Assembly: GCA_947372745.1 (NCBI GenBank)
Contig: CANBUY010000004.1
Span: forward strand, 1-64,000
Direction of reading: 5' to 3'
DNA length: 64,000 bases
DNA from: Comamonadaceae bacterium
GTDB lineage: Bacteria; Pseudomonadota; Gammaproteobacteria; Burkholderiales; Burkholderiaceae_C
In this document: positions 1 through 64,000 of the stretch, piece after piece
Layout: each line of letters starts with the position of its first letter
Position numbering within the stretch: position 1 is the first letter of the stretch
Notes under the pieces: model-generated
The model's input: only the letters and a program-made list of their open reading frames with translations
The model's database searches: none
What the model was told of the DNA's origin: nothing
Position numbers and translations under genes: made by a program

Positions 1-61
1 AATGAGCACTTGGATCGGACCCGGAGGTTTGTCATGCGCCCCAGCAAAGTAGGGCGCCCAC

Positions 62-92
62 AAAAAACCGGGCCACAATTGCTTGGGCCCGG
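62..92 (-). terminator. Rho-independent terminator of the TRAP operon
   Basis: Read on the minus strand, CCGGGCC (86-92) and GGCCCGG (68-74) form a 7-bp GC stem around an 11-nt loop, followed at once by six T (67-62). It lies about 95 bp past the stop of the dctM-type gene that ends at 186 and would end the iorA-iorB-dctPQM transcript. A second dyad, GCGCCC/GGGCGC (36-57), lies further downstream without a T-run. Confidence 0.8.
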
Positions 93-185
93 TGCTTGAT
101 TCTAGCGACTTATTTGGATTTCAAGATGAGAAATTCAAACAGTTTCCCCAACTGCCTCATGGCAGCAGGGTCGTTATGGTGTTCG

Positions 186-1502
186 TCATCCCATGCGCGT
201 CGGAAGCCACAGGGTGATCACGGGAAAGGCAATCAGGATAATGAGCCGAATGATATCGGTCACCACGAACGGAATTACGCCTTTAAAGATGGTGGTAAAA
301 CTCACATCTTTCACCACGCTCTTGATCACGAAAACATTCATGCCCACGGGCGGGTGAATGAGGCCCAACTCGACCGTCATGACGATGATGATGCCAAACC
401 AGATGGGGTCAAACCCCAGCACCAAAATAACCGGAAAGATGATGGGCACTGTCAAAATGATCATGGCCATCGCGTCCATTAAGCAGCCCAGCACCAAGTA
501 CATCACCATGATCATGGCCAGCACGCCGTAGCGTCCCACCCCCATGCCCGTCAGGAATTCAGTGAGTTTTTGGGGTGACTGCGTGATGGTTAAAAAGTAG
601 CCAAACAGCAAAGCACCAATCAGCACGGTAAAGACCGCCGCCGAGGTGCGTGTGGCCTGCAACAGTGCCTCGCGCAGGTTGCTTTTGGTAAATTTACCCC
701 GCGCCAGTCCCAGAATAAAGGCTCCACTGGCACCCACCCCACCGGCCTCGGTTGGGGTAAAAAAGCCACCGTACAAGCCGCCAATCACAAAGAGGAATAA
801 AACCAGCGGTGCCCACACATTCTTCAGGTCCACAAGGCGCTCGCTCCAGGGCTTGAGTTCACCGCCGGGCAACCAGTCTGGCCGTACTTTGACAATGATC
901 ATGATGGTGATGACGTACATCAGCATGGCCAACAAGCCCGGAATGATGCCGGCCATGAAGAGTTTGCCAATGTCTTGCTGGGTCAAAATGGCATAGACCG
1001 CCAAAACGGTAGAGGGCGGCAGCATGGCCCCCAAAGTGCCGCCTGCGGCAATCACGCCAGTAGAAAACGACTGGGGGTAGCCAAAGCGCCGCATTTCCGG
1101 GTAGGCCACGCTGGAGAAGGTAGCTGCCGTGGCCACTGACGACCCGCAAATAGCCGCAAAGCCGCCGCAAGCCAGCACGGTGGCCACGCCCAAACCACCG
1201 CGTAGATGACCAATCATGGAGTTGGCAGCCTTGAATAATTCACGGCTGACTCCGGACACCGACACCAAAGCACCCATCAGCATGAACATGGGAATCACAC
1301 CAAAGGTGTAATCGGTGACGGTTCGCATGGAGGTCTGCCCCACCAGTTTGAGCGCCGGGCCAACGCCCACAATGTAGCTATAGCCCGTGACGCCCACCAG
1401 CCCCATCGCCATGCCCACAGGCACGCGCAGCAGCATCAGCACAAAAAGAGAAACAAAGCCAAGTATGGCAACCGCATCAGTACTCAAAATATTCTCACTC
1501 AA
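186..1502 (-). CDS. dctM: TRAP transporter large permease (DctM type)
   Basis: This 438-aa inner-membrane protein is the channel subunit of a tripartite ATP-independent periplasmic (TRAP) transporter, driving solute uptake with an ion gradient. About a dozen hydrophobic segments, a DctM-like start (LRVPVGMAMG, about residue 25), the CGSSVATAATFSSVAYPEM signature near residue 120 and the late VGMNVFVIKSV stretch fit the family, as does the length. Its start overlaps the end of the small-permease gene by 8 bp, indicating translational coupling. It is the last gene of the iorA-iorB-dctP-dctQ-dctM cluster and is followed by a terminator. The substrate cannot be read from the sequence; linkage to indolepyruvate oxidoreductase suggests an aromatic or aryl-keto acid. 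Confidence 0.93.
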   Translation of the reverse strand: MSENILSTDAVAILGFVSLFVLMLLRVPVGMAMGLVGVTGYSYIVGVGPALKLVGQTSMRTVTDYTFGVIPMFMLMGALVSVSGVSRELFKAANSMIGHLRGGLGVATVLACGGFAAICGSSVATAATFSSVAYPEMRRFGYPQSFSTGVIAAGGTLGAMLPPSTVLAVYAILTQQDIGKLFMAGIIPGLLAMLMYVITIMIIVKVRPDWLPGGELKPWSERLVDLKNVWAPLVLFLFVIGGLYGGFFTPTEAGGVGASGAFILGLARGKFTKSNLREALLQATRTSAAVFTVLIGALLFGYFLTITQSPQKLTEFLTGMGVGRYGVLAMIMVMYLVLGCLMDAMAMIILTVPIIFPVILVLGFDPIWFGIIIVMTVELGLIHPPVGMNVFVIKSVVKDVSFTTIFKGVIPFVVTDIIRLIILIAFPVITLWLPTRMG

Positions 1503-2010
1503 TGGAATGGTTGGCTGGCGTGTCCTCTTCCAGCAATTCAGGCTGGAAGATCAGTCGCCAGGTGCGAATGCCAATCAAGATGACCGCGCACACATCGCCC
1601 GCCCAGGCCACCGCATAAAAAGGCCAGGTTGAAATGTTCAGGTCGTAGGTCTGGATGTTGTCGGTGTAGGTACCCCGGACTTTGTCAAACAGCATGGCCG
1701 TTTGAACCGCCACGACAAACAGCAACACGACCGTAGCGAACACATCGATCACTCGTTTCATGCGCGGCCCTGCCGCCGTCCAGACCAGATCGACCGTGAT
1801 GTGGCTGCCCCGGTAGCTCGTCGCCGCAATGCCCCAGAAAATTAAAATACCCAAGAGCATGCGGCCAAAGTCGTACGAGTCGGGGATGGAGGTGCTGAAA
1901 AACTTGCGCAGCACCACCGATACAAAAATGTTGAGCGCCACAATGCCCACGAAGATGGCGGCTAGCCATTCAATCGAGTTGATCATGCGGTCCATGATGT
2001 TTCGCTTCAT
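1495..2010 (-). CDS. dctQ: TRAP transporter small permease (DctQ type)
   Basis: The protein has 171 aa with four predicted membrane segments, as usual for DctQ. The family hallmark is visible at FSTSIPDSYDFGRMLLGIL (about 38-56), followed by a WGIAATSYRGSHITVDL block in which R and H are the commonly conserved polar residues. It pairs with the large permease, overlapping it by 8 bp, and with the receptor gene 80 bp upstream. AAAGGATGAG immediately before the ATG at 2010 is a good ribosome binding site. Confidence 0.9.
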   Translation of the reverse strand: MKRNIMDRMINSIEWLAAIFVGIVALNIFVSVVLRKFFSTSIPDSYDFGRMLLGILIFWGIAATSYRGSHITVDLVWTAAGPRMKRVIDVFATVVLLFVVAVQTAMLFDKVRGTYTDNIQTYDLNISTWPFYAVAWAGDVCAVILIGIRTWRLIFQPELLEEDTPANHSIE

Positions 2011-2090
2011 CTCATCCTTTCATAAGGGCGCGCAGCCCCGCAAGCCGCCACAGTGCATGACTGGGCGGCCCGCTAATTTGCGGTCTTGAG

Positions 2091-3152
2091 TTAAAGGGCG
2101 GATTTGTATTTGCTCAAACTGGCTTTGAGCGCATCCATCACGACTTTGGGATCTTGTCCGGCTTTTTTCACGCCTTCAGCCCATTGGGCTTCACCAGGTG
2201 CCACGGCCTTTTTCCAGGCCGTGAGTTGGTCAGGGGTCAGCTTGTAGACCTCGTGGCCCGCTTGGGCGGCAATCTTGGCATGGCCTCCAAATTCGAAATC
2301 AGCCCAAGGGGAGGCCACTTTTTCAGCCCACTCGGTGGTGCAGTGGTCGTCGATGACTTTTTTCTGGGCCGTGGACATGGCGTTGTATTTGTCCCGGTTC
2401 ATGGCCCATACAAAAGGCGTCACGTAAAGGGGGACGTCCATGTGGTAGCTCACCACTTTGTCGATCCCAAATAGCCCGATGGAACCCCAGGGGAAGGTGA
2501 TGGCATCAGCCACGCCGCGTTCCAGCATGTCGCGGGCTTCAGGTGCTGAAGCTTGAACATTGGTGCCGCCCAAAGAAGTAATCATCTGCCCCACCGTACT
2601 GGTGGCTGGACGCACTTTCATGCCTTTGATGTCGGTGGGCAGGGTGATTTTCTTGCGCGCATGGAAAGTGCCAGGGTCGTGCACAAACGCGAAGCAAAAC
2701 TTCACATCTTTCATTTCATTGGCGGCGTAGTTGCGGTACCAGTTATCAATGGCCGCAGAACCGCCCTTGCCGTTGGCAAACTGGAATGGCAAAGAGGCGC
2801 CGGCCATGATGGGGAAACGTCCTGGCTGGTAGCCTGGGTTGATATAGGCAAAGTCAGCAATGCCATCGCGGGCCATGTCGTAGTGGTCAAACGCCTTGCC
2901 CAACTGCTCCGAGGGGAACAGCGTCGCGGTGATGGTGCCGTTGGAGGCCTTTTTGATGTCGTCCGCCCAAGCTTGCAGCGAGGGGTTCAAAGGGTGTTGC
3001 GCCGGAACCCAGCTTGAGAGCTTGAGCATCACGGGCTTGTCTTGCGCTTGTGCGGTAGCGCCGGCCAGCAGCAGGGCCGAAGCACAAGCGATGGCCGTGC
3101 CAGTGAAAGCCAGGCGGCGTGCCATGGAATGGGAAAGTTGCTTGTCGTTCAT
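2091..3152 (-). CDS. dctP: TRAP transporter periplasmic receptor (DctP type)
   Basis: A 353-aa solute receptor that captures the substrate in the periplasm and delivers it to the DctQM permease. The start is placed at ATG 3152 because AAAGAGGACACG precedes it and the product then begins with a normal signal peptide (MNDKQLSHSMARRLAFTGTA, ending at AQAQ near residue 37). An upstream in-frame start at 3224 would add a non-signal extension. DctP features include LKLSSWVPAQHPLNPSLQAW after the signal peptide and the KGMKVRPATSTVGQMITSLG block. The receptor comes before the permeases, downstream of iorB, with a 110-bp AT-rich gap (3153-3262) that could carry its own promoter. The ligand is unknown. 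Confidence 0.9.
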   Translation of the reverse strand: MNDKQLSHSMARRLAFTGTAIACASALLLAGATAQAQDKPVMLKLSSWVPAQHPLNPSLQAWADDIKKASNGTITATLFPSEQLGKAFDHYDMARDGIADFAYINPGYQPGRFPIMAGASLPFQFANGKGGSAAIDNWYRNYAANEMKDVKFCFAFVHDPGTFHARKKITLPTDIKGMKVRPATSTVGQMITSLGGTNVQASAPEARDMLERGVADAITFPWGSIGLFGIDKVVSYHMDVPLYVTPFVWAMNRDKYNAMSTAQKKVIDDHCTTEWAEKVASPWADFEFGGHAKIAAQAGHEVYKLTPDQLTAWKKAVAPGEAQWAEGVKKAGQDPKVVMDALKASLSKYKSAL

Positions 3153-3262
3153 CGTGTCCTCTTTGGGTTTGGTGTCGAAGGGAAAGGGTATCGGGCTTGA
3201 AAGAAATGCGGATAAATTAAACAATGTAATTACAATTTATAACAAGTTATGGGCTGAGTAAA

Positions 3263-4882
3263 TCAGCGTTTTCCCGTAGCCGGGTTGGCTTGAAGGGCTC
3301 TTCCAGGTGGGGTTTTAACCCACCGTATCGGCTGGGCTTTGACGGGCCTGGCAGGCGCGCCATGTTGACGCAGTGCTTGGTCAAGGGCTGCGCCGGCTTC
3401 GTCGGTCAGCGCCGCCGTGCGGGCTGCTGAAATCGCTTGGGCACGCGCCGTATCTGAAGTGAAGACTGCGCGCTTGGCCAGGTGATCAACGATGTGCAGC
3501 AAGTTGCCCTTGGCCCGTTCGTTGGTGGCGCCATAGCCCTTGATCATCCGGCCGCACAGCGCTAGTTCATGCCCCAGCGACCAATTCGCCTGCGTGCCCG
3601 ACACCACGGAATCAATCCAGTGATTCATCATTTGCTGCTCCTGCTGAAATCGGCTGCCGCGCACGCGAAGCCACTTCAGGCTGGATAAAAACCGCAAAGA
3701 CAGCATGCCCGAGATGGCATGCGTTCCGATTTTGAGTGGCATGGCCCAGGGCTCTTTACCCCGAGAGACTCTGCGTTTGTCCCAGTTCAGCACCTTGCTG
3801 GCCAAGCCCACTGGGAGCAGGGCGGCAAACTCGGGCGCTCCAGGTTTGAAGTGGTCATACACCTGCAACAAATCATCGGGCTTGGACTTGACCTCCTCCT
3901 GAACCCGCGTCCATCGCGTGGCCCGGCTTTTAAGATCGGCAACCCGAACGATGTCATCAAAGGCCATCCACAGAGCCAGCCAGCGGATCATTTCATGGGT
4001 TGTCTCAAATCCGTTAGCGCCTGCCGGGTCCATCTGACGTTCAGCCTGAAGCACCCGCAGCAGTCGTTCGGCATACAGCTTGGCATAAGCTTCGTTTTGG
4101 TACTCAAGGACGCGGGCATAACCCAGCGTCAGCAAGTCATGCAGATTTTTGGGGAATTTTGAGGCTAAATCGGCTGGTAAAGCACTGTGGGTGTGCGAGG
4201 GCAGCTCTGAATTAAATAGCACACCTTCCAGCGACCTGAGTTGGCGCCGCTGTTCATTCACGGCATCAAAGCCTTGGCTGAACCCCCGCAAGCTCGCGCT
4301 GGCGTGGCTACCCCCCTCAGACACCACCGCTTCGTACACGTCGCGTTTAAATGGCAGCAAGCCACTGGCCGCAATGCAGCCCAGCATGGTGGCACTGACG
4401 ATGGTGCCGGCTTCTCGCGTGAGCGCAGCCATGTCCAGCACATGGTGGGCGCGGCTGTTTTCTCGCACCAGTTGCAAGAGGCTGGCTTCCTCTCGACGTC
4501 CATCGCCTATCTCCATTTTTTCCTGGGTGGTGAGCGTACGCGCTGATGAGGTAATCACCAAGGTGTGCTGGGCAGAGACCAGTCCGTTGCCGATCTGGCG
4601 GGCGGTTTCCAGCAATTCTGAGGAAATCAGGGCATCCAGTCGACCGGGCAGCGGGTTCAGACCAAAAACGGGACGTTGGCCGTTGAGCTCAGAGAGAGGA
4701 TGGGGAAACACTTCCAGGTAATACGTGGTGGCCCCGGTGCGCTGTGCCACGCCCGGGATGGATGTGGCCTGGGCGGCATAGCCGGCCAGTCGGGCGATGT
4801 CCACCAGCCATTCGCTGAGAACACCCCCGCCTTCGCCCCCCAGGGCGCAGATCAGGAGAGAGATGGGTTGGGTCTGTTTCAT
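3263..4882 (-). CDS. iorB: Indolepyruvate:ferredoxin oxidoreductase beta subunit (IorB) with C-terminal extension
   Basis: The N-terminal ~210 residues match the gamma-type domain of 2-oxoacid:ferredoxin oxidoreductases: LICALGGEGGGVLSEWLVDI near residue 10, then SIPGVAQRTGATTYYLEV. The enzyme oxidatively decarboxylates aryl pyruvates to aryl-acetyl-CoA in the cytoplasm. Archaeal IorB is about 200 aa; this 539-aa protein carries an additional helical domain (about 240-480), which I take to be DUF6537, seen in proteobacterial enzymes. It starts 14 bp after the iorA stop, so the two are co-translated. The family assignment is firm; preference for indolepyruvate over phenylpyruvate is not shown. 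Confidence 0.87.
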   Translation of the reverse strand: MKQTQPISLLICALGGEGGGVLSEWLVDIARLAGYAAQATSIPGVAQRTGATTYYLEVFPHPLSELNGQRPVFGLNPLPGRLDALISSELLETARQIGNGLVSAQHTLVITSSARTLTTQEKMEIGDGRREEASLLQLVRENSRAHHVLDMAALTREAGTIVSATMLGCIAASGLLPFKRDVYEAVVSEGGSHASASLRGFSQGFDAVNEQRRQLRSLEGVLFNSELPSHTHSALPADLASKFPKNLHDLLTLGYARVLEYQNEAYAKLYAERLLRVLQAERQMDPAGANGFETTHEMIRWLALWMAFDDIVRVADLKSRATRWTRVQEEVKSKPDDLLQVYDHFKPGAPEFAALLPVGLASKVLNWDKRRVSRGKEPWAMPLKIGTHAISGMLSLRFLSSLKWLRVRGSRFQQEQQMMNHWIDSVVSGTQANWSLGHELALCGRMIKGYGATNERAKGNLLHIVDHLAKRAVFTSDTARAQAISAARTAALTDEAGAALDQALRQHGAPARPVKAQPIRWVKTPPGRALQANPATGKR

Positions 4883-4896
4883 GGGAATTGCTCAGT

Positions 4897-7050
4897 TCAG
4901 GCCGGCTGCAAAGCCCGCACCCAGGCGTGGCGCCAAGTCGCTAGAAGGCGTTCATGCCAGCGTGGGTTTTGAATAATTTCAGCCCGGTAGAAAGACGGGC
5001 ACAGCGTGGCGGCGTGGGCGTTGGCGCCGCACAAGCCGCAGCCCACACAGCCGTCAATCACCGTGGCCACCGGGTCCACTTTGAGCGGGTCGGGGTTGTC
5101 TTTGAGGGTCAAGGTCGGGCAGCCGGAAAGCCGAATACAGGCGTGGTCACCGTTGCAGACGTCTTCATCGACCCCGTATTTCACGCGGACCACGCGTTTG
5201 CCCTTTTTCAGCAGGCTCGCCAGCCAGGGTTTGACGCGGCGTTGGCGTTCCAACTGGCATTCGCCCTCGGCCACAATCACTTTCAGGCCATTAAATGAGG
5301 TGGTGAAAGCTTCAGTCAGGGTTTGGCGCATTTTGTCCACCTCGTAGGTGTTGACGGTGCGCATCCACTTGACCCCCAGGCCATTCAAGGTGTTCTCGAT
5401 GGTCTGGTTGAGGTGGGCCAGACTTTGCTGTTTGTCGCTGCTGTCGACCTTGCTTTCCTCATCGGGGGTGGAGATGATTTCCTGGGTGCCGGTGGCGGCG
5501 GTATAGCCGTTCTTGAAAATAAGCAAGACAGCATCATCCCCGTTGAACAAGGCGCTTTGCACGCCCGTGAGCAAGCCGTTGTGCCAGAAACCCCCATCGC
5601 CCATGATCGAGAGCACCCTGCGGTTCATCATGGGCGAGACACCAGCCCGGCTGGCCAAGCTCATGCCGTAGCCCAAAATGGAGTGCCCAAATGAGAAAGG
5701 CTCGAAGGTGGCCAGTGCATGGCACCCGATATCACCAGAAATGTGCACATTACCCACGTCTTGCTGCGCCAGTTTGAGGGCAGAAAACACGGGCCGCTCC
5801 GGGCAACCCACACACATGCTGGGGGGGCGGGCGGGCAAGGGCGTTGGCAATGACTTAGCCACCGACTCTCGCCGTTCCATGTTGTTGGCCAGCCATTGCA
5901 AGGTTTCTGCCGGGGTATGGGCGGGGAGGTATTTTTGTAAAAACTTGGCCAAGCCTGTCGCCATCACCTCGGTGGTGTATTCGCCGGCTTGGGGGAGCAA
6001 GTCTTTGCCATGCAGGGGCGTTTGAATGTCGGCCCGACGCAGCATCAGGGCCAGCTCCTGCTCAATGTATTCAGGCTGGCCTTCTTCGACCATCAGCACG
6101 GCCTCTTTACCGATACAAAATTCGCTCAGTTGGGTCGGCACCAAAGGGTAAGTGACATTCAGCACCAGCAAGGGAATATCAGACTGGCCAAAGGCATCGG
6201 CCAAGCCAAACTGCTGCAAGGCCCGGATCAGGGTGTTGTAAAGACCGCCCTGCACGACGATGCCCAGGCGCTCATGGCGGCCCGGGAGGAGTTCATTGAG
6301 TTGCTGATCAAGAATGTACTGGCGCGCTGCGGGCAGGCGCGCTTCGTATTTCAGCTTTTCATGGCGAAACGTCACCGGGGGGTGGGCCAGTCGCATGTAG
6401 TCAAATCCGGCCGGCTCGTCCATCAGGTTTCGAGTGGACACTTGGGATGTCTGGTTGTCTTTGCACACAAAGCTGCCCCGAACGTGGCAGGCACGAATGC
6501 GCAACTCCATGAGCACCGGCATATTGGAAGCCTCGGACAATCTGAACCCGTGCTCCACCATGTCGACCATGCGGCCCAGGTCGGGGCGCGGGTCCAGCAG
6601 GCACATGGTGGACTTGAGCGCAAAGGCGTGGGTGCGTTCCTGAATCACACTGGCACCCTCGCCATAGTCTTCGCCCACAACAATCAGTACCCCACCGGTC
6701 ACGCCGGGGCTGGACAAGTTACTCAGGGCATCCGCCGCCACGTTGGTGCCGACAATCGACTTCCAGGTGACCGCGCCGCGCAAGGGGTAGTGAATCGAGG
6801 CGCCCAGCATGGCCGCCGCCGAAGCTTCGTTGGCGCAGGCCTCGACATGCACGCCCAACACATCCATGTAGGGCTTGGCCTGCACCATCACATCCAGCAG
6901 GTGCGACACCGGCGCCCCTTGGTAGCCGCCCACATACGACACACCGGATTGGAGTAGGCCCTTGGTAATGGCCAAAATACCCTCGCCGTGGAAAGTTTCG
7001 CCGGCACCCAGGGCCAGTGACTTGATTTCTTTGGTGAACGAAACTTCCAC
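4897..7050 (-). CDS. iorA: Indolepyruvate:ferredoxin oxidoreductase alpha subunit (IorA)
   Basis: This 717-aa catalytic subunit contains an N-terminal pyrimidine-binding/transketolase-like part, a central CVGCPERPVF segment (about 417), a thiamine-pyrophosphate site (GDGGFWHNGLL near 487 with the KNGYTAATG stretch about 30 residues later), and a C-terminal ferredoxin-like region with CNGDHACIRLSGCP (about 633) and CVGCGLCGANAHAATLCP (about 668), enough cysteines for two 4Fe-4S clusters. With IorB it converts aryl pyruvates plus CoA to aryl-acetyl-CoA and CO2, reducing ferredoxin. It heads the minus-strand operon and faces a LysR gene across about 90 bp. Its pairing with a TRAP transporter suggests imported rather than only endogenous substrates. 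Confidence 0.9.
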   Translation of the reverse strand: MEVSFTKEIKSLALGAGETFHGEGILAITKGLLQSGVSYVGGYQGAPVSHLLDVMVQAKPYMDVLGVHVEACANEASAAAMLGASIHYPLRGAVTWKSIVGTNVAADALSNLSSPGVTGGVLIVVGEDYGEGASVIQERTHAFALKSTMCLLDPRPDLGRMVDMVEHGFRLSEASNMPVLMELRIRACHVRGSFVCKDNQTSQVSTRNLMDEPAGFDYMRLAHPPVTFRHEKLKYEARLPAARQYILDQQLNELLPGRHERLGIVVQGGLYNTLIRALQQFGLADAFGQSDIPLLVLNVTYPLVPTQLSEFCIGKEAVLMVEEGQPEYIEQELALMLRRADIQTPLHGKDLLPQAGEYTTEVMATGLAKFLQKYLPAHTPAETLQWLANNMERRESVAKSLPTPLPARPPSMCVGCPERPVFSALKLAQQDVGNVHISGDIGCHALATFEPFSFGHSILGYGMSLASRAGVSPMMNRRVLSIMGDGGFWHNGLLTGVQSALFNGDDAVLLIFKNGYTAATGTQEIISTPDEESKVDSSDKQQSLAHLNQTIENTLNGLGVKWMRTVNTYEVDKMRQTLTEAFTTSFNGLKVIVAEGECQLERQRRVKPWLASLLKKGKRVVRVKYGVDEDVCNGDHACIRLSGCPTLTLKDNPDPLKVDPVATVIDGCVGCGLCGANAHAATLCPSFYRAEIIQNPRWHERLLATWRHAWVRALQPA

Positions 7051-7140
7051 GGCGTGCCTTTATTTGTAAATTTGAACAGCAGTGTCGTTTTCAATCGATC
7101 ATCAATCAATAAAATAATCGATCTATTTAATATTAGTTTT
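7051..7140. promoter_or_regulatory. Divergent iorA / lysR control region
   Basis: The 90-bp AT-rich gap separates the iorA start (minus) from the likely LysR start (plus). It contains two identical ATCGAT hexamers (7094-7099 and 7117-7122) separated by 17 bp, with TCAATCAATAAAAT between them. LysR-type regulators usually bind such dyads in divergent promoters, so this is a plausible operator. No promoter boxes are clear enough to assign. Confidence 0.45.
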
Positions 7141-8061
7141 ATGCATATTAAAGACATCGACCTCAACCTGCTCCGCGTGTTTGACGCGGTTTACCGCACC
7201 CGCAACGTCAGCCGCGCGGCTGAATCGCTGGAGTTGACCCAACCGGCAGTCAGCCAGGGCTTGACCCGCTTACGCCTGCTGATCAAAGACCCTTTGTTTA
7301 TTCGGGCGCCGGGTGGTGTTCAGCCCAGCCCCAAGGCAGACAGATTGGCTCAGGCGGTGCGCAGTGCCCTCGCCACCATCGAGCAGGCCTTCAACGAGTC
7401 GGCGGTGTTTGATCCGGGTCAGTCGCGCAAAACCTTTCGTCTGCACATGAGCGATATCGGGGAAAGTCGTTTTTTACCGCTGTTGATGACGGGTTTGCGC
7501 CAGTCGGCACCTGGCGTCAGGGTCGAGACCTCAGCCCTGCCGGCACAAGGCATTGCCGAAGCCTTGGACAGCGGTCGCATCGATTTTGCGGTCGGTTTCC
7601 TGCCCACCGTCAAAGACACCGAGCGCGTCCAACTCATGGAAGACCGCTACGTGGTGTTGTTGCGCGAAGGCCACCCTTTCGCTGAGGCCTTGAAGCTGCA
7701 GAGCCGGGGAGGGCAGGTTTTGCTGGATGATTTGCGCCAGCTGGAGTTTGTCGCGGTCAGGACGCACTCAGACACCTTGAGAATTTTGCAACTTTTGCAA
7801 CTCGAAGACCGCTTGCGCTTGATCACGCAGCATTTCATGGTGCTGCCCGCTATTGTTCGTGACACCGATCTGGGCGTGGTGATGCCGCGAAATATTGCGC
7901 TGGGTTTTGCCCAGGAAGGTGGCTACGCCATCATCGAGCCCGAGTTCCCTCTGCGTGACTTCACCGTTTCATTGCATTGGAGCAAGCGATTTGCCTCCGA
8001 TTCAGCCAACCAGTGGCTGCGTGACCTGATGGTGAGGTTGTTTTCCAGCCCTCAGGGTTGA
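7141..8061 (+). CDS. LysR-family transcriptional regulator
   Basis: This 306-aa protein starts with MHIKDIDLNLLRVFDAVYRT followed by a winged helix (SRAAESLELTQPAVSQGLTR, about 23-42), the canonical LysR DNA-binding motif, then a substrate-binding co-inducer domain (about 90-300). ATG 7141 is chosen because LysR proteins begin just before this motif; an in-frame ATG at 7054 would add a 29-aa AT-rich tail crossing the divergent promoter. It probably regulates the iorAB-dctPQM operon, possibly in response to an aromatic acid. Its stop overlaps the end of the convergent secreted-protein gene by 10 bp. Confidence 0.9.
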   Translation: MHIKDIDLNLLRVFDAVYRTRNVSRAAESLELTQPAVSQGLTRLRLLIKDPLFIRAPGGVQPSPKADRLAQAVRSALATIEQAFNESAVFDPGQSRKTFRLHMSDIGESRFLPLLMTGLRQSAPGVRVETSALPAQGIAEALDSGRIDFAVGFLPTVKDTERVQLMEDRYVVLLREGHPFAEALKLQSRGGQVLLDDLRQLEFVAVRTHSDTLRILQLLQLEDRLRLITQHFMVLPAIVRDTDLGVVMPRNIALGFAQEGGYAIIEPEFPLRDFTVSLHWSKRFASDSANQWLRDLMVRLFSSPQG

Positions 8062-8753
8062 GCCGGCAAACAAACAGACTGTGCCGCCACCACCACACGA
8101 CCCCTGTCGTCTTGCACCCAGCCCACCACGCGAAGGCGCTCGGGTGTGGCGCCCGCAGGAATACTCAGCGGACGCATTTCGCGCCAAACCTGTTGCTCAC
8201 TATTTGAGAGCTGCTCTAGCACGCTCCAATTGCTTATGAGCACATTTCGGACCAAATTTCTTTCGACCGGGGTGCCGTCAGCGCCAGCGGGAATGGTCTC
8301 AATTAAAACCAGCGATGCGTTCAAGTCGCCTGTCATCTTGGTCCCAGGGCTGATTTTGAGCTCAATGGAAGCGCCCAAGTAGCCGCCCACCGGAACGCCA
8401 TGCCCGACTCTTAAGGCAAGCGAGGCTGATGTGCTGACTGGAATATGGCAGATGTGTACCGTGTGTGGCGCCTTTATTCCCAGTGCAGCCAAACGCTCCT
8501 GCGCTTCGCGCCGGGCAGCGGCTGACAAAGGCGCGTCGTCGCCTTGGCTGCTGGGCACGATCCAGTCCAGGGTCAGTGCTTGAGGATGGGATATCTCTGC
8601 GGGGAGTCGCCCCCAGCAAGCCTCGCAATCAGCGTTCATGAAGCGCTCGACCAGTGCCGTGGGGCTTGGCTGCCCCTCGCTGGCGCAAAACGATTGCGCT
8701 TGGGCGCCTGAGAAGATGAGGTTGCACCCCAAGATCAGCAAAAGAAATTTCAT
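8052..8753 (-). CDS. Putative secreted protein, unknown function
   Basis: A 233-aa product with an N-terminal signal peptide (MKFLLLILGCNLIFSGAQAQ, cleavage after AQA near residue 19). Four cysteines in the first part (including NADCEACWG near 40-46) suggest disulfides in the periplasm. I do not recognise a family. It is divergent from uvrD across 23 bp and convergent with lysR, so it appears to be a single-gene unit. Around 8209-8248 it may contain a degenerate copy of the dispersed repeat described below, encoding part of the VLISNWSVLEQLSNSEQ segment. Confidence 0.72.
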   Translation of the reverse strand: MKFLLLILGCNLIFSGAQAQSFCASEGQPSPTALVERFMNADCEACWGRLPAEISHPQALTLDWIVPSSQGDDAPLSAAARREAQERLAALGIKAPHTVHICHIPVSTSASLALRVGHGVPVGGYLGASIELKISPGTKMTGDLNASLVLIETIPAGADGTPVERNLVRNVLISNWSVLEQLSNSEQQVWREMRPLSIPAGATPERLRVVGWVQDDRGRVVVAAQSVCLPAQP

Positions 8754-8776
8754 TCAGGTCTTTCTACAATGACAGG

Positions 8777-11206
8777 ATGTTCTCAGAAATTACCCAAGCC
8801 GGCTCGTCACAGGGCTCTCAAGACACCCCGCTCTTGCACAACCTCAACCCCGAGCAGCGCGCCGCTGTGACCTTGCCGGCCGAGCATGCCCTGATTTTGG
8901 CGGGGGCAGGCTCTGGTAAAACCCGCGTGCTCACCACCCGCATTGCCTGGTTGTTGCAAACGGGCCAAGTCTCGCCGGGCGGTATTTTGGCGGTCACCTT
9001 TACCAATAAGGCCGCCAAGGAAATGATGACGCGGCTGGGCAGCATGCTGCCGGTGAATGTGCACGGCATGTGGATTGGCACCTTTCACGGGCTGTGCAAC
9101 CGGTTTTTGCGGGCGCATTTCAAAATAGCGTCACTGCCGCAAAGCTTTCAGATTCTGGACACGCAAGACCAACTCTCCAGCATCAAGCGCTTGTACAAGC
9201 AGTTCAATATTGACGACGAGCGTTTTCCGGCCAAGCAAATGCAGTGGTTCATTGGCAGCTGCAAAGAAGACGGCCTGCGCGCCAGCGGCGTGGAAGTGCG
9301 CGACGATGAAACCCGTAAAAAAGTGGAGATTTACCAACTCTACGAAGAGCAATGCCAGCGCGAAGGCGTGGTCGATTTTGGCGAGCTGATGCTGCGTAGC
9401 TATGAGGTGTTGCGCGACAACGACCCCATTCGGGAGCATTACCAGCGGCGTTTTCGCCACATTCTCATTGACGAGTTTCAGGATACCAATAAGCTGCAAT
9501 ACGCCTGGATCAAGATGTTGGCCGGGACGGGGGCAGGCGGTTCGGTGGATGCCGGGTTTAACCCCACAGGCTGTGTGCTGGCGGTGGGTGATGACGATCA
9601 GAGCATTTACGCATTTCGCGGGGCCCGCGTGGGCAATATGGCCGACTTTGTGCAAGAGTTCAAAGTGCGCCATCAGATCAAGCTGGAAGAAAACTACCGC
9701 AGCGGCAGCAATATTCTCGACTCGGCCAACGAGCTGATCGCCCACAACAGCAAGCGCCTGGGCAAAAACCTGCGCACCAGCCAAGGCCCCGGCGAGCCGG
9801 TGCGCGTGTTTGAGGCCAGCAGCGACTTTGCCGAAGCGCAGTGGATGGTGGACGAGATGCGCCAACTCGTACGTGAAGACGTGCCGCGCAAAGAGATTGC
9901 CGTGCTGTACCGCTCCAACGCCCAAAGCCGGGTGATCGAGACGGCGCTGTTCAACGCGGCCGTGCCCTACAAGGTGTACGGCGGCCTGCGCTTTTTCGAG
10001 CGGGCTGAGATCAAAAATGCGCTGGCCTACCTGCGCCTGCTGGGCAACCCGCGTGATGACACCAGCTTTTTGCGGGCGGTCAATTTTCCCCCGCGGGGCA
10101 TTGGCTTGCGCAGCCTGGAGCAGTTGCAAGACGTGGCCCGCGCCACGGGCTGCTCCCTGAGTGATGCGGTCAGTGGGCTGGAGGGCAAAGTCGGCACCAA
10201 AATCGGCGCTTTTTTAGCGGGTGTTGACGTGCTGCGCGAGCAAACCCAGGGTATGAAACTGAGCGAAATTGTGGAGCGCATGTTGGCCCACAGTGGACTG
10301 ATCGCCCACTACCAAGCGGATCGCGAAGGCGCTGACCGCGTAGAAAATTTGGAAGAATTGGTGAACGCCGCTGAGAGTTTTGTGTCTCTGGAGAACTTTG
10401 GTCGTGATGCGGCCAAGCCCCTAGACGAGGAGGGCAACACGCTCACCCAATCGCCGGCCTCACAAGGGCTGGACTTCAGCCAGCCTATGGTGGACGAATT
10501 GGCGCCCGATGCTGATACCGGCGAAACCCTGTCGCCCTTGGTGGCCTTTTTGTCGCACGCAGCACTGGAAGCTGGCGACAACCAGGCGCAGGCTGGGCAA
10601 GATGCGATTCAACTCATGACGGTGCATTCCAGCAAGGGGCTGGAGTTTGACTGCGTGTTTATTACCGGCATAGAAGAAGGTTTGTTCCCGCACGAAAACT
10701 CGATGAACGACCGCGATGGGCTTGAAGAAGAGCGCCGCCTGATGTACGTGGCCATCACCCGCGCGCGCAAGCGCCTCTACTTGAGTCATTCGCAAACCCG
10801 CATGCTCCACGGGCAAACTCGCTACAACCTTAAAAGCCGGTTTTTTGACGAGCTGCCAGAGTCGGCGCTGAAGTGGATTACCCCCAAAAACTCCGGTTTT
10901 ACGCCGGGATTTGGCTCGGGCTATGCTTCAAATTCGGGAGCTGGTCAAGCTTACTCGGCGAGCTCTAGAGGCTCATTTGGTGCTGATTTATCAAAGTACA
11001 CTGCAGCGGCACCTGTGCCCGTGCAAAAAGCTGCCCCAGCGCATGGCCTGCGCTCTGGGATGAAGGTGTTTCATGCCAAGTTTGGCGAAGGTACCGTCTT
11101 GTCGCTGGAGGGCGTGGGGGATGACGCGAGAGCCCAGATCAACTTCCCGCGCCACGGCATCAAGTGGCTGGCCCTGAGCGTGGCCAAGCTCACGCCGCTG
11201 CCTTGA
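8777..11206 (+). CDS. uvrD: ATP-dependent DNA helicase, UvrD/PcrA family
   Basis: An 809-aa superfamily 1 3'-5' helicase for nucleotide excision and mismatch repair. Visible motifs are Walker A (AGAGSGKTR, 42-50), DEFQDTN (motif II, about 231), VGDDDQSIYAFRGA (motif III region, about 270), LEENYRS (motif IV), VHSSKGLEFD (motif V) and VAITRARKRLYL (motif VI). After about residue 715 a Gly/Ser-rich linker leads to a C-terminal tudor-like PcrA/UvrD domain (GMKVFHAKFGEGTV). The linker is partly encoded by a copy of the dispersed palindromic repeat (10929-10980). Length and motif set indicate an intact gene. Confidence 0.95.
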   Translation: MFSEITQAGSSQGSQDTPLLHNLNPEQRAAVTLPAEHALILAGAGSGKTRVLTTRIAWLLQTGQVSPGGILAVTFTNKAAKEMMTRLGSMLPVNVHGMWIGTFHGLCNRFLRAHFKIASLPQSFQILDTQDQLSSIKRLYKQFNIDDERFPAKQMQWFIGSCKEDGLRASGVEVRDDETRKKVEIYQLYEEQCQREGVVDFGELMLRSYEVLRDNDPIREHYQRRFRHILIDEFQDTNKLQYAWIKMLAGTGAGGSVDAGFNPTGCVLAVGDDDQSIYAFRGARVGNMADFVQEFKVRHQIKLEENYRSGSNILDSANELIAHNSKRLGKNLRTSQGPGEPVRVFEASSDFAEAQWMVDEMRQLVREDVPRKEIAVLYRSNAQSRVIETALFNAAVPYKVYGGLRFFERAEIKNALAYLRLLGNPRDDTSFLRAVNFPPRGIGLRSLEQLQDVARATGCSLSDAVSGLEGKVGTKIGAFLAGVDVLREQTQGMKLSEIVERMLAHSGLIAHYQADREGADRVENLEELVNAAESFVSLENFGRDAAKPLDEEGNTLTQSPASQGLDFSQPMVDELAPDADTGETLSPLVAFLSHAALEAGDNQAQAGQDAIQLMTVHSSKGLEFDCVFITGIEEGLFPHENSMNDRDGLEEERRLMYVAITRARKRLYLSHSQTRMLHGQTRYNLKSRFFDELPESALKWITPKNSGFTPGFGSGYASNSGAGQAYSASSRGSFGADLSKYTAAAPVPVQKAAPAHGLRSGMKVFHAKFGEGTVLSLEGVGDDARAQINFPRHGIKWLALSVAKLTPLP
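10929..10980 (+). repeat. Dispersed ~42-nt repeat inside uvrD linker
   Basis: The core (10939-10980) starts AGCTGGTCAAGC, then 14 variable bases, then CTAGAGGCT and CATTTGG. The same 12 + 14 + 9 + 7 layout is seen at 31979, 53893 and 63280. It matches the livK copy at 32 of 42 positions without gaps. It is translated in frame as part of the Ser/Gly-rich linker between the helicase core and the C-terminal domain. Confidence 0.65.
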
Positions 11207-11214
11207 GCGTATCT

Positions 11215-12141
11215 TTAAACCAAAGCGGCGCTTGAACCGGACTTAACGCCGGCTTTCTTGCGGCGAACCAAGGTCATGCCGGCCAGACCAAGCCCAATCA
11301 GTGCCAAGCTGCCGGGTTCAGGAACGTTCGTGGCGGTGGTGCCTGCAGTACACAAAGCGTTTGACCCTGGCGTGCAAACTGAAAAGTTGGCGATGAAGGC
11401 GGCGCTGTCAAGATTGTGGTCGTTGACATCGCCAACCTCAAATAGCAAGGTGTGCTGACCGGCTAACAGCAGGGGTGAAATGGTCGTTAAGCCTGAAATC
11501 AAACCATGCTCACCAGCAAAGACAGAATTAATATCAAGAGTTGTGAGTTGGCTGACGAAAGACGTAGCGACCTGAACTGGGTTGTTGAATGCATCGTAAG
11601 TGATTTGATCGGTGGTGCCATCAAGGAACACCAAAAAAGCATCGGTGTAGTTGCTGACATACTTTGGATACTCCACAGAGCCAAAAATAAAGTCAAATTT
11701 CACGGCACTCGCGCTTGCCAGCGTAAAGGTCAGCGCCAATCGAGCCACATCGAAGGAGTTTGAAAAGTTGGCTATCTTCCCTGGGGCATAGCTGTTGAAT
11801 TCCGACGTACTGCTAGCGCCTGTGTTGGTGCTTGGAAAGTCGCCACTAAGGGACGGCGCGGGTGTCTGACTGACCAAACCAGTTGACAACACCACCCCGT
11901 TGCCAATGGTGACGGGGTTTTGGTTAAATCCGGTGTAGGTGCCAAACTGAGTGGCCGCACCGTTGGTCGCACTAACTGAGTCGATCGTTAGCCCGGTGCC
12001 ACCCAAGGCCGTGGCCAGCGCCGAGCTACTCGTTGTCTGGGTGACAACAAGGGCCGCGCTTGCAGCGCAGGCTGTCAGTGCCAAGGCGGTCACCGCCAGA
12101 TATTGGCTCAGTTTTTTGGTTTGTATATGGATACTCATCAT
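11215..12141 (-). CDS. PEP-CTERM protein with choice-of-anchor L-like domain
   Basis: A 308-aa exported protein. It has a signal peptide ending near AASA (about residue 30), a domain with GNGVVLSTG, FDFIFGSVEYPKY and LDSAAFIANF that I recognise as choice-of-anchor L, and a C-terminal sorting signal: VPEPGSLALIGLGLAGM followed by VRRKK. Such proteins are cleaved and anchored by an exosortase, usually linked to exopolysaccharide-producing cells; no exosortase gene lies in this window. AGGG precedes the ATG at 12141; the second ATG (12138) is an equal alternative. The gene follows the alkaline phosphatase gene, with a strong terminator hairpin only 20 bp before its start, so its expression probably depends on read-through or on a promoter in the 120-bp gap. 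Confidence 0.85.
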   Translation of the reverse strand: MMSIHIQTKKLSQYLAVTALALTACAASAALVVTQTTSSSALATALGGTGLTIDSVSATNGAATQFGTYTGFNQNPVTIGNGVVLSTGLVSQTPAPSLSGDFPSTNTGASSTSEFNSYAPGKIANFSNSFDVARLALTFTLASASAVKFDFIFGSVEYPKYVSNYTDAFLVFLDGTTDQITYDAFNNPVQVATSFVSQLTTLDINSVFAGEHGLISGLTTISPLLLAGQHTLLFEVGDVNDHNLDSAAFIANFSVCTPGSNALCTAGTTATNVPEPGSLALIGLGLAGMTLVRRKKAGVKSGSSAALV

Positions 12142-12161
12142 TTTTTACCCTGTGTTAAATT

Positions 12162-12199
12162 AAAAAATGAGCAGGCTTATCTATGGATTAGCCTGCTCA
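12162..12199 (-). terminator. Terminator or attenuator between phosphatase and PEP-CTERM genes
   Basis: On the minus strand TGAGCAGGCT and AGCCTGCTCA form a perfect 10-bp stem (12190-12199 with 12168-12177) around a 12-nt loop, followed by six T (12167-12162). This is a textbook intrinsic terminator for the alkaline phosphatase message. The next gene on the same strand starts only 20 bp beyond, leaving no room for a promoter after the hairpin, so it may act as a partial terminator. Confidence 0.85.
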
Positions 12200-12261
12200 T
12201 TGTTAATTCAGCACCATTCGTGCCAGAGTAAAAAAATATAATTAAATCAATTACTTACGCC

Positions 12262-14316
12262 CTATTTAGTTCTTTTTGTTGGCGCATTTGTAAAGAATTT
12301 CGACAAGCCTTCAGGCACCACGGCGCCATTAACAGCCGCTTGGGCCAGTTTGAAAAACACGTCGGTGTTGTCCAGCACGCCGGTGAAGGCCCATGACCCT
12401 GGTCCGAAGGCAGACAGGGGAATGTCGGTGGCGGTGTGCACCGCACTGTCACCTGGCACTTGGCCGGTCACTAAAAACTTGCCAGCTTCATCGCGGCTCA
12501 ACGGGCCTGCGGGGTAGGCTGACAAAGGCGCTGTTTTGACAAAGGGCTGCTGGCTGTCCTGCATGGGCAGACCATTGGTGCGCCAGTCCTCAAAACGGTC
12601 GCTGTTAGCGCCATAACCCACCAGCAAGCGGTTGTCGATGTCGGTGGTTTCAGGGTAGCCATCTGCAGACATGCGGTATTTGGGGAAACCCGCTTTTTCG
12701 TAAACGCCCACCACCTTGTCGCGCACATTGGCCGAGCCACCGTCGCGCACCAGTTCTTGCAGTCGGGCATCGCTAACGGTCGAGCCACCAATCAAGGCCA
12801 CGCCTGAGCACTCATGGTCGGCGGTCACGATCACGAGCGTGTCGCCACGCTGGCGGGCAAAGTCTTGCACCACCTTGATGGCGCGGTCAAATTCAATGGT
12901 GTCGAGCATCCAGCGCTCGGTGTCCATGTTGTGGGCTTGCTTGTCGATTGAGGCGCCTTCAACCATCAGCACAAAGCCTTTTTTCTGTTTCTCCAACACG
13001 GCGAGCGCTTTGCGGGTCATCTCGTCGAGCATGGGTTGGTCGGGGAAGCCGTAGTCGTCCACCACGCGGCCGTTGATGCCGCTCAGCTTGCTTCGCCTGC
13101 CGTCCATCTTGTCGAGGGCGACGTTCATGTTGGCATGGGCAAAGAGTCCGAGCAAACGGTCTGTTTTAAGCGGGTCAATGGCGTCCATCGCGGTTTTGTC
13201 GGCTGCGTAGGCAAAGCCCGAGGCTTTGAAGTCACCCAGCAGGTCGCGGTCTTTGTCAATTTTTCCGGGTGCTGCACCCCAACGTTTAACGATGTCGCCC
13301 GTATGCGCATCGGTCTCTGAAAACGCGTAATCGGTCTTGTCACCCCGCGCGGAGCCGGGTACGCTGGCGGGTAAAAACCATTTGCGTCCGCCGCCCATCA
13401 AGACTGACAAGCCAGTGAGGCCCCGGTCGTCAAGGTATTGGTCAACGATGCCGGTGCCCGCACCGCGATTGCTGGCGTGCACGGCGTTACCTGCTGGGGT
13501 GGCGTCAAACACATCGGCGGTGGTGACCAGACCCAAAGCTTTACCTTGGGTGCGGTGCAGGTACTCGCTCAGGTATTCAATGCGGGGGTTATCAAACGGG
13601 TCGGAGGTGTCGTCGGGGAACACGCCTTCTTCGTTGTTGTTGTTTTTGTTGCCCGAGACATAGGCGGTCATACCAGGCGCCGAATCGGTCACCACCGAAT
13701 TGAGTGACGCGGTTTTGACCATGCCCGTGACCGGGAAGGTGTCCATCGCCAAAGGCGTGATGACTTTGCCCTGGGCATAGCCACCGGCCACGATGCGCGC
13801 CGCCGTGCGCTGGGCAGCACCCATGCCATCACCCAGCAAGATCACGATGTTTTTGATCTTCTGACCACCGGCGACCAAGGGAACGATTTCGAAGTTTCCT
13901 TTTGCAGTGACGGTCTGGCCATCACTTTGCACACCCGTCACGCTGAAGGTGTGAAGACCAGCCTTGGCGACGCTGAAGGCGCGAACGGTAGCAATCGTGG
14001 CATTTTTGGGGACAGAGGCCAGACAAGCCACCGCACAACTGCGCAGGGCAGGGGTCAGCGCAAGGGGTTTGCCATCCAGCAAAAATTGGGCGCTGGTGAT
14101 GGTTTTGCTGGCATCGTCCGGTCGCAGTGTGGCTTGCAGGTCAAATCGCTGGCCTGGCAAAAAACGGGCAATCACCGGCGCAGCTTGTCCACTGGTGAAT
14201 AACTCACTGGGTGGCGTCAGTCGGCTCACTGCGGGGCTTGCCTCGGCATGGGTGATGGCCAGACTCGCTAGGGCAACAGTGCTCAGGGCGAATGTTTTAA
14301 AGTTTAAAAATTTCAT
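12262..14316 (-). CDS. Secreted alkaline phosphatase
   Basis: A 684-aa alkaline phosphatase releasing phosphate from organic esters outside the cytoplasm. A signal peptide ends at AEA (about 26). An N-terminal Ig-like extension (about 35-145) precedes the catalytic domain. Metal and nucleophile motifs are visible: LLGDGMGAA (D163) and TDSAPGMTAY with Ser212 as nucleophile, DADVFDATPAGNAVHAS-like region (VTTADVFDATPAG), and TADHECSG near 495. It is longer than E. coli PhoA (471 aa) because of the extension and insertions. It lies 20 bp behind another secreted-protein gene whose promoter carries a Pho-box-like repeat, consistent with phosphate-starvation induction. Confidence 0.9.
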   Translation of the reverse strand: MKFLNFKTFALSTVALASLAITHAEASPAVSRLTPPSELFTSGQAAPVIARFLPGQRFDLQATLRPDDASKTITSAQFLLDGKPLALTPALRSCAVACLASVPKNATIATVRAFSVAKAGLHTFSVTGVQSDGQTVTAKGNFEIVPLVAGGQKIKNIVILLGDGMGAAQRTAARIVAGGYAQGKVITPLAMDTFPVTGMVKTASLNSVVTDSAPGMTAYVSGNKNNNNEEGVFPDDTSDPFDNPRIEYLSEYLHRTQGKALGLVTTADVFDATPAGNAVHASNRGAGTGIVDQYLDDRGLTGLSVLMGGGRKWFLPASVPGSARGDKTDYAFSETDAHTGDIVKRWGAAPGKIDKDRDLLGDFKASGFAYAADKTAMDAIDPLKTDRLLGLFAHANMNVALDKMDGRRSKLSGINGRVVDDYGFPDQPMLDEMTRKALAVLEKQKKGFVLMVEGASIDKQAHNMDTERWMLDTIEFDRAIKVVQDFARQRGDTLVIVTADHECSGVALIGGSTVSDARLQELVRDGGSANVRDKVVGVYEKAGFPKYRMSADGYPETTDIDNRLLVGYGANSDRFEDWRTNGLPMQDSQQPFVKTAPLSAYPAGPLSRDEAGKFLVTGQVPGDSAVHTATDIPLSAFGPGSWAFTGVLDNTDVFFKLAQAAVNGAVVPEGLSKFFTNAPTKRTK

Positions 14317-14336
14317 ATTTTTCCAGGAAGAATGGT

Positions 14337-14915
14337 TTAGTGCCGGTGTTGCAGGCTATGCAGGTAGCCGGTCAACTCAAATGCATTCATGTTGCGGGCC
14401 GCGCTCTCATCAAGTTGCAGGTGCACCCAGGTCACCCGTCCATCGGCGGCTTCTTGGCGGTTGACATGCAATTGCCCATTGACTGATACCAGGCCGCGAA
14501 CATGGGGCACCGCCCAGTCTGATTGGCTGGCATCCAGGTAAACCGTGACGGTTGAGGCGGGCAGGTCGTCCGCGTCGCCATCGGCGTGCTCGCTCATTTG
14601 CACAGGCCGGGGTGCCAACATAAAGCGCCCAGGGGTAGGGATTTCATGCTGCACCATGTAGCCGGTCAGACGCACCGTTTCGCCATCGGACTGGCGCAGG
14701 GTGTCGCTAATTTCCAACCCTGTAGGGCCGACAGGGTTGCGAAAAAATTGACGAAAACGTAGTTCGCTGACCGCTCGCGTGCTGCTGGGGGCTGGGACCT
14801 GAGCCGGTGCTGTCCCCAGCCAAAAAGCGGCTGTGGTCGCCAGAATCAAGCGAAGGGGGGTGCTGATCGCCGATTTTTTAGCGAGATCTGGAAGTAATAA
14901 AGAAGGGAGGTTCAT
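14337..14915 (-). CDS. Putative secreted protein upstream of alkaline phosphatase
   Basis: A 192-aa protein of unknown function. An N-terminal hydrophobic segment (about 13-33, ending AQVPAPSS) suggests export. The middle contains VRLTGYMVQHE, GRFMLAPRPVQM and a DGDADDLP acidic stretch, loosely reminiscent of DUF3299-type proteins but without their cysteines, so I leave it unassigned. The start is set at ATG 14915 rather than 14951 because a candidate -10 box (14949-14954) would put transcription start downstream of 14951. It is 20 bp upstream of the phosphatase gene, so the two probably share a transcript and a phosphate-related role. Confidence 0.7.
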   Translation of the reverse strand: MNLPSLLLPDLAKKSAISTPLRLILATTAAFWLGTAPAQVPAPSSTRAVSELRFRQFFRNPVGPTGLEISDTLRQSDGETVRLTGYMVQHEIPTPGRFMLAPRPVQMSEHADGDADDLPASTVTVYLDASQSDWAVPHVRGLVSVNGQLHVNRQEAADGRVTWVHLQLDESAARNMNAFELTGYLHSLQHRH

Positions 14916-14948
14916 AGCAGGAAGCCAGTGTTGATAACTGACGTCCAG

Positions 14949-14980
14949 CATATAAAACTACTGTGACATGGCTGTGACAC
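14949..14980 (-). promoter_or_regulatory. Candidate Pho box and -10 element
   Basis: On the minus strand TGTCA occurs twice with a 6-nt spacer (14975-14979 and 14964-14968), giving GTGTCACAGCCATGTCAC. This is the 11-bp periodic layout of PhoB boxes (TGTCA-N6-TGTCA) in the orientation expected for the minus-strand operon. Eight bases further comes TATATG (14949-14954) as a possible -10. The site is directly upstream of the secreted protein-alkaline phosphatase operon, which fits the biology. Confidence 0.7.
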
Positions 14981-15104
14981 AAGCCCGTTGCCGCGAGACT
15001 TTCGCCATCACTGCGAGCCCTCACCCCGCCACTGCGCGCCCTTAACCGTCACTGTGAGCGCAGCGCGGCAGTCCATGCCTTCCCGGCCTCAAAATGGAAG
15101 GCTG

Positions 15105-15884
15105 TTAAGGCTTTGCCTCGGGCGGTGGCCCGAAGGTGTCGCAAAAGGTGAAGTAAAGCGAGGTGAAAAACATCGCCGCCATCACCAGCATCACGGGAAA
15201 CAAAACGTCTCCAGCAAGCCCCGGGTTGCCGATCAGACCGCCCACCGTCATCACCGCCACCACAATCAGCACCAGCACCGATAGCCACATCAGTCCAAAA
15301 ACTGCAAAGGCGCCAAAATTACGAAAACAGGCCACGATGCTGAAAAACAGGCTTTTGATGGGGCTCATGCCGTGCCAGTGCACCAAGGCGGGCGCATGCC
15401 AGAACATCAAGGACAAGGGCAGGTGCAAGCCAATAAAAACCCACATGGCCGCCTGAAAATTACCATCCATCATGACCTCGCGTGTGGGCGTGGCGCCGCC
15501 CAGGTAAACCCGTGCAAAGTCACCGCCGTCCACCAAATAGGACACCCCCATCGCCATCAAAAAGCTTGCGGCATAAAGTCCCCCCAGCACCAGCATGGAT
15601 CGGGTCTGGGCTTTGCTGGCACGAAACGCGGTGAGCAAAATAAGTGGCATGGGGAATCGACCCTCATCGGCTTCGCGGGCTGCCGCCATCAGACCCAAGG
15701 TGGAGGCGGGCAGCAGCATCATGGCAAACACAAATCCAATGTAGGGGATTTGGCTGGCAATGGTCATGATCGCCATGAACATGAAAAACAAACCAGCCAA
15801 AGCCAAAGGTTGCCTGATGAAGGTCCGCATGCCTTGCTTGACCCAAACGGTGCCGGTTTTGGGGGTAACCAGGTTTAATTGCAT
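15105..15884 (-). CDS. BPSS1780-family membrane protein
   Basis: A 259-aa integral membrane protein with about six hydrophobic segments (roughly 28-48, 52-72, 98-118, 145-165, 190-212 and 220-245). The start (MQLNLVTPKTGTVWVKQGMR) and the IPYIGFVFAMMLLPASTLGL block are typical of the BPSS1780 family, found in Burkholderiales and of unknown function. It is 2 bp downstream of the homoserine kinase gene in the DUF2782-thrB-BPSS1780 arrangement, a conserved neighbourhood beside polA in this group as I recall. Confidence 0.8.
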   Translation of the reverse strand: MQLNLVTPKTGTVWVKQGMRTFIRQPLALAGLFFMFMAIMTIASQIPYIGFVFAMMLLPASTLGLMAAAREADEGRFPMPLILLTAFRASKAQTRSMLVLGGLYAASFLMAMGVSYLVDGGDFARVYLGGATPTREVMMDGNFQAAMWVFIGLHLPLSLMFWHAPALVHWHGMSPIKSLFFSIVACFRNFGAFAVFGLMWLSVLVLIVVAVMTVGGLIGNPGLAGDVLFPVMLVMAAMFFTSLYFTFCDTFGPPPEAKP

Positions 15885-15886
15885 AG

Positions 15887-16876
15887 TCAGATCGCTAAAG
15901 CGCTCATTGAAAAAGGAGAGAGGGCGCGTTGATGCAGTACGCGTTCAAAGTGACTTGGATCATGCGCTTTCAGGACGCTGGCTTCACGGGGAAGGTAGTA
16001 ATCCCACAATCGCGATACCCAAAATCGCAAAGCGCCCGCGCGCAGCATGGCCGGTAACAACTCGCGCTCAGTGGCTTCAAGGGGGCGAATCGCGGTGTAA
16101 GCCGCCATGAATTGCTCAAAACGCTCGGTGTTGTGGCTGCCGGTCTCCAGGTTGATGCACCAGTCGTTCAGGGTCACAGCAATATCAAACAGCCAGGTGT
16201 CCACGCCCGCAAAGTAAAAATCAAAGAAGCCGGTGAGCTCAGGTTTTCCGTCCTGGGTGTCAAACATCACGTTGTCGCGAAACAGGTCGGCGTGAATCGG
16301 GCCACGGGGCAGGGCTGCGTAACTTGACGACTCTGCCGTGTGGTTTTGGTAGGCTAATTCGCTACCGATCAAAGCCGCTTGATCGGTCGTGAGGTGGGGC
16401 AGCACCACTGGAATGGTGTCGTTCCACCAGTCCAGGCCACGCAAATTGGGCTGCGACAGCTCAAAGTCGGCACCTGCCAGATGCATTTGGGCCAGCGTGC
16501 GGCCGACGGCGGCACAGTGTTCTGCTGTTGGGTTGAGCTCGCTTTGGCCGCGTAACTTGTTGACCACGGCGGCTGGTTTGCCTTTGAGCTCAAACACCAG
16601 CTCGCCTTTGGCATTGGCCGTGGGGTCGGGCACCGGAATGCCCCGCTGGGCCAAGTGCTTCATCAAACGCAGGTAAAAAGGCAGTTGCTCGAAGGTGAGA
16701 CGCTCAAACAAGGTCAGCACATAGTCGTGTTGAATTTCATCTTGAACCGTGCTGACGAAATAATTGGTGTTTTCAATGCCGCCAGAGCAGCCCTTGATTG
16801 ATTTCAGTTCGCCCAATTTGAGTTGACGCATCAGCGCCCGTGCCTCTTTGGAGGAGACTTCTGTATAAACCGCCAT
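15887..16876 (-). CDS. thrB: Homoserine kinase, type II (ThrB, aminoglycoside-phosphotransferase fold)
   Basis: A 329-aa cytoplasmic enzyme phosphorylating L-homoserine in threonine synthesis. It belongs to the APH/choline-kinase-like type found in Pseudomonas and Burkholderiales, not the GHMP type of E. coli. Visible features are IKGCSGGIENTNYFV near residue 27 (nucleotide-binding loop), PIHADLFRDNVMFD (about 195, catalytic HxDxxxxN) and GFFDFYFAGVDTWLFDIA (about 220, metal-binding D). The MAVYTEVSS start and length match the family. It sits 3 bp after the DUF2782 gene. Confidence 0.93.
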   Translation of the reverse strand: MAVYTEVSSKEARALMRQLKLGELKSIKGCSGGIENTNYFVSTVQDEIQHDYVLTLFERLTFEQLPFYLRLMKHLAQRGIPVPDPTANAKGELVFELKGKPAAVVNKLRGQSELNPTAEHCAAVGRTLAQMHLAGADFELSQPNLRGLDWWNDTIPVVLPHLTTDQAALIGSELAYQNHTAESSSYAALPRGPIHADLFRDNVMFDTQDGKPELTGFFDFYFAGVDTWLFDIAVTLNDWCINLETGSHNTERFEQFMAAYTAIRPLEATERELLPAMLRAGALRFWVSRLWDYYLPREASVLKAHDPSHFERVLHQRALSPFSMSALAI

Positions 16877-16879
16877 GAA

Positions 16880-17161
16880 TTAAAAGCCCAAAATTTTCCA
16901 GCTGCGCTCACCAGTGGTGGGCTGAATTTGATAAGCCGGCATGCCCCCTTTGGGCGTGACGTCGATGGTTTTGGTCTCGCCGCCAATGCGAAGTTCGTCA
17001 ATTTTGGCGCCTGAATCTTCTACGTGAAGGCGTTCAGCGCGCTTCTCGATGCCGCCTGTGGTGGCAGACACCGGCTGGGTTTGGAGGCTGGCAGCGGGTG
17101 CCTGCGCCCAGCCAATGCTGGTGCAGGAAATGAAAATGGGGAAAAGGAAGGCTAAGCGCAT
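16880..17161 (-). CDS. DUF2782 family protein
   Basis: A 93-aa small exported protein. The ATG at 17161 gives MRLAFLFPIFISCTSIGWAQ, a signal peptide ending at AQA; an upstream in-frame start at 17239 would overlap polA and is rejected. The conserved part reads RLHVEDSGAKIDELRIGG and PAYQIQPTTGERSWKILGF, typical of DUF2782 proteins encoded next to polA and thrB in betaproteobacteria. Function unknown. It is divergent from polA across 52 bp. Confidence 0.8.
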   Translation of the reverse strand: MRLAFLFPIFISCTSIGWAQAPAASLQTQPVSATTGGIEKRAERLHVEDSGAKIDELRIGGETKTIDVTPKGGMPAYQIQPTTGERSWKILGF

Positions 17162-17213
17162 ATTGAGATTGTAGAACCACGGACACCGGTGCCGTCGCAG
17201 GCAAAATAGACCC

Positions 17214-20132
17214 ATGAACGACACAAAACCCAAGCCCAAAACCCTGCTTCTGGTGGATGGCTCCAGCTACCTTTACCGCGCTTTTCACGCCATGCCCGAC
17301 CTGCGAGCCGTAGCCGGGGACCCCACCAGCGCTCCCACCGGTGCCATTCGCGGCATGATCAACATGCTGGAAAGCCTGCGCAAGGAAGTGCATGCCGAAT
17401 TTGCCGCCTGCGTGTTTGACGCCAAAGGCCCGACCTTTCGCGACGATTTGTACCCTGAGTACAAGGCCCACCGCTCGCCCATGCCCGACGATTTGCGCTC
17501 TCAAATAGAGCCAGTCCACGAAGTGGTTCGCCTGATGGGCTGGAAAGTGCTAGACGTGCACGGTGTGGAAGCTGATGACGTCATTGGCACGCTGGCCGTG
17601 ATCGCCGCCAACCAAGGCATTGACGTGATTGTGAGCAGTGGGGACAAAGACCTGGCCCAGTTGGTCAATCAGCACATCACCATCATCGACACCATGAACG
17701 GCAAGCGCCGCGACTTGGCGGGCGTGGAGGCCGAGTTTGGCGTGCCCGCCCACTTGATGATTGATTTTCAATCCCTGGTGGGTGATGTGGTTGACAACGT
17801 GCCAGGCGTGCCAAAAGTGGGCCCCAAAACCGCTGCCAAGTGGTTGCTGGAGTACGGATCGCTGGACAATATCGTGGCCAACGCCGCCAGCATAAAGGGC
17901 GTGGTGGGCGAAAATCTTAGAAAGTCTTTGGACTGGCTGCCCATGGGCCGCCAACTGGTCACCATCAAAACCGACTGCGATTTGAACGGCTACGTACCCG
18001 ACTTGCCTGCGCTCGATTCAATCGCTACCGGAGTTTTGGATGAGGCAGGCCTGACCGCTTTTTACGAAAAATTTGGTTTTAAAGGTCTGGCCCGCTTGAT
18101 GGGCGGCAATGAGAAAAACCCCAAATCAGGAATGGGGGTCGGATCCAAGCCGCCAAGCGGCGCCGGCTCAGACCCCCATTCCGTGTACAAATCGCCGCGC
18201 GAACCCGGCCTCTTCGACGAACCCGAAGAACCAACAACTGCGACCGCGTCCCAAGTGAGCACCGTTAATTACGACACCATCCTCACCTGGGAAGCCTTCG
18301 AGCACTGGCTGGCCAAAGTGCAAGCCGCCGATCTGGTGGCGGTGGACACCGAAACCACCTCGCTCGACGAAATGCGGGCCGAGATTGTGGGGATTTCCTT
18401 TAGCGTGACGCCCGGTGAAGCGGCCTACATCCCTCTGGCGCACACCTACCCGGATGCGCCTGCACAGTTGCCCCGCGACGAGGTGCTGGCCCGGCTCAAA
18501 CCCTGGCTGGAAAACGCCGCGCACAAAAAACTAGGCCAGCACATTAAATATGACCGCCATGTGTTTGCCAACCACGGCATTGAAGTGCAGGGCTACGCGC
18601 ACGACACCATGTTGCAAAGCTATGTGCTCGAAGTGCACAAGCCGCACGGGTTGGCCAGCTTGGCGGAGCGTCATTTGGGGCGTAGCGGTATCAGCTTTGA
18701 AGATTTGTGTGGCAAAGGCGCCCATCAAATCTGCTTTGACCAGGTGGATATTGCCAAAGCTGCCGAATATGCGTGTGAGGACTCTGATCAGACGCTGGAC
18801 GTTCACCTGGCCCTGTGGCCGCAACTGCAAGCCAGCTTCGCGCCCGATGCCCCCAAGTCTGGGCCAGAGGGTGGCTTGTCGGGTGTTTCCAAGTTGCCTC
18901 ATTTGCCGAGTTTGTTGGGTATTTACGAGCTGGAAATAGCCAGCAGCGAGTCGCTGTACCGCATTGAGCGCACCGGCGTGCTCATCGATGCGCCCATGCT
19001 GGCCACCCAAAGCCATGAGTTGGGTCAACGCATCGTACAACTTGAAACCGAGGCGCACGCCCTGGCCGGGCAACCTTTCAACCTGAGCAGCCCCAAGCAA
19101 ATTGGGGAAATATTTTTCACTAAACTCGGTTTGCCCGTCGTCAAGAAAACCCCCACCGGCGCGCCCAGCACTGATGATGAGGTGCTGCAAAAGCTGGCCG
19201 AAGATTACCCCTTGCCTGCCAAAATTTTGGAACACCGGGGCCTTGCCAAGCTCAAAAGCACTTACACCGACAAGCTCGCCCAACTGGCGCACCCGCGCAC
19301 CGGGCGCGTGCACACGCACTACGCACAAGCCGTGGCGGTGACTGGGCGTTTAAGCAGCAACGAGCCCAATTTGCAAAACATCCCAGTGCGTACGCCCGAG
19401 GGGCGCCGGGTGCGCGAAGCCTTTGTGGCGGCGCCTGGTTGTGTCATTGCCAGTGCCGATTACAGCCAGATTGAGCTGCGAATCATGGCGCACATCAGCG
19501 GCGACGCCGCCCTTTTACTGGCGTTTCACGACAACATGGACGTGCACCGTGCCACCGCCGCCGAAATTTTTGGCGTGGGCACCGATGTGGTCACCAGCGA
19601 GCAGCGCCGTTACGCCAAGGTCATTAACTTCGGTTTGATTTACGGCATGAGCGCCTACGGCTTGGCGCGCGCTTTAAGCATTGACAACACGGCGGCTAAA
19701 AACTATATCGAGCGTTACTTTGACCGCTACCCCGGCGTCAAACTCTACATGGAGCACACCCGCCAAAGCGCCAAGGCCAATGGCTATGTGGAAACCGTGT
19801 TTGGCCGGCGCCTCACCCTGCCTGAGATCAACTCCCCCAACGGCCCCCGCCGTGCCGGGGCCGAGCGCGCCGCCATCAATGCGCCCATGCAGGGCACCGC
19901 AGCTGACCTGATCAAACTCAGCATGGTGAAAGTGCAGCAGGTCTTGGACCAAGAAAAACGCGGCACCAAAATGATCATGCAGGTGCACGATGAACTGGTG
20001 TTTGAAGTGCCTGAGGCTGAAGTGGAATGGGTCAAGCGCGAAATACCTCGCCTCATGGCCGGCGTGGCGCACCTGAAAGTGCCTTTGCTGGCTGAAGTGG
20101 GTGTCGGACCCAATTGGGAAAAGGCGCACTAA
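17214..20132 (+). CDS. polA: DNA polymerase I
   Basis: A 972-aa repair and Okazaki-fragment polymerase. The 5'-nuclease domain (about 1-300: LLVDGSSYLYRAFHA, SSGDKDLAQLV, VPGVPKVGPKTAAKWL) is followed by a linker, a 3'-5' exonuclease domain with its metal motif intact (VAVDTETTSLDEM, about 375), and the polymerase domain (DYSQIELR near 748; YAKVINFGLIYGMSAYGLAR; VHDELVFEV near the end). The linker around residues 304-330 is enlarged and encoded by a 12-bp inverted repeat element (18129-18182). The gene is followed by a long hairpin. Confidence 0.97.
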   Translation: MNDTKPKPKTLLLVDGSSYLYRAFHAMPDLRAVAGDPTSAPTGAIRGMINMLESLRKEVHAEFAACVFDAKGPTFRDDLYPEYKAHRSPMPDDLRSQIEPVHEVVRLMGWKVLDVHGVEADDVIGTLAVIAANQGIDVIVSSGDKDLAQLVNQHITIIDTMNGKRRDLAGVEAEFGVPAHLMIDFQSLVGDVVDNVPGVPKVGPKTAAKWLLEYGSLDNIVANAASIKGVVGENLRKSLDWLPMGRQLVTIKTDCDLNGYVPDLPALDSIATGVLDEAGLTAFYEKFGFKGLARLMGGNEKNPKSGMGVGSKPPSGAGSDPHSVYKSPREPGLFDEPEEPTTATASQVSTVNYDTILTWEAFEHWLAKVQAADLVAVDTETTSLDEMRAEIVGISFSVTPGEAAYIPLAHTYPDAPAQLPRDEVLARLKPWLENAAHKKLGQHIKYDRHVFANHGIEVQGYAHDTMLQSYVLEVHKPHGLASLAERHLGRSGISFEDLCGKGAHQICFDQVDIAKAAEYACEDSDQTLDVHLALWPQLQASFAPDAPKSGPEGGLSGVSKLPHLPSLLGIYELEIASSESLYRIERTGVLIDAPMLATQSHELGQRIVQLETEAHALAGQPFNLSSPKQIGEIFFTKLGLPVVKKTPTGAPSTDDEVLQKLAEDYPLPAKILEHRGLAKLKSTYTDKLAQLAHPRTGRVHTHYAQAVAVTGRLSSNEPNLQNIPVRTPEGRRVREAFVAAPGCVIASADYSQIELRIMAHISGDAALLLAFHDNMDVHRATAAEIFGVGTDVVTSEQRRYAKVINFGLIYGMSAYGLARALSIDNTAAKNYIERYFDRYPGVKLYMEHTRQSAKANGYVETVFGRRLTLPEINSPNGPRRAGAERAAINAPMQGTAADLIKLSMVKVQQVLDQEKRGTKMIMQVHDELVFEVPEAEVEWVKREIPRLMAGVAHLKVPLLAEVGVGPNWEKAH
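18129..18182. repeat. Palindromic REP-like element inside the polA linker
   Basis: GGAATGGGGGTC (18129-18140) and GACCCCCATTCC (18171-18182) are perfect 12-bp inverted repeats around a 30-nt loop that itself holds a GCCGC/GCGGC dyad. The element is read in frame as the Gly/Ser/Pro-rich segment GMGVGSKPPSGAGSDP between nuclease domains of polymerase I. Its form resembles REP sequences mobilised by Y1 (RAYT) transposases; no such transposase lies in this window. Confidence 0.65.
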
Positions 20133-20154
20133 AGTTCGGCGATCTCTATGCAAT

Positions 20155-20186
20155 AGGGTTAACGCGTCACCCCTCGCGTTAACCCT
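20155..20186 (+). terminator. Long inverted repeat after polA, probable terminator
   Basis: AGGGTTAACGCG and CGCGTTAACCCT form a perfect 12-bp stem with an 8-nt loop, starting 22 bp after the polA stop. The T-run (20202-20207) is not adjacent: it comes 15 bp later, after a GGCGCC dyad. Termination of polA is the likely role. The repeat also lies 48 bp before the tetR start, so an operator role cannot be excluded. Confidence 0.6.
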
Positions 20187-20233
20187 AGGTTTCAAGGCGC
20201 CTTTTTTGTGCCTTGGTCCCCTATACTTTGCGA

Positions 20234-20252
20234 ATGAACCAGTTAGTACATT
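20234..20252. promoter_or_regulatory. Candidate TetR operator overlapping the tetR start
   Basis: AACCAGTTAGTACATT (20237-20252) matches AACTAGTTCGTACATT upstream of the TRAP operon (20970-20985) at 14 of 16 positions. The overlap with the start codon would let the regulator block its own transcript. The site also matches the reverse complement of the downstream palindrome at 12 of 14 positions. Confidence 0.5.
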
Positions 20253-20902
20253 CTCCGCGTGCCGCCAAAACAGCGGTCACGTCGCGCACCAACGACCCGG
20301 CCCGCACCATGGCCGGTATTTTGGAGGTCGCCACCACCGAGTTCGCCGACAAAGGCTTGAGTGGCGCCCGCATCGACGAGATTGCTGCGGCCACCCAAAC
20401 CAGCAAGCGCATGATTTATTACTACTTTGGCAGCAAAGAGGGCTTGTATTTGGCGGTGCTTGAGGCGTCTTACCGGCGTATGCGAGAGATTGAAGCTGAA
20501 CTCCACCTGGAAGACCTCGCGCCCGAAGCGGCCCTGCGTCGTTTGGTGGAGTTCACCTTTGACCATCACCGGGGCAACGAGGACTACATCCGCCTCGTGA
20601 TGAACGAAAACATGGCGCGGGGCGTTTACCTGGCGCAAAGCAAAACCATCAAGGGGCTGAACGTGACGGCGATTCAAGCCATTCGTCAACTCTACGACCG
20701 GGGTGTGGCCAGCGGTGAGTTTCGCAGCGGCCTGGACCCGATCGACATTCATGCGTCCATTTCGGCGCTGACCTTTTTTAACGTCTCCAACCAGCACACC
20801 TTCAGTCTGATTTTCAAAGAGGAGGGGCGCTCAGACGAGTCCGTGGCCCTTCGGCGAAGCAACATCACCGAGATGGTGGTTCGTTTTGTATTGGCTATTT
20901 AA
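20234..20902 (+). CDS. TetR/AcrR-family transcriptional regulator
   Basis: A 222-aa repressor-type protein. The helix-turn-helix is seen at ILEVATTEFADKGLSGARID and TSKRMIYYYFGSKEGLY (about 26-72), followed by a ligand-binding domain. ATG 20234 is chosen over an upstream TTG (20213). The start codon lies inside ATGAACCAGTTAGT, a near-copy of the palindrome in front of the TRAP operon (20967-20980), which argues that the protein controls both itself and the TRAP/shikimate-type operon that follows. Confidence 0.9.
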   Translation: MNQLVHSPRAAKTAVTSRTNDPARTMAGILEVATTEFADKGLSGARIDEIAAATQTSKRMIYYYFGSKEGLYLAVLEASYRRMREIEAELHLEDLAPEAALRRLVEFTFDHHRGNEDYIRLVMNENMARGVYLAQSKTIKGLNVTAIQAIRQLYDRGVASGEFRSGLDPIDIHASISALTFFNVSNQHTFSLIFKEEGRSDESVALRRSNITEMVVRFVLAI

Positions 20903-20960
20903 TTTTGTTATAGCAGCTATGACTGGTATGGCTAATTGAACTACGGGTTATTCCCGATGT

Positions 20961-20985
20961 TTGAAAACTAACTAGTTCGTACATT
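20961..20985. promoter_or_regulatory. Candidate TetR operator in the TRAP operon promoter
   Basis: ACTAACTAGTTCGT (20967-20980) is a near-perfect 14-bp palindrome (one mismatched pair) centred on AACTAGTT. A possible -35 box, TTGAAA (20961-20966), directly precedes it, so a bound repressor would sit between -35 and -10. A clear -10 box is not visible. The only similar site in the neighbourhood overlaps the tetR start codon. Confidence 0.6.
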
Positions 20986-21015
20986 AATACAAGATTATTT
21001 TGAGGAGAGATTTCT

Positions 21016-21555
21016 ATGGTCGAAAAATTGATTGATGCTTACTGCAATTTCATCAGCTACGTGATTGCTGCCGCACTGGCCGTGATGGTGGTGCTGGTGT
21101 TTGGCAACGTGTTCATGCGGTACGCTTTTAACTCGGGATTTACCGTGTCAGAAGAGTTGTCCCGCTGGTTGTTTGTGTGGTTGACCTTCTTGGGTGCTGT
21201 GGTGGCCTTGCGCAAAAATGCCCATTTGGGCACTGACATGCTGGTGGGCAAGTTGGGTCCGATGGGCAAAAAAATCTGCATGGGTATTTCCCTGTTGCTG
21301 ATGCTTTATTGCCTCTGGTTACTCTTTAAAGGTGCTTATGACCAGGTCATCATCAACTGGACTTCGACCAGCGCAGTGATGGAAATCTCGATGAGCTATT
21401 TTTATGCATCAGGTATGGCATTTGCGATTTTGGGTGCTCCGATTTTGCTGGGCGACCTGTGGCGACTTCTCACAGGCCAAATTGATGACGACCACTTGGT
21501 GCTGATGCAGGAATCAGAAGAAGCCCCGCACGCTGCCCAGGCCGAATCGCACTAA
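21016..21555 (+). CDS. dctQ: TRAP transporter small permease (DctQ type)
   Basis: A 179-aa protein with four hydrophobic helices. The DctQ hallmark is FNSGFTVSEELSRWLFVWL (about 38-56) followed by GAVVALRKNAHLGTDML. GAGGAGAGA lies 6 bp before the ATG. It is the first gene of the TRAP-aroQ-aroE-type operon, downstream of the candidate TetR operator. It is unrelated in detail to the first TRAP system of the window (opposite strand, different neighbours), so the cell has at least two separate TRAP transporters here. Confidence 0.92.
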   Translation: MVEKLIDAYCNFISYVIAAALAVMVVLVFGNVFMRYAFNSGFTVSEELSRWLFVWLTFLGAVVALRKNAHLGTDMLVGKLGPMGKKICMGISLLLMLYCLWLLFKGAYDQVIINWTSTSAVMEISMSYFYASGMAFAILGAPILLGDLWRLLTGQIDDDHLVLMQESEEAPHAAQAESH

Positions 21556-21571
21556 AAGATAGAGAACTAAC

Positions 21572-22849
21572 ATGACAATCACCATTTTTCTGGGTTCCAT
21601 GCTGGTCGCGATGGCCTTAGGCGTTCCAATCGCATTTTCCTTGCTGCTTTGTGGCGCTGCACTTATGTGGCACATGAGCATGTTTGATGCGCAAATTCTG
21701 GCGCAAAACGTGATGGAGGGCGCCAACAGCTTTCCACTGCTGGCCGTACCTTTCTTCATGCTGGCCGGTGAGATCATGAATGCCGGTGGCCTCTCGCGCC
21801 GCATCGTCAACTTTGCCATGGCCCTCGTGGGTCACGTCAAGGGCGGCTTGGGCTACGTCACCATTGTGGCGGCCGTCATCATGGCGTCGCTGTCAGGTTC
21901 TGCCGTGGCGGATGCTGCAGCTTTGACCGCCTTGTTGCTGCCCATGATGGTGGCGGCTGGGCATGACCGGGCTCGTTCGGCGGGCCTGATTGCCTCTGCC
22001 GGCATCATTGCCCCGATCATTCCGCCCAGCATTGGCTTTGTGATTTTTGGTGTGGCCGCCAATGTGTCGATCTCCAAGCTCTTTATGGCGGGCATTTTCC
22101 CCGGTGTCTGGTTGGCAGTGTCCTTGGTGTTTACCTGGTGGTACTTGGTCCGCAAGGAAGCGATTGCCCCGCCTCCCCGCAAAAATGCCACTGAAGTGAT
22201 GGAGTCTTTGCGCCTGGCCACTTGGGCTTTGGTGCTGCCCTTCATCATTGTGTTTGGCTTGAAATTTGGCGTGTTCACGCCAACTGAAGCCGCCGTGGTG
22301 GCGGCGGTTTATTCTTTGTTTGTCTCGGTTTTTATTTACAAAGAGCTCAACTTCAAAAAGCTGGTGCCCTTGTTTGTGTCGGCGGCGGTGACGTGCTCGG
22401 TCGTCATGTTTTTGGTAGCCTCCGCCATGGTGTCGGCTTGGCTGATTGCAGTGGCCAATTTGCCCGCCCAAGTGGTGGCTTTGCTGCAACCCTTGCTGGA
22501 TAGTCCCAAGTTGTTGATGTTGGCCATCATGGTGCTCACGATGGTGGTGGGAACGGCGCTGGACATGACCCCCACCATTTTGCTGCTCACCCCCGTGCTG
22601 ATGCCGGTGGTCAAGGCGGCCGGGATTGATCCGGTTTATTTTGGCGTGATGTTCATCATCAACAACGCCATTGGTTTGATTACACCGCCTGTGGGCACGG
22701 TGCTCAACGCGGTAGCAGGGGTGGGCAAGATCGGTATGGACGAGGTGACCAAGGGCGTTATCCCGTTCATGATTGCCCAGTTCGCCATCATGTTTTTGAT
22801 GGTGGCCTTTCCACAGCTGGTCATGGTGCCCGCTCGCTGGTTCTATTAG
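21572..22849 (+). CDS. dctM: TRAP transporter large permease (DctM type)
   Basis: A 425-aa membrane protein with about 12 hydrophobic segments. Characteristic blocks are PFFMLAGEIMNAGGLSRRIV (about 63), SLSGSAVADAAALTALLLP (about 108) and NNAIGLITPPVGTVLN near 370. It starts 16 bp after dctQ. The receptor gene follows after 97 bp, an order (Q-M-P) different from the P-Q-M order of the first TRAP system. Confidence 0.94.
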   Translation: MTITIFLGSMLVAMALGVPIAFSLLLCGAALMWHMSMFDAQILAQNVMEGANSFPLLAVPFFMLAGEIMNAGGLSRRIVNFAMALVGHVKGGLGYVTIVAAVIMASLSGSAVADAAALTALLLPMMVAAGHDRARSAGLIASAGIIAPIIPPSIGFVIFGVAANVSISKLFMAGIFPGVWLAVSLVFTWWYLVRKEAIAPPPRKNATEVMESLRLATWALVLPFIIVFGLKFGVFTPTEAAVVAAVYSLFVSVFIYKELNFKKLVPLFVSAAVTCSVVMFLVASAMVSAWLIAVANLPAQVVALLQPLLDSPKLLMLAIMVLTMVVGTALDMTPTILLLTPVLMPVVKAAGIDPVYFGVMFIINNAIGLITPPVGTVLNAVAGVGKIGMDEVTKGVIPFMIAQFAIMFLMVAFPQLVMVPARWFY

Positions 22850-22946
22850 ATTAACAAAGGCAGCCGGGCGTGTTGGGTACGCCACGACCGGACGGCCATT
22901 AATAGTTGCGTACAGCCATTTCATTTGCCTAATTCAGGAGACAACC

Positions 22947-23954
22947 ATGAAACGTTTAGTTCTTAAATCGATCGCTGCAGCCGTCGCTCTGGCCGCTTTC
23001 GGTGCCGCGCAGGCCCAAGACATCAAAGAGCACACCATCAAGTTTGCCCACCAAAACCCGGCAGGTCACCCGATCGTGATGGGCATGGAAAAATTTGCCG
23101 AAATCGTCAAAGCCAAATCTGGCGGCAAGATCAAGGTCAATCTGTTCCCCGGTGGCGTGCTGGGCAGCGACCAGGCCAATGTGTCGGCCCTGCAAGGTGG
23201 CACGCTGGAGATGGTGGTTTTAAACACCGGTATTTTGGCCAGCCAGGTTAAAGAGTTGTCGATTTTTGACTTCCCTTTTCTGTTTGCCAACACCAAGGAA
23301 GCCGATGCGATTGTGGACGGCCCGGTGGGCAAAAAAATGCACGCCAAGCTCGAAGAGAAAGGCATCGTCGGCTTGTCTTACTGGGAGCTGGGTTTTCGCA
23401 ACATCACCAACAGCAAGCGCCCCCTCAACAAGGTGGAAGACATTGCAGGCCTGAAATTGCGCGTCATTCCTAACCCCATCAACGTGGACTGGGTAAAAGC
23501 CCTTGACGCCAACCCCACGCCGCTGCCTTTCCCTGAGGTTTACGCCGCCATGGAACAAAAAGCGATTGATGGCCATGAAAACCCAGTGACCGTGATCAAT
23601 GCCAACAAGTTTTATGAAGTACAAAAGTACCTGGCCATCACCAACCACCAGTACAACCCGCAGTCCGTCATCATCAGCAAAAAATTCTGGGACACACTCA
23701 ATGCGGCTGAGAAGAAATTGATTGACGATGCGTCCGACGAAGCCACCAAGTACCAGCGCGTACAAAACCGTGCAGTCATGACCACGGCTCTGGACAATGT
23801 AAAGAAAAACGGCATGGTGGTGACCGAGTTCTCAGCGGCTGAAGCGGCTAAATTTCGTGAAAAAATGAAGCCGGTGATTGCCAAGTATTCGGCCAATGTG
23901 GGCGAAGCGACTGTCAACGAAATGATGGCGGAGCTCGCCAAACTGCGTAAATAA
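22947..23954 (+). CDS. dctP: TRAP transporter periplasmic receptor (DctP type)
   Basis: A 335-aa receptor with a signal peptide ending at AQAQ (about residue 24). DctP features include IKFAHQNPAGHPIVMGMEKF, GVLGSDQANVSALQGGTLEM and the LKLRVIPNPINVDWVKAL block, whose arginine (LRVI) normally binds the ligand carboxylate. TCAGGAGACAACC is a strong ribosome binding site. It is followed by a terminator hairpin before the aroQ-type gene. The neighbouring enzymes suggest a cyclic hydroxy acid related to quinate or shikimate; this is inference. Confidence 0.92.
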   Translation: MKRLVLKSIAAAVALAAFGAAQAQDIKEHTIKFAHQNPAGHPIVMGMEKFAEIVKAKSGGKIKVNLFPGGVLGSDQANVSALQGGTLEMVVLNTGILASQVKELSIFDFPFLFANTKEADAIVDGPVGKKMHAKLEEKGIVGLSYWELGFRNITNSKRPLNKVEDIAGLKLRVIPNPINVDWVKALDANPTPLPFPEVYAAMEQKAIDGHENPVTVINANKFYEVQKYLAITNHQYNPQSVIISKKFWDTLNAAEKKLIDDASDEATKYQRVQNRAVMTTALDNVKKNGMVVTEFSAAEAAKFREKMKPVIAKYSANVGEATVNEMMAELAKLRK

Positions 23955-23966
23955 ACACAGTCCCCT

Positions 23967-24010
23967 GAACACGGTTCGCAGCGAGTCTGCGCCCGTGTTC
24001 CTTCTTTTTT
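23967..24010 (+). terminator. Terminator-like hairpin between dctP and the aroQ-type gene
   Basis: GAACACGG and CCGTGTTC pair, continued inward by CGCAG/CTGCG across a small internal loop, giving about 13 bp (23967-24000), followed by CTTCTTTTTT (24001-24010). It starts 12 bp after the dctP stop. The next gene starts 42 bp later, leaving little space for a promoter, so this may set a lower level for the enzyme genes than for the receptor. Confidence 0.75.
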
Positions 24011-24051
24011 GAAACTTGTCCCGCGCACCGGGTCAGCACCTAAAGGCCACT

Positions 24052-24501
24052 ATGAAAATTCTCGTGCTCAACGGCATCAACCTCAATATGTTTGGCAAAC
24101 GTGACCCGAAGCAATACGGCACGATCACGCTCGACGAGATCAACGCCAGCCTGTCGGCTCTGGGGCAAGAGCTTGGCACCCAAGTGGAATGCTTTCAGAC
24201 CAACCATGAAGGCGCGATGTGCGAGCGCATTCATCAGGCTTATGCCGATGGCGTGGATGCCGTGCTGATCAACGCGGGCGCCTGGACGCACTACAGCTAC
24301 GGTATTCGTGATGCACTGGCGATTTTGACCTGCCCGATTGTGGAGGTGCACATGTCGAACATCCATGCGCGTGAGCCGTTCCGCCACGTCTCGGTCTTTG
24401 GTGAAATCGTCATGGGTCAGATTTGCGGTTTTGGCGTGGTCAGCTACTTGCTGGGCTTGCGCGCTGGCGTATCAGCGGCGAAGGCAAAGGGCGCTAAATA
24501 A
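24052..24501 (+). CDS. aroQ: Type II 3-dehydroquinate dehydratase homologue (AroQ-like)
   Basis: A 149-aa protein of normal type II dehydroquinase length; the start at ATG 24052 gives the usual MKILVLNGxNLN beginning. Family catalytic residues are retained: tyrosine in KQYGTITL (about 25), asparagine and histidine in INAGAWTHYS (about 74-83), histidine and serine in EVHMSNIH (about 100-107) and arginine in AREPFRH. Differences from typical enzymes are NGINLN instead of NGPNLN and NAGAWTHYSYGIRDAL instead of NPGAYTHTSVALRDAL. The gene joins its neighbour by TAATG overlap. Its place in a catabolic operon with a transporter argues for a degradative, not biosynthetic, dehydroquinase; the substrate could be an analogue. 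Confidence 0.85.
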   Translation: MKILVLNGINLNMFGKRDPKQYGTITLDEINASLSALGQELGTQVECFQTNHEGAMCERIHQAYADGVDAVLINAGAWTHYSYGIRDALAILTCPIVEVHMSNIHAREPFRHVSVFGEIVMGQICGFGVVSYLLGLRAGVSAAKAKGAK

Positions 24502-25337
24502 TGATCAATGGCCATACCGAGCTGATTGCCCACATCGGTTTCCCCACCCACGCCTTCAAGGCGCCCATGATTTACAACCCCTGGTTCGTGAAAGCCGGTG
24601 TTAATGCCATTGTGGTTCCCATGGGCTGTCAGGCGCAGGACTACCCCGATTTTTTACGTTCGGTGTTCAAGCTAAGCAATATTCGGGGCGCTCTCATCAC
24701 CATGCCGCACAAGGTCACGACTGTTGGCTTGCTTGATGAGGTGTTGCCCACCGCGGCCATTGCAGGGGCGTGCAATGCGGTCAAACGCCTACCGAATGGT
24801 CGCTTGCAAGGCGACATGTTTGATGGCGAAGGCTTTGTGCGCGGCGTACTGCGCAAAGGCCTGGTCTTGAAGGGCGCCCGTGCGCTGGTGGTGGGCAGCG
24901 GTGGCGTAGGTTGCGCTATTGCCGCTTCATTAGCCGCAGCTGGCGTGCTTGAAATGGATTTGTTTGATGTGCATGAGGCATCGGCCAACGGCCTGGCGCA
25001 GCGCCTGTTGCAACATTACCCGCAAATGACGGTTCGCACAGGCCGCAAAGACCCTGCAGGATTTGATTTGGTGGTTAATGCCACCCCGATGGGTATGGAT
25101 GAAGGCGACGATATGCCGATGGATGTCTCGCGCCTTGAGGCTCGGACCTTTGTTGGTGAAGTGGTCATGAAAACAGAGATGACCGCTTTTCTGGCCGCTG
25201 CCCATGCCCGCGGTTGTCGGGTGCAGGTGGGCTCAGACATGCTGTTTGAGCAAATCCCTGCCTATTTGGAATTTTTTGGTTTCCCCAGCACCACGCCTGA
25301 CGTTTTGCGTTCCGTGGCCCAGCTTAGCTACAAGTAA
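24501..25337 (+). CDS. AroE-family dehydrogenase without the SxS motif (copy 1)
   Basis: A 278-aa shikimate-dehydrogenase family protein. The catalytic Lys (ITMPHK, about 67-72) and Asp (GDMFDGEGF, about 108) and the nucleotide loop VVGSGGVGCA (about 130) are present, as are GACNAV and VNATPMGM. The first motif, normally HSxSP, reads FPTHAFKAPMIYN, so both serines that hold the shikimate carboxylate are lost. NTDG is replaced by MFDG. The nearest relative here is the second copy at 30964, which has the same two changes. It overlaps the aroQ-type gene by 1 bp. It is likely an NAD(P)-dependent dehydrogenase of a cyclic hydroxy acid; calling it aroE would be misleading. Confidence 0.85.
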   Translation: MINGHTELIAHIGFPTHAFKAPMIYNPWFVKAGVNAIVVPMGCQAQDYPDFLRSVFKLSNIRGALITMPHKVTTVGLLDEVLPTAAIAGACNAVKRLPNGRLQGDMFDGEGFVRGVLRKGLVLKGARALVVGSGGVGCAIAASLAAAGVLEMDLFDVHEASANGLAQRLLQHYPQMTVRTGRKDPAGFDLVVNATPMGMDEGDDMPMDVSRLEARTFVGEVVMKTEMTAFLAAAHARGCRVQVGSDMLFEQIPAYLEFFGFPSTTPDVLRSVAQLSYK

Positions 25338-25348
25338 GGAGAAGAGAC

Positions 25349-26230
25349 ATGACCCTGCCTGCCCCCCATCGTGAAGCCGTGCCCGAGATGCCCAATCGGC
25401 TGGGCATTCATGGTATTGAGTTTATTGAGTACGCCACCAGCCGCCCACAAGCTTTGGGACAGGTGCTGGAAAGCATGGGCTTTCGGCCCGTGGCCCGGCA
25501 CCGGTCGCGAGAAATCGTTTTGTACCGCCAGGGCTCGATGAATTTAGTGGTCAATGCGCACCCGGACGACGCCCGTGTAAGCGCCACCGTGGGCGGCAAC
25601 CCTGTGATCTCCAGCGTCGCGTTTCGCGTGCAAGATGCGCTGAAGGCGCACACCCGTTGCATGGAGTTGGGTGCCTGGGATGTGCCTAGTCACGTTAAGG
25701 CGATGGAGCTGCATATTCCCGGCATTCGGGGGCCGGGCGGTAGCCGCTTTTACTTTGTGGACCGCTGGCAAGAGTTCTCCATTTACGACATCGACTTTGT
25801 GCCGATTCCCACGGTCGACCCTGCGCCACCTGCACTGGCTGGCATGAGCTACTTTGGCTTGGTTCAATACATTGGTGCGGCCCGCAGTGCGGACTGGGTG
25901 TCATACTTTGAGCGCATGTTCGACTTCAACCTGATTCCGGATGAGCAACGTTTTGGCATATTGCCCAAAGGCACGCTGATGCGCAGCCCGTGTGGCCAGT
26001 TTTTATGGCAACTCATTGAGCCCGACCCGATGATGGACGTCACCGAATCCACCGAATGTTTGCAGCGCTTGGGCATTGGTGTGCCCGATGTCAACGCTGC
26101 TGTGACCCTGCTCAAGGCCCGTGGTGTTGAGTTTGTGGAGTCGGCCCATTTGCACCCCGAAGACCGGGGCGCGCTCACGCGCACGGTGCTGGGCTCGGTG
26201 TCATTTGAGTTGGTTCACCAAGCTGAATAG
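25349..26230 (+). CDS. VOC/4-hydroxyphenylpyruvate-dioxygenase-like protein
   Basis: A 293-aa protein with two glyoxalase-type modules (about 8-140 and 155-290). It resembles HPPD and the C-terminal half of the bacterial dehydroshikimate dehydratase QuiC1. The usual iron ligands look degraded: by my alignment the first His is replaced (YFGLVQYI), the second His is Arg (LQRLGIGVPDV), and only the last Glu (VSFELVHQ) remains. Oxygenase activity is therefore doubtful. AAGGAGAAGAGAC lies before the ATG. It directly precedes the TIM-barrel gene, 9 bp away, suggesting the two form a complex equivalent to the fused QuiC1. Confidence 0.78.
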   Translation: MTLPAPHREAVPEMPNRLGIHGIEFIEYATSRPQALGQVLESMGFRPVARHRSREIVLYRQGSMNLVVNAHPDDARVSATVGGNPVISSVAFRVQDALKAHTRCMELGAWDVPSHVKAMELHIPGIRGPGGSRFYFVDRWQEFSIYDIDFVPIPTVDPAPPALAGMSYFGLVQYIGAARSADWVSYFERMFDFNLIPDEQRFGILPKGTLMRSPCGQFLWQLIEPDPMMDVTESTECLQRLGIGVPDVNAAVTLLKARGVEFVESAHLHPEDRGALTRTVLGSVSFELVHQAE

Positions 26231-26239
26231 GAGCTCAAC

Positions 26240-27124
26240 ATGAACATGCTTGAAGGCTTCGGGATGGACACCATCACCCTGGCGGGGCCGTTGGAGGCCA
26301 AGCTGGCCGCCATGTCAGCCGCCGGCTTCACCCAGGTGATGCTGAGTGCGCGTGACATGGTGGGCCACCCCGGTGGGCTCAATGCAGCGGTGGAGGCGGT
26401 GCGCATGAGCGGTTTACGCCCCACCGGTTTTCAGGTGCTGCGCGACTTTGAGGGGCTCTCGGGCCACCTGCATGAGTACAAGATGGACATCGCCAAATCG
26501 ATGCTGGAGATGTGCGCCGCGCTGGACAGCAAGGTCTTGTTGGTGTGTTCGTCCACCTCACGCCATGCCACCCAAGACCTCGATTTGATCGCCCAGGATT
26601 TGCGCAAGCTGGCCATGTTGGCCGTGCCGCTGGGCATCAAGGTGGCTTATGAGGGCTTGTCCTGGGGGCGCACGGTCAATGAGTTCACCACCTCTTGGGA
26701 TGTGGTGTGCCGCGCTGACTGCCCTAATTTGGGCATCGGGCTGGATTCGTTTCATATTTTTGCCGCCAAAACGCCGCTCGACAGCATTGAAGAGCTGGAC
26801 CCTGAGCGCATTTTTCTGGTGCAACTCTCGGATTTCATGTGGCAAGACACCCCCAGTTTTGAAGAGCGCATGGCCACGGCCCGCACCTTTAGGGTGTTTC
26901 CGGGTGAGGGCGTGCACAGCGACGAGCTGGCTGATCTGGTTTTGCGTCTGGACAAAATAGGCTACCGCGGCGACTACAGCTACGAGGTGTTCAACGACGA
27001 CTACCAGCAATTGCCTCTGCATGTGGTGGCCGAGCGTGCCCGCCGCAGCACGATGTGGTTAAGCGAAGACGTGCTGCACCGTTCGCCACCTCTGCCAGAA
27101 TGGGTGTCCCAAACACGACCTTAA
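26240..27124 (+). CDS. 3-dehydroshikimate-dehydratase-like sugar phosphate isomerase/epimerase family protein
   Basis: A 294-aa TIM barrel of the AP-endonuclease-2 family. Acidic and polar metal ligands expected at barrel strand ends are visible: Glu in VAYEGLSWG (about 138), Asp in GIGLDSFHIF (about 169), Gln in FLVQLSDFMW (about 194) and Glu in YSYEVFND (about 248). These match the pattern of the N-terminal half of QuiC1-type dehydroshikimate dehydratases, which make protocatechuate. AATAGGAGCTCAAC precedes the ATG. In QuiC1 this domain is fused upstream of the HPPD-like domain; here the order is reversed and the genes are separate. Confidence 0.8.
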   Translation: MNMLEGFGMDTITLAGPLEAKLAAMSAAGFTQVMLSARDMVGHPGGLNAAVEAVRMSGLRPTGFQVLRDFEGLSGHLHEYKMDIAKSMLEMCAALDSKVLLVCSSTSRHATQDLDLIAQDLRKLAMLAVPLGIKVAYEGLSWGRTVNEFTTSWDVVCRADCPNLGIGLDSFHIFAAKTPLDSIEELDPERIFLVQLSDFMWQDTPSFEERMATARTFRVFPGEGVHSDELADLVLRLDKIGYRGDYSYEVFNDDYQQLPLHVVAERARRSTMWLSEDVLHRSPPLPEWVSQTRP

Positions 27125-27147
27125 TCGTTCACAGTTAGTAGACCCCC

Positions 27148-28149
27148 ATGCACCAAAGACAACTCGGCCCTTTTTCTGTTTCAGCCCTCGGTTTGGGCTG
27201 TATGAACCTCAGCCATGCGTATGGCGCACCCGTGTCCCCCGAGCAGGGTGAGCGGGTGTTGCTCTCTGCGCTTGACGCCGGTGTGACCCTCTTTGACACT
27301 GCCGCCTTGTACGGCTTTGGTGCCAATGAAACGCTGGTGGGCCGTGTGATGAAGTCGCACCGGCAGAAATTTATCCTGGCCAGCAAATGCGGCATGCAAG
27401 GCGTTGACCGGGGCGACGGCAAAGTTGTGCGCGTGATCGACGGACGCCCGGCAACGATCAGAAAGACCTGCGAAGACAGCCTGCGACGCCTGCAAACCGA
27501 CTTCATTGACCTCTATTATTTGCACCGCTGGGATAAAAACGTGCCGATTGAAGACAGCGTGGGTGCCCTCAGTGACCTGGTGCAAAAAGGCTACATCCGC
27601 AGCATTGGCCTGTCCGAAGTGTCGGCCGCCACCTTGCGCAAAGCGCACGCTGTTCACCCCATAGCCGCCGTGCAGACCGAGTATTCCCTTTGGACGCGTA
27701 ACCCTGAGATTGCGGTGCTCAAAGCCTGCGAAGATCTGGGTGTGACCTTTGTGGCGTACAGTCCCGTGGCACGCGGCTTTTTGTGTGGGCAGTTGACCGA
27801 TGTGAGCGTGCTGGAGACACAAGACATTCGCCGCACCATGCCGCGCTTTGACCCGGAAAATTATGCCGCCAACCTTAAACTGTTGCCCGCTTTTCAGAAA
27901 ATAGCCCAAGAGGTGGGCGCCACGCCCTCGCAGTTGGCACTGGCTTGGCTGTTGAACAAAAGCAAAACCCTTATCCCCATTCCCGGCACCACCAGCCTGT
28001 CGCATTTGGCCGAAGACCTGGAGGCCGCTGACCTTGCTTTGTCGCCCCAAGTCATGGCAACGCTGGACGCCTTGATTAACCAAAACACGGTATCAGGCAA
28101 CCGTTACAACGACCAAGCCAGCAGCGAAGTCGACACGGAAACGTTTTAA
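27148..28149 (+). CDS. Aldo/keto reductase
   Basis: A 333-aa NADPH-dependent oxidoreductase of the AKR superfamily. The catalytic tetrad is readable: Asp and Tyr in FDTAALYGFGANE (about 49-61), Lys in ILASKCG (about 77), and His in LYYLHRWD (about 124). The GCMNLSHAYG start and the PIPGTTSLSHLAEDL cofactor region (about 271) fit the YajO/pyridoxal-reductase-like branch. It lies 24 bp after the TIM-barrel gene, on the same strand, so it may be part of the operon, perhaps acting on a ring ketone or alcohol. The substrate is unknown. Confidence 0.88.
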   Translation: MHQRQLGPFSVSALGLGCMNLSHAYGAPVSPEQGERVLLSALDAGVTLFDTAALYGFGANETLVGRVMKSHRQKFILASKCGMQGVDRGDGKVVRVIDGRPATIRKTCEDSLRRLQTDFIDLYYLHRWDKNVPIEDSVGALSDLVQKGYIRSIGLSEVSAATLRKAHAVHPIAAVQTEYSLWTRNPEIAVLKACEDLGVTFVAYSPVARGFLCGQLTDVSVLETQDIRRTMPRFDPENYAANLKLLPAFQKIAQEVGATPSQLALAWLLNKSKTLIPIPGTTSLSHLAEDLEAADLALSPQVMATLDALINQNTVSGNRYNDQASSEVDTETF

Positions 28150-28152
28150 ATC

Positions 28153-28209
28153 TGCTATAAATAAATGAGCTGTTGTAGCTCATTGGGCGTGCTCTTCAGC
28201 CCTATTTTC
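28153..28209 (+). repeat. Dispersed ~42-nt repeat, intergenic copy
   Basis: The core 28168-28209 begins AGCTG and contains GGCGTGCTCTTCAGCC before a final TATTT. It matches the livK copy at about 29 of 42 positions without gaps. The left part AATGAGCT/AGCTCATT (28164-28184) forms an 8-bp stem with a 5-nt loop, and GCTATAA precedes it as in other copies. It lies between the aldo/keto reductase and hydrolase genes. Confidence 0.6.
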
Positions 28210-28221
28210 ATAAAGTTACCC

Positions 28222-28944
28222 ATGTCAAACACTGTGCTTCTATTACCTGGCCTGATGTGCGACGCCGCCGTCTGGGCACCCCAGGTGCAGGCTCTCTCAA
28301 ACCAAGCGCGCTGCGAGGTGGTGCGCTATGGTCTGCTGGACTCACTCAGCGCCATGGCCGAACACGTCTTAATCACCGCGCCCACCGAGCGCTTTAGCTT
28401 GGCGGGTCACTCGATGGGCGGCCGAGTGGCGCTGGAAGTGCTGCGTTTGGCGCCTGAGCGGGTTGAGCGGCTGGCCTTGCTGGACACTGGTACCCACCCC
28501 TTGGCCCCCGGTGAAGTAGGTGAGCGCGAACGTGCCGGGCGCATGGCTTTGTTGTCGCAAGCGCGCCGCCAAGGCATGCGCAACATGGCCAGTTTGTGGG
28601 CGCGTGGCATGGTGCACCCTGATCACCGCAGCACGCCGGTGTTTGAGTCGGTGCTGGATATGCTGGAGCGCAGCAGCCCCGAGCAGTTTGAGGCCCAGAT
28701 CAACGCGCTCCTCACCCGGCCCGACGCCGCCCCCTTGTTGCCCACCATCACCTGCCCCACGCTAATTTTGTGCGGGCGGGAAGATACTTGGAGTCCCCCC
28801 GAGCAACATGCGGCCATGCACGCCGCCTTGCAAACCGGCAACTCCCCTTGTGAATTGGTCATCATCGAGCAGTGCGGGCACATGTGCACGATGGAGCAAT
28901 CCCTTGCGGTCAATGAGGCGCTGACCCGTTGGTTGGCCAACTGA
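28222..28944 (+). CDS. Alpha/beta hydrolase
   Basis: A 240-aa cytoplasmic hydrolase. The nucleophile elbow is GHSMGG (Ser about 79), the acid is likely Asp in LCGREDTWSPP (about 192) and the base His in CGHMCTMEQ (about 221). The MSNTVLLLPGLMCDAAVW beginning supports ATG 28222; an in-frame start at 28165 would run through the repeat. It is separated from the AKR gene by 72 bp holding the dispersed repeat. It could act on an ester or lactone of the island's substrate, but nothing in the sequence fixes this. Confidence 0.82.
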   Translation: MSNTVLLLPGLMCDAAVWAPQVQALSNQARCEVVRYGLLDSLSAMAEHVLITAPTERFSLAGHSMGGRVALEVLRLAPERVERLALLDTGTHPLAPGEVGERERAGRMALLSQARRQGMRNMASLWARGMVHPDHRSTPVFESVLDMLERSSPEQFEAQINALLTRPDAAPLLPTITCPTLILCGREDTWSPPEQHAAMHAALQTGNSPCELVIIEQCGHMCTMEQSLAVNEALTRWLAN

Positions 28945-29028
28945 CACGCACTTAAGCTACCCTTCACTTGTTTTTTGGATAAACGCCATGATTTATTGGC
29001 GGTAGTTAAATTAGCTTTAAAGGCAAAA

Positions 29029-29976
29029 ATGTTGAATCAATCTCTCAAACGCCGTCTCGGCCAATGGTTGGCTATTGCGGCCTTGTTGGGCTGCAGCTTG
29101 GCGATGGCCCAAAGCGAACCTACGCTTAAGCAGGTTTACGACGAAGCCCAGGCCGGACGCGTCGAGCAAGCGCAAGTCATGATGCAGCAGGTGCTGGTGG
29201 CCCACCCCGGCAGTGCCAAAGCCCATTTTGTGCAAGCTGAACTGTTTGCCCGCCAAGGCAAGACCGGCCTCGCGCGTGATGCGCTGGCCACGGCTGAAAA
29301 ACTCACCCCTGGCCTGGCATTTGCAAAACCCGAAGCCGTCACCGCACTGCGGGCTCAGCTGGCAGCCAAGAACAATACCCAGTCCAATATAGGCGCCTCT
29401 TCCAATCGCGCGGTTCAGGCGGCTGCGCCTGTGGCCCCTGCCGCCTCTTTTCCGTGGGGCATCGTTTTGGCCTTGGGCGGTGGTGCGATAGCCATTTTTA
29501 TCTACATGCAGCGTAAAAAAGAAGCCGCCGTCATGGCCATGCCGCAAGGTGTCTATGCCAATCAAGCACCCATGCAAGGGGGCCTCAATGGTCAGCAAGG
29601 TTTTGGTATGGGTAACCAAGCGCCCCAAGGCATGAACCCCGGAATGAATCCAGGCATGAACAACGGCTTCGGTCAGCCCCAAGGTTACGGCCAGCCACAA
29701 GGCAATGGCATGGGCGGACGCATCATGGGTGGCTTGGCCACGGGTCTGGCGGTGGGCGCAGGCGTCATGGCCGCACAAGCCATTGGCAAAAGCCTGATGG
29801 GCAACGACACACCCGCCGGTCACCAGCCGAACAACGCCACCAATGGTGGGCAAGAAAATTTTGCCGGCAACAACGACATGGGCGGCCAAAACTTCGGCCT
29901 CAATGACACGTCGTCATGGGATGACAACAGCAGCTCTATGGCCAGCAGTGACGGCGGTGGTGACTGGGACTCTTGA
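29029..29976 (+). CDS. TPR-like membrane protein with Gly/Gln/Met/Asn-rich tail
   Basis: A 315-aa protein of unknown function. ATG 29029 gives a signal-anchor start (QWLAIAALLGCSLAMAQ). Residues about 30-110 look like tetratricopeptide helices (VLVAHPGSAKAHFVQAELFA, ATAEKLTPG). A transmembrane helix follows (FPWGIVLALGGGAIAIFIYM, about 144-163), then a low-complexity region rich in G, N, Q, M and P with a second hydrophobic stretch (GLAVGAGVMAAQAIG, about 240) and an acidic end, GGGDWDS. The layout suggests a membrane-associated assembly factor. It is not obviously tied to the catabolic genes. Confidence 0.75.
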   Translation: MLNQSLKRRLGQWLAIAALLGCSLAMAQSEPTLKQVYDEAQAGRVEQAQVMMQQVLVAHPGSAKAHFVQAELFARQGKTGLARDALATAEKLTPGLAFAKPEAVTALRAQLAAKNNTQSNIGASSNRAVQAAAPVAPAASFPWGIVLALGGGAIAIFIYMQRKKEAAVMAMPQGVYANQAPMQGGLNGQQGFGMGNQAPQGMNPGMNPGMNNGFGQPQGYGQPQGNGMGGRIMGGLATGLAVGAGVMAAQAIGKSLMGNDTPAGHQPNNATNGGQENFAGNNDMGGQNFGLNDTSSWDDNSSSMASSDGGGDWDS

Positions 29977-30037
29977 TTGTTCTGGCGAGTCACCACCCGA
30001 TAAGGCGACATGGCCCGCCTTATGAGCGCTGTAAGCG

Positions 30038-30838
30038 TTAAAGCACAGAGCGCAAGGTCTGTGCAGTCTCTGTGATGGCTGGCACCAGCTTTTCAATAAT
30101 TGCCTGATGCGGCCAGGATGCCACCTGAAACGTGATGCTGACAGCCGCCACTGACTTGCCATGACGGTCCTTCAAAGTGACCGCCACGCCACCCAAGCCC
30201 ACATCCAGAAATTGCTCTGTAATCCAGTAGCCCAATGATCGGGCTGCCTGCACGTTGGCTATGAATTGACTGGCCTCCATGGCGGCATGGGGTGTAAAAC
30301 TGGCAAAGTCATGCACCAATACCCACTCTTCTAGCGCTTTCTCGCTGAACGCTGATAACAACATCACACTGGGCGAAACGGTGTGGGCCGGCACTCTGGC
30401 TCCGGCATAAAAGCCAATGGAGACCACTCTTGGGCTGTTCGAGCGGGCAATGTAAACCACCTCGTGGCCATCAAGAATGCTGACGTTGACGGTTTCCCCG
30501 GTGAGCATCGACAAGCGCTGAATGAAGGGCTGCACCAGACGCGGCAAGCGTGCTGAACCGAGGTAGCTTTGCCCCAGTCTCAGCACCCTTGGAGAGAGCC
30601 AAAACAGCTTGCCATCCGTCTGTGCATAGCCAAAATGACACAGACTGAGTAAGTGACGTCGCGTCGCAGTTCGCGGAATGCCGGTGCGAGCCGACACCTC
30701 GGCCAGGGTCATGCGGGAATGGTCATCATCGAACGATTCAATCACTTTCAAACCTCGACCCAGGCCGACAATCAAATCACGCGGATCGATGGGGAACTGA
30801 GCCGTCTCGGCGGGCGCGTGTTGAGTTAATGAGGTCAT
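30038..30838 (-). CDS. IclR-family regulator of the PcaR/PobR type
   Basis: A 266-aa regulator. A winged helix-turn-helix spans about 23-90 (LIVGLGRGLKVIESF, MTLAEVSARTGIPRTATRRHL) and an effector domain follows (about 95-260). The GLGRGLKVIESF and GYAQTDGKLFWLSPRVLRLG blocks are characteristic of the PcaR/PcaU/PobR branch, which senses protocatechuate, 4-hydroxybenzoate or related acids. It is divergent from an AroE-like gene across 125 bp with two CCG-N5-CGG operators, so it most likely controls that gene and the ABC importer after it. Confidence 0.9.
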   Translation of the reverse strand: MTSLTQHAPAETAQFPIDPRDLIVGLGRGLKVIESFDDDHSRMTLAEVSARTGIPRTATRRHLLSLCHFGYAQTDGKLFWLSPRVLRLGQSYLGSARLPRLVQPFIQRLSMLTGETVNVSILDGHEVVYIARSNSPRVVSIGFYAGARVPAHTVSPSVMLLSAFSEKALEEWVLVHDFASFTPHAAMEASQFIANVQAARSLGYWITEQFLDVGLGGVAVTLKDRHGKSVAAVSITFQVASWPHQAIIEKLVPAITETAQTLRSVL

Positions 30839-30871
30839 GGCAAGACGATATATAGGACAAACCCCTGAAGT

Positions 30872-30909
30872 ATCCGCTAATCGGATGGAGTTGTCCGATA
30901 AGCGGACAA
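30872..30909. promoter_or_regulatory. Two IclR-type operators in the divergent promoter
   Basis: ATCCG-CTAAT-CGGAT (30872-30886) and TTGTCCG-ATAAG-CGGACAA (30891-30909) are two dyads with the same CCG-N5-CGG core and 5-nt spacer, centred 21 bp apart. The second has perfect 7-bp arms. A further GGACAA half-site lies at 30855-30860. Their place between the iclR and AroE-like genes fits binding by the adjacent IclR protein. Confidence 0.75.
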
Positions 30910-30925
30910 AAAGATGATTCTACGG

Positions 30926-30954
30926 TTGACGCTCCTTGTCTCGCATCCTAGACT
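30926..30954 (+). promoter_or_regulatory. Promoter of the AroE-like/ABC operon
   Basis: TTGACG (30926-30931), a 17-bp spacer and TAGACT (30949-30954) form a good sigma-70 promoter. The start codon at 30964 is only 9 bp beyond the -10 box and no ribosome binding site is visible, so the message may be leaderless or nearly so. The IclR operators lie just upstream of -35, a position suiting activation. Confidence 0.6.
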
Positions 30955-30963
30955 CCACCCGAA

Positions 30964-31923
30964 ATGTCAAACGCACCTCATAATTTCAACGCAGCTTCGG
31001 TCACGGGCTCAACCGATGTCTACCTGATTCTGGGTGATCCGGTGGAGCAGGTTCTGGCGCCTGAGATCTTTAACCCCCTGTTTGCCCTGCTGGGCATCAA
31101 CGCTGTGTTGGTGCCTGTTTGCGTGGCGCCTGAGCATTTGTCAGAGTTTGTTAAAACGGCTTTTCTGGCTAAAAACGTGAAGGGCCTGTGGGTCACCATC
31201 CCACATAAAACCCCTGTCATGGCGGTGCTGTCCCGCTGCAGCGAACTGGCTTTGAGGGCAGGGGCGGTCAATGCAATCCGCCGTCATGCCGACGGTAGCC
31301 TGGAAGGCGGGTTGTTTGATGGCGAAGGCTTGATCGCCTCGCTGGACTATTTCCAGATGCCCTACACCGCGAAAAAAGTACTCATCATTGGGGCGGGCGG
31401 GGCTGCCGCCGCCATTGGCGCCTCGTTGGCTTTGGGTCCGCGGGCTGCCGCCGAGATGGCGTTTTATGACCCGACGCCCGCCAAAGCTCAAGACCTTGCC
31501 CATCATTTGACCCACCCCGGTAGTGCTTACGTGCGTGCAGCGCACAGCAGCGACCCCAGCGGGTTTGATCTGGTGATCAACGCCTCGCCTCTGGGCTTAA
31601 AGCCCACCGACCCCCTTCCTTGCGATGTCTCTCGCTTAGACGCGCATGCCGCCTTGATGGACATCGTGATGAAAAATCAACCGACGCCCGTGGTGCGTTC
31701 GGCCCGGGCGCGTGGACTGAATGGCCAGCCTGGTTTCGAGATGATGATTCAGCAGGCGGCGCTCTATCTGGAGTTTTTCGGTTTCAACGAGGCTGCTCAA
31801 CTCGTCCGGGCCGATGCTACTTTTTTACGTGAAAAAATTTACCCGATGGCTCTGCACGCCGAGATTCAACGCCCCGTGCAGGCGGCCAACCTTTTTGTCA
31901 GCGTACCCGTTCCCACTTATTAA
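30964..31923 (+). CDS. AroE-family dehydrogenase without the SxS motif (copy 2)
   Basis: A 319-aa shikimate-dehydrogenase family protein. The catalytic Lys is in WVTIPHK and the Asp in GGLFDGEG; the nucleotide loop is IIGAGGAAAA. As in copy 1, the substrate motif is altered: GDPVEQVLAPEIFN in place of GxPxxHSxSPxxHN, so both serines are missing, and NTDG is replaced by LFDG. A C-terminal extension of about 30 residues follows the GFEMMIQQ helix. It is the first gene of a run leading into a complete ABC importer (26 bp to livK), so it probably oxidises an imported quinate- or shikimate-like compound. Confidence 0.85.
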   Translation: MSNAPHNFNAASVTGSTDVYLILGDPVEQVLAPEIFNPLFALLGINAVLVPVCVAPEHLSEFVKTAFLAKNVKGLWVTIPHKTPVMAVLSRCSELALRAGAVNAIRRHADGSLEGGLFDGEGLIASLDYFQMPYTAKKVLIIGAGGAAAAIGASLALGPRAAAEMAFYDPTPAKAQDLAHHLTHPGSAYVRAAHSSDPSGFDLVINASPLGLKPTDPLPCDVSRLDAHAALMDIVMKNQPTPVVRSARARGLNGQPGFEMMIQQAALYLEFFGFNEAAQLVRADATFLREKIYPMALHAEIQRPVQAANLFVSVPVPTY

Positions 31924-31949
31924 CTTAGAAAACCCGAGGAGACTCTCTC

Positions 31950-33086
31950 ATGCAAAAACGATTCGCTCTTAAATTAATAGCTGCTTGTGCTATTTTGGCG
32001 AGCTCTACAGCCTCATTTGGTCAAGAGGTCATCAAGATTTCCAACCTGGTTGAACTCTCTGGCGGCGGCGCATCAGCCGGCACCGCTTTCAAAAACGGCG
32101 TTGAGTTGGCGGTCAAGGAAGTCAACGCCGCCGGCGGCATTTTGGGTAAAAAAATTCAGACGACCACTTCAGACACTCAATCCAACCCCGGCGTGGCCAA
32201 AGGTCTGACGCAAAAAGCGGTGGATGATGGCGTGTTTGCCATCTTTGGCCCGGTTTTTTCAGGCTCCATCATGGTCAGTATGGCCGAAAGCCGCAAAGCC
32301 GAGGTGCCCAATTTCACGGGTGGCGAGGCGGCCTCCATCACGGCCCAAGGCAACCCCTACATTTTTCGAACCAGCTTTGGCCAATCCACCAGCTTCCCCA
32401 AAGTGGCCCGTTACATCAATTCGAAAGCCAAAACTTTGGCCGTTATTTATGTGAACAACGACTTCGGCAAAGGCGGTCGTGACGCCATTACCAAGTTGCT
32501 GGAGGGCTCGCCCACCAAGATCGTGGCAGACATCTCCACCGATGCCGGTCAGGTTGACTTTTCAGCTGCTGTATTGAAGGCCAAGCAAAGCAACGCCGAT
32601 GCCGTGTTTGTTTACACCAACGAGGAAGAGTCAGCCCGCGCCCTGCGTGAGTTGCGCAAGCAAGGCTGGACCAAGCCCATCATTGGCGAGACCACACTGA
32701 CCGGACAAAAGGTGATTGAGCTCGCCGGTGACGCCGCCAATGGCGCACTGGCCCACGTAGGCCTGACAGTGGATGCCCCCCAGTTCAAAGCATTCGGTGC
32801 CAAGTACCAGCAAGAGTACAAGGCCGTGTCTGACCACAACGGTATCAAAGGTTACACCGGTGTTTACATTTTGAAAGCCGCCATTGAAAAGGCCGGCAAG
32901 CTCGACCGCAAGGCCGTCGCAGCAGCCTTGAAAAACGCCAGTTTCAGCGTCAAACAGACCCCTGGCCTGTTGCTGGATGTGTCGTTTGACGACAAAGGCG
33001 ACATGGACCGTGAGAGCTTCATGGTCGAAGTGAAGGGCGGTCACCAGGTGGTGGTGGAAACGTTGCCAGCACTGGGCAAAAAATAA
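31950..33086 (+). CDS. livK: ABC transporter substrate-binding protein (LivK family)
   Basis: A 378-aa periplasmic receptor of the branched-chain/hydrophobic amino acid transporter (HAAT) family. The signal peptide ends near ASFGQ (about residue 25), and is partly encoded by a copy of the dispersed repeat. Family features include IKISNLVELSGGGASAGTAF, GGILGKKIQTTTSDTQSNPG and IYVNNDFGKGGRDA. CCGAGGAGA precedes the ATG. HAAT receptors in this setting often bind aromatic or alicyclic carboxylates; the neighbouring AroE-like enzyme and PcaR-type regulator point that way. Confidence 0.93.
   Translation: MQKRFALKLIAACAILASSTASFGQEVIKISNLVELSGGGASAGTAFKNGVELAVKEVNAAGGILGKKIQTTTSDTQSNPGVAKGLTQKAVDDGVFAIFGPVFSGSIMVSMAESRKAEVPNFTGGEAASITAQGNPYIFRTSFGQSTSFPKVARYINSKAKTLAVIYVNNDFGKGGRDAITKLLEGSPTKIVADISTDAGQVDFSAAVLKAKQSNADAVFVYTNEEESARALRELRKQGWTKPIIGETTLTGQKVIELAGDAANGALAHVGLTVDAPQFKAFGAKYQQEYKAVSDHNGIKGYTGVYILKAAIEKAGKLDRKAVAAALKNASFSVKQTPGLLLDVSFDDKGDMDRESFMVEVKGGHQVVVETLPALGKK
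31969..32020 (+). repeat. Dispersed ~42-nt repeat inside the livK signal peptide
   Basis: Core 31979-32020: AGCTGCTTGTGC, 14 variable bases, CTACAGCCT, CATTTGG. It matches the uvrD copy at 32 of 42 positions, and both are read in the same frame (ala-ser-ser at GCGAGCTCT, then ser-phe-gly at TCATTTGG). Here it encodes IAACAILASSTASFG, the hydrophobic and cleavage parts of the signal peptide. Confidence 0.65.
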
Positions 33087-33097
33087 GCGGTGATTCA

Positions 33098-33160
33098 AAC
33101 GGGCCGAGCCTGTTATCAGGCCCGTTGTTGATCTCATTGCCCGCCCCATGACAGGCTCGG
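33098..33160 (+). repeat. Overlapping inverted repeats between livK and livH
   Basis: AACGGGCC/GGCCCGTT (33098-33105 with 33119-33126) makes an 8-bp stem. CCGAGCCTGT/ACAGGCTCGG (33104-33113 with 33151-33160) makes a 10-bp stem whose left arm overlaps the left arm and loop of the first. The two hairpins cannot form together. They fill the 93-bp gap after the receptor gene; a role in mRNA stability or in lowering permease expression is likely. Confidence 0.6.
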
Positions 33161-33179
33161 GGCTTGCGCAGGAACTCCC

Positions 33180-34055
33180 ATGACCGATTTTCTACAACTG
33201 TTCTTAAGTGGCTTGGCCACGGGCGCCATCTACGGGTTGGCCGCTTTGGGCTTTACGCTGCTATGGCAAGCCAGTGGCACCATCAACTTTGCACAAGGCG
33301 AGTTTGTCATGCTGCCCGCCTTCATGATGATTGGCTTCATGGCGCTGGGCGCCCCGCTGGTGGTGAGCTTTGTGTTCTCGGTGGTGCTGGCCGTGGTCGT
33401 TTTGGGCTGGGTGTTCAAGCGCGGCATTGTCGACCCGTTGTTCAAGTACGGCATGATGCCTATCGTGGTGGCCACCATTGGTTTGTCCATTGCCATGCGC
33501 AATGGCCTGCGGGCGGGTTACAGCGCTGAGGCGCATCCTTTCCCCAGCCTATTTGCAGACAAGATTTACAACATTGCAGGTGTCACCGTGACGCTGTCAG
33601 ACGTGGGCACCTTCGTATTGGCCTTGGCCCTGGTGTTGGCTACGCAAGCCTTCATGACCAAAACTGTCACGGGTCGGGCCATGCAGGCCGTGGCGCAAAA
33701 CACCGAGAGCGCCTCGGTGCTGGGCATCAACGTGCCACGCATGATTTTTTACGCATTTGCCATCAACGCCGTGCTCGCCGTGGCTGCCGCCTTGTTGGTG
33801 ACGCCCACCTACCTGGCCAAATTCGATATGGGCGAGTCGTTGGGAAACAAGGCATTTTTTGCCGCCATCATCGGGGGTTTCAACAACTCACGCGGTGCGC
33901 TGTTGGGCGGCCTGATTGTGGGCGTGTGCGAGAACCTGGCCGCCGCCTACATTTCACCTGCCTACAAAGACGCAGTGGCACTCGTCATCTTCATGGTGGT
34001 TATTTTGTTCAAGCCGCAAGGGCTGCTGGGCAAAAAAGAAGAACGCAAGGTTTGA
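33180..34055 (+). CDS. livH: ABC transporter permease (LivH family)
   Basis: A 291-aa inner-membrane permease of the HAAT importer. About eight hydrophobic segments are visible, with the LivH-type beginning FLSGLATGAIYGLAALGFTL and the FAQGEFVML motif (about 41-49), and the cytoplasmic coupling region MQAVAQNTESASVLGIN (about 165-181). A GCAGGAACTCCC sequence precedes the ATG. It partners the LivM protein encoded 7 bp downstream. Confidence 0.94.
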   Translation: MTDFLQLFLSGLATGAIYGLAALGFTLLWQASGTINFAQGEFVMLPAFMMIGFMALGAPLVVSFVFSVVLAVVVLGWVFKRGIVDPLFKYGMMPIVVATIGLSIAMRNGLRAGYSAEAHPFPSLFADKIYNIAGVTVTLSDVGTFVLALALVLATQAFMTKTVTGRAMQAVAQNTESASVLGINVPRMIFYAFAINAVLAVAAALLVTPTYLAKFDMGESLGNKAFFAAIIGGFNNSRGALLGGLIVGVCENLAAAYISPAYKDAVALVIFMVVILFKPQGLLGKKEERKV

Positions 34056-34062
34056 TGTTGCC

Positions 34063-35061
34063 ATGAAGAAAATTACTCTTATTTCCATAGCGCTCTGCGC
34101 AGGGCTGATGTTGCTTGCACCTCAGTTTCTTAAAAATTACGGTATTTACCTGCTGACCTATTGGCTGATCTTCATCATCGCCACCATGGGCCTGAATTTG
34201 ACAGTGGGTTACGCCGGTCAAAAATCTTTGGGCCACGCTGCTTTCTTTGGCATTGGTGCCTACACCGTCGCCATTTTGATGAAAGTCGGCTTCAGCTTCT
34301 GGCTGGGTTTGCCCGCAGCGGCGCTCATCTGCTTTGTTGTGGGAATTTTGCTAGGCTTTCCGGCCCTGCGGGTGCAGACCATTTATCTGGCCTTTGCCAC
34401 CCTGGGTTTTAACACCGCCATCTGGCTGGTGATGCGCAATGAAGAGTGGCTCACCGGGGGCACCTTTGGCATCAATAACATTGCCCGACCTTCGCTGTTT
34501 GGCTTTTCGCTGGAGGGTAATCTGGCTTATTACTACTTCACGCTGGGCGTCACAGTGTTGATGGCTTTGCTGCTTTGGGGCTTGCTGCGCAGCCCGTGGG
34601 GCAAAGCCTTTACGGCTCTGCGGGACAACCCCATTCGGGCCGAGAGCCTGGGGGTGGACATTCAGACCTACACGTTGCTGAGCTTTGCCATTGGGGCGGT
34701 TTATGCGGGTATTGCTGGTGCGCTATTTGCCTCATTGGTTCAATTTATCGAGCCCGCGCCTTTCACCGTAGGCGCCTCCATCATGATGTACCTGATGGTG
34801 GTGGTGGGCGGGCCTGGTTACTTCCTGGGCCCCGTGTTAGGTGCTGCGGTAGGCGTGATTTTGCCGGAGTGGCTGCGCTTTGCCCAAGCCTGGTATCTGT
34901 TTATCTTTGGTGCGGCCGTGGTCCTCTTGATGATCTGGCTGCCCGATGGCTTGCTCAGCATCCCTGACCGATTGAAAGCCAAACGCCAGTCCAAACTCGA
35001 CTCCGCAGCGCGTGCCGCCGCCGGGCAATCCGCCGCTAAAAACCTGGGAGCCCAGCCATGA
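34063..35061 (+). CDS. livM: ABC transporter permease (LivM family)
   Basis: A 332-aa permease with about ten hydrophobic segments. The LivM features are MGLNLTVGYAGQKSLGHAAF (about 38) and the coupling helix ALRDNPIRAESLGVD (about 185). The start at ATG 34063 is used because longer alternatives would overlap livH by more than 100 bp. The C-terminus ends in an Ala/Lys-rich tail. It overlaps livG by 4 bp (ATGA). Confidence 0.93.
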   Translation: MKKITLISIALCAGLMLLAPQFLKNYGIYLLTYWLIFIIATMGLNLTVGYAGQKSLGHAAFFGIGAYTVAILMKVGFSFWLGLPAAALICFVVGILLGFPALRVQTIYLAFATLGFNTAIWLVMRNEEWLTGGTFGINNIARPSLFGFSLEGNLAYYYFTLGVTVLMALLLWGLLRSPWGKAFTALRDNPIRAESLGVDIQTYTLLSFAIGAVYAGIAGALFASLVQFIEPAPFTVGASIMMYLMVVVGGPGYFLGPVLGAAVGVILPEWLRFAQAWYLFIFGAAVVLLMIWLPDGLLSIPDRLKAKRQSKLDSAARAAAGQSAAKNLGAQP

Positions 35062-35846
35062 CCCACCCCCACCACCATGACCGCGCCGTGGGTCAACCTG
35101 TCCTTCAAGTGACCGGGCTTAAAAAAGCTTACGGCGCCATTCAAGCCGTTGGCGGCGTCAGCTTTCAGGTCATGCCGGGCGAAATATTTGGGGTCATCGG
35201 CCCCAACGGCTCGGGTAAAACCACGCTGTTTAATAGCATGCTGGGCCAGATCACGCCCGATGCCGGAAAGATTGAACTCAACGGCGAAGACGTGACCTCC
35301 TGTGGGCCACTTGAACTCAACCGCCGCGGTGTCGGGCGCACCTTCCAGACGCTGCAGGTATTTGGCAAGATGACGGTGCGCGACAACCTGATCGTGGCTG
35401 CCCAAGAGCACTCCGGTACGATGTTCAGCCGCATGTTCGCCCCCAGCGACTCGGGGTTGGGCGCCAAGGCAGACGCGCTGATTGACCAGTTCCGCATCCG
35501 CCATGTGGCCGACAAGAAAGCCGGTGAGTTGTCTTACGGTCAGCAAAAGCTGGTCGACATTGCCATGGCTTTCATGAGCGAGCCCGACCTGGTTTTGCTG
35601 GATGAGCCCTGCGCTGGTGTTAACCCGAGTCTTGTGGGGGGCATCAGCACGCTGCTGAAGGAACTCAACCGCAACCCGAAGATCGGCAAAAAAAGCTCCT
35701 TCGTCGTCATTGAGCACAACATGGACTTTGTGATGGACCTGTGCCACCGCATCATGGTGATGGTGGAGGGGAAGGTGATGGCCATTGGCACGCCGGCCCA
35801 GATTCGGGCCAATAAACAGGTGCTGGACGCCTATCTGGGAAGCTGA
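35058..35846 (+). CDS. livG: ABC transporter ATP-binding protein (LivG family)
   Basis: A 262-aa ATPase. Walker A is GPNGSGKTT (about 51-59), the signature LSYGQQKLVDIAMAF is at about 156, and Walker B is LVLLDEPCAGVNP (about 178). The long insert between Walker A and signature and the IEHNMDFVMDLCHRI switch segment are typical of LivG. ATGA overlap with livM indicates coupled translation. Confidence 0.95.
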   Translation: MTHPHHHDRAVGQPVLQVTGLKKAYGAIQAVGGVSFQVMPGEIFGVIGPNGSGKTTLFNSMLGQITPDAGKIELNGEDVTSCGPLELNRRGVGRTFQTLQVFGKMTVRDNLIVAAQEHSGTMFSRMFAPSDSGLGAKADALIDQFRIRHVADKKAGELSYGQQKLVDIAMAFMSEPDLVLLDEPCAGVNPSLVGGISTLLKELNRNPKIGKKSSFVVIEHNMDFVMDLCHRIMVMVEGKVMAIGTPAQIRANKQVLDAYLGS

Positions 35847-35848
35847 TT

Positions 35849-36592
35849 ATGTCGGAAGAAACCTGTATTGAATTTGTTGATGTGGTGGCGGGCTACAAGG
35901 ATTTCATGATCCTCAATAACCTGTCTTTCAAAGCCAAGCGCGGCACCATCACGCTCTTGCTCGGGCCAAATGGCGCCGGGAAATCAACGGTGCTGAAAAC
36001 CCTCTTTGGCCTGTTGAAGCCGCGTCAGGGCCAGATATTGCTTAATGGCACGGATGTCAGCGGCGCCACCCAAAAATCCCTGCTGGCGCAAGGCATTGCT
36101 TTTGTGCCGCAAGGGCGCAATCTGTTTGGCCAGCTCACGGTCTATCAAAACCTTGAACTCGGTGGCATCACGCTGGGCATGAAGACCACACACGAGCGTA
36201 TTCCTGAGGTGCTGGAATTTTTTCCCCGTGTCAAGGAACGCATGAATTCGATGGCTTCCGCCTTGTCGGGCGGTGAGCAAAAGCAGCTTGAAATTGGCCG
36301 CGCCTTGTTGCTGCGCCCCAAGGTGTTGTTAATTGACGAGCCTTCCATTGGTCTGTCACCCTTGGTGGTGCAAGACGTGTTCCGCTTATTGCGCAAGCTG
36401 GCCGACCAGGGCACCACAGTGCTGATGGTGGAGCAAAACGTCAAGAGCGCCTTGAAGATTTCAGACGAAGCGATTGCGCTGGAGTCCGGCCGACTGGTAT
36501 TGCAAAAACCAGCGTCTGAGCTGCTGGCTGATCCGCACATCGAACGCCTGTTTTTAGGCGGGGCGCATGCCGGCGCAGGCACCACCGTTTAA
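35849..36592 (+). CDS. livF: ABC transporter ATP-binding protein (LivF family)
   Basis: A 247-aa ATPase and second nucleotide-binding subunit of the HAAT importer. Walker A is GPNGAGKST (about 38-46), the signature LSGGEQKQLEIGRAL is at about 141 and Walker B is VLLIDEPSIGLSP (about 163). It starts 2 bp after livG and ends the SBP-H-M-G-F operon. The set is complete, so a functional importer is expected. Confidence 0.95.
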   Translation: MSEETCIEFVDVVAGYKDFMILNNLSFKAKRGTITLLLGPNGAGKSTVLKTLFGLLKPRQGQILLNGTDVSGATQKSLLAQGIAFVPQGRNLFGQLTVYQNLELGGITLGMKTTHERIPEVLEFFPRVKERMNSMASALSGGEQKQLEIGRALLLRPKVLLIDEPSIGLSPLVVQDVFRLLRKLADQGTTVLMVEQNVKSALKISDEAIALESGRLVLQKPASELLADPHIERLFLGGAHAGAGTTV

Positions 36593-36645
36593 ATTCGGGT
36601 CGCTGATGTGCTCGCAAGCGAGGTTGCTGCCTTTTAAAATAAGGC

Positions 36646-37389
36646 ATGCAAACACTTAAACGATCTCTCCAGCTTTCTGGTGCCACCAATTTCCGTGATT
36701 TGGGGGGCTACGCAGGGCAGGGGGGGCGGTCGGTGCGCTGGCGCCAGTTGTTCAGGTCAGACCATCTGGCTGATTTGACGCCTGAAGATCTGCGCTTGAT
36801 CGACCGCCTGGGCGTGGCCCGGGTATTTGATTTCCGGGGAAAGACCGAGCGCCTGGCCCAAGCCTGTGCCATTCCCGGCGCGGTCGTTCATTCGTTGGCG
36901 ATTGAGCCCACGGTGGTGCAAGGTCTGAAAACCTTGATTGATGCGGGCCAGTTGGTGACCGTGGACAACACGGTCGGCTTGATGCAGCAAACCTACCGAG
37001 ATTTTGTGCTCGACAACTCGCCCCGTTTTGCCGAATTTTTTGGCCACTTGTTGGCTGATGATGCGCCGCTGGTGTTTCATTGCACCGCCGGCAAAGACCG
37101 CACCGGTTTTGCGGCCGCCTTGCTGCTGGAGGCTTTGGGTGTGCCGCGTGCGGTCATCCTGCAAGACTATTTGCTCACCAATGATTACTACCAAATGCCA
37201 AAGGCCAACCCGGCGGGCCTGCCGCAAGAAGTCATGAACGTGCTGTGGCGCGTGCAAGCCAACTTCCTTGAGGCGGCTTTTGAGGTGGTGGAAGCTGATT
37301 TTGGCAGCGTACCCCGCTACCTGAAGGAGGCGTTGGGCGTTGATGCTCAAGCCCAGGCGCGCTTGGCGGCGCTCTATCTGCAAGGCTGA
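36646..37389 (+). CDS. Tyrosine-protein phosphatase (PTP/DSP-like)
   Basis: A 247-aa phosphatase with the CX5R P-loop in FHCTAGKDRTGFAAALLLE (about 145-163; Cys nucleophile, Arg in the loop) and an NFRDLGGYAGQ motif near residue 14, typical of the Tyr/Ser phosphatase family (IphP/LipA type). It follows the ABC operon after 53 bp and may be an independent gene. Substrates could be phosphoproteins or phosphoinositides; none is implied by the context. Confidence 0.85.
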   Translation: MQTLKRSLQLSGATNFRDLGGYAGQGGRSVRWRQLFRSDHLADLTPEDLRLIDRLGVARVFDFRGKTERLAQACAIPGAVVHSLAIEPTVVQGLKTLIDAGQLVTVDNTVGLMQQTYRDFVLDNSPRFAEFFGHLLADDAPLVFHCTAGKDRTGFAAALLLEALGVPRAVILQDYLLTNDYYQMPKANPAGLPQEVMNVLWRVQANFLEAAFEVVEADFGSVPRYLKEALGVDAQAQARLAALYLQG

Positions 37390-37422
37390 TCAGAGAAAGT
37401 CACAAAGCACTTTGGGAAAGGC

Positions 37423-37848
37423 CTAGAGCTGGACTTGTGTCAACGCCCAGCCCACGACCACAAGCTGGGTGATGTTCAGCACGATACCCGCCATGTGCAG
37501 TTTGCGAAACTGGCGAATTAAATGAATGTCGCTCTCATGCATCGTGGTACGCAGGACGTCCATGCGTGGGAGCAGCCAGCGGTGCATGCCTGTCGACAGC
37601 AGTGCTATACAGGCGGTGCACACCGAAAGCAGTGGCCGACCGGCCAAGGCATGACCTATTGTGGCGGCCGTCGCCAGCAGAGCGACCAAGCGGTAGCAAT
37701 AGTGAAAAACTTGCCGAACCACTCGTGAATCCATCGGCAGTTTGTGCTTCAGAATCAGCAGCGGTATCGTCCCCAGCACGGAGAACCCCAATGACATGAG
37801 CAGCAGTACTGTTGAGACCAGAGCGAGCGCCTTGATTAGCATGAGCAA
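37423..37848 (-). CDS. Small four-helix membrane protein, unknown function
   Basis: A 141-aa protein with four hydrophobic segments (about 5-30, 52-70, 75-92 and 118-138). Charged loops include KHKLPMDSRVVRQVFHYCYR and HESDIHLIRQFRKLH. I cannot name a family with confidence. It is convergent with the phosphatase gene (33 bp apart) and about 85 bp away from the MFS gene end, so it is probably a single-gene unit. Confidence 0.65.
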   Translation of the reverse strand: MLMLIKALALVSTVLLLMSLGFSVLGTIPLLILKHKLPMDSRVVRQVFHYCYRLVALLATAATIGHALAGRPLLSVCTACIALLSTGMHRWLLPRMDVLRTTMHESDIHLIRQFRKLHMAGIVLNITQLVVVGWALTQVQL

Positions 37849-37933
37849 TTCCCTGATCCGATTGATTTCATACTGTACCCCAAGCTTTTGTGCCTTATAA
37901 GATGAAAAAACGAGTGGCTAAGTGTTTAAGTCA

Positions 37934-39157
37934 CTAATCAGGTAGTGGATCTGGCAAGCGCTTCAAAGTGCGAACTTTTGACGCCGTGATGACGATAGCT
38001 TGCACGGTGAATCCTGCGACAACCAACCACAGGCTGACCGAGACCGGCCAGGTGATACCCACAAAGCCTCCCAAGGCTGCACCGATTGGGCGCGCACCAG
38101 TGCTGGCCACGATGTTGATCGACGTGACCCGTCCGATCATGGCGCGTGGCGTTACGGTTTGCCGCAAAGTGGTGGAGGTGATGGTCCAAATGATGGGACC
38201 CACACCAAAGAAAAAATACGACAAGGCGGCCATCCAACCGTGCGGCCAGACCAAAGAGAGGGCCATGGTTAATGCGGCTAGAACTGAAAAATAAGGCCCA
38301 AGCAAAATCGCCTGTCCAAAAGGCAAAGCACCCACCACACGCGGGGCCAACAAGGCGCCCACCACCATCCCCACGCCATAACAGGCCAGGGTCACACCTA
38401 CCCCGCTGGCATCCAAACCCAGAACGCGTATCGCATACGGTACATAGGCTGCTTGAAGCATGAACCATGCAATGTTCCAGAAGATTGACGTGAACATAAT
38501 GGGTCTGAGTAGATCACTGCGCCACACCCACAGGGCACCGTCTTTGAGCTCCAGCAAGGGGTGGCGCGGCGGTAAGGGGGCGCGCACAGGCTCAGCGATA
38601 CCGCGAAGAAACAGCACCGCCACAAGCGACAGCATGCCTGACAGCACAAACGCAGCCGAGGCCCCGGTCCATGCAATCAAGGCCCCAGCCAGGGCGGGTC
38701 CTGCGGCAAAAGCAGTGCTGCGGGCCAGTTCCAGTCGGCCATTGGCACGGGCCAAGCCCGCCACCGGCACCAGTGCCGGCACCAGCGATGGCGCAGCCAC
38801 ACTGAAAGCCACCGTGCCAACGGCCGCCATAAATCCAATGATCGCCAAAGCCCCAATTGAAACCTCACCAATTGCCACCAGCATGAACAGCAGCAACAAG
38901 GCGATGGCGCGCAACGACTCGGCCAACACCATCAAACGTTTGCGTGAGGTGCGGTCAGCCAGCAAACCCAATGGAATGGACAGCAGCAAAAAAGGCAGCG
39001 ACTGAATAGAGGCCAAAAAACCGATTTCACCGGGCCCGGCATGCAGCAGCAACACCGCCACAATGGGCACGGCTGCCAAACTAAGCTGTTCAGCCGATTG
39101 GGCGAGAAGATTGGACCAAGCCAAGCGACGAAAGGAAGGAGAGAGCATCAGGCGCAA
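37934..39157 (-). CDS. MFS transporter, exporter type
   Basis: A 407-aa protein with about 12 membrane segments. The loop between helices 2 and 3 carries the MFS motif (PLGLLADRTSRKRLMVLAES, about 62), as in EntS-like drug or siderophore exporters. ATG 39157 is used; the ATG at 39148 (MLSPSF) is equally possible. No dedicated regulator is next to it. The cargo is unknown. Confidence 0.86.
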   Translation of the reverse strand: MRLMLSPSFRRLAWSNLLAQSAEQLSLAAVPIVAVLLLHAGPGEIGFLASIQSLPFLLLSIPLGLLADRTSRKRLMVLAESLRAIALLLLFMLVAIGEVSIGALAIIGFMAAVGTVAFSVAAPSLVPALVPVAGLARANGRLELARSTAFAAGPALAGALIAWTGASAAFVLSGMLSLVAVLFLRGIAEPVRAPLPPRHPLLELKDGALWVWRSDLLRPIMFTSIFWNIAWFMLQAAYVPYAIRVLGLDASGVGVTLACYGVGMVVGALLAPRVVGALPFGQAILLGPYFSVLAALTMALSLVWPHGWMAALSYFFFGVGPIIWTITSTTLRQTVTPRAMIGRVTSINIVASTGARPIGAALGGFVGITWPVSVSLWLVVAGFTVQAIVITASKVRTLKRLPDPLPD

Positions 39158-39563
39158 TCAGAGGGGTGAGTGGGGTCATGCAAGTCATGACCTATGTTCC
39201 TCATTTTGTGTGGCGTGCTCTGGGCCACTTGTCACCAACGTTGCTCAGCTGGAAAGTTCTAGCTTTCGGCTGGACACTTCGCTTTGAGCTCTTGATCTCC
39301 ATCGCATGGGTTTGATGGGCAGGTGCAGACCCTCAGCCGACGTTCGAAAAAATAGACATTCCCTACAAGACTTGCATGAACGGCTGTTCACCAACGGCCG
39401 CTTTAGGGTATCCCGCACAAAAAATTGCGCAAGCAATCACTATGGCCAAGAGGATCAGCCTGTCATAGCACCAGCTTGATCCAGACGCCGTTAGATGGCC
39501 AAAACGCGGGTGCGACAGATGACATTTGCTGATGTAAAGCTCCACTTGGGGCAGGTTGATCAG
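39158..39563. other. 406-bp stretch without a recognisable gene
   Basis: Between the MFS start and the end of the hydrolase gene I find no convincing reading frame, RNA gene or mobile element. A small dyad (CAGC-GAAAG / CTTTC-GCTG, about 39247-39274) is the only structure noted. The MFS promoter should lie in the left part. Base composition is less GC-rich and short frames are interrupted, which would fit eroded coding DNA, but no parent gene is identifiable. Confidence 0.4.
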
Positions 39564-40433
39564 CTAGTCGAACAAGGCAGCTCGGGTCAGTTCATTCAGC
39601 CGGTGACCAGGCTGAATGAGCGCGTCCAGAATGCTGAAATGATTGAGTCCAGGCAACACCTCGGCCACAGGTACTGCCCTGAGGCCCCAAGCCTGCTGAA
39701 TCAGGGCGTTGTGTTCCATGAATGCAACGCTCTCCAGCCCACCTGCCACGCTGTTCAAAACGCCTCGTCCGCCCGACACCTTGGGCGCAGGCAGCCACGC
39801 TGGGCTCGCTTTTTTGGCCTGGGCCGAAGTTAGTTTGAGCGAATTCCTCAAAAAAGGCGTGCGCCGAATGGACTCCAATTCATACAGACCTGAAATCGAC
39901 ACCGCGTTCTTGATCAATCTAACCGGCAAATCCTTGCTCACGGCTTTCCAGTCACAGGTCAGCAGCATCGCCGCCAGGTGCCCGCCAGCCGAATGGCCCA
40001 CCACCGTGATGCGGCGAGGGTCACCTCCGTAGTTGGCAATGTTCCGATATGTCCACGCCAAGGCGCAGACCATTTGCAGGATAATTTGGGGAATGGTCAC
40101 CGCCGGACACAAAGCGTAGTTGGGCATCACCACGCACGCCCCGGGGGCAGTGAAGGCTGGTGCAATGAACGAGTGGTCTGCCTTATCCAGCGAGCGCCAG
40201 TAACCTCCATGCAAAAACAACAGCACTGGCACCTTGGATTGATTTCCATTGGCAGTGAATACATCCAGCGTCTCGCTAGCATCGTGGCCATATGGCACAT
40301 CTAGCGCACACGACTGAGTTTGGCGCACCTGGGAAGAGGTCTCCTGCCATCGTGAAAAGTAATCTGCGAAATCCGGGACCAGCCCTCGGTTGTTGTAGAG
40401 GCTGTCCAGATTGTTGCCGTTGTTGACTTTCAT
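39564..40433 (-). CDS. Alpha/beta hydrolase, kynurenine-formamidase/carboxylesterase-like
   Basis: A 289-aa hydrolase. The oxyanion motif is HGGYWRSLDK (about 78) and the nucleophile elbow GHSAGGHLAAML (Ser about 150), as in BD-FAE/HSL-type enzymes and kynurenine formamidase. The ATG at 40433 gives MKVNNGNNLDSLYNNRG, a family-like start; a frame open to 40613 upstream would overlap the aldehyde dehydrogenase. It is about 100 bp downstream of that gene on the same strand and may hydrolyse a lactone or ester in the sugar-acid pathway; this is inference from position. Confidence 0.82.
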   Translation of the reverse strand: MKVNNGNNLDSLYNNRGLVPDFADYFSRWQETSSQVRQTQSCALDVPYGHDASETLDVFTANGNQSKVPVLLFLHGGYWRSLDKADHSFIAPAFTAPGACVVMPNYALCPAVTIPQIILQMVCALAWTYRNIANYGGDPRRITVVGHSAGGHLAAMLLTCDWKAVSKDLPVRLIKNAVSISGLYELESIRRTPFLRNSLKLTSAQAKKASPAWLPAPKVSGGRGVLNSVAGGLESVAFMEHNALIQQAWGLRAVPVAEVLPGLNHFSILDALIQPGHRLNELTRAALFD

Positions 40434-40531
40434 TTGGTGTTTTCTGTGAAGGTTGGCGGACGAATGGATGGATGCTATGGATGCCGCCTCCTTAATCGCT
40501 GAAGAATCTTGGCACTTCAATAGAACAACCG

Positions 40532-42103
40532 TCAGGCCGATGGGGTTGCGTGATCGCTCTGGCCGTCTCTCAGCGTCAGGGGCAACAGCCCTGTGGGGAA
40601 GTCCTGGTAACACACGGGTCTCAGGAAACGCTCAATGGCACGACTGCCCACAGAGGTCCCGCGTGAATCTGACGTGGCGGGAAACGGTCCACCATGCACC
40701 ATCGCATGAGCCACTTCCACCCCGGTGGGAAAACCATTGACCAGCAGGCGGCCGGCCTTGCGCTCCAGTACCGGAAGCAGCTGGCGCGCATCGGCCTCAT
40801 CGGCCGGTTCAAGTTGCAAGGTGGCTGTCAGTTGACCTTCCAGCTGTTCAGCCACGGTCCGCATTTGCAGCAAGTCGCGGCAGCGTACCAGCAGTGAACA
40901 TGGTCCGAACACTTCTTCGTGCAGGGCGGGTGCAGCCATGAAGGTCTCGGCGTCCACCAGGAAGACGCTGACTTGGGCAGCACAACTGCCGTCAGACTTT
41001 TGACCTTGTGCCACCAGCGCGACACCTGTGACAGAACTCACGCGCGCCACGCCCGCCACATAGGCGCGATGAATGCCTGCGTTGAGCAAGGTGCCGGCTG
41101 GACGCTTGTCCGCTGCCGTTGCCACCGCCGCGCAGAAAGTATCCCAATCCGCGCCGCCGATTCCAAGCACCACGCCAGGGTTGGTGCAGAACTGCCCAGC
41201 ACCCATCAGGAGCGAATCAACGAATCCGGTCGCGATGGCGCTGGCGCGCTTGGCCAACGCCTGCGGCAAAACAAACACCGGGTTGATGGCGCTCATCTCG
41301 GCATAAACCGGTATAGGTTGCATACGTTGCTGTGCCAGTCGGCTAAGTGCCAAGCCCCCGGCACGCGAGCCGGTAAAAGCCACCGCCTGGACTGCCGGGT
41401 GTGACACCAGGTGTTGACCGACCTCATTACCAGGCCCGGCCAGCATCGAAAACACGCCTTCTGGCAAACCGCATTCTTTTGCCGCCGCCTGAATGACCGC
41501 TGCCACGGCCTCTGACGTGCCGGGGTGGGACGGATGCGCTTTCACGATCACCGGGCAGCCCGCCGCCAACGCGGCGGCAGTATCACCGCCCGCCACGGAA
41601 AACGCCAGCGGGAAATTGCTGGCCCCGAACATGGCCACCGGGCCCAAGGGGATCAGCCGGGTACGCATGTCCGGGCGACGCATGGGTTGGCGCTCGGGCA
41701 ATTCACGATCCACCACAGGTGTCTGCCACAGGCCATTGCGAGCGACCTCTGCAAACATGCGCAATTGGCCAGTGGTGCGCCCGCGCTCACCCTGCAGCCG
41801 CGCCAGCGGGAGCGCCGTTTCGGCCATGGTGCGTTCCAGCAGCGCCATGTCGAGTGCCTCAATGCCATCGGCAATTTTTTCAAGAAAGTTTGCACGCTGT
41901 TCACCCGATGTCTCGCGGTAGGTGTCGAACGCTTGTTGCGCCAGCGACGCTGCCAGATCGACTTGTGCAGCATCGGCGACACTGAAGGCCGGAGCCAGTG
42001 TGTCTCCGGTGGCCGGATTAATCGCATGGAATGTGCCAGCGTTGCCCGCTATGCGTCGTTGGCCAATCAACAGTTGGCCGCTCAGATTGAGTGTGGATTG
42101 CAT
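40532..42103 (-). CDS. 2,5-dioxovalerate (alpha-ketoglutarate semialdehyde) dehydrogenase
   Basis: A 523-aa aldehyde dehydrogenase of the NADP-dependent branch that oxidises 2,5-dioxopentanoate to 2-oxoglutarate at the end of non-phosphorylative sugar-acid pathways. Seen are the cofactor region GPVAMFGASNFPLAFSVAGG (about 152), the Glu in YAEMSAINPVFVLP and the catalytic Cys in GAGQFCTNPG (about 305). The neighbouring UxaA-type dehydratase and FAH-family gene match the standard set for pentonates or hexarates. The start is 17 bp from the dehydratase stop. Confidence 0.9.
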   Translation of the reverse strand: MQSTLNLSGQLLIGQRRIAGNAGTFHAINPATGDTLAPAFSVADAAQVDLAASLAQQAFDTYRETSGEQRANFLEKIADGIEALDMALLERTMAETALPLARLQGERGRTTGQLRMFAEVARNGLWQTPVVDRELPERQPMRRPDMRTRLIPLGPVAMFGASNFPLAFSVAGGDTAAALAAGCPVIVKAHPSHPGTSEAVAAVIQAAAKECGLPEGVFSMLAGPGNEVGQHLVSHPAVQAVAFTGSRAGGLALSRLAQQRMQPIPVYAEMSAINPVFVLPQALAKRASAIATGFVDSLLMGAGQFCTNPGVVLGIGGADWDTFCAAVATAADKRPAGTLLNAGIHRAYVAGVARVSSVTGVALVAQGQKSDGSCAAQVSVFLVDAETFMAAPALHEEVFGPCSLLVRCRDLLQMRTVAEQLEGQLTATLQLEPADEADARQLLPVLERKAGRLLVNGFPTGVEVAHAMVHGGPFPATSDSRGTSVGSRAIERFLRPVCYQDFPTGLLPLTLRDGQSDHATPSA

Positions 42104-42120
42104 TTAGAAATTTGAGTTTT

Positions 42121-43683
42121 TTAAGTGACTGTGCCCAGTTGCCAGGGCACAAATTCGTTTTGGCCGTAGCCGTGCAACTCGCTCATGGTGCGTTCACCGG
42201 ATGCGACACGCAAGATGGACTGAAATATCTGTTCACCGAGCTCATCGACCGAGACCTCGCCGTCGATAACGCCGCCGCAATTGATGTCCATGTCAGCGCG
42301 CTGTCGCTGCCACAGCGCGGTGTTGGTTGCCAACTTGATTGAGGGTGACGGTGCACATCCATAGGCCGAGCCGCGGCCGGTGGTGAAGCAGATCAGGTTG
42401 GCGCCGCCGGCCACTTGCCCGGTCGCGCTCACCGGGTCGTAGCCCGGTGTATCCATGAACACGAGGCCGCGCTGGCGCACCGGCTTGGCATACTCCAGCA
42501 CATCTACCAGATTGGTGCTGCCGCCTTTGGCAACCGCGCCCAGGGACTTTTCAAGAATGGTCGTCAGGCCACCGGCCTTGTTGCCGGCTGACGGGTTGTT
42601 GTTCAGGTCCGCACCCATGCGATGGCAATAGTCTTCCCACCAGCGGATCCGCTCAAGCAGTTTTTCAGCAACGGCAGGGGTCTGGGCGCGGCGAGTCAGT
42701 AAATGCTCGGCGCCGTAAATTTCCGGCGTTTCCGACAGGATGGCGGTGCCACCGTGGCGCACCAGCCGGTCCATCGCCGCACCCAGTGCCGGGTTCGCAC
42801 TCACGCCAGAATAACTGTCAGAGCCTCCGCACTGGAGGCCAACGATGAGGTGGCTGGCCGAAACCGGTACGCGCTCGATGCTATTGGCATCAAACAGCAG
42901 ATCACGCACAGCCTGCACGCCACGCGCAACGGCCAGTGCGGTTCCGCCCACCTCCTGGATGGTGAAGGTCTGAAGAGTGGCGCCAGCCTGCAGACCTTCA
43001 GCTTCTATCCATGCCGGAATCTGATTGGTTTCACAACCCAAGCCAATCACCAGCACCGCAGCGAAGTTGACGTGGCGGGCGTAGCCGGCCAGTGTCCTGC
43101 GCAGCACCCGCAAGCCTTCACCCTCAGAGTCAACCGCACAACCGGCGCTGTGCGTCAACGCGACGACGCCGTCGATGTTCGGATAAGGCGACAGTTCGTC
43201 GGGATGGATGTCGCGGCGAAAGTGGTCGGCAACGGCACGTGCCACCGTGGCTGAGCAATTGACCGACGTCAGCACGCCAATGTAGTTGCGGGTCGCAACC
43301 CGTCCGTCGGCTCGCACGATACCCATAAATGTGGCTGGCGTTTGCTCCAGCACAGTGGGCTGTGCATCGACCCCCATGACGCCGGCGGCACCACGCTCAA
43401 AAGTGGCCATCGCAAGATTGTGAACATGCACGTGCTGGCCGCGACTGATGGGCTGGGAAGCAAATCCAATAATCTGTCCATAGCGACGTACCGGCGCACC
43501 AGCCTCGATGTCACGCACCGCGACTTTGTGACCCGGTGGAATCAAACCCACTACCTGCAGATTTTCTTCACTTAGAGTCATGCCAGACATCAACTGACGC
43601 CGTGTGATCACCACGTCATCGAGGGGATGCAAGCGAATCGTCGGGGGCGCCGTCATCGGGACGGAAGGGGAACTTGAATTCAC
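42121..43683 (-). CDS. UxaA-family sugar-acid dehydratase (altronate/galactarate dehydratase-like)
   Basis: A 520-aa protein with an N-terminal SAF-like domain (about 10-100) and a large UxaA C-terminal domain: VGVLTSVNCSATVARAVADHF, ALTHSAGCAVDSEG, GLGCETNQ, GLQCGGSDSYSGVSANPA and KGGSTNLVDVLEYAKP. Conserved cysteines and His are consistent with an iron-dependent dehydratase of altronate, galactarate or a related acid. GTG 43683 is chosen as start because AGGAG lies 9 bp before it and it follows the FAH stop after one base; ATG 43656 is the alternative. The exact substrate is not fixed. Confidence 0.87.
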   Translation of the reverse strand: MNSSSPSVPMTAPPTIRLHPLDDVVITRRQLMSGMTLSEENLQVVGLIPPGHKVAVRDIEAGAPVRRYGQIIGFASQPISRGQHVHVHNLAMATFERGAAGVMGVDAQPTVLEQTPATFMGIVRADGRVATRNYIGVLTSVNCSATVARAVADHFRRDIHPDELSPYPNIDGVVALTHSAGCAVDSEGEGLRVLRRTLAGYARHVNFAAVLVIGLGCETNQIPAWIEAEGLQAGATLQTFTIQEVGGTALAVARGVQAVRDLLFDANSIERVPVSASHLIVGLQCGGSDSYSGVSANPALGAAMDRLVRHGGTAILSETPEIYGAEHLLTRRAQTPAVAEKLLERIRWWEDYCHRMGADLNNNPSAGNKAGGLTTILEKSLGAVAKGGSTNLVDVLEYAKPVRQRGLVFMDTPGYDPVSATGQVAGGANLICFTTGRGSAYGCAPSPSIKLATNTALWQRQRADMDINCGGVIDGEVSVDELGEQIFQSILRVASGERTMSELHGYGQNEFVPWQLGTVT

Positions 43684-43684
43684 G

Positions 43685-44899
43685 CTAAAGGTCTCCTGCG
43701 CCCAGCAAGGAGCGGCGAGAAAGGTTATTGAAAAAAGCCCGCAGGCCAAAACGCCAGGGAGACGCTTGTTCGCTGTGCGTCACACGGTTGCACAACTCGC
43801 CCAACTGTGCGCTGCGAATCGATACGCGGTCGCCCAACTTGTGGGTGAAGCCTTCGCCGGGCTGGTCGCGGTCCTGGGTTGGCGCAAACAAGGTGCCCAA
43901 AAACAGCATGAAGCCGTCCGGGTACTGGTGCGCTGCCATCACTTGGTCCACCAGTTCGAGTGGATCACGGCTGATGCGGTCCATGGAATTGGTGCCATGA
44001 AGCTCGAATCCGTCTGCACCGTCGACCCGCAGTTGCAGCACTGCGCGCCGCACATCATCCAAGGTGAATGAATCGTCAAAGAGGCGGATAAAAGGTCCGA
44101 TGGCGCAGGACGCATTGTTGTCCTTGGCCTTGCCCAGCAGCAGGGCACTGCGCCCCTCAATGTCGCGCAGATTGACGTCGTTCCCCAGACTGGCGCCCAC
44201 GATCTGGCCGCGACTGTTGACCGCCAGCACCACCTCGGGCTCCGGGTTGTTCCATGAAGAATCGGCGCGAATGCCAACGTCGCTGCCAGTGCCCACGGCG
44301 GCCAGCACCGGTGCCTTGGTAAACACCTCGGCGTCGGGGCCGATGCCCACTTCCAGGTATTGCGACCAGAGACCCTGGCTCTGCAGCAACTGCTTGAGCG
44401 CCTGGGCCTGAGCCGAACCCGGCTTCACCGCCGACAGGTCGCTGCCGACCTGGGCATGAACTTGCGCCCGTACCGCCTGTGCGCGTACCGGATCGCCACC
44501 GGCTTGCTCCTCGATCACCCGTTCAATCATGCTGGCTGCAAAGGTGACGCCGCAGGCCTTGATCACCTGCAAGTCGCAAGGTGCCAGGAAGAATGCGATT
44601 TTCGGATTGCGCACTGCCTCATCGCTGTTGGCGAGAATCTCATCGAGAGAACCCAAGCGTTCACCTGGCGTTGCTTTGACCAACTGCTCCGGCGCCACGC
44701 ACTCCAGCAGGGTACTCATCGTGGGGAACTGGGCCGTCAGGTCAAAAACACCATTGGCGCGAATCACCACGATCGACGGACCGGGCACAGCACCCGGTCG
44801 CCATACGCGTGCCACCAGCGTGCCGGTGCATGCGTCGTCCGGCAAGAAGCGTGCAACTTTCATGTCCATTGGCACAGACTCTAAAAGTTCACTGCTCAT
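43685..44899 (-). CDS. Fumarylacetoacetate-hydrolase family protein (sugar-acid pathway)
   Basis: A 404-aa protein with the FAH fold in the C-terminal two thirds: GIRADSSWNNPEPEVVLAV (metal-binding Glu pair), GNDVNLRDIEGRSALLLGKAKDN, and FMLFLGTLFAPTQDRD. Relatives with this long N-terminal part act as 2-keto-3-deoxy-pentonate dehydratases or diketo-acid hydrolases. Next to UxaA-type dehydratase and 2,5-dioxovalerate dehydrogenase genes, a role in converting 2-keto-3-deoxy-arabinonate-like acids to 2,5-dioxovalerate is likely. It overlaps the binding-protein gene by 4 bp (ATGA). Confidence 0.85.
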   Translation of the reverse strand: MSSELLESVPMDMKVARFLPDDACTGTLVARVWRPGAVPGPSIVVIRANGVFDLTAQFPTMSTLLECVAPEQLVKATPGERLGSLDEILANSDEAVRNPKIAFFLAPCDLQVIKACGVTFAASMIERVIEEQAGGDPVRAQAVRAQVHAQVGSDLSAVKPGSAQAQALKQLLQSQGLWSQYLEVGIGPDAEVFTKAPVLAAVGTGSDVGIRADSSWNNPEPEVVLAVNSRGQIVGASLGNDVNLRDIEGRSALLLGKAKDNNASCAIGPFIRLFDDSFTLDDVRRAVLQLRVDGADGFELHGTNSMDRISRDPLELVDQVMAAHQYPDGFMLFLGTLFAPTQDRDQPGEGFTHKLGDRVSIRSAQLGELCNRVTHSEQASPWRFGLRAFFNNLSRRSLLGAGDL

Positions 44900-45720
44900 T
44901 GTGCAATGGCGCGAGCTTCTATCGCCACTTTGTTCATGTCAGGCAAGGGCAGGCCCATCCATTTTGTATAGATTTGGTTCAGTTGACCATTGGTGGTGTT
45001 CTTCTCTACCCAGGTGTTGATCCAATTGGCCAACTCAGTGTCGTTCTTACGCATGCCGATCGCCAGCGGTTGAACTTTTACAACAAATTTGACCTCCAAA
45101 TTCTTACCCGGCATACTTTTGGCCAAGGCTTGAATCGTCGCGGCAGGTTTGACAATCGCATCGACCTGACCTGTGCTGAATGCCGTGTTGCAAGTGGCAT
45201 CGTCGCCGTAGCGCACCAGAGTGGCCCCCGTGGGTGCCGACTTTGTAAGTTCCAAATCATCCAAATTGCCGCGCACCACGCCAATGCGCTTGCCGACCAA
45301 ATCTTCCAACTTGGTTATTGCGGTTCCCTTGGAGGCGCCCAAAACCATCTGATTAACGCTGTACGGGGTGGAGAAGGCAACCACCTTGGCCCGATCAGGG
45401 GTCACGCTAAACGATGAGATGACCATGTCGACCTTGCTAGTCATCAGGAAAGGGACGCGGTTAGGACCATTGACTTCCACGATCTGCAGCTCCACCCCCA
45501 TGTCCTTGGCCATGGCGCGCGCAACGTCCACGTCGGAGCCTATTGGCTGCACGGCAGCGTCGGTCATGCCATAAGGCGGAACGCTGAGGTCGATGGCGAC
45601 CAGCAGCTTCTTGCGCGACTGAATTTCCTTGAGGGTGTTGGCATTGGCGGCAAAGCCCATGCCTGCCAAGCCGAGTGCTATGGCGGCAAGAGTGATGGTG
45701 CGACGATTGAAATTGATCAT
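44896..45720 (-). CDS. Amino-acid-type ABC transporter substrate-binding protein
   Basis: A 274-aa periplasmic receptor of the polar amino acid (PAAT) family. The signal peptide ends at ANA (about residue 27), then LLVAIDLSVPPYGMTD, MAKDMGVELQIVEVNGPNRV and MVISSFSVTPDRAKVVAFSTPY, the usual family blocks. Although related to amino acid receptors, its fusion by ATGA overlap to a sugar-acid enzyme gene suggests that the ligand is a sugar acid. It is the fourth of five genes for one importer and pathway. Confidence 0.9.
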   Translation of the reverse strand: MINFNRRTITLAAIALGLAGMGFAANANTLKEIQSRKKLLVAIDLSVPPYGMTDAAVQPIGSDVDVARAMAKDMGVELQIVEVNGPNRVPFLMTSKVDMVISSFSVTPDRAKVVAFSTPYSVNQMVLGASKGTAITKLEDLVGKRIGVVRGNLDDLELTKSAPTGATLVRYGDDATCNTAFSTGQVDAIVKPAATIQALAKSMPGKNLEVKFVVKVQPLAIGMRKNDTELANWINTWVEKNTTNGQLNQIYTKWMGLPLPDMNKVAIEARAIAQ

Positions 45721-45749
45721 GATGATTCCTTTGGGTGGGTTGATGCGGC

Positions 45750-46559
45750 TTACAGGCCGCTGCTGATGAACTGCTTGAATTCGGGGGTTTTAGGGTGGTT
45801 GAAAAGCTCCTCGGGCGGGCCCATTTCCCAGACCCGGCCTTGGTGCATGAAGATGACCACATCGGCGAGGCGACGCGCAAAGGCCATCTCGTGCGTCACC
45901 AGCACCATGGTCATGCCCTGGCGCGAGAGGTCTTCCATCACCTTGAGCACCTCGCCGGTGAGTTCCGGGTCCAGCGCGGAGGTGACTTCGTCGAACAGCA
46001 TAAGCTGCGGTGACAGTGCCAACGAGCGAGCGATAGCGACCCTTTGTGACTGGCCACCTGAAAGCTGTTCGGGATAGCTGGCCGCTTTGTCCAGCAGCCC
46101 GACCAACGCCAGCACGCGACTCGCGATGACCCCAGCCTCGGCGCGGCTGTGTTTTTTGACTGCAGTGAGTGCCAGCGTGATGTTGCGCTCCACTGTCAAG
46201 TGGGGGAAAAGGTTGTAGCTCTGAAACACGATGCCGACATCACTGCGTAACTCCCGGCGTGCCAGACGACTGGGCGCTCCTACATCGTGGCCACAGACTT
46301 GCAGTTCGCCGCCTTCAATGCTTTCCAGCGCATTCATGCAACGCAGTAAGGTGCTTTTGCCCGAACCGCTTCGTCCGACAATTGCCACCAACTGCCCCCG
46401 CTTTATTTCCAGCGAGACACCGTTGAGCACCTGCAAGGCGCCGAAGCGTTTGACCAGGTTCTTGACCGAGACAATCAGTTCCGGTGGAGAATTTTCGATT
46501 TCCTGCGGCTGTTCTGACACCCGACTCGAACATGGGGGGGCGAGCGCATTATTTTCCAA
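45750..46559 (-). CDS. Amino-acid-type ABC transporter ATP-binding protein
   Basis: A PAAT-family ATPase. Walker A is GRSGSGKST, the signature LSGGQSQRVAIARSL and Walker B LMLFDEVTSALDP, followed by the H-loop VTHEM. No ATG is well placed: TTG 46559 (AGGA 9 bp upstream, overlapping the permease stop) gives 269 aa, and GTG 46520 gives 256 aa. The frame open to 46709 would overlap the permease gene by 160 bp and is rejected. It serves the two permeases encoded just upstream. Confidence 0.88.
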   Translation of the reverse strand: MENNALAPPCSSRVSEQPQEIENSPPELIVSVKNLVKRFGALQVLNGVSLEIKRGQLVAIVGRSGSGKSTLLRCMNALESIEGGELQVCGHDVGAPSRLARRELRSDVGIVFQSYNLFPHLTVERNITLALTAVKKHSRAEAGVIASRVLALVGLLDKAASYPEQLSGGQSQRVAIARSLALSPQLMLFDEVTSALDPELTGEVLKVMEDLSRQGMTMVLVTHEMAFARRLADVVIFMHQGRVWEMGPPEELFNHPKTPEFKQFISSGL

Positions 46560-47196
46560 CCTTGAGTTTCCTTTCGAAATAGTGACTGGCCAAAGACAGC
46601 GGGTAGCACAGCGCGAAGTACATGAGTGCAATGATGAAATAGACCGTGAATGGCTGGAATGTTGAGTTATTGACAATTTGGCCAGCGCGGGAGAGTTCCA
46701 GGAAGCCAATCACAGAGGCCAGCGAGGTGTTCTTTACCACCTGGACCATGAAGCCCACGGTAGGTGGAATTGCTATACGGGAAGCCTGCGGCAGGATGAC
46801 ATAAAAGTATTGGGCAAACCGGCTCAAGCCCAGGCATTCAGCGGCCTCCCATTGGGTTGGTGTGACGGACTGTATGCAACCGCGCCAAATTTCGCCCAGA
46901 AAGGCCCCGGTATAGAGGGTCAGCGAAAGCGCGGCGGCCAACAGGGGGGGCACGTTCAGCCCCGCAATACTCATACCGAAATAAGACAGGAACAACAGCA
47001 CCAGCAGCGGAGTACCCTGGAGCACCTGGATATAGGCGGCTGCAGCATTGCGCAGCAAGGCAATCTTGGACACCCGGGCCAGTGCCAAGGCCAGACCCAG
47101 CACAGCGCCCCCCACAAAAGCCATTAGAGAGAGTAGTACGGTCCACTGCGCGGCAATAACCAGGTAACCCAGATGCGTGAAAGAGAGTGTATTCAT
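46549..47196 (-). CDS. Amino-acid-type ABC transporter permease (2)
   Basis: A 215-aa permease with five membrane helices. The inner-membrane coupling motif is EIWRGCIQSVTPTQWEAAECLG (the EAA-type loop, about 105-125), ending VKNTSLASVIGFLEL. ATG 47196 is used because AAGGAG lies 9 bp upstream. It pairs with the permease gene 13 bp upstream. Confidence 0.9.
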   Translation of the reverse strand: MNTLSFTHLGYLVIAAQWTVLLSLMAFVGGAVLGLALALARVSKIALLRNAAAAYIQVLQGTPLLVLLFLSYFGMSIAGLNVPPLLAAALSLTLYTGAFLGEIWRGCIQSVTPTQWEAAECLGLSRFAQYFYVILPQASRIAIPPTVGFMVQVVKNTSLASVIGFLELSRAGQIVNNSTFQPFTVYFIIALMYFALCYPLSLASHYFERKLKVGK

Positions 47197-47209
47197 GACA
47201 ATGGCTCCT

Positions 47210-47893
47210 TCAGATTGCCGTGCCAAGGCGACGCCGGCGCACAAAGACGAGCTGGCCTATGCACCAAAACACAGCCCGGAACATGAACGAGAGCGCAATG
47301 TAGATGACAGCGATCACGATGTAGACCTCAAAGCTGCGGAATGTCTCGGACTGAAGCAGGTTGGCGGCGGCGGTCAGTTCTTCGGCCGAGATCTGCGAGG
47401 TCACACTTGACGCCAACATCAACAGCACGAATTGACTAGAAAGGGCGGGATAGACCCGCTCGATGGCGGGCAGCAGTACCACGTGCCAATAGACCTGAAG
47501 ACGGGACAGACCCAGGCATTCAGCTGCCTCGATCTGGCTACGTGACACCGAATTGATACCGGCGCGAATAATCTCGGTGCAATAAGCGCCGATATTGATG
47601 GTCAGCGCCAGCGCAGCAGACAATTCGGCAGAAATCTTCAGTCCCATACTGGACAGTCCACAATAAACCAGAAATATCTGAATCAGCATGGGGGTGTTGC
47701 GAATGGCTTCGACATAGATGCCGACCAAGCGACGCACCGCGGGCGTGCCGCTCGAACGGGCAACGGCACAAACCGCGCCGATAACGAAGCCGAGCAGGAT
47801 AGAAACCGTCGCCAATTGAATGGTCAACCAGGCGCCGTGTAACAGGCGTGGCCATGTTTCAGCCAAGAACGTGAAGTCAAATTGATATTGCAT
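47210..47893 (-). CDS. Amino-acid-type ABC transporter permease (1)
   Basis: A 227-aa permease with about five membrane helices: LATVSILLGFVIGAVCAVAR, NTPMLIQIFLVYCGLSSMGL and an EAA-type loop EIIRAGINSVSRSQIEAAECLG. With the second permease it forms the heterodimeric membrane channel of the PAAT importer. It starts 22 bp after the GntR gene, so regulator and transporter are probably co-transcribed. Confidence 0.9.
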   Translation of the reverse strand: MQYQFDFTFLAETWPRLLHGAWLTIQLATVSILLGFVIGAVCAVARSSGTPAVRRLVGIYVEAIRNTPMLIQIFLVYCGLSSMGLKISAELSAALALTINIGAYCTEIIRAGINSVSRSQIEAAECLGLSRLQVYWHVVLLPAIERVYPALSSQFVLLMLASSVTSQISAEELTAAANLLQSETFRSFEVYIVIAVIYIALSFMFRAVFWCIGQLVFVRRRRLGTAI

Positions 47894-47914
47894 GGTGTGG
47901 AACTTCTTTGACGG

Positions 47915-48673
47915 TCAGGACCAAGCCGTGGCGATGTTCTGACGAACGGACACATCCTTGTGCGCGTCTGGTACGTTGGCAAGTTCCCAACCACGCTCCA
48001 ATGCCGCCCGAACTGTGTCCAGGTGGACCACCATTGCTGCACGCGCACCTTGCTCATCTCGCCGCTCAATTGCTACCACGAGCTTGCGGTGTTCTTCAAT
48101 AGCCTCTGCGTGGCGTTGCGGGCTGTCAAAGTGCTCGTCCAACTTGCGAAACATGGCGCTATAGCGAAAGTTCCACAGCTGATTGACCATGTATGCCAGA
48201 GCACTGTTTCCTGAGGCCTCCGCAATGCGCAGGTGAAACAGGGAATCGGCGTTCAAACCGTTGCCGCTTGAACCGACTTCGTCGGTCATCATCTGCAAGG
48301 TTTCCCGGATGCGGGCGTGGTCCTTGGCGCTGCCATCGCGTGCTGCCAGTGCGGCCGTCTCAGTCTCAATCAGGTAGCGCGCTGACAACACTTCAAAAGG
48401 GCCCGGTTCGCCCAGCATGGCGGTCTGTGAGTTGGCGGCCTGGACCTCGTTGACAAAAATACCCAGGCCGACGCGTACCACCACAAGTCCGTCAATTTCT
48501 AGCGCAATGAGCGCCTCTCGTACCGAGGCGCGGCTGACACTGAATTGCTGGGAGAGGTCGCGCTCAGAAGGCAGACGGTCGCCAGGTTTGAACTCGCCAC
48601 GCCGAACCAGTTCCGACAACTGGTCGGCAATTTGGCGGTAAAGGCGCTGGGATGTGACGGCTTGTATGGGCAT
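47915..48673 (-). CDS. GntR-family regulator, FadR/FCD subfamily
   Basis: A 252-aa regulator. The winged helix (about 8-75) includes GEFKPGDRLPSERDLSQQF and SRASVREALIALEIDGLV; the FCD effector domain (about 95-230) has histidines and acidic residues for metal-dependent ligand binding (SLFHLRIAEASGN). It heads the minus-strand operon for sugar-acid uptake and breakdown. Two identical GTGGTCAGGCCAC sites lie upstream, suggesting self-regulation by a sugar acid. Confidence 0.92.
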   Translation of the reverse strand: MPIQAVTSQRLYRQIADQLSELVRRGEFKPGDRLPSERDLSQQFSVSRASVREALIALEIDGLVVVRVGLGIFVNEVQAANSQTAMLGEPGPFEVLSARYLIETETAALAARDGSAKDHARIRETLQMMTDEVGSSGNGLNADSLFHLRIAEASGNSALAYMVNQLWNFRYSAMFRKLDEHFDSPQRHAEAIEEHRKLVVAIERRDEQGARAAMVVHLDTVRAALERGWELANVPDAHKDVSVRQNIATAWS

Positions 48674-48701
48674 GGCAGTGAATTTATATTGGTTGGATGG
48701 C

Positions 48702-48720
48702 CTAGTGGTCAGGCCACTAG
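48702..48720. promoter_or_regulatory. GntR-type operator 1
   Basis: CTAGTGG-TCAGG-CCACTAG is a perfect 7-bp dyad with a 5-nt centre, 29 bp upstream of the gntR start. Its 13-bp core GTGGTCAGGCCAC recurs unchanged 120 bp away. Confidence 0.7.
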
Positions 48721-48822
48721 ATTTGTTAATATTATCGAGAAGTAGCGCAAGAGGAATCAGTACATACCCTTGATGTTGGTTTTTATTAAATAGGTCATCG
48801 AAACATAAAGCGATTTATGGAC

Positions 48823-48839
48823 TGGTGGTCAGGCCACCA
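48823..48839. promoter_or_regulatory. GntR-type operator 2
   Basis: TGGTGG-TCAGG-CCACCA shares the 13-bp core GTGGTCAGGCCAC with operator 1. The 120-bp distance is close to a whole number of helical turns (about 11.4), so looping between bound FadR-type dimers is possible but not required. Confidence 0.65.
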
Positions 48840-49047
48840 AACGATGACTGGCGCTTAGCTGTGCTGAATGAACTAACGCGGACTTGTGAATGACCATCAA
48901 TTAACTCAACGACAGCTTTCAAAATGCCCCGTAGCGATTGGCAATGACTGCAATACAGCGACTCCAATCTCAGCATTGATTTTTCGGATGACTCCAAACG
49001 CTGCGTTGCTGCCGTCTAATTCCAGGATTTGACGGCGCAAAAAATCA

Positions 49048-49965
49048 CTATTTTTGAATCACCCGCCACAGCGCCTCCGCCGGCGCTGACAGGTCAGTGC
49101 GCTGGCGGTAGAGGCGTATATCAACGGGGATGTGCCACTTGGGGCTGCCAGCAGAAAGTAGTTGGCCGCTGGCCAACTCGGCCTTGATCAGGCTTTGTGG
49201 CAACCAGGCAATGCCGCGCCCCTCCAGTGCCATGGTCTTGAGCAGCACGGCGTGGTGGGCGGTGAAGACGGTGCTGAATGGCGCCTCGTCCAGCGCTTTG
49301 GGCATCAGGCTGCGCATGATGCGGCCCAGGCCCGAGTCTTGCCCGTAGGCCAGCACGGGCACGGGCGCTGGTGCAGATTCGTCGATCCAGTGCTGGGGCA
49401 CGCCGCTGGGGCCTGGTGCCGTCACAGGCAGCAGCATATCGTCGCTCACTCGGGCAAAGGTGTACTGCACGTCATCAAGCCGGCTGGCCACCGAGGTGTG
49501 GCCGTGGCTCAGTAGAAACTGAATGCGGCCCTGTAGCATCAGCTCTTCGCAGGCCACCAGGTTGTCCGACATGATCTGGATGGGCCCCAGTCGCAACTGG
49601 GCCTCAATGCCGCTGAGCCAACTGGGGAAAAAGCTCAAAGACAAGACATGTGTGGCGGCAAAGCGCAGGCTCGCGGCGGCTTGTTCGTGCGCGGCCCGCG
49701 CTTTCAGGCGCGAGACTTCCAGGCGTTGCAACAAGTCATCTATGGCGGGGTGAAAGCGCTTGCCGGCTTCGGTGAGTACCACAGGCTGGGCGCTGCGGTC
49801 AAATAAATCAACGCCCACCCATTCCTCAAGTGATTTGATATGGCGGCTGAAGGCCGGTTGCGCAATGGCGCGCACCTTGGCAGCGCGGGAGAAATTGCCG
49901 CTGTCAGCCAGCGCCAAAAAGTCTTCCAGCCAGTCAAGGTCAAGAGGTCGGTTGCCGGGGCCCAT
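49048..49965 (-). CDS. LysR-family transcriptional regulator
   Basis: A 305-aa regulator. The winged helix (LDWLEDFLALADSGNFSRAA, about 9-28; FSRHIKSLEEWVGVDLFDR) is standard. The effector domain runs from about 92 to 300. It is divergent from a DapA-family gene across 91 bp and likely controls the DapA-Bug-SDR-TarD operon. Two short dyads, ATAGTTCTAT (49972-49981) and TATGAACATA (50025-50034), in the gap may be its binding sites, although this is weak. Confidence 0.9.
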   Translation of the reverse strand: MGPGNRPLDLDWLEDFLALADSGNFSRAAKVRAIAQPAFSRHIKSLEEWVGVDLFDRSAQPVVLTEAGKRFHPAIDDLLQRLEVSRLKARAAHEQAAASLRFAATHVLSLSFFPSWLSGIEAQLRLGPIQIMSDNLVACEELMLQGRIQFLLSHGHTSVASRLDDVQYTFARVSDDMLLPVTAPGPSGVPQHWIDESAPAPVPVLAYGQDSGLGRIMRSLMPKALDEAPFSTVFTAHHAVLLKTMALEGRGIAWLPQSLIKAELASGQLLSAGSPKWHIPVDIRLYRQRTDLSAPAEALWRVIQK

Positions 49966-50056
49966 AAGTGAATAGTTCTATGCGTTACGAGTATTGGACG
50001 GGACGGGGCACTTGTATGAACATAGCGACTCTTTTCACTACGGATCTTCAAGCCCC

Positions 50057-50989
50057 ATGCCCACTATCGCCAATTATCGGGGGATTATTCCCGCCATTGC
50101 CTGCCCCTTCAACTCAGACAACAGCATTGATGAGCCTGGCCTGCGCCGATTGGCCTCCTGGCTGGCGGGCCACAAAGGGGTGGTGGCGGTCATGACCAAC
50201 GGCCATACCGGTGAGGTTTTTTCCCTCACACCCCTAGAGCGCGCCCGCGTGACGCGCATCGTGGCCGATGAGCTGAAAGGGCGCATGCCTGTCATTTCTT
50301 CCATCGTTTGTGAAGGTTTGACGGACGCCGCCGAGCACGCCCGGTTGGCTGTGGAGGCGGGCGCTCAGGCGCTGGATGTGATGCCGCCGCACCACTGGTT
50401 GCGTTTTGGCTTCCACGCCGATCATGCGCTGCAGTACTTTGACGCCATTTGGCAAGCGGCCCAGGTAGATCTCGTGTGCCACGTTTACCCGGCTCGCACC
50501 CAGGCGTCTTACTCTTCAGAATTGCTGGCCGATCTGGCGCGGCTGCCTTATGTGCAGGCCTTCAAGGTCGGGCAGCGCGAGATGAGTAAATATGCCCGAG
50601 ACCTCAAGGCCATACGTGATGCCGATCCCTCAAAGGCCATTTTGACCTGTCACGACGAGTATTTGCTGGCCTCGATGGTGCAAGGCGTGGATGGTGCCTT
50701 GGTGGGCTTTGCCAGCTGCATTCCCCAGCTCATCATTGATTTATTTGAAGCCGTCAAGCAAGGCGACCTGCACCAGGCCATGAAGATTCAAGCGCTCATT
50801 ACCCCCATCAAAGAGGCGGTTTATGGGGCAGGCGAGCCCACCGGCGAGGCCCATGCCCGCATGAAAGCGGCCATGAAATGGGTGGGCGTGCTGGACAACG
50901 CGCATGTGCGCCCCCCTACTCACGCGCCTTCAGTCGCTGAGAATGAGTTGATTCGCCAAGCGGTAGCCAACGCCGGTCTACTCAAATAA
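50057..50989 (+). CDS. DapA/NAL-superfamily lyase
   Basis: A 310-aa TIM-barrel aldolase/dehydratase using a Schiff-base lysine. The lysine is in VQAFKVGQREM (about 170) and the tyrosine of the usual YP motif in CHVYPARTQ (about 140). The start YRGIIPAIACPFNSDNSIDE and the TNGHTGEVFSLTPLER block are family-like, with GTTGE altered to GHTGE. Nothing here suggests lysine synthesis; the operon context points to cleavage or dehydration of a 2-keto sugar acid. ATG 50057 is used because the family start (about 8 residues before GIIP) is found there. Confidence 0.85.
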   Translation: MPTIANYRGIIPAIACPFNSDNSIDEPGLRRLASWLAGHKGVVAVMTNGHTGEVFSLTPLERARVTRIVADELKGRMPVISSIVCEGLTDAAEHARLAVEAGAQALDVMPPHHWLRFGFHADHALQYFDAIWQAAQVDLVCHVYPARTQASYSSELLADLARLPYVQAFKVGQREMSKYARDLKAIRDADPSKAILTCHDEYLLASMVQGVDGALVGFASCIPQLIIDLFEAVKQGDLHQAMKIQALITPIKEAVYGAGEPTGEAHARMKAAMKWVGVLDNAHVRPPTHAPSVAENELIRQAVANAGLLK

Positions 50990-51019
50990 ACCTCGCCCTT
51001 GAAACCAGGAGACAAAACC

Positions 51020-51985
51020 ATGAACCGTAAAAACTTTATCCGCACCCTGGCTGCCACGGCTATGTTGGGCCTTAGCGCCACCGCCATGGCGCAGGCTTGG
51101 CCGAGCAAGTCGGTCAAGATGATCATTCCGTTTCCACCCGGCGGCACGCTGGACGCGATTGGGCGCATGCTGGCGCAAAAGCTCACTGAGCAAACCGGGC
51201 AGACCTTCTTTGTGGAAAACAAGCCGGGCGGTCAGGGCATGATCGGAGGCGACGCAGTGGCCAAAGCCCCAGCGGATGGCTATACCCTGCTGTTCAACGC
51301 CTCCACTTTCACCACAGCACCCATGACCGTGAAGGCGCCTCTGTACGACGTGGCGCGCGACTTTTTACCCGTGGCACTTGCCGCCAAGGCGCCGCTTTCG
51401 ATTGCCATCAACAAGAATTTGCCCATTCAAGATATCAAGGGTTTGATTGCCTATGCAAAGGCCAACCCCGGCAAGCTCTCATTTGCCATTGGCTCCACTG
51501 GGTCGGCCGGGCACTTGTCGACCGAGTTACTGCGACGTTCAGCCAACCTGGACTTTTTGATCGTGCCCTACAAAGGCACCGCCCCCGCGTTTCAGGACTT
51601 GATTGGCGGCCAGATCAGTGGTTTTGTGGACCCCATTCTGGGCTCCTACAACTTCTACAAAAGCGGCATGCTCAAAGTCATTGGCGTGACCTCCGCCACC
51701 CGAGTTTCCACCTTGCCTGAGGTACCCACCGTGAGTGAAACCCTACCGGGCTACGAGTTTTACAGCTGGTACGGCGTGTGGGGCCCTGCGAAATTGCCCA
51801 TGGACATTGCGACGCGTCTGAATGTGGAGGTCAACAAGGCGCTCAGCGGTGAGATGCGTGACAAGTTGCTACAGCAAGGCTTGCTGGTTGGTGGCGGATC
51901 CATGGAGGATTTTGCCAAATTCCAGCGTGAAGACATGGCCCGCTCGGCCAAGATCATTGCCGAAGGCGGTATTCGTGCCGAATAA
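51020..51985 (+). CDS. Bug-family (TctC-like) substrate-binding protein
   Basis: A 321-aa periplasmic receptor of the tripartite tricarboxylate transporter type. The signal peptide ends at AMAQ (about 24). Blocks WPSKSVKMIIPFPPGGTLDA, GGDAVAKAPADGYTLL and PYKGTAPAFQDLIGGQISGF are diagnostic. CCAGGAGAC precedes the ATG. No TctA or TctB membrane genes are present in the window, so it is an orphan receptor, as is common in Burkholderiales. Next to a tartrate dehydratase it may bind tartrate or a related dicarboxylate. Confidence 0.92.
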   Translation: MNRKNFIRTLAATAMLGLSATAMAQAWPSKSVKMIIPFPPGGTLDAIGRMLAQKLTEQTGQTFFVENKPGGQGMIGGDAVAKAPADGYTLLFNASTFTTAPMTVKAPLYDVARDFLPVALAAKAPLSIAINKNLPIQDIKGLIAYAKANPGKLSFAIGSTGSAGHLSTELLRRSANLDFLIVPYKGTAPAFQDLIGGQISGFVDPILGSYNFYKSGMLKVIGVTSATRVSTLPEVPTVSETLPGYEFYSWYGVWGPAKLPMDIATRLNVEVNKALSGEMRDKLLQQGLLVGGGSMEDFAKFQREDMARSAKIIAEGGIRAE

Positions 51986-52682
51986 GTCGTCAGCGCCTAG
52001 CCACGCGCTGGTAACCGGCAGTAGCTCGGGCATTGGCTTGGCCATTGCCCGGCATTTGTTGGCGCAAGGCTGGCAGGTAAGCGGCTGGGACCTCTCGGCC
52101 CCGGTGCTGACTGAGCCCGGTTTCACCCCTGTGCAGGTGGATCTGATGGATACCACTGCCATCAACTCGGCTTTGCACGCCCAGGCGCCGGTCACGGCGC
52201 TGGTGCATTCCGCCGGGTGGATGCGCACCGCGCCGCTGGATTCTCTCGACTTAGCCGCAGGCGAGGCCATGTGGCGTCTGCATGTGCAGTCGGCCACCCA
52301 AATCGCCCAAGCGCTGGTGCCCACCATGACGGCGCGCGGTCAGGGGCGCGTGGTGCTGATTGGCAGCCGCGTAGCGCAAGGCCTGGCGGGGCGCAGCCAA
52401 TATGCGGCGGTGAAAGCCGCGTTGATCGCGATGGCGCGCAGCTGGGCAATGGAAGTCGCGGCCAAAGGCGTGACCATCAATGTGGTGTCACCCGCTGCCA
52501 CCCAAACCACCATGTTGAGTGACCCGGCCCGATCGGGCAGTGCGCCCCAGTTGCCACCCATTGGCCGTTTTATTGACCCTGCCGAAGTGGCGGCATTGGT
52601 CGCTTTTCTTTTGTCATCCCAAGCCTCGGCCATAACGGGGCAAGACCTTCAAATCTGCGGTGGCGCTTCGCTGCCGCGCTAA
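51975..52682 (+). CDS. Short-chain dehydrogenase/reductase
   Basis: A 235-aa SDR. The cofactor motif TGSSSGIG is near residue 13, NAG is replaced by HSAG (about 75), and the catalytic Ser, Tyr and Lys are in LIGSRVAQGLAGRSQYAAVK (about 120-140). GTG 51975 is chosen as start: it is preceded by AAGGCGG, overlaps the Bug gene by 11 bp and gives normal SDR length; frames further upstream lie inside the receptor gene. The substrate is likely a hydroxy or keto acid of the operon. Confidence 0.88.
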   Translation: MPNKSSAPSHALVTGSSSGIGLAIARHLLAQGWQVSGWDLSAPVLTEPGFTPVQVDLMDTTAINSALHAQAPVTALVHSAGWMRTAPLDSLDLAAGEAMWRLHVQSATQIAQALVPTMTARGQGRVVLIGSRVAQGLAGRSQYAAVKAALIAMARSWAMEVAAKGVTINVVSPAATQTTMLSDPARSGSAPQLPPIGRFIDPAEVAALVAFLLSSQASAITGQDLQICGGASLPR

Positions 52683-52694
52683 CACATCACCTCC

Positions 52695-53861
52695 ATGAAA
52701 ATTGTTGACATCCTTGAATCGACCCGTCCCATCAAGTCGGACATTCGCAACGCCTACATCGATTTTTCCAAAATGACCCTCAGCCTGGTGGCCGTGGTCA
52801 CCGACGTGATTCGTGACGGCAAACCGGTTATTGGCTACGGCTTCAACTCCAATGGCCGTTACGGCCAGGGCAGCCTGATACGGGAGCGCTTTCGCCCCCG
52901 CGTGATGGAGGCCAATCCGGCCAGCCTTTTGAATGAGGCGGGCGACAACATCGACCCGCACAAGGTCTGGGCCTGCATGATGACCAATGAAAAACCCGGC
53001 GGGCACGGAGAACGCTCGGTGGCGGTCGGCACCATCGACATGGCGCTGTGGGACGCGGTGGCCAAGATTGAAGAGAAGCCGCTCTACGAGGTGCTGGCTC
53101 AGCGCTACGGCAACGGCATGGCCAACCCCAAGGTTTTTGTTTATGCCGCTGGCGGCTATTACCACCCCGGCAAAGGTCTGGACGGCTTGCGCAGCGAGAT
53201 GACGAGCTACTTGGAGCGCGGCTACTCGGTGGTGAAAATGAAAATTGGCGGCGCCAGCGTGGCGCAAGACATGGCGCGCATTGAGGCTGTGCTGAAGCTG
53301 CTGCAACCGGGCCAGCAATTGGCTGTGGATGCCAATGGGCGTTTTGATCTGGCCGCCGCCATTGCGTATGGCCAAGCCCTCTCCAACTATCCCTTGTTCT
53401 GGTACGAGGAAGCCGGTGATCCGCTGGACTACGAGCTCCAGGCCCGCCTGGGTGAGGTGTACCAAGGTAGCTTGGCGACCGGGGAAAACCTGTTTTCTAT
53501 GCAGGATGCCCGCAATCTGATTCGACACGGTGGCATGCGCCCCGACCGCGACTGGCTGCAGTTTGACTGCGCCCTGAGCTACGGCTTGGTGGAATACCTG
53601 CGCACGCTGGACATGCTCAAAGAACACGGCTGGTCACCCAGTCGCTGCATTCCCCACGGCGGCCACCAAATGTCTTTGGCCATCGCCGCTGGTCTGGGCT
53701 TGGGCGGCAACGAGTCCTACCCCGACTTGTTCCAGCCTTATGGCGGCTTTCCTGATGGCGTGAAGGTAGAAAACGGCTATGTCAATTTACCCGCCTTGCC
53801 GGGCATCGGCTTTGAAGGCAAAGCAGATTTGTACGCTGAGATGAGGCTGCTGGCCAGCTAA
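52695..53861 (+). CDS. tarD: D(-)-tartrate dehydratase (enolase superfamily)
   Basis: A 388-aa member of the mandelate racemase/muconate lactonizing subgroup. It closely resembles, by recall, the Bradyrhizobium D-tartrate dehydratase: IRNAYIDFSKMTLSLVAVVT, GERSVAVGTIDMALWDA, FVYAAGGYYHPGKGL and CIPHGGHQMSLAIAAGLGLG are shared blocks. Catalytic residues visible are the KxK pair (VVKMKIGG, about 180), metal ligands in VDANGRFD (about 212), YEEAGDPLDY (about 237) and ATGENLF (about 262), and the His in PHGGHQM (about 320). The product would be oxaloacetate. It is 12 bp after the SDR gene and ends the operon. Confidence 0.93.
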   Translation: MKIVDILESTRPIKSDIRNAYIDFSKMTLSLVAVVTDVIRDGKPVIGYGFNSNGRYGQGSLIRERFRPRVMEANPASLLNEAGDNIDPHKVWACMMTNEKPGGHGERSVAVGTIDMALWDAVAKIEEKPLYEVLAQRYGNGMANPKVFVYAAGGYYHPGKGLDGLRSEMTSYLERGYSVVKMKIGGASVAQDMARIEAVLKLLQPGQQLAVDANGRFDLAAAIAYGQALSNYPLFWYEEAGDPLDYELQARLGEVYQGSLATGENLFSMQDARNLIRHGGMRPDRDWLQFDCALSYGLVEYLRTLDMLKEHGWSPSRCIPHGGHQMSLAIAAGLGLGGNESYPDLFQPYGGFPDGVKVENGYVNLPALPGIGFEGKADLYAEMRLLAS

Positions 53862-53873
53862 TTCACTGGGTTT

Positions 53874-53934
53874 GACCAGCTATTTATTTAATAGCTGGTC
53901 AAGCACATCAATAGGCGGCTAGAGGCTTATTTCC
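53874..53934. repeat. Dispersed ~42-nt repeat at the tarD / 2-hydroxyacid dehydrogenase junction
   Basis: GACCAGCTATT/AATAGCTGGTC (53874-53900) is a perfect 11-bp stem with a 5-nt loop. The core (53893-53934) follows with AGCTGGTCAAGC, 14 variable bases, CTAGAGGCT and TATTTCC. It lies between two convergent genes and forms the last codons of the minus-strand dehydrogenase (GNKPLAAY and stop). The hairpin could end transcripts from both sides. Confidence 0.7.
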
Positions 53935-54900
53935 ATCTAAGGCCAGCAGCAGGTTGCTGGTGGCCATTACCGCCATGGCGTGACGTGTCTCAAAGGTGGC
54001 CGAGCCGATGTGGGGCAGGGCGGTGACCTTGGGGTGTGTGCGCAGAGCTGAGCTCTGGGGCAAGGGCTCGGTGGCAAATACGTCAAGACCAGCGGCGCGC
54101 AACGTGCCGTGGTCAAGCGCGTGAAGCAACGCGTCTTCCTGCACGATAGCGCCACGGGCACCGTTGATGAAAATGGCGCCGGGTTTCATCAGGCCAAATT
54201 CGCGCCCCCCCAAAAGGCCCCGCGTTTCTTGAGACAAAGGCAGCACGGCGGCGACGATGTCGGCGCGCTGGAGTAAGTCTTCCAGCGAAGTGGCGATGGC
54301 TTTGCCCAGCAAGTCGGGCACTTGTGTGGCCAGGTCAATGGGACTGCGGTTGTGAAAAAGAACGGGCATGCCAAATCCCAAAGCCGCCCGGCGGGCCACG
54401 GCTTGCCCGATGCGGCCAAAGCCCAAAATGCCCAGCGTTTTGCCATGCACATCCCAGCCAAACAGGTCTTCGCCAATGTTTTTAGTCCAGTGGCCTTCGC
54501 GCACATGGTTGGCCAGCGTCACCAAGCGGCGGCTGCTGGCCATGATGAGTGAAAAAATAGTGTCGGCCGTGGTCTCGGTCAGTACACCGGGCGTGTGGCA
54601 CAGGATGATGCCCCGGGCGGCGAGTGCGGCCAGGTCGTAGTTGTCCACCCCCACGGAAATGCTGGAGATGACTTGGAGCTGGGGTGCTTCGGCCAGCAGC
54701 TCGGCACCGATGGGGAAGCTGGAGCCGATCAGACCTTGTGCGGTGGGCAAGGCGGCATAAAAAGCCGCTGCCTGCTCCGGCACGCGTGGGTTCGCGACTA
54801 CCACCTCATGCTGTGCCTGCAGGCGTGCCAGTTGGTCGGGGGGGAGTTCCCGAAACACCAGCACTTTTTGTCGGGCGCTGGGGAGCATGGGGGTGTTCAT
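53908..54900 (-). CDS. D-2-hydroxyacid dehydrogenase (2-ketogluconate/hydroxypyruvate reductase type)
   Basis: A 330-aa NAD(P)H-dependent reductase. The dinucleotide motif is LGFGRIGQAVARRA (about 155), and the catalytic Arg, Glu and His lie in INGARGAIV (about 240), DVFATEPLP (about 272) and LPHIGSATF (about 292). It follows the sugar kinase gene after 3 bp. In a LacI-controlled operon with a PfkB kinase, reduction of 2-keto-6-phosphogluconate (KguD-like) or 2-ketogluconate is plausible. The last eight residues are encoded by the dispersed repeat. Confidence 0.87.
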   Translation of the reverse strand: MNTPMLPSARQKVLVFRELPPDQLARLQAQHEVVVANPRVPEQAAAFYAALPTAQGLIGSSFPIGAELLAEAPQLQVISSISVGVDNYDLAALAARGIILCHTPGVLTETTADTIFSLIMASSRRLVTLANHVREGHWTKNIGEDLFGWDVHGKTLGILGFGRIGQAVARRAALGFGMPVLFHNRSPIDLATQVPDLLGKAIATSLEDLLQRADIVAAVLPLSQETRGLLGGREFGLMKPGAIFINGARGAIVQEDALLHALDHGTLRAAGLDVFATEPLPQSSALRTHPKVTALPHIGSATFETRHAMAVMATSNLLLALDGNKPLAAY

Positions 54901-54903
54901 CGT

Positions 54904-55839
54904 TCAGAGCCCTGCTTGAATCAGTTCGGCCCGGGTCGGCAAACCTTCGCTGTCGCCCAGCACTTGCACGGCGCGTGCGCCTATCCAGGCACCACGCTTT
55001 ACCGCTTCGGGCACGCTCAAGCCGTCCAGCAGCGCGCTGATGACGCCTACCGCAAAGCCATCACCGGCGCCGACGGTGTCCACCACTTGGGCCACGGGGA
55101 ACCCGGGAACATAGCCCGAGTCTGTGGCGCTCTCAAAATAAGCACCTTCACTGCCCAGCTTGACGACGACGAGTGAAGCGCCACCTTTCAGGTAGAAGCT
55201 GGCAATGCCTTCGGGCGTTTTCTCTCCCGTCAGAAAACGGCCTTCTTCCAGACCGGGCAACACCCAATCGGCACGGGTTGCCAGGTCGTTGATGCTGCTG
55301 CGCATGTGTTCGGGCGTGGCCCACAAAGTAGGGCGCAAGTTGGGGTCAAAAGAGACGCTGCGTCCGGCGGCGCGCATCAAGTCCATGGTTTGGCGGGCGG
55401 CAGGCAGGGTGTGGTCAGAAATGGCGGCAAACACGCCCGTGGCGTGCAGGTGGCGGGCGCCGGTGAGCCAAGCTGCGTCGATGTCGGCTACGGCCATGCT
55501 GCTGGCGGCGGAGCCTTGGCGGTGGTATTCCACCGGTGGGTCGCTGCCGTCGTTGACACGGCCCTTGAATTGGAAGCCGGTTTTTTGGGTCGCATCGCAC
55601 ACGACATGCGTGCAATCAATGCCTTCCTGGGTCATGGCAGCCAGCAAGTAGCGCCCCATGGAGTCTGTGCCCAAGCGGCTCGCCCAGCCCACGCGCAAGC
55701 CCAGACGCGCCAGCCCGATGGCGACATTGGTCTCGGCACCGGCGGTGCGTTTGTGAAAAGTTTCTACCTGCTCCAGCGGGCCACATTCGCCAGCCACCAG
55801 CAGCATCATGGCTTCGCCAAAAGTTACAACATCCAGCAT
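54904..55839 (-). CDS. PfkB-family sugar kinase (KDG/2-ketogluconate kinase-like)
   Basis: A 311-aa ribokinase-fold kinase. The start MLDVVTFGEAMMLLV, AGAETNVAIGLARLGLRVGW (about 34) and the anion-hole motif DTVGAGDGFAVGVISALL (about 250) are clear. The pattern fits 2-keto-3-deoxygluconate kinase or 2-ketogluconate kinase. Located 7 bp after the ABC ATPase gene and 3 bp before the reductase gene, it probably phosphorylates the imported keto sugar acid. Confidence 0.88.
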   Translation of the reverse strand: MLDVVTFGEAMMLLVAGECGPLEQVETFHKRTAGAETNVAIGLARLGLRVGWASRLGTDSMGRYLLAAMTQEGIDCTHVVCDATQKTGFQFKGRVNDGSDPPVEYHRQGSAASSMAVADIDAAWLTGARHLHATGVFAAISDHTLPAARQTMDLMRAAGRSVSFDPNLRPTLWATPEHMRSSINDLATRADWVLPGLEEGRFLTGEKTPEGIASFYLKGGASLVVVKLGSEGAYFESATDSGYVPGFPVAQVVDTVGAGDGFAVGVISALLDGLSVPEAVKRGAWIGARAVQVLGDSEGLPTRAELIQAGL

Positions 55840-55846
55840 GGTGGGC

Positions 55847-56626
55847 CTAATGCGCGTGTTGTGAGTTGAGGATTTGCCCCAGAAAGTTCCGGGTAGTTTC
55901 GTGCTGCGGGTTGCTAAAAAATTCTTTGGGCGGCGCCTGCTCGATGATTTGGCCGTTGGCCATAAAGATCACCCGGTCGGCCACGCTGCGGGCAAAGCCC
56001 ATCTCATGCGTGACGCACAGCATGGTCATGCCGTCTTCGGCCAGGCTGATCATGGTGTCCAGCACTTCTTTGACCATTTCCGGGTCAAGCGCCGAGGTGG
56101 GCTCGTCAAACAGCATGATCTTGGGCGTCATGCACAGGGCGCGGGCAATGGCCACGCGCTGCTGCTGGCCGCCTGAGAGCTGGCTGGGGTATTTGAGCGC
56201 TTGCTCAGGGATGCGCACGCGGGTGAGGTATTTCATGGCGATGGCCTCGGCCTCGTCCTGACTTAGTCCGCGTGAACGCATGGGGGCCAGGGTGCAGTTT
56301 TGCAAAATGGTCAGGTGCGGGAACAGGTTGAACTGCTGGAACACCATGCCCACTTCCTGGCGCACCGAATCCACATTTTTGCCCCCGGCCGTGAGGTCAA
56401 TGCCGTCCACCACGATGCGGCCGCTTTGCACGGTTTCCAAGCGGTTGATGCAGCGAATCAGGGTCGATTTGCCCGAGCCCGAAGGCCCGCACACCACAAT
56501 GCGCTCCCCCGCCCGCACATTCAGGTTGATTTGCGTGAGCACCTGAAATTTGCCAAACCATTTGTCCACCGCTTCAATGCGGATGATGGGTTCAGGCGGT
56601 GTGGTTGGCGGGTTGGAGGCAGGCAT
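55847..56626 (-). CDS. Amino-acid-type ABC transporter ATP-binding protein
   Basis: A 259-aa PAAT ATPase. Walker A is GPSGSGKST (about 49), the signature [15 protein letters not shown] (about 150), and Walker [14 protein letters not shown] (about 170) with the H-loop VTHEM. It serves the binding protein and two permeases encoded upstream; the gene order P1-P2-SBP-ATPase differs from the other PAAT set (P1-P2-ATPase-SBP). Confidence 0.94.
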
Positions 56627-56668
56627 GGTGGGGTTTAAAGTGTCAGTTGAAAAAAATAGGGCGTCGAA

Positions 56669-57475
56669 TTACTGCATTTTTGGCAGGTCAGTTTCCAGCC
56701 ATTTGCGGTACAGCTTGTTGAGCTCGCCGTTGGCGGTATTGCGCGCCACAAAGTCGTTCACGGTAGTCAGCAATTCAGCTTGACCGGGGCGCATCGCCAC
56801 AGCCATGACTTGCTGACGCAACAGGAACTTGTTCTCAAACGAGTTGGCGGGGGCGCGCTTGTCAATTTGTGCCGCCACGGTGGTGGAGCAACCGATGGCG
56901 TCGACCTGGCCCGACATCAGGGCTTGCATGGCAGAGGCGTCGTCGTCAAAGCGGCGGATCTCGGTGCCTTCTGGAGCAATGGCGGTCAGGGCCACGTCTT
57001 GTGTGCTGGCACGGGCTACGCCGACGCGCTTGCCTTTGAGGTCAGCAGCGGCTTTGATGCTGGCTTTTTTGTCACCATACAAAACAATGCTGGCGGCGGC
57101 ATAGGGCGTGGAGAACTGCACTTGCTTGGCGCGCTCAGGCGTGATGGCCAAAGAGGCAACCAGCAAATCGACCTTGTTGGTCATTAAAAAAGGAATGCGG
57201 TTGGGGCCTGTGACCGCGACCAAATTCACTTTGACGCCCAGGTCTTTGGCCATCAGGCGCGCCACATCAGCGTCGTAGCCATCGGGCTGGTTGCTGCTGT
57301 TGGTGGTGCCGTAAGGGGGGAAGTCGACCAGCATGCCGACGGTCAACTCGCCTTTTTTCTTGATGTCGGCCACGGTCTGGGCACCGGCGACGGGCGCCCA
57401 CACAGACAGGGTGGCGGCCAGGCCGAGGGCGAGGGCGGTGCCGGTGAAAACGCGGCGTTGCAGAGACTTGATCAT
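56669..57475 (-). CDS. Amino-acid-type ABC transporter substrate-binding protein
   Basis: A 268-aa PAAT receptor with a signal peptide ending at AGAQ (about 33). Blocks LTVGMLVDFPPYGTTNSSNQ, LVAVTGPNRIPFLMTNKVDL and ERAKQVQFSTPYAAASIVLY define the family. It shares the unusual VxGPNRxPFLMTxKVD segment with the receptor at 44896, consistent with a related carboxylate ligand. In this operon a sugar acid such as 2-ketogluconate is more likely than an amino acid. Confidence 0.92.
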   Translation of the reverse strand: MIKSLQRRVFTGTALALGLAATLSVWAPVAGAQTVADIKKKGELTVGMLVDFPPYGTTNSSNQPDGYDADVARLMAKDLGVKVNLVAVTGPNRIPFLMTNKVDLLVASLAITPERAKQVQFSTPYAAASIVLYGDKKASIKAAADLKGKRVGVARASTQDVALTAIAPEGTEIRRFDDDASAMQALMSGQVDAIGCSTTVAAQIDKRAPANSFENKFLLRQQVMAVAMRPGQAELLTTVNDFVARNTANGELNKLYRKWLETDLPKMQ

Positions 57476-57526
57476 GGGAGTTTTCCTTGAAAGGTTAAAG
57501 ACGACGGACGAGAAAGTAATTGGGGA

Positions 57527-58180
57527 TTAGCGCGCCAGCGCCTGGGCGTGCTGGCGTTCCATACGGGCGGCCAACAAGGAGAGAGGCCAGCACAGCACAA
57601 AATAAATGCCCGCCACCACACTGAACACAATCAGCGGCTGAAAGGTGGCGTTGTTGATGATCTGCCCGGTGCGGGTAACTTCTGCAAAGCCGATGATGGC
57701 GGCCAGCGACGTGCCCTTGATGATTTGCACCATGTAGCCCACCGTGGGCGCCAAGGCAATTTTGAAGGCCTGCGGCAAGATCACATCGCGCATGCGAGCC
57801 ACATAAGACAGGCTCAGGGCTTGGGCCGCTTCCCATTGGCCACTGGGCACCGCCTGAATGCAGCCCCGCCAGATTTCACCTAAAAACGCACTGCTGTTGA
57901 GAACGAGCGCAATGCCCGCCGCCACCCAAGGGTTGATTTCCAGCCCGAGGATGGGCGCGCCAAAGAACACCAAAAACAGCTGCAGCAGCAAGGGCGTGCC
58001 CTGAAATACCTGAATAAAGCCGCCTGACAACAGCCGTAGCAAGGGCTTGTCAGAGGTACGGCTGAGCGCAATGGCCAAACCGCCCATAGCGCCGCCAATG
58101 AAGGCAATCAGGGACAAGGCCACCGTCCATTTGGCCGCCTCAAGAATGAATAAAAATTCAGGAAATCCAAAAGTACGCAT
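57527..58180 (-). CDS. Amino-acid-type ABC transporter permease (2)
   Basis: A 217-aa permease with about five membrane helices and the EAA-type loop EIWRGCIQAVPSGQWEAAQALS (about 96-117). It resembles the second permease of the other PAAT importer (46549-47196) closely across this loop and IIKGTSLAAIIGFAEV. It abuts the first permease gene with a 1-bp overlap. Confidence 0.91.
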   Translation of the reverse strand: MRTFGFPEFLFILEAAKWTVALSLIAFIGGAMGGLAIALSRTSDKPLLRLLSGGFIQVFQGTPLLLQLFLVFFGAPILGLEINPWVAAGIALVLNSSAFLGEIWRGCIQAVPSGQWEAAQALSLSYVARMRDVILPQAFKIALAPTVGYMVQIIKGTSLAAIIGFAEVTRTGQIINNATFQPLIVFSVVAGIYFVLCWPLSLLAARMERQHAQALAR

Positions 58181-58851
58181 CAGCGACCTGCCGGGTAGTT
58201 AAGGGTGAGTCGGTAAATGGTTCTGAACATCGCAGAAAACGCCAGCGCCAGCAATAGGTAAATCACGGCGACCACAATGTAAATCTCAAAGCTCCGAAAA
58301 GTTTGCGACTGCAGGTTGGCCGCGACTGAGGTCAGGTCGTCGGCCGAGATGGCCGACACCACGCTGGAGCTCAGCATCAGCAAAATGAACTGGCTGGTGA
58401 GAGCCGGGTAAACCGTGCGCAGCGCCGGTTTCAGAATGACAAAGCGGAATATTTCATGGCGTTTAAGGTTGAGCGCCAAACCGGCTTCAATTTGCCCCTT
58501 GGGGATGGACTCAATACCGGCGCGAATAATCTCGGTGGCGTAAGCGCCCAGATTAACCACCATTGCCGTCAACGCCGCCGTGTAGGCTGACCAGCGCAGG
58601 CCGAGGGCAGGCAGGGCGAAAAAGAAGAAGAACAACTGCACCAAAAAAGGCGTGTTGCGGATGAGCTCAATGTAAATATTGATCAACCAGCGCAACGGAC
58701 GCGGGCCCGCCGTCTTGCCCCAGGCACACACAATGGCCACGCCCAGGCCCAGCAGCATGGCCAGCACAGAAAGCTGAACCGTGCTCAGCGTGCCTTTAAG
58801 CAGCAGGGGCCAGGCGGCAAACACTTCGGTGAATTGAAAGGTGTAATTCAT
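58180..58851 (-). CDS. Amino-acid-type ABC transporter permease (1)
   Basis: A 223-aa permease. The EAA-type loop is EIIRAGIESIPKGQIEAGLALN (about 115-136), after NTPFLVQLFFFFFALPALGL. ATG 58851 is used; a TTG at 58857 adds two residues. It is the first gene of the LacI-controlled operon, with promoter and operator just upstream. Confidence 0.91.
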   Translation of the reverse strand: MNYTFQFTEVFAAWPLLLKGTLSTVQLSVLAMLLGLGVAIVCAWGKTAGPRPLRWLINIYIELIRNTPFLVQLFFFFFALPALGLRWSAYTAALTAMVVNLGAYATEIIRAGIESIPKGQIEAGLALNLKRHEIFRFVILKPALRTVYPALTSQFILLMLSSSVVSAISADDLTSVAANLQSQTFRSFEIYIVVAVIYLLLALAFSAMFRTIYRLTLNYPAGR

Positions 58852-58912
58852 GAACAATCTTGCGGGGAAGTCGATTCAAAACAGGTTGTTGTTTGATATT
58901 TTCAGGTTTTAC

Positions 58913-58959
58913 TGAAACCGGTTTCAATTATTATAAAAGTCTGATCACGGGCTTGGTAA
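58913..58959 (-). promoter_or_regulatory. Operon promoter with LacI-type operator
   Basis: On the minus strand TATAAT (58930-58935) has a possible -35, TTACCA (58954-58959), 18 bp upstream. The perfect 14-bp palindrome TGAAACCGGTTTCA (58913-58926) follows directly after the -10 box, covering the start of transcription. This is the classic layout for a LacI/GalR repressor. Confidence 0.8.
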
Positions 58960-58991
58960 TTATGGAAAACCCTAGTGCCTGTGGCCTGGGT

Positions 58992-60071
58992 TCAGGAATA
59001 AGTGGACGAACCGCGTGGCACTAGATGGCCTGCCAGCAAAATTTGACGCGCGGGGAGTTCAAGCCCTTTGAGTCGCTCGATCAGGCACCCGGCGGCCAGT
59101 CGTCCGAGTTCATCGGTCGGTTGGGCGATGGTGCTCAAACCCGGGCCAATGTAGGCAGACCATTCGGTTTCATCAAAGCCGACCAATCCGACATCGCGCC
59201 CCAGTTGCCAGCCCAAACGGGCCAAAGCTGCCACCACGCGCAAGCTCATCACCGCGTTGCTGGAAATGATGGCAGGAGGACGGGTGCCTGCGCGTTTTTT
59301 GAGTGCCAGCAGGGCGCTGTCGAGCCCGGCGTGGTCATCACTGGTGGTCTCGAAAGTATCGCCATGCAAGTCGGGTAACGCGGTGGCGACCCCTCGAGCA
59401 GGGGTATTCATGAAGCTGCGAAAGGCGTCCATGCGCTCTTGGCGGGAGCTGACGTCACGGCTGGGTTCCGATACAAACAGCAACTCGCGGTAGCCGGCCT
59501 CTATCAGGTGTTGGGCGGCCAGACGTACGGCGCCCAGGTTGTCGAGTGACACAAAATCACAGTTCATCTCAAGATGGCGCCGGTCCACCAACACTACGGG
59601 TTTGCCATGAAAAGCGGCTTCGGCAGCTGCCCCCGTAACGGCGCCCAGTGTGTTCAAGATAAACCCTTCCACCTGGTAGGCCGCCAGCGCTTCAATCGCC
59701 TCCATTTCGCGTTGGCGGTCGTTGTTGAGGTTGAAGAGCATGAGCAAATAGCCGGCGTCCTGGCAGGCTTTTTCAGCCCCCCGCAACACGGCCACTGAAA
59801 ACGGGTTGGTCACATCAGCCACCACCAGTCCAATGAGGCGCGAGCGCCCGCGTTTGAGAGCCTGCGCCATCGGGCTCGGGCTGTAAGCCAGCGCTGCAAT
59901 GGCCACTTCAACCCGCGTGGCAATGTCTTTGGTGAGCAGGGTTTCGCGGTGGTTTAGAAACCTGGAGACTGTGGCTTTGGAGACGCCCGCCTCTTTGGCT
60001 ACATCGGCAATAGTCGCGCGTCCGGGCGCACGGACTGCCTTGTTTTTAGTTGAGGTTTTTGCGGAAGACAT
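58992..60071 (-). CDS. LacI-family transcriptional regulator
   Basis: A 359-aa repressor. The helix-turn-helix and hinge are at ATIADVAKEAGVSKATVSRFLN (about 18-39). A periplasmic-binding-protein-like effector domain follows (about 78-350), with GLVVADVTNPFSVAVLRGAE and VGLVGFDETEWSAYIGPGL. ATG 60071 is used; GTG 60086 would add five residues. TGAAACCAGTTTCA sites occur both in front of this gene and of the downstream ABC operon, so it likely represses both. Confidence 0.93.
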   Translation of the reverse strand: MSSAKTSTKNKAVRAPGRATIADVAKEAGVSKATVSRFLNHRETLLTKDIATRVEVAIAALAYSPSPMAQALKRGRSRLIGLVVADVTNPFSVAVLRGAEKACQDAGYLLMLFNLNNDRQREMEAIEALAAYQVEGFILNTLGAVTGAAAEAAFHGKPVVLVDRRHLEMNCDFVSLDNLGAVRLAAQHLIEAGYRELLFVSEPSRDVSSRQERMDAFRSFMNTPARGVATALPDLHGDTFETTSDDHAGLDSALLALKKRAGTRPPAIISSNAVMSLRVVAALARLGWQLGRDVGLVGFDETEWSAYIGPGLSTIAQPTDELGRLAAGCLIERLKGLELPARQILLAGHLVPRGSSTYS

Positions 60072-60102
60072 TGAGCAAAGTGCCACGAAGTTGATATTTT
60101 TC

Positions 60103-60121
60103 TGAAACCAGTTTCAGTCAA
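60103..60121 (-). promoter_or_regulatory. LacI-type operator upstream of lacI
   Basis: TGAAACCAGTTTCA (60103-60116) differs from the operon operator by one base. On the minus strand TTGACT (60116-60121) lies immediately upstream as a possible -35, so the operator would occupy the spacer of the lacI promoter and allow self-repression. Confidence 0.75.
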
Positions 60122-60178
60122 TAGTAGCAGCACGGCCTCGCCGAGACGAGAGCGCTTAAGTTTCTCGCTCAAGTTCCG

Positions 60179-60463
60179 TCAAGTAGCCGCGACTTGACTG
60201 GCTTTGGGTGCCAGTGACCAGTCAGCGTGCTGGTGCGTCAGCAATAAAAAGAGCGCAAACACCGGCCCTGGCATGTTGCGCTCGTCCTTGCTGCTCTCAA
60301 GCGCCTGCCAGGTGCGAGATTGCAATCCCCCGCGGCTACCGGGCTGCACCGGATAGCCCATGAGCGCGGCGGCCTCGACTTGGCTCAGCCCAGCCGCTAG
60401 CCGAGCGGCCTTCAACATGTCACCACTGGGCACCGTCATTTCCATAAAAACAGGGGTCAACAT
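60179..60463 (-). CDS. Small HTH-like protein
   Basis: A 94-aa product. LKAARLAAGLSQVEAAALMG (about 16-35) resembles an XRE-type helix-turn-helix, and TWQALESSKDERNMPGPVFALFLLL is compatible with the rest of such a domain. ATG 60463 has GGAGG 10 bp upstream; ATG 60472 overlaps the hslR stop (ATGA) and is the alternative. It appears translationally tied to hslR. Regulatory function is inferred only from the motif. Confidence 0.65.
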   Translation of the reverse strand: MLTPVFMEMTVPSGDMLKAARLAAGLSQVEAAALMGYPVQPGSRGGLQSRTWQALESSKDERNMPGPVFALFLLLTHQHADWSLAPKASQVAAT

Positions 60464-60468
60464 AGAAC

Positions 60469-60870
60469 TCATCCCTCCCAGCCCCGATCCTGCCCATCCC
60501 AAACCCGATCCGTGTCACGCCGTTCCCGCTTGGTAGGCCGCCCCTGCGTGTGCCCCAAAGCCGGCTCGGGCGCCAAGCGGCGCTGCTCAGCCGCAGCCAA
60601 TCGTGCCTGAATAGACTCAGGCGTCTCGGTAAACAGCAATGCAGCCTGTGGCGCACCGCCGCGTTTGTCGCTGACACCTTGCACCACCACGCTGCGGCTA
60701 ATCGGCCCAATCCGCACCAGCACGGTGTCGCCCGCCTTCACCTCGCGGGCCGGTTTCACGGCCACGCCGTTGATGTGCACCCGGCCTTTGTCAATTTCTT
60801 CACTGGCCAGCGTGCGCGTTTTGTAAAAACGGGCGGCCCATAGCCATTTGTCGATGCGCAGTTTTTCCAT
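60469..60870 (-). CDS. hslR: S4-domain RNA-binding protein, Hsp15 family
   Basis: A 133-aa protein with an S4 domain at the N-terminus (MEKLRIDKWLWAARFYKTRT and GRVHINGVAVKPAREVKAGD, about 1-50), as in Hsp15, which binds stalled 50S subunits carrying nascent chains. The C-terminal tail is rich in Arg, Glu and Asp, as usual. It lies 15 bp after the glutathione peroxidase gene. Confidence 0.9.
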   Translation of the reverse strand: MEKLRIDKWLWAARFYKTRTLASEEIDKGRVHINGVAVKPAREVKAGDTVLVRIGPISRSVVVQGVSDKRGGAPQAALLFTETPESIQARLAAAEQRRLAPEPALGHTQGRPTKRERRDTDRVWDGQDRGWEG

Positions 60871-60885
60871 GGGGAGTGTCCCGTG

Positions 60886-61491
60886 TCAGAGGGCTTTTTC
60901 GATGGCGGCCAGCAGCGTCTTGTTATCGGGCGCCACGTTGCTGGGGAAGCTGGCCAGCACTTTGCCGTTGCGGTCAATCAGGTATTTGTGAAAATTCCAC
61001 TCGGGCGTTTTCCCCGTGGCTTTGGCCAGTTCTTGATACAAGGCGTTGCGCTTGGCGCCCACCACCACGGCTTTGGAGAACATCGGAAACTTCACGCCGT
61101 AGGTGTTGAAGCAAAAGTCGGCGATTTCTTTGGAAGAACCCGGCTCCTGTTGGCCAAAGTCGTTGCTGGGAAAGCCCAGCACCACCAGACCTTTGCTTTG
61201 GTATTTGGCAAACAAGTCTTCCAGCCCTTGGTATTGGCTGGTGAAGCCGCAGTAGCTGGCGGTGTTGACCACCAAGGTGACCTTGCCTGCGTATTGGCAC
61301 AGGTTTTGGGGCGCCTCGTCTTGCAGACGGTTAAATTGGTGCTTCAGGATGGCGGGGCAGGCGGCAGAAGTGGCTGCCGAGGTCGTCGATGGCGCCTGTG
61401 CTGGTGTGGCGGCTTGGGCCGTGGCAGCGCACAAACCCACAAGCGCACGGGCGAGCAGGCTGGCTAAAGGCGTAAATTTACTTTTTTTCAT
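60886..61491 (-). CDS. Glutathione peroxidase family protein, exported
   Basis: A 201-aa thiol peroxidase. Catalytic residues are visible: Cys in NTASYCGFTSQY (about 76), Gln in GFPSNDFGQQEPG (about 111), Trp and Asn in EWNFHKYLID (about 167). A Cys replaces selenocysteine, as in most bacteria. The N-terminal stretch (ASLLARALVGLCAATAQAA) is a signal peptide, so the enzyme probably acts in the periplasm, unlike cytosolic BtuE. Confidence 0.9.
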   Translation of the reverse strand: MKKSKFTPLASLLARALVGLCAATAQAATPAQAPSTTSAATSAACPAILKHQFNRLQDEAPQNLCQYAGKVTLVVNTASYCGFTSQYQGLEDLFAKYQSKGLVVLGFPSNDFGQQEPGSSKEIADFCFNTYGVKFPMFSKAVVVGAKRNALYQELAKATGKTPEWNFHKYLIDRNGKVLASFPSNVAPDNKTLLAAIEKAL

Positions 61492-61577
61492 GGTCTGAAT
61501 CCCTTGGGCTTTTTGGTGATTTTGTAGTTTATCGGGCTTTGAATGCGCCTTGCTTAAGACGTCAAATGCCCCTTTTA

Positions 61578-63008
61578 TCAGCTTTGCCCCACGTTCAGCG
61601 GCAGGCGCACGGTGGTCTCCAGCCCGGTGATGCGGCCTTGTTCAAACCGGTTTTCAAGGCTGATGCTGCCTCTCAATGTTTGCACAATTTCAAGACAAAT
61701 CGCCAAGCCCAAACCGGAGCCCGTGCGTGCCTCGCCGGCCGAGAAGGGCTGAAACAGGCGTTGGCGCAGCTCTTCTGAAATACCCGGCCCGCTGTCGCTG
61801 ATGACCAGCACGGCCTGTTGGGCGTCCACTCTCAGCGCCACCTTGAGCGCGCCCAGGTTCGGGGTGTAGCGAATGGCGTTGTGCAGCAGGTTGCGGCTGA
61901 GTTCGCGCAGCATCCAGTCGTGGGTGGCGATCGGTGCGGGCTGGGTCGCAATTTCAAAATCAAGGGTTTTGGCGGCGATCAGGGGGGACACATCCAGCGC
62001 CACTTCCCGAAGAATCTCCGCCCAGTCCACTGGCCCTGGGGCGGTTTGCTGCGCCAGTTGGGCCACTTTGGCCAAGGACAGCATCTGGTTGGCCAGCAGC
62101 GTGGCGCGGTTGACCGTGCCGCTGATTTCCTGCAAGGCTTGCGTCGCCTCCACATCGCCCCGCAAAGCAGACTGAACCTGGACTTTAAGCACCGCCAGCG
62201 GGGTGCGCAGTTGGTGCGCGGCGTCGCGCACAAAGCGTTTTTGATTGGAGAGCAGATGCTGCAAGCGGCCCATCAGGTGGTTGGTCGCTTCGACCAGTGG
62301 CACCAACTCGGCCGGGGTTTGACGGACGATCAGCGGTGTCAAATCATCCTCGGTGCGGGCCTCCAGTTGGGCACTCAACTGGCGTACCGGGCGGGTAGCG
62401 CGCTGCACGACCACGACCACCACCAGCGCGATCACCGACACCAAGGCCAGTTGACGCCACAGCGTGTCGATCAAAATCTGGCGCGCCAGGGTGCGGCGTA
62501 GCTCCAGGGTTTCTGCCACTTGCACCACGGCCATGACGCGCGCTTTCTTCATGGCCACCGGTTGCAGCAGGACCGCCACGCGGACCGGGTCGCCCCGGTA
62601 GGTGTCGTCATAAAAGTCCACCAGCGCCGCATAGGGTCCCAGGTCTGGCAAGCGGCCTTGCCAGACGCCCAGGTCTTCAAATCCGTCAATCAGTTGGCCG
62701 CTGGTGCTTGTGATGCGGTAGACCATGCGGCTGCGGTTGTCGGCTTCAAAAGTTTCTAGCGCGGCATAGGGCACATTGGCGCGCAGAGTGGCCTGTTCGC
62801 CTTCACCGTCGGCGGCAATATGTTCGCCAATGGATTTGGCCGAGGCCAGCAGGGTGCGGTCGTAAGCGGTGTTGACCGCGTTCAGGGCTTGGCGGTAAAG
62901 ACTGGCCGTGTCCAGTACGATGAACACCATGATCGGCAGCAAAATGCCCAGCAGCAGGGTGCGGCGCAAGGACCAGGGTTGCTTGATGGGGAGAAGCTCA
63001 GCGCTCAT
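61578..63008 (-). CDS. Two-component sensor histidine kinase (TctE-like)
   Basis: A 476-aa membrane kinase. There are two transmembrane helices (about 14-36 and 180-200) around a periplasmic sensor of the 2CSK_N type, then a HAMP region, the phospho-acceptor His in RDAAHQLRTPLAVLK (about 262), an N-box in RNLLHNAIRYTP (about 378) and the G-box SDSGPGISEEL (about 410). It overlaps the response regulator gene by 4 bp. TctE-type systems commonly control tricarboxylate or other carboxylate uptake. Confidence 0.92.
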   Translation of the reverse strand: MSAELLPIKQPWSLRRTLLLGILLPIMVFIVLDTASLYRQALNAVNTAYDRTLLASAKSIGEHIAADGEGEQATLRANVPYAALETFEADNRSRMVYRITSTSGQLIDGFEDLGVWQGRLPDLGPYAALVDFYDDTYRGDPVRVAVLLQPVAMKKARVMAVVQVAETLELRRTLARQILIDTLWRQLALVSVIALVVVVVVQRATRPVRQLSAQLEARTEDDLTPLIVRQTPAELVPLVEATNHLMGRLQHLLSNQKRFVRDAAHQLRTPLAVLKVQVQSALRGDVEATQALQEISGTVNRATLLANQMLSLAKVAQLAQQTAPGPVDWAEILREVALDVSPLIAAKTLDFEIATQPAPIATHDWMLRELSRNLLHNAIRYTPNLGALKVALRVDAQQAVLVISDSGPGISEELRQRLFQPFSAGEARTGSGLGLAICLEIVQTLRGSISLENRFEQGRITGLETTVRLPLNVGQS

Positions 63009-63697
63009 ACTAAATCGGGCACTTTGAGCAAATAACCCAAGCCCCGAAGCGTCATCAGGGTCACCTCGGTCGTGCTGAGTTTTTTGCGCAAGCGGTAGGC
63101 CACCACCTCCACCGCTTCGTATTGCACCGCCACTTCACCCGGAAAAACCAGCTCAAACAAGCGTTCTTTACTCACGGCATGGCCGGGGCGCACCAGCAGG
63201 GCTTTCAAGAAGGCAAGTTCGCGTGGGGTGAGGATCAACAGCTCACCTTGGTAGTAAATTGAGTTGCTATTCTTATCGTAGCTTATCAAGCACGTATCTA
63301 ATGGTCTAGCGGCTGATTCAGCTCTATTTTCAGCCGGGCGTCGATGCAGGGCGCGAATCCGGGCTTCAAGCTCGTCCAGGTCAAAGGGTTTGGGCAGGTA
63401 GTCGTCAGCCCCCGCGTTGAGCCCCAGCACGCGGTCGCCTACGGTGCCGCGCGCTGTCAGGATCAAGACCGGTGTGCCCAAGCCTTCTTCTCGGGCTTGG
63501 CGCAGGATGTGCAGCCCATCGCGTCCAGGCAGGCTCAGGTCCAGCAGCACGACATCAGGCTGAAAAATCCGCCAGTGCCGCAGGGCACCTCGTCCGTCTT
63601 CGCACACTTCAACCGACCAGTCCAACCGGATGAAGGCCCGGGTGAGCGTGGTGTGCAAGTCAACGTTGTCTTCAACCAGCAGCAGTTTCATAAACAT
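63005..63697 (-). CDS. Two-component response regulator, OmpR/PhoB type (TctD-like)
   Basis: A 230-aa regulator. The receiver domain (about 1-120) shows the acidic pair in LLVEDN, the phospho-acceptor Asp in DVVLLDLSLPG (about 53), Thr in LILTARG and Lys in LPKPFD. The C-terminal winged helix (about 140-225) includes LTPRELAFLKALLVRPGHAV. The interdomain linker is longer than usual and is encoded by a copy of the dispersed repeat. ATG 63697 is used; ATG 63691 is an alternative. Confidence 0.92.
   Translation of the reverse strand: MFMKLLLVEDNVDLHTTLTRAFIRLDWSVEVCEDGRGALRHWRIFQPDVVLLDLSLPGRDGLHILRQAREEGLGTPVLILTARGTVGDRVLGLNAGADDYLPKPFDLDELEARIRALHRRPAENRAESAARPLDTCLISYDKNSNSIYYQGELLILTPRELAFLKALLVRPGHAVSKERLFELVFPGEVAVQYEAVEVVAYRLRKKLSTTEVTLMTLRGLGYLLKVPDLV
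63265..63321 (+). repeat. Dispersed ~42-nt repeat inside the response regulator linker
   Basis: Core 63280-63321: AGCTTATCAAGC, 14 variable bases, CTAGCGGCT, GATTCAG, with the same spacing as the copies at 10939, 31979 and 53893. GCTAT (63266-63270) and GTAGC flank the left side as in the tarD copy. The host gene is on the other strand, so the repeat is read in antisense and encodes ESAARPLDTCLISYDKN, which joins the receiver to the DNA-binding domain. Confidence 0.65.
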
Positions 63698-63747
63698 TTT
63701 CTAGGCTCGATCGCCCTGCGAGGGGCGTCTGAGCCCGCCTTGGGGGC

Positions 63748-64000
63748 CTAGTAGCTACCGATGTAGTCTTTTTTGCCCACTTCAACGCCGTTGTGGCGCA
63801 GGATGGCATAGGCGGTGGTGGTGTGAAAAAAGAAGTGCGGCAGGCCGTAATTGAGCACGTAAGACTGGCCGGTAAAGCGTTTTTCTTTGGGCGTGCCGGC
63901 CTGGGTCACGATCTCGCGGGTGGCGGCGTCATCAAACAGGGCCACGTCAAGGGAGTCTATGAAGGCCAGGACGGTGTCCAGGCGCGTTTGCAGGTCAGCA
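63748..64000 (-). CDS. DUF1993 family protein, truncated by the window edge
   Basis: The visible 83 residues are the C-terminal part of the gene, whose start lies beyond 64000. It reads ADLQTRLDTVLAFIDSLDVA, FTGQSYVLNYGLPHFFFHTT and AYAILRHNGVEVGKKDYIG, typical of DUF1993 proteins, a DinB-like helical family with conserved histidines. The function is not established. A GTG at 63943-63945 is an internal codon, not the start. The gene ends 51 bp before the response regulator start, on the same strand. Confidence 0.8.
   Translation of the reverse strand, partial: ADLQTRLDTVLAFIDSLDVALFDDAATREIVTQAGTPKEKRFTGQSYVLNYGLPHFFFHTTTAYAILRHNGVEVGKKDYIGSY

Follow-up and report, generated by a model that had tools for sequence, protein, structure and literature searches.

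Two adjacent genes of the window, i.e. of the whole stretch of 64,000 nucleotides that was analysed, probably specify a 3-dehydroshikimate dehydratase (DSD) consisting of two separate proteins, a TIM barrel that would carry out the dehydration and a relative of 4-hydroxyphenylpyruvate dioxygenase (HPPD), hereafter HPPDL, that has lost its iron site and would play a structural role. The pair is found in operons of the quinate/shikimate type, in which the one-chain DSD QuiC1 also takes its place. The first-pass annotation had placed the HPPD-like gene first and the barrel gene second, 9 bp apart, and the coordinates of the two open reading frames, both complete and on the + strand, confirm this layout (293 aa ending with TAG at 25349-26230, then 294 aa at 26240-27124). 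The operon runs in the order TetR regulator, TRAP transporter, AroQ, AroE-like protein, HPPDL, barrel and aldo/keto reductase:

20213..20902, + strand: TetR-family regulator, first gene of the operon (family profile match)
21016..23954, + strand: TRAP transporter DctQ/DctM/DctP, three genes (matching Vitreoscilla plasmid genes are annotated TRAP transporter)
24046..24501, + strand: type II 3-dehydroquinate dehydratase, AroQ (profile match)
24501..25337, + strand: shikimate-dehydrogenase-like protein, AroE1 (profile match below the NCBIfam cut-offs)
25349..26230, + strand: HPPDL gene, 293 aa (HPPD relative without two His iron ligands)
26231..26239, + strand: intergenic gap, 9 bp
26240..27124, + strand: DSD-type TIM barrel gene, 294 aa
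27148..28149, + strand: aldo/keto reductase, the next gene downstream (family profile match)

The family profile search identifies the product of the second gene as a xylose-isomerase-like TIM barrel whose closest counterpart among the solved structures is the N-terminal half of QuiC1 (PDB 5hmq, 1.3e-39, 139 bits); the solved relatives found in the same PDB search include IolI, and AsbF is absent among the matches at E 0.01. The cut-off of 1200 of the NCBIfam model NF042435 is reached neither by the barrel (157.5 bits) nor by HPPDL (76.9 bits), a shortfall attributable to the fact that this is a one-chain cut-off, hardly reachable by a two-gene form. The Glu/Asp/Gln/Glu metal set that had been ascribed to the barrel is borne out by the alignment to QuiC1, in which the ligands correspond to Glu138, Asp169, Gln195 and Glu249. 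The accessible part of PMC7442255 lists ten active-site residues of QuiC1, and nine of these ten are identical in the window barrel, the sole change being that of Ser206 to Ala, a position also occupied by Ala in 13 of the 18 QuiC1s that come from the bacterial family of the window. The following positions were assigned from the alignment and from that residue list:

26651..26653, + strand: barrel Glu138 (QuiC1 Glu134), metal ligand
26744..26746, + strand: barrel Asp169 (QuiC1 Asp165), metal ligand
26753..26755, + strand: barrel His172 (QuiC1 His168), active site
26822..26824, + strand: barrel Gln195 (QuiC1 Gln191), metal ligand
26891..26893, + strand: barrel Arg218 (QuiC1 Arg210), active site
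26984..26986, + strand: barrel Glu249 (QuiC1 Glu239), metal ligand

These residues are conserved throughout the barrels encoded as separate genes (split barrels). Over 75 aligned rows, in which the window is counted twice and from which the divergent L070 and L109 and the third-type L144 and L147 were excluded, the counts in QuiC1 numbering are 74 for R64, 71 for E134, 74 for D165, 75 for H168, 73 for Q191, 71 for R210 and 71 for E239. The third type of barrel, represented by L144 (genome G178) and L147 (genome G136), occurs singly, is 32% identical and has DSD-like metal residues with Glu replacing Gln191.

The product of the first gene matches the Pfam Glyoxalase_5 profile, i.e. the N-terminal domain of HPPD (1.5e-41), and scores 74 bits with TIGR01263, whose cut-off is 277. 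Among PDB sequences true HPPDs are its best matches (1cjx, 8e-37, 130 bits), that with the C-terminal half of QuiC1 5HMQ being weaker (71 bits). An AlphaFold2 model of HPPDL based on 12 aligned sequences (pLDDT 66.8, pTM 0.73), used as query in a single comparison with the PDB, has the HPPD fold, with a Z of 23.1 over 262 residues and an rmsd of 3.5 Å with respect to Pseudomonas HPPD 7x8e, a Z of 21.7 with 1CJX and of 20.9 with the second half of QuiC1. The suspicion that two of the three HPPD iron ligands have been lost is substantiated by the alignment: His161 corresponds to Gly170 and His240 to Arg240, and only Glu322 is kept, as Glu287.

25856..25858, + strand: Gly170 codon at the HPPD His161 site (G in 76/76 HPPDL; H in 16/16 HPPD and 42/42 QuiC1 C-domains)
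26066..26068, + strand: Arg240 codon at the HPPD His240 site (R in 76/76 HPPDL; H in 16/16 HPPD and 35/42 QuiC1 C-domains)
26207..26209, + strand: Glu287 codon at the HPPD Glu322 site, kept (E in 76/76 HPPDL, 15/16 HPPD and 39/42 QuiC1 C-domains)

The 76 HPPDL rows contain the window twice and leave out the truncated L009 and L013 as well as the sequence of genome G197, which an in-frame TAG divides into two pieces. Since the same Gly/Arg/Glu pattern is kept in the relatives, it is, to judge from the alignment, not a sequencing accident. Furthermore, a median of 7 residues follows the last-ligand Glu in HPPDL compared to 38 in the 16 HPPDs, and the last two ligand sites are separated by a median of 47 residues instead of 82, i.e. 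about 35 have been lost. In HPPD the C-terminal segment closes the active site. The loss of both His, of this segment and of the ~35 residues jointly indicates that the iron site of HPPDL is gone. On the other hand, the dN/dS ratio of HPPDL is ~0.03-0.08 with respect to four relatives, dS being near saturation in these comparisons; by these ratios purifying selection on HPPDL is strong, and the protein should therefore be functional.

The association of HPPDL with the barrel is no rarity of the window genome. HPPDL (>330 bits) is present in 67 of the 200 sampled genomes of the same family, the window's included, and in all 67 it is immediately followed downstream by the barrel, one of the pairs being interrupted by the end of a contig. 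Named carriers are Rhodoferax, Limnohabitans, Polaromonas, Sphaerotilus, Achromobacter and a Rhodocyclaceae MAG, and the pair is also borne by plasmids of Vitreoscilla filiformis and Massilia putida, in whose public records HPPDL is annotated as 4-hydroxyphenylpyruvate dioxygenase, a label that is most likely wrong. The Massilia putida plasmid (L193:1-9739) carries consecutive genes for AroQ, shikimate dehydrogenase and QuiC1, followed after 5 kb by the pair, where the two genes overlap by 4 bp, the barrel metal site is intact and an MFS transporter and a porin lie alongside. In the class, the threshold of E 1e-55 is passed by only two of 369 genomes, that of the window and another belonging to the same family. 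In the phylum, a barrel relative occurs in 51 of 299 genomes: as a split barrel in five (the window's included), as a lone barrel in one, as a short lone-like sequence in G667 and within frames of at least 598 aa, the size of QuiC1, in 44, of which 24 supplied sequences used as QuiC1. QuiC1 was counted in 19 of the 200 family genomes (in G104 by a partial match), and its sequence was taken from 18 of them.

The distance between HPPDL and barrel, computed for 74 pairs (the window's included) with start codons assigned by a rule of our own, has a median of 7 bp, is at most 35 bp in 70 pairs and becomes a 4-bp ATGA overlap in 13; such short gaps suggest translational coupling of the two genes. 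In the window the two open reading frames lie in one frame separated by a single TAG, and fusion or read-through was considered and rejected, since the frames are mixed across the 74 pairs, in which HPPDL stops at TGA in 61 cases, at TAA in 7 and at TAG in 6. Long open frames of 500-680 aa that resembled fusions were also discarded, the gene coordinates showing separate genes. A lone barrel (45% identical) with no HPPDL nearby occurs in genome G020 (L129:5907-6803), where it sits between AroE2 and a further gene, presumably that of an MFS transporter.

The genes surrounding the pair resemble those surrounding QuiC1. AroE and/or AroQ are found near 62 of the 78 split loci, among which the window is present twice, and near 14 of the 18 QuiC1 loci, for which shorter flanks were compared; AroQ is near 36 of the split loci, and neither AroE nor AroQ is nearby in 16, several of which are cut by contig ends. 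As to transport, the TRAP gene DctM lies near 36 of the 78 split loci and LivK, of the Liv-type ABC transporter, near 21, and the aldo/keto reductase accompanies the pair in just five, the window's included. In a tree of 39 AroE1 rows the neighbours of QuiC1 and those of the pair interleave, with four label changes, at least two of which are forced by the branches starred in the tree. The labels are nevertheless partly clustered, the four changes comparing with a mean of 6.6 after shuffling and a number as low being obtained in 4-5 of 500 shuffles, which indicates that swaps between QuiC1 and the pair were few. We take this common AroE1 lineage as the best evidence that QuiC1 and the pair would perform the same step.

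The two Ser positions of shikimate dehydrogenase bind the carboxylate of the substrate. Of the 41 AroE1 rows, 40 have Phe at the first of these two positions; both catalytic residues, Lys and Asp, are retained in 74 of the 75 AroE rows, the last one having a gap. The two AroE-like enzymes of the window may use something other than plain shikimate, and the lack of the first carboxylate-binding Ser in the AroE-like partners implies that the substrate of the pathway could be a relative of shikimate. Concerning the fate of the product, the host genome contains LigA, the α subunit of protocatechuate 4,5-dioxygenase, according to the profile PF07746, which matched none of 14 control genomes and is thus without a positive control; PcaH was not found in this genome, which is 86% complete, with TIGR02422, a profile that matched four control genomes. 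The window holds two divergent shikimate-dehydrogenase-like genes, at 24501-25337 and 30964-31923. The second belongs to a region (30038-36592) in which a PcaR/PcaU-like IclR regulator is divergent from it and from an ABC operon that we take, from the look of the sequences, to be of the Liv type; similar IclR/AroE-like/Liv-type genes precede the HPPDL-barrel pair in some relatives.

According to the mechanism that we propose, quinate or shikimate would be imported and converted by the AroE-like enzyme and AroQ of the operon to 3-dehydroshikimate, a substrate that would be of plant origin; the barrel, using a divalent metal bound to Glu138, Asp169, Gln195 and Glu249, would dehydrate it to protocatechuate, destined to 4,5-cleavage. 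HPPDL would be a separate iron-free structural subunit that binds the barrel and aids its oligomerisation and stability without effecting any oxidation. This role is the one put forward for the C-terminal half of QsuB in the accessible part of PMC7442255, according to which QsuB deprived of its HPPD half is active, 80% monomeric and changed in Km, kcat and inhibition; a dioxygenase role of that half was considered there, and turnover of protocatechuate by QsuB was sought and not seen. The partner would not be strictly needed for the chemistry, since the barrel of G020 lacks HPPDL and the barrel half of QsuB works alone. AlphaFold2 applied to the joined read-through pair (16 aligned rows) gave a model of too low confidence (pTM 0.42, pLDDT 56.9) for an interface to be read from it.

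A particular situation is that of the 11 genomes possessing both QuiC1 and the pair. In six the barrel is intact, and in five (G022, G150, G052, G168 and G194) a metal ligand is changed, compared to one of the 55 genomes without QuiC1 (Fisher p 0.0003), the count covering 66 of the 67 genomes, the window's included, without G074, in which the end of a contig truncates the barrel; the single counter-example is G017 (L068), where the barrel metal site is changed without QuiC1. A tree-aware test (65 rows, without G197 and G074) recognised three events and, among independent pairs, two for, none against and four with no difference (p 0.5); the link between barrel decay and the presence of QuiC1 is suggestive only. 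The changed split barrels L070, L109, L080, L116 and L142, all from these five genomes with QuiC1, are accompanied by an intact HPPDL and have intact frames, and these could possibly be pseudoenzyme pairs. The dN/dS ratio was dismissed as proof of relaxed barrels, being 0.41 and 0.56 in decayed same-genus pairs and 0.31-0.49 in three of eight intact pairs, for which HPPDL gives 0.49-0.69; the decayed pairs stand out only when the dN of the barrel is divided by that of HPPDL (2.3 and 2.5 in two same-genus comparisons vs 0.3-1.6 in the eight intact pairs). Genome G197, which also has QuiC1, is the one whose HPPDL (L126:6930-7760) is broken by the in-frame TAG.

That HPPDL outlasts the catalytic site of the barrel in the decayed pairs leaves room for a second role of this protein, and its persistence beside decayed barrels is left unexplained by a purely structural partner. 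It could be envisaged that HPPDL is a sensor or a catalytic partner that binds protocatechuate or an intermediate, or uses another metal, as suggested by the invariance of Gly/Arg/Glu over the 76 rows, by its retention in the five genomes whose barrels have lost metal ligands and by the altered product inhibition of QsuB without its HPPD half (accessible part of PMC7442255); we consider this improbable, since HPPDL retains no iron ligand set, its C-terminal segment is gone and, according to the same source, the protocatechuate turnover sought with QsuB was not seen. Doubt may also be cast on the substrate, in that the barrel could act, as an isomerase or a dehydratase, on another cyclic polyol acid or on a sugar in a different pathway. 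The conservation in the barrel of the metal and substrate residues of QuiC1, the vicinity of QuiC1 and of the pair to the same AroE1 lineage and the occurrence of AroQ near 36 of the 78 split loci make this unlikely, even though IolI is among the solved relatives of the barrel, Phe replaces the first usual Ser in 40 of the 41 AroE1 rows, some loci have a Liv-type ABC transporter as their sole neighbour of note and in Massilia putida the pair is accompanied by a complete QuiC1 operon and has an MFS transporter and a porin as neighbours.

As to the origin of the pair, the first-pass annotation regarded it as a QuiC1 split in two with reversed order of the parts. What stands of this proposal is the DSD-type barrel with an HPPD-like neighbour in an operon of the quinate/shikimate type; the split origin fared badly, in that the barrels form separate clades and the N-terminal half of HPPDL is nearer to HPPD. 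Indeed, in a quick tree with long branches, for which 29 split barrels were sampled in addition to L070 and L109, the 42 N-domains of QuiC1 are separated from the split barrels by a branch with an SH-aLRT of 100, the sampled split barrels form a clade of their own (support 97) and the lone barrel of G020 is placed between the two clades on a long branch. The N-terminal half of HPPDL has a mean identity of 50.8% to the 16 family HPPDs, compared to 31.9% to the C-domains of QuiC1.

The trees of the HPPD-fold part are less univocal. A careful tree gives a three-way split between HPPDL, the family HPPDs and the QuiC1 C-domains with L226. In the full-length quick tree, built without L213 (a QuiC1 C-domain), L210 (identical to L002) and L225 (on a very long branch), HPPDL, the QuiC1 C-domains and L226, a Caballeronia HPPD, are set apart from the rest by a branch with support 95, the grouping of HPPDL with the QuiC1 C-domains alone having support 38. 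When HPPDL is constrained to group with five HPPDs from its family, the likelihood is better than that of the quick tree by 23.7 log units over the full length (p 0.87) and by 1.0 log unit over the N-half (p 0.55); in the AU test on the N-half the grouping of HPPDL with the QuiC1 C-domains has p = 0.47, and neither grouping is rejected. Overall, the origin of HPPDL seems to lean towards HPPD. With the barrel clades apart and the N-half of HPPDL nearer to true HPPD, the pair looks less like the product of a recent gene split than like a separate two-gene lineage, for which HPPD was perhaps recruited a second time.

A fuller version of this history, which we entertain as a tentative possibility, is that an HPPD-fold partner was gained twice, once as the C-terminal fusion seen in QuiC1 and a second time in the form of an obligate upstream gene stemming from a Burkholderiales HPPD, whose iron site then turned into the invariant Gly/Arg/Glu; its probability is lowered by the support of 95 with which the full-length tree groups HPPDL with the second half of QuiC1. 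Should it be true, the job of the partner would never have required dioxygenase chemistry. The converse scenario, in which an ancestral two-domain DSD was divided into two genes, these later exchanged places and the iron site of the HPPD half was subsequently lost, accounts for the same two folds and the same type of operon and agrees with that full-length grouping and with the AU value of 0.47; the separation of the QuiC1 barrels from the split barrels in a clade supported at 100, the identities of 50.8% and 31.9% and the better scores (23.7 and 1.0 log units) obtained with the own-family HPPDs speak against it, and we deem it possible but rather doubtful.

The pair fits no known DSD class exactly, the closest being the two-domain DSD. 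Like QuiC1 of Pseudomonas putida (PDB 5HMQ) and QsuB of Corynebacterium glutamicum, it combines the residues of a DSD barrel with an HPPD-fold part, and the QuiC1 genes of the bacterial family of the window lie in the same kind of operon; it has the active-site residues of this class, but is not a single chain and does not fall in the QuiC1 clade. In QuiC1 and QsuB one chain bears the barrel first and the HPPD part second, whereas here there are two genes, the HPPD-like one being first. Moreover, the iron ligands are mostly kept in the 42 aligned QuiC1 genes (H 42/42, H 35/42, E 39/42), whereas HPPDL lacks both His and the C-terminal segment. With HPPD (1CJX, 7X8E) HPPDL has in common the overall fold and, in the N-terminal half, 51% identity to the 16 family members; unlike HPPD, with its His/His/Glu and C-terminal segment, it lacks two ligands, that segment and ~35 residues of the second half. 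The single-domain DSDs AsbF and fungal Qa-4, compared here by their description in the accessible part of PMC9324987, have the barrel on a chain of its own as in the pair, but no HPPD-like partner figures in that description. No account of a DSD made of two gene products, one of them HPPD-like, was recognised in the literature searched, which covered few subscription papers.

The finding bears on the role of the HPPD-like half of bacterial DSDs, of which the pair offers a widespread natural version that is separate and devoid of an iron site, so that the question of what this half does becomes amenable to simple co-expression experiments. In addition, HPPDL flags a set of proteins that are annotated as HPPD and very probably are not, and the small barrel enzymes are candidates for the production of protocatechuate.
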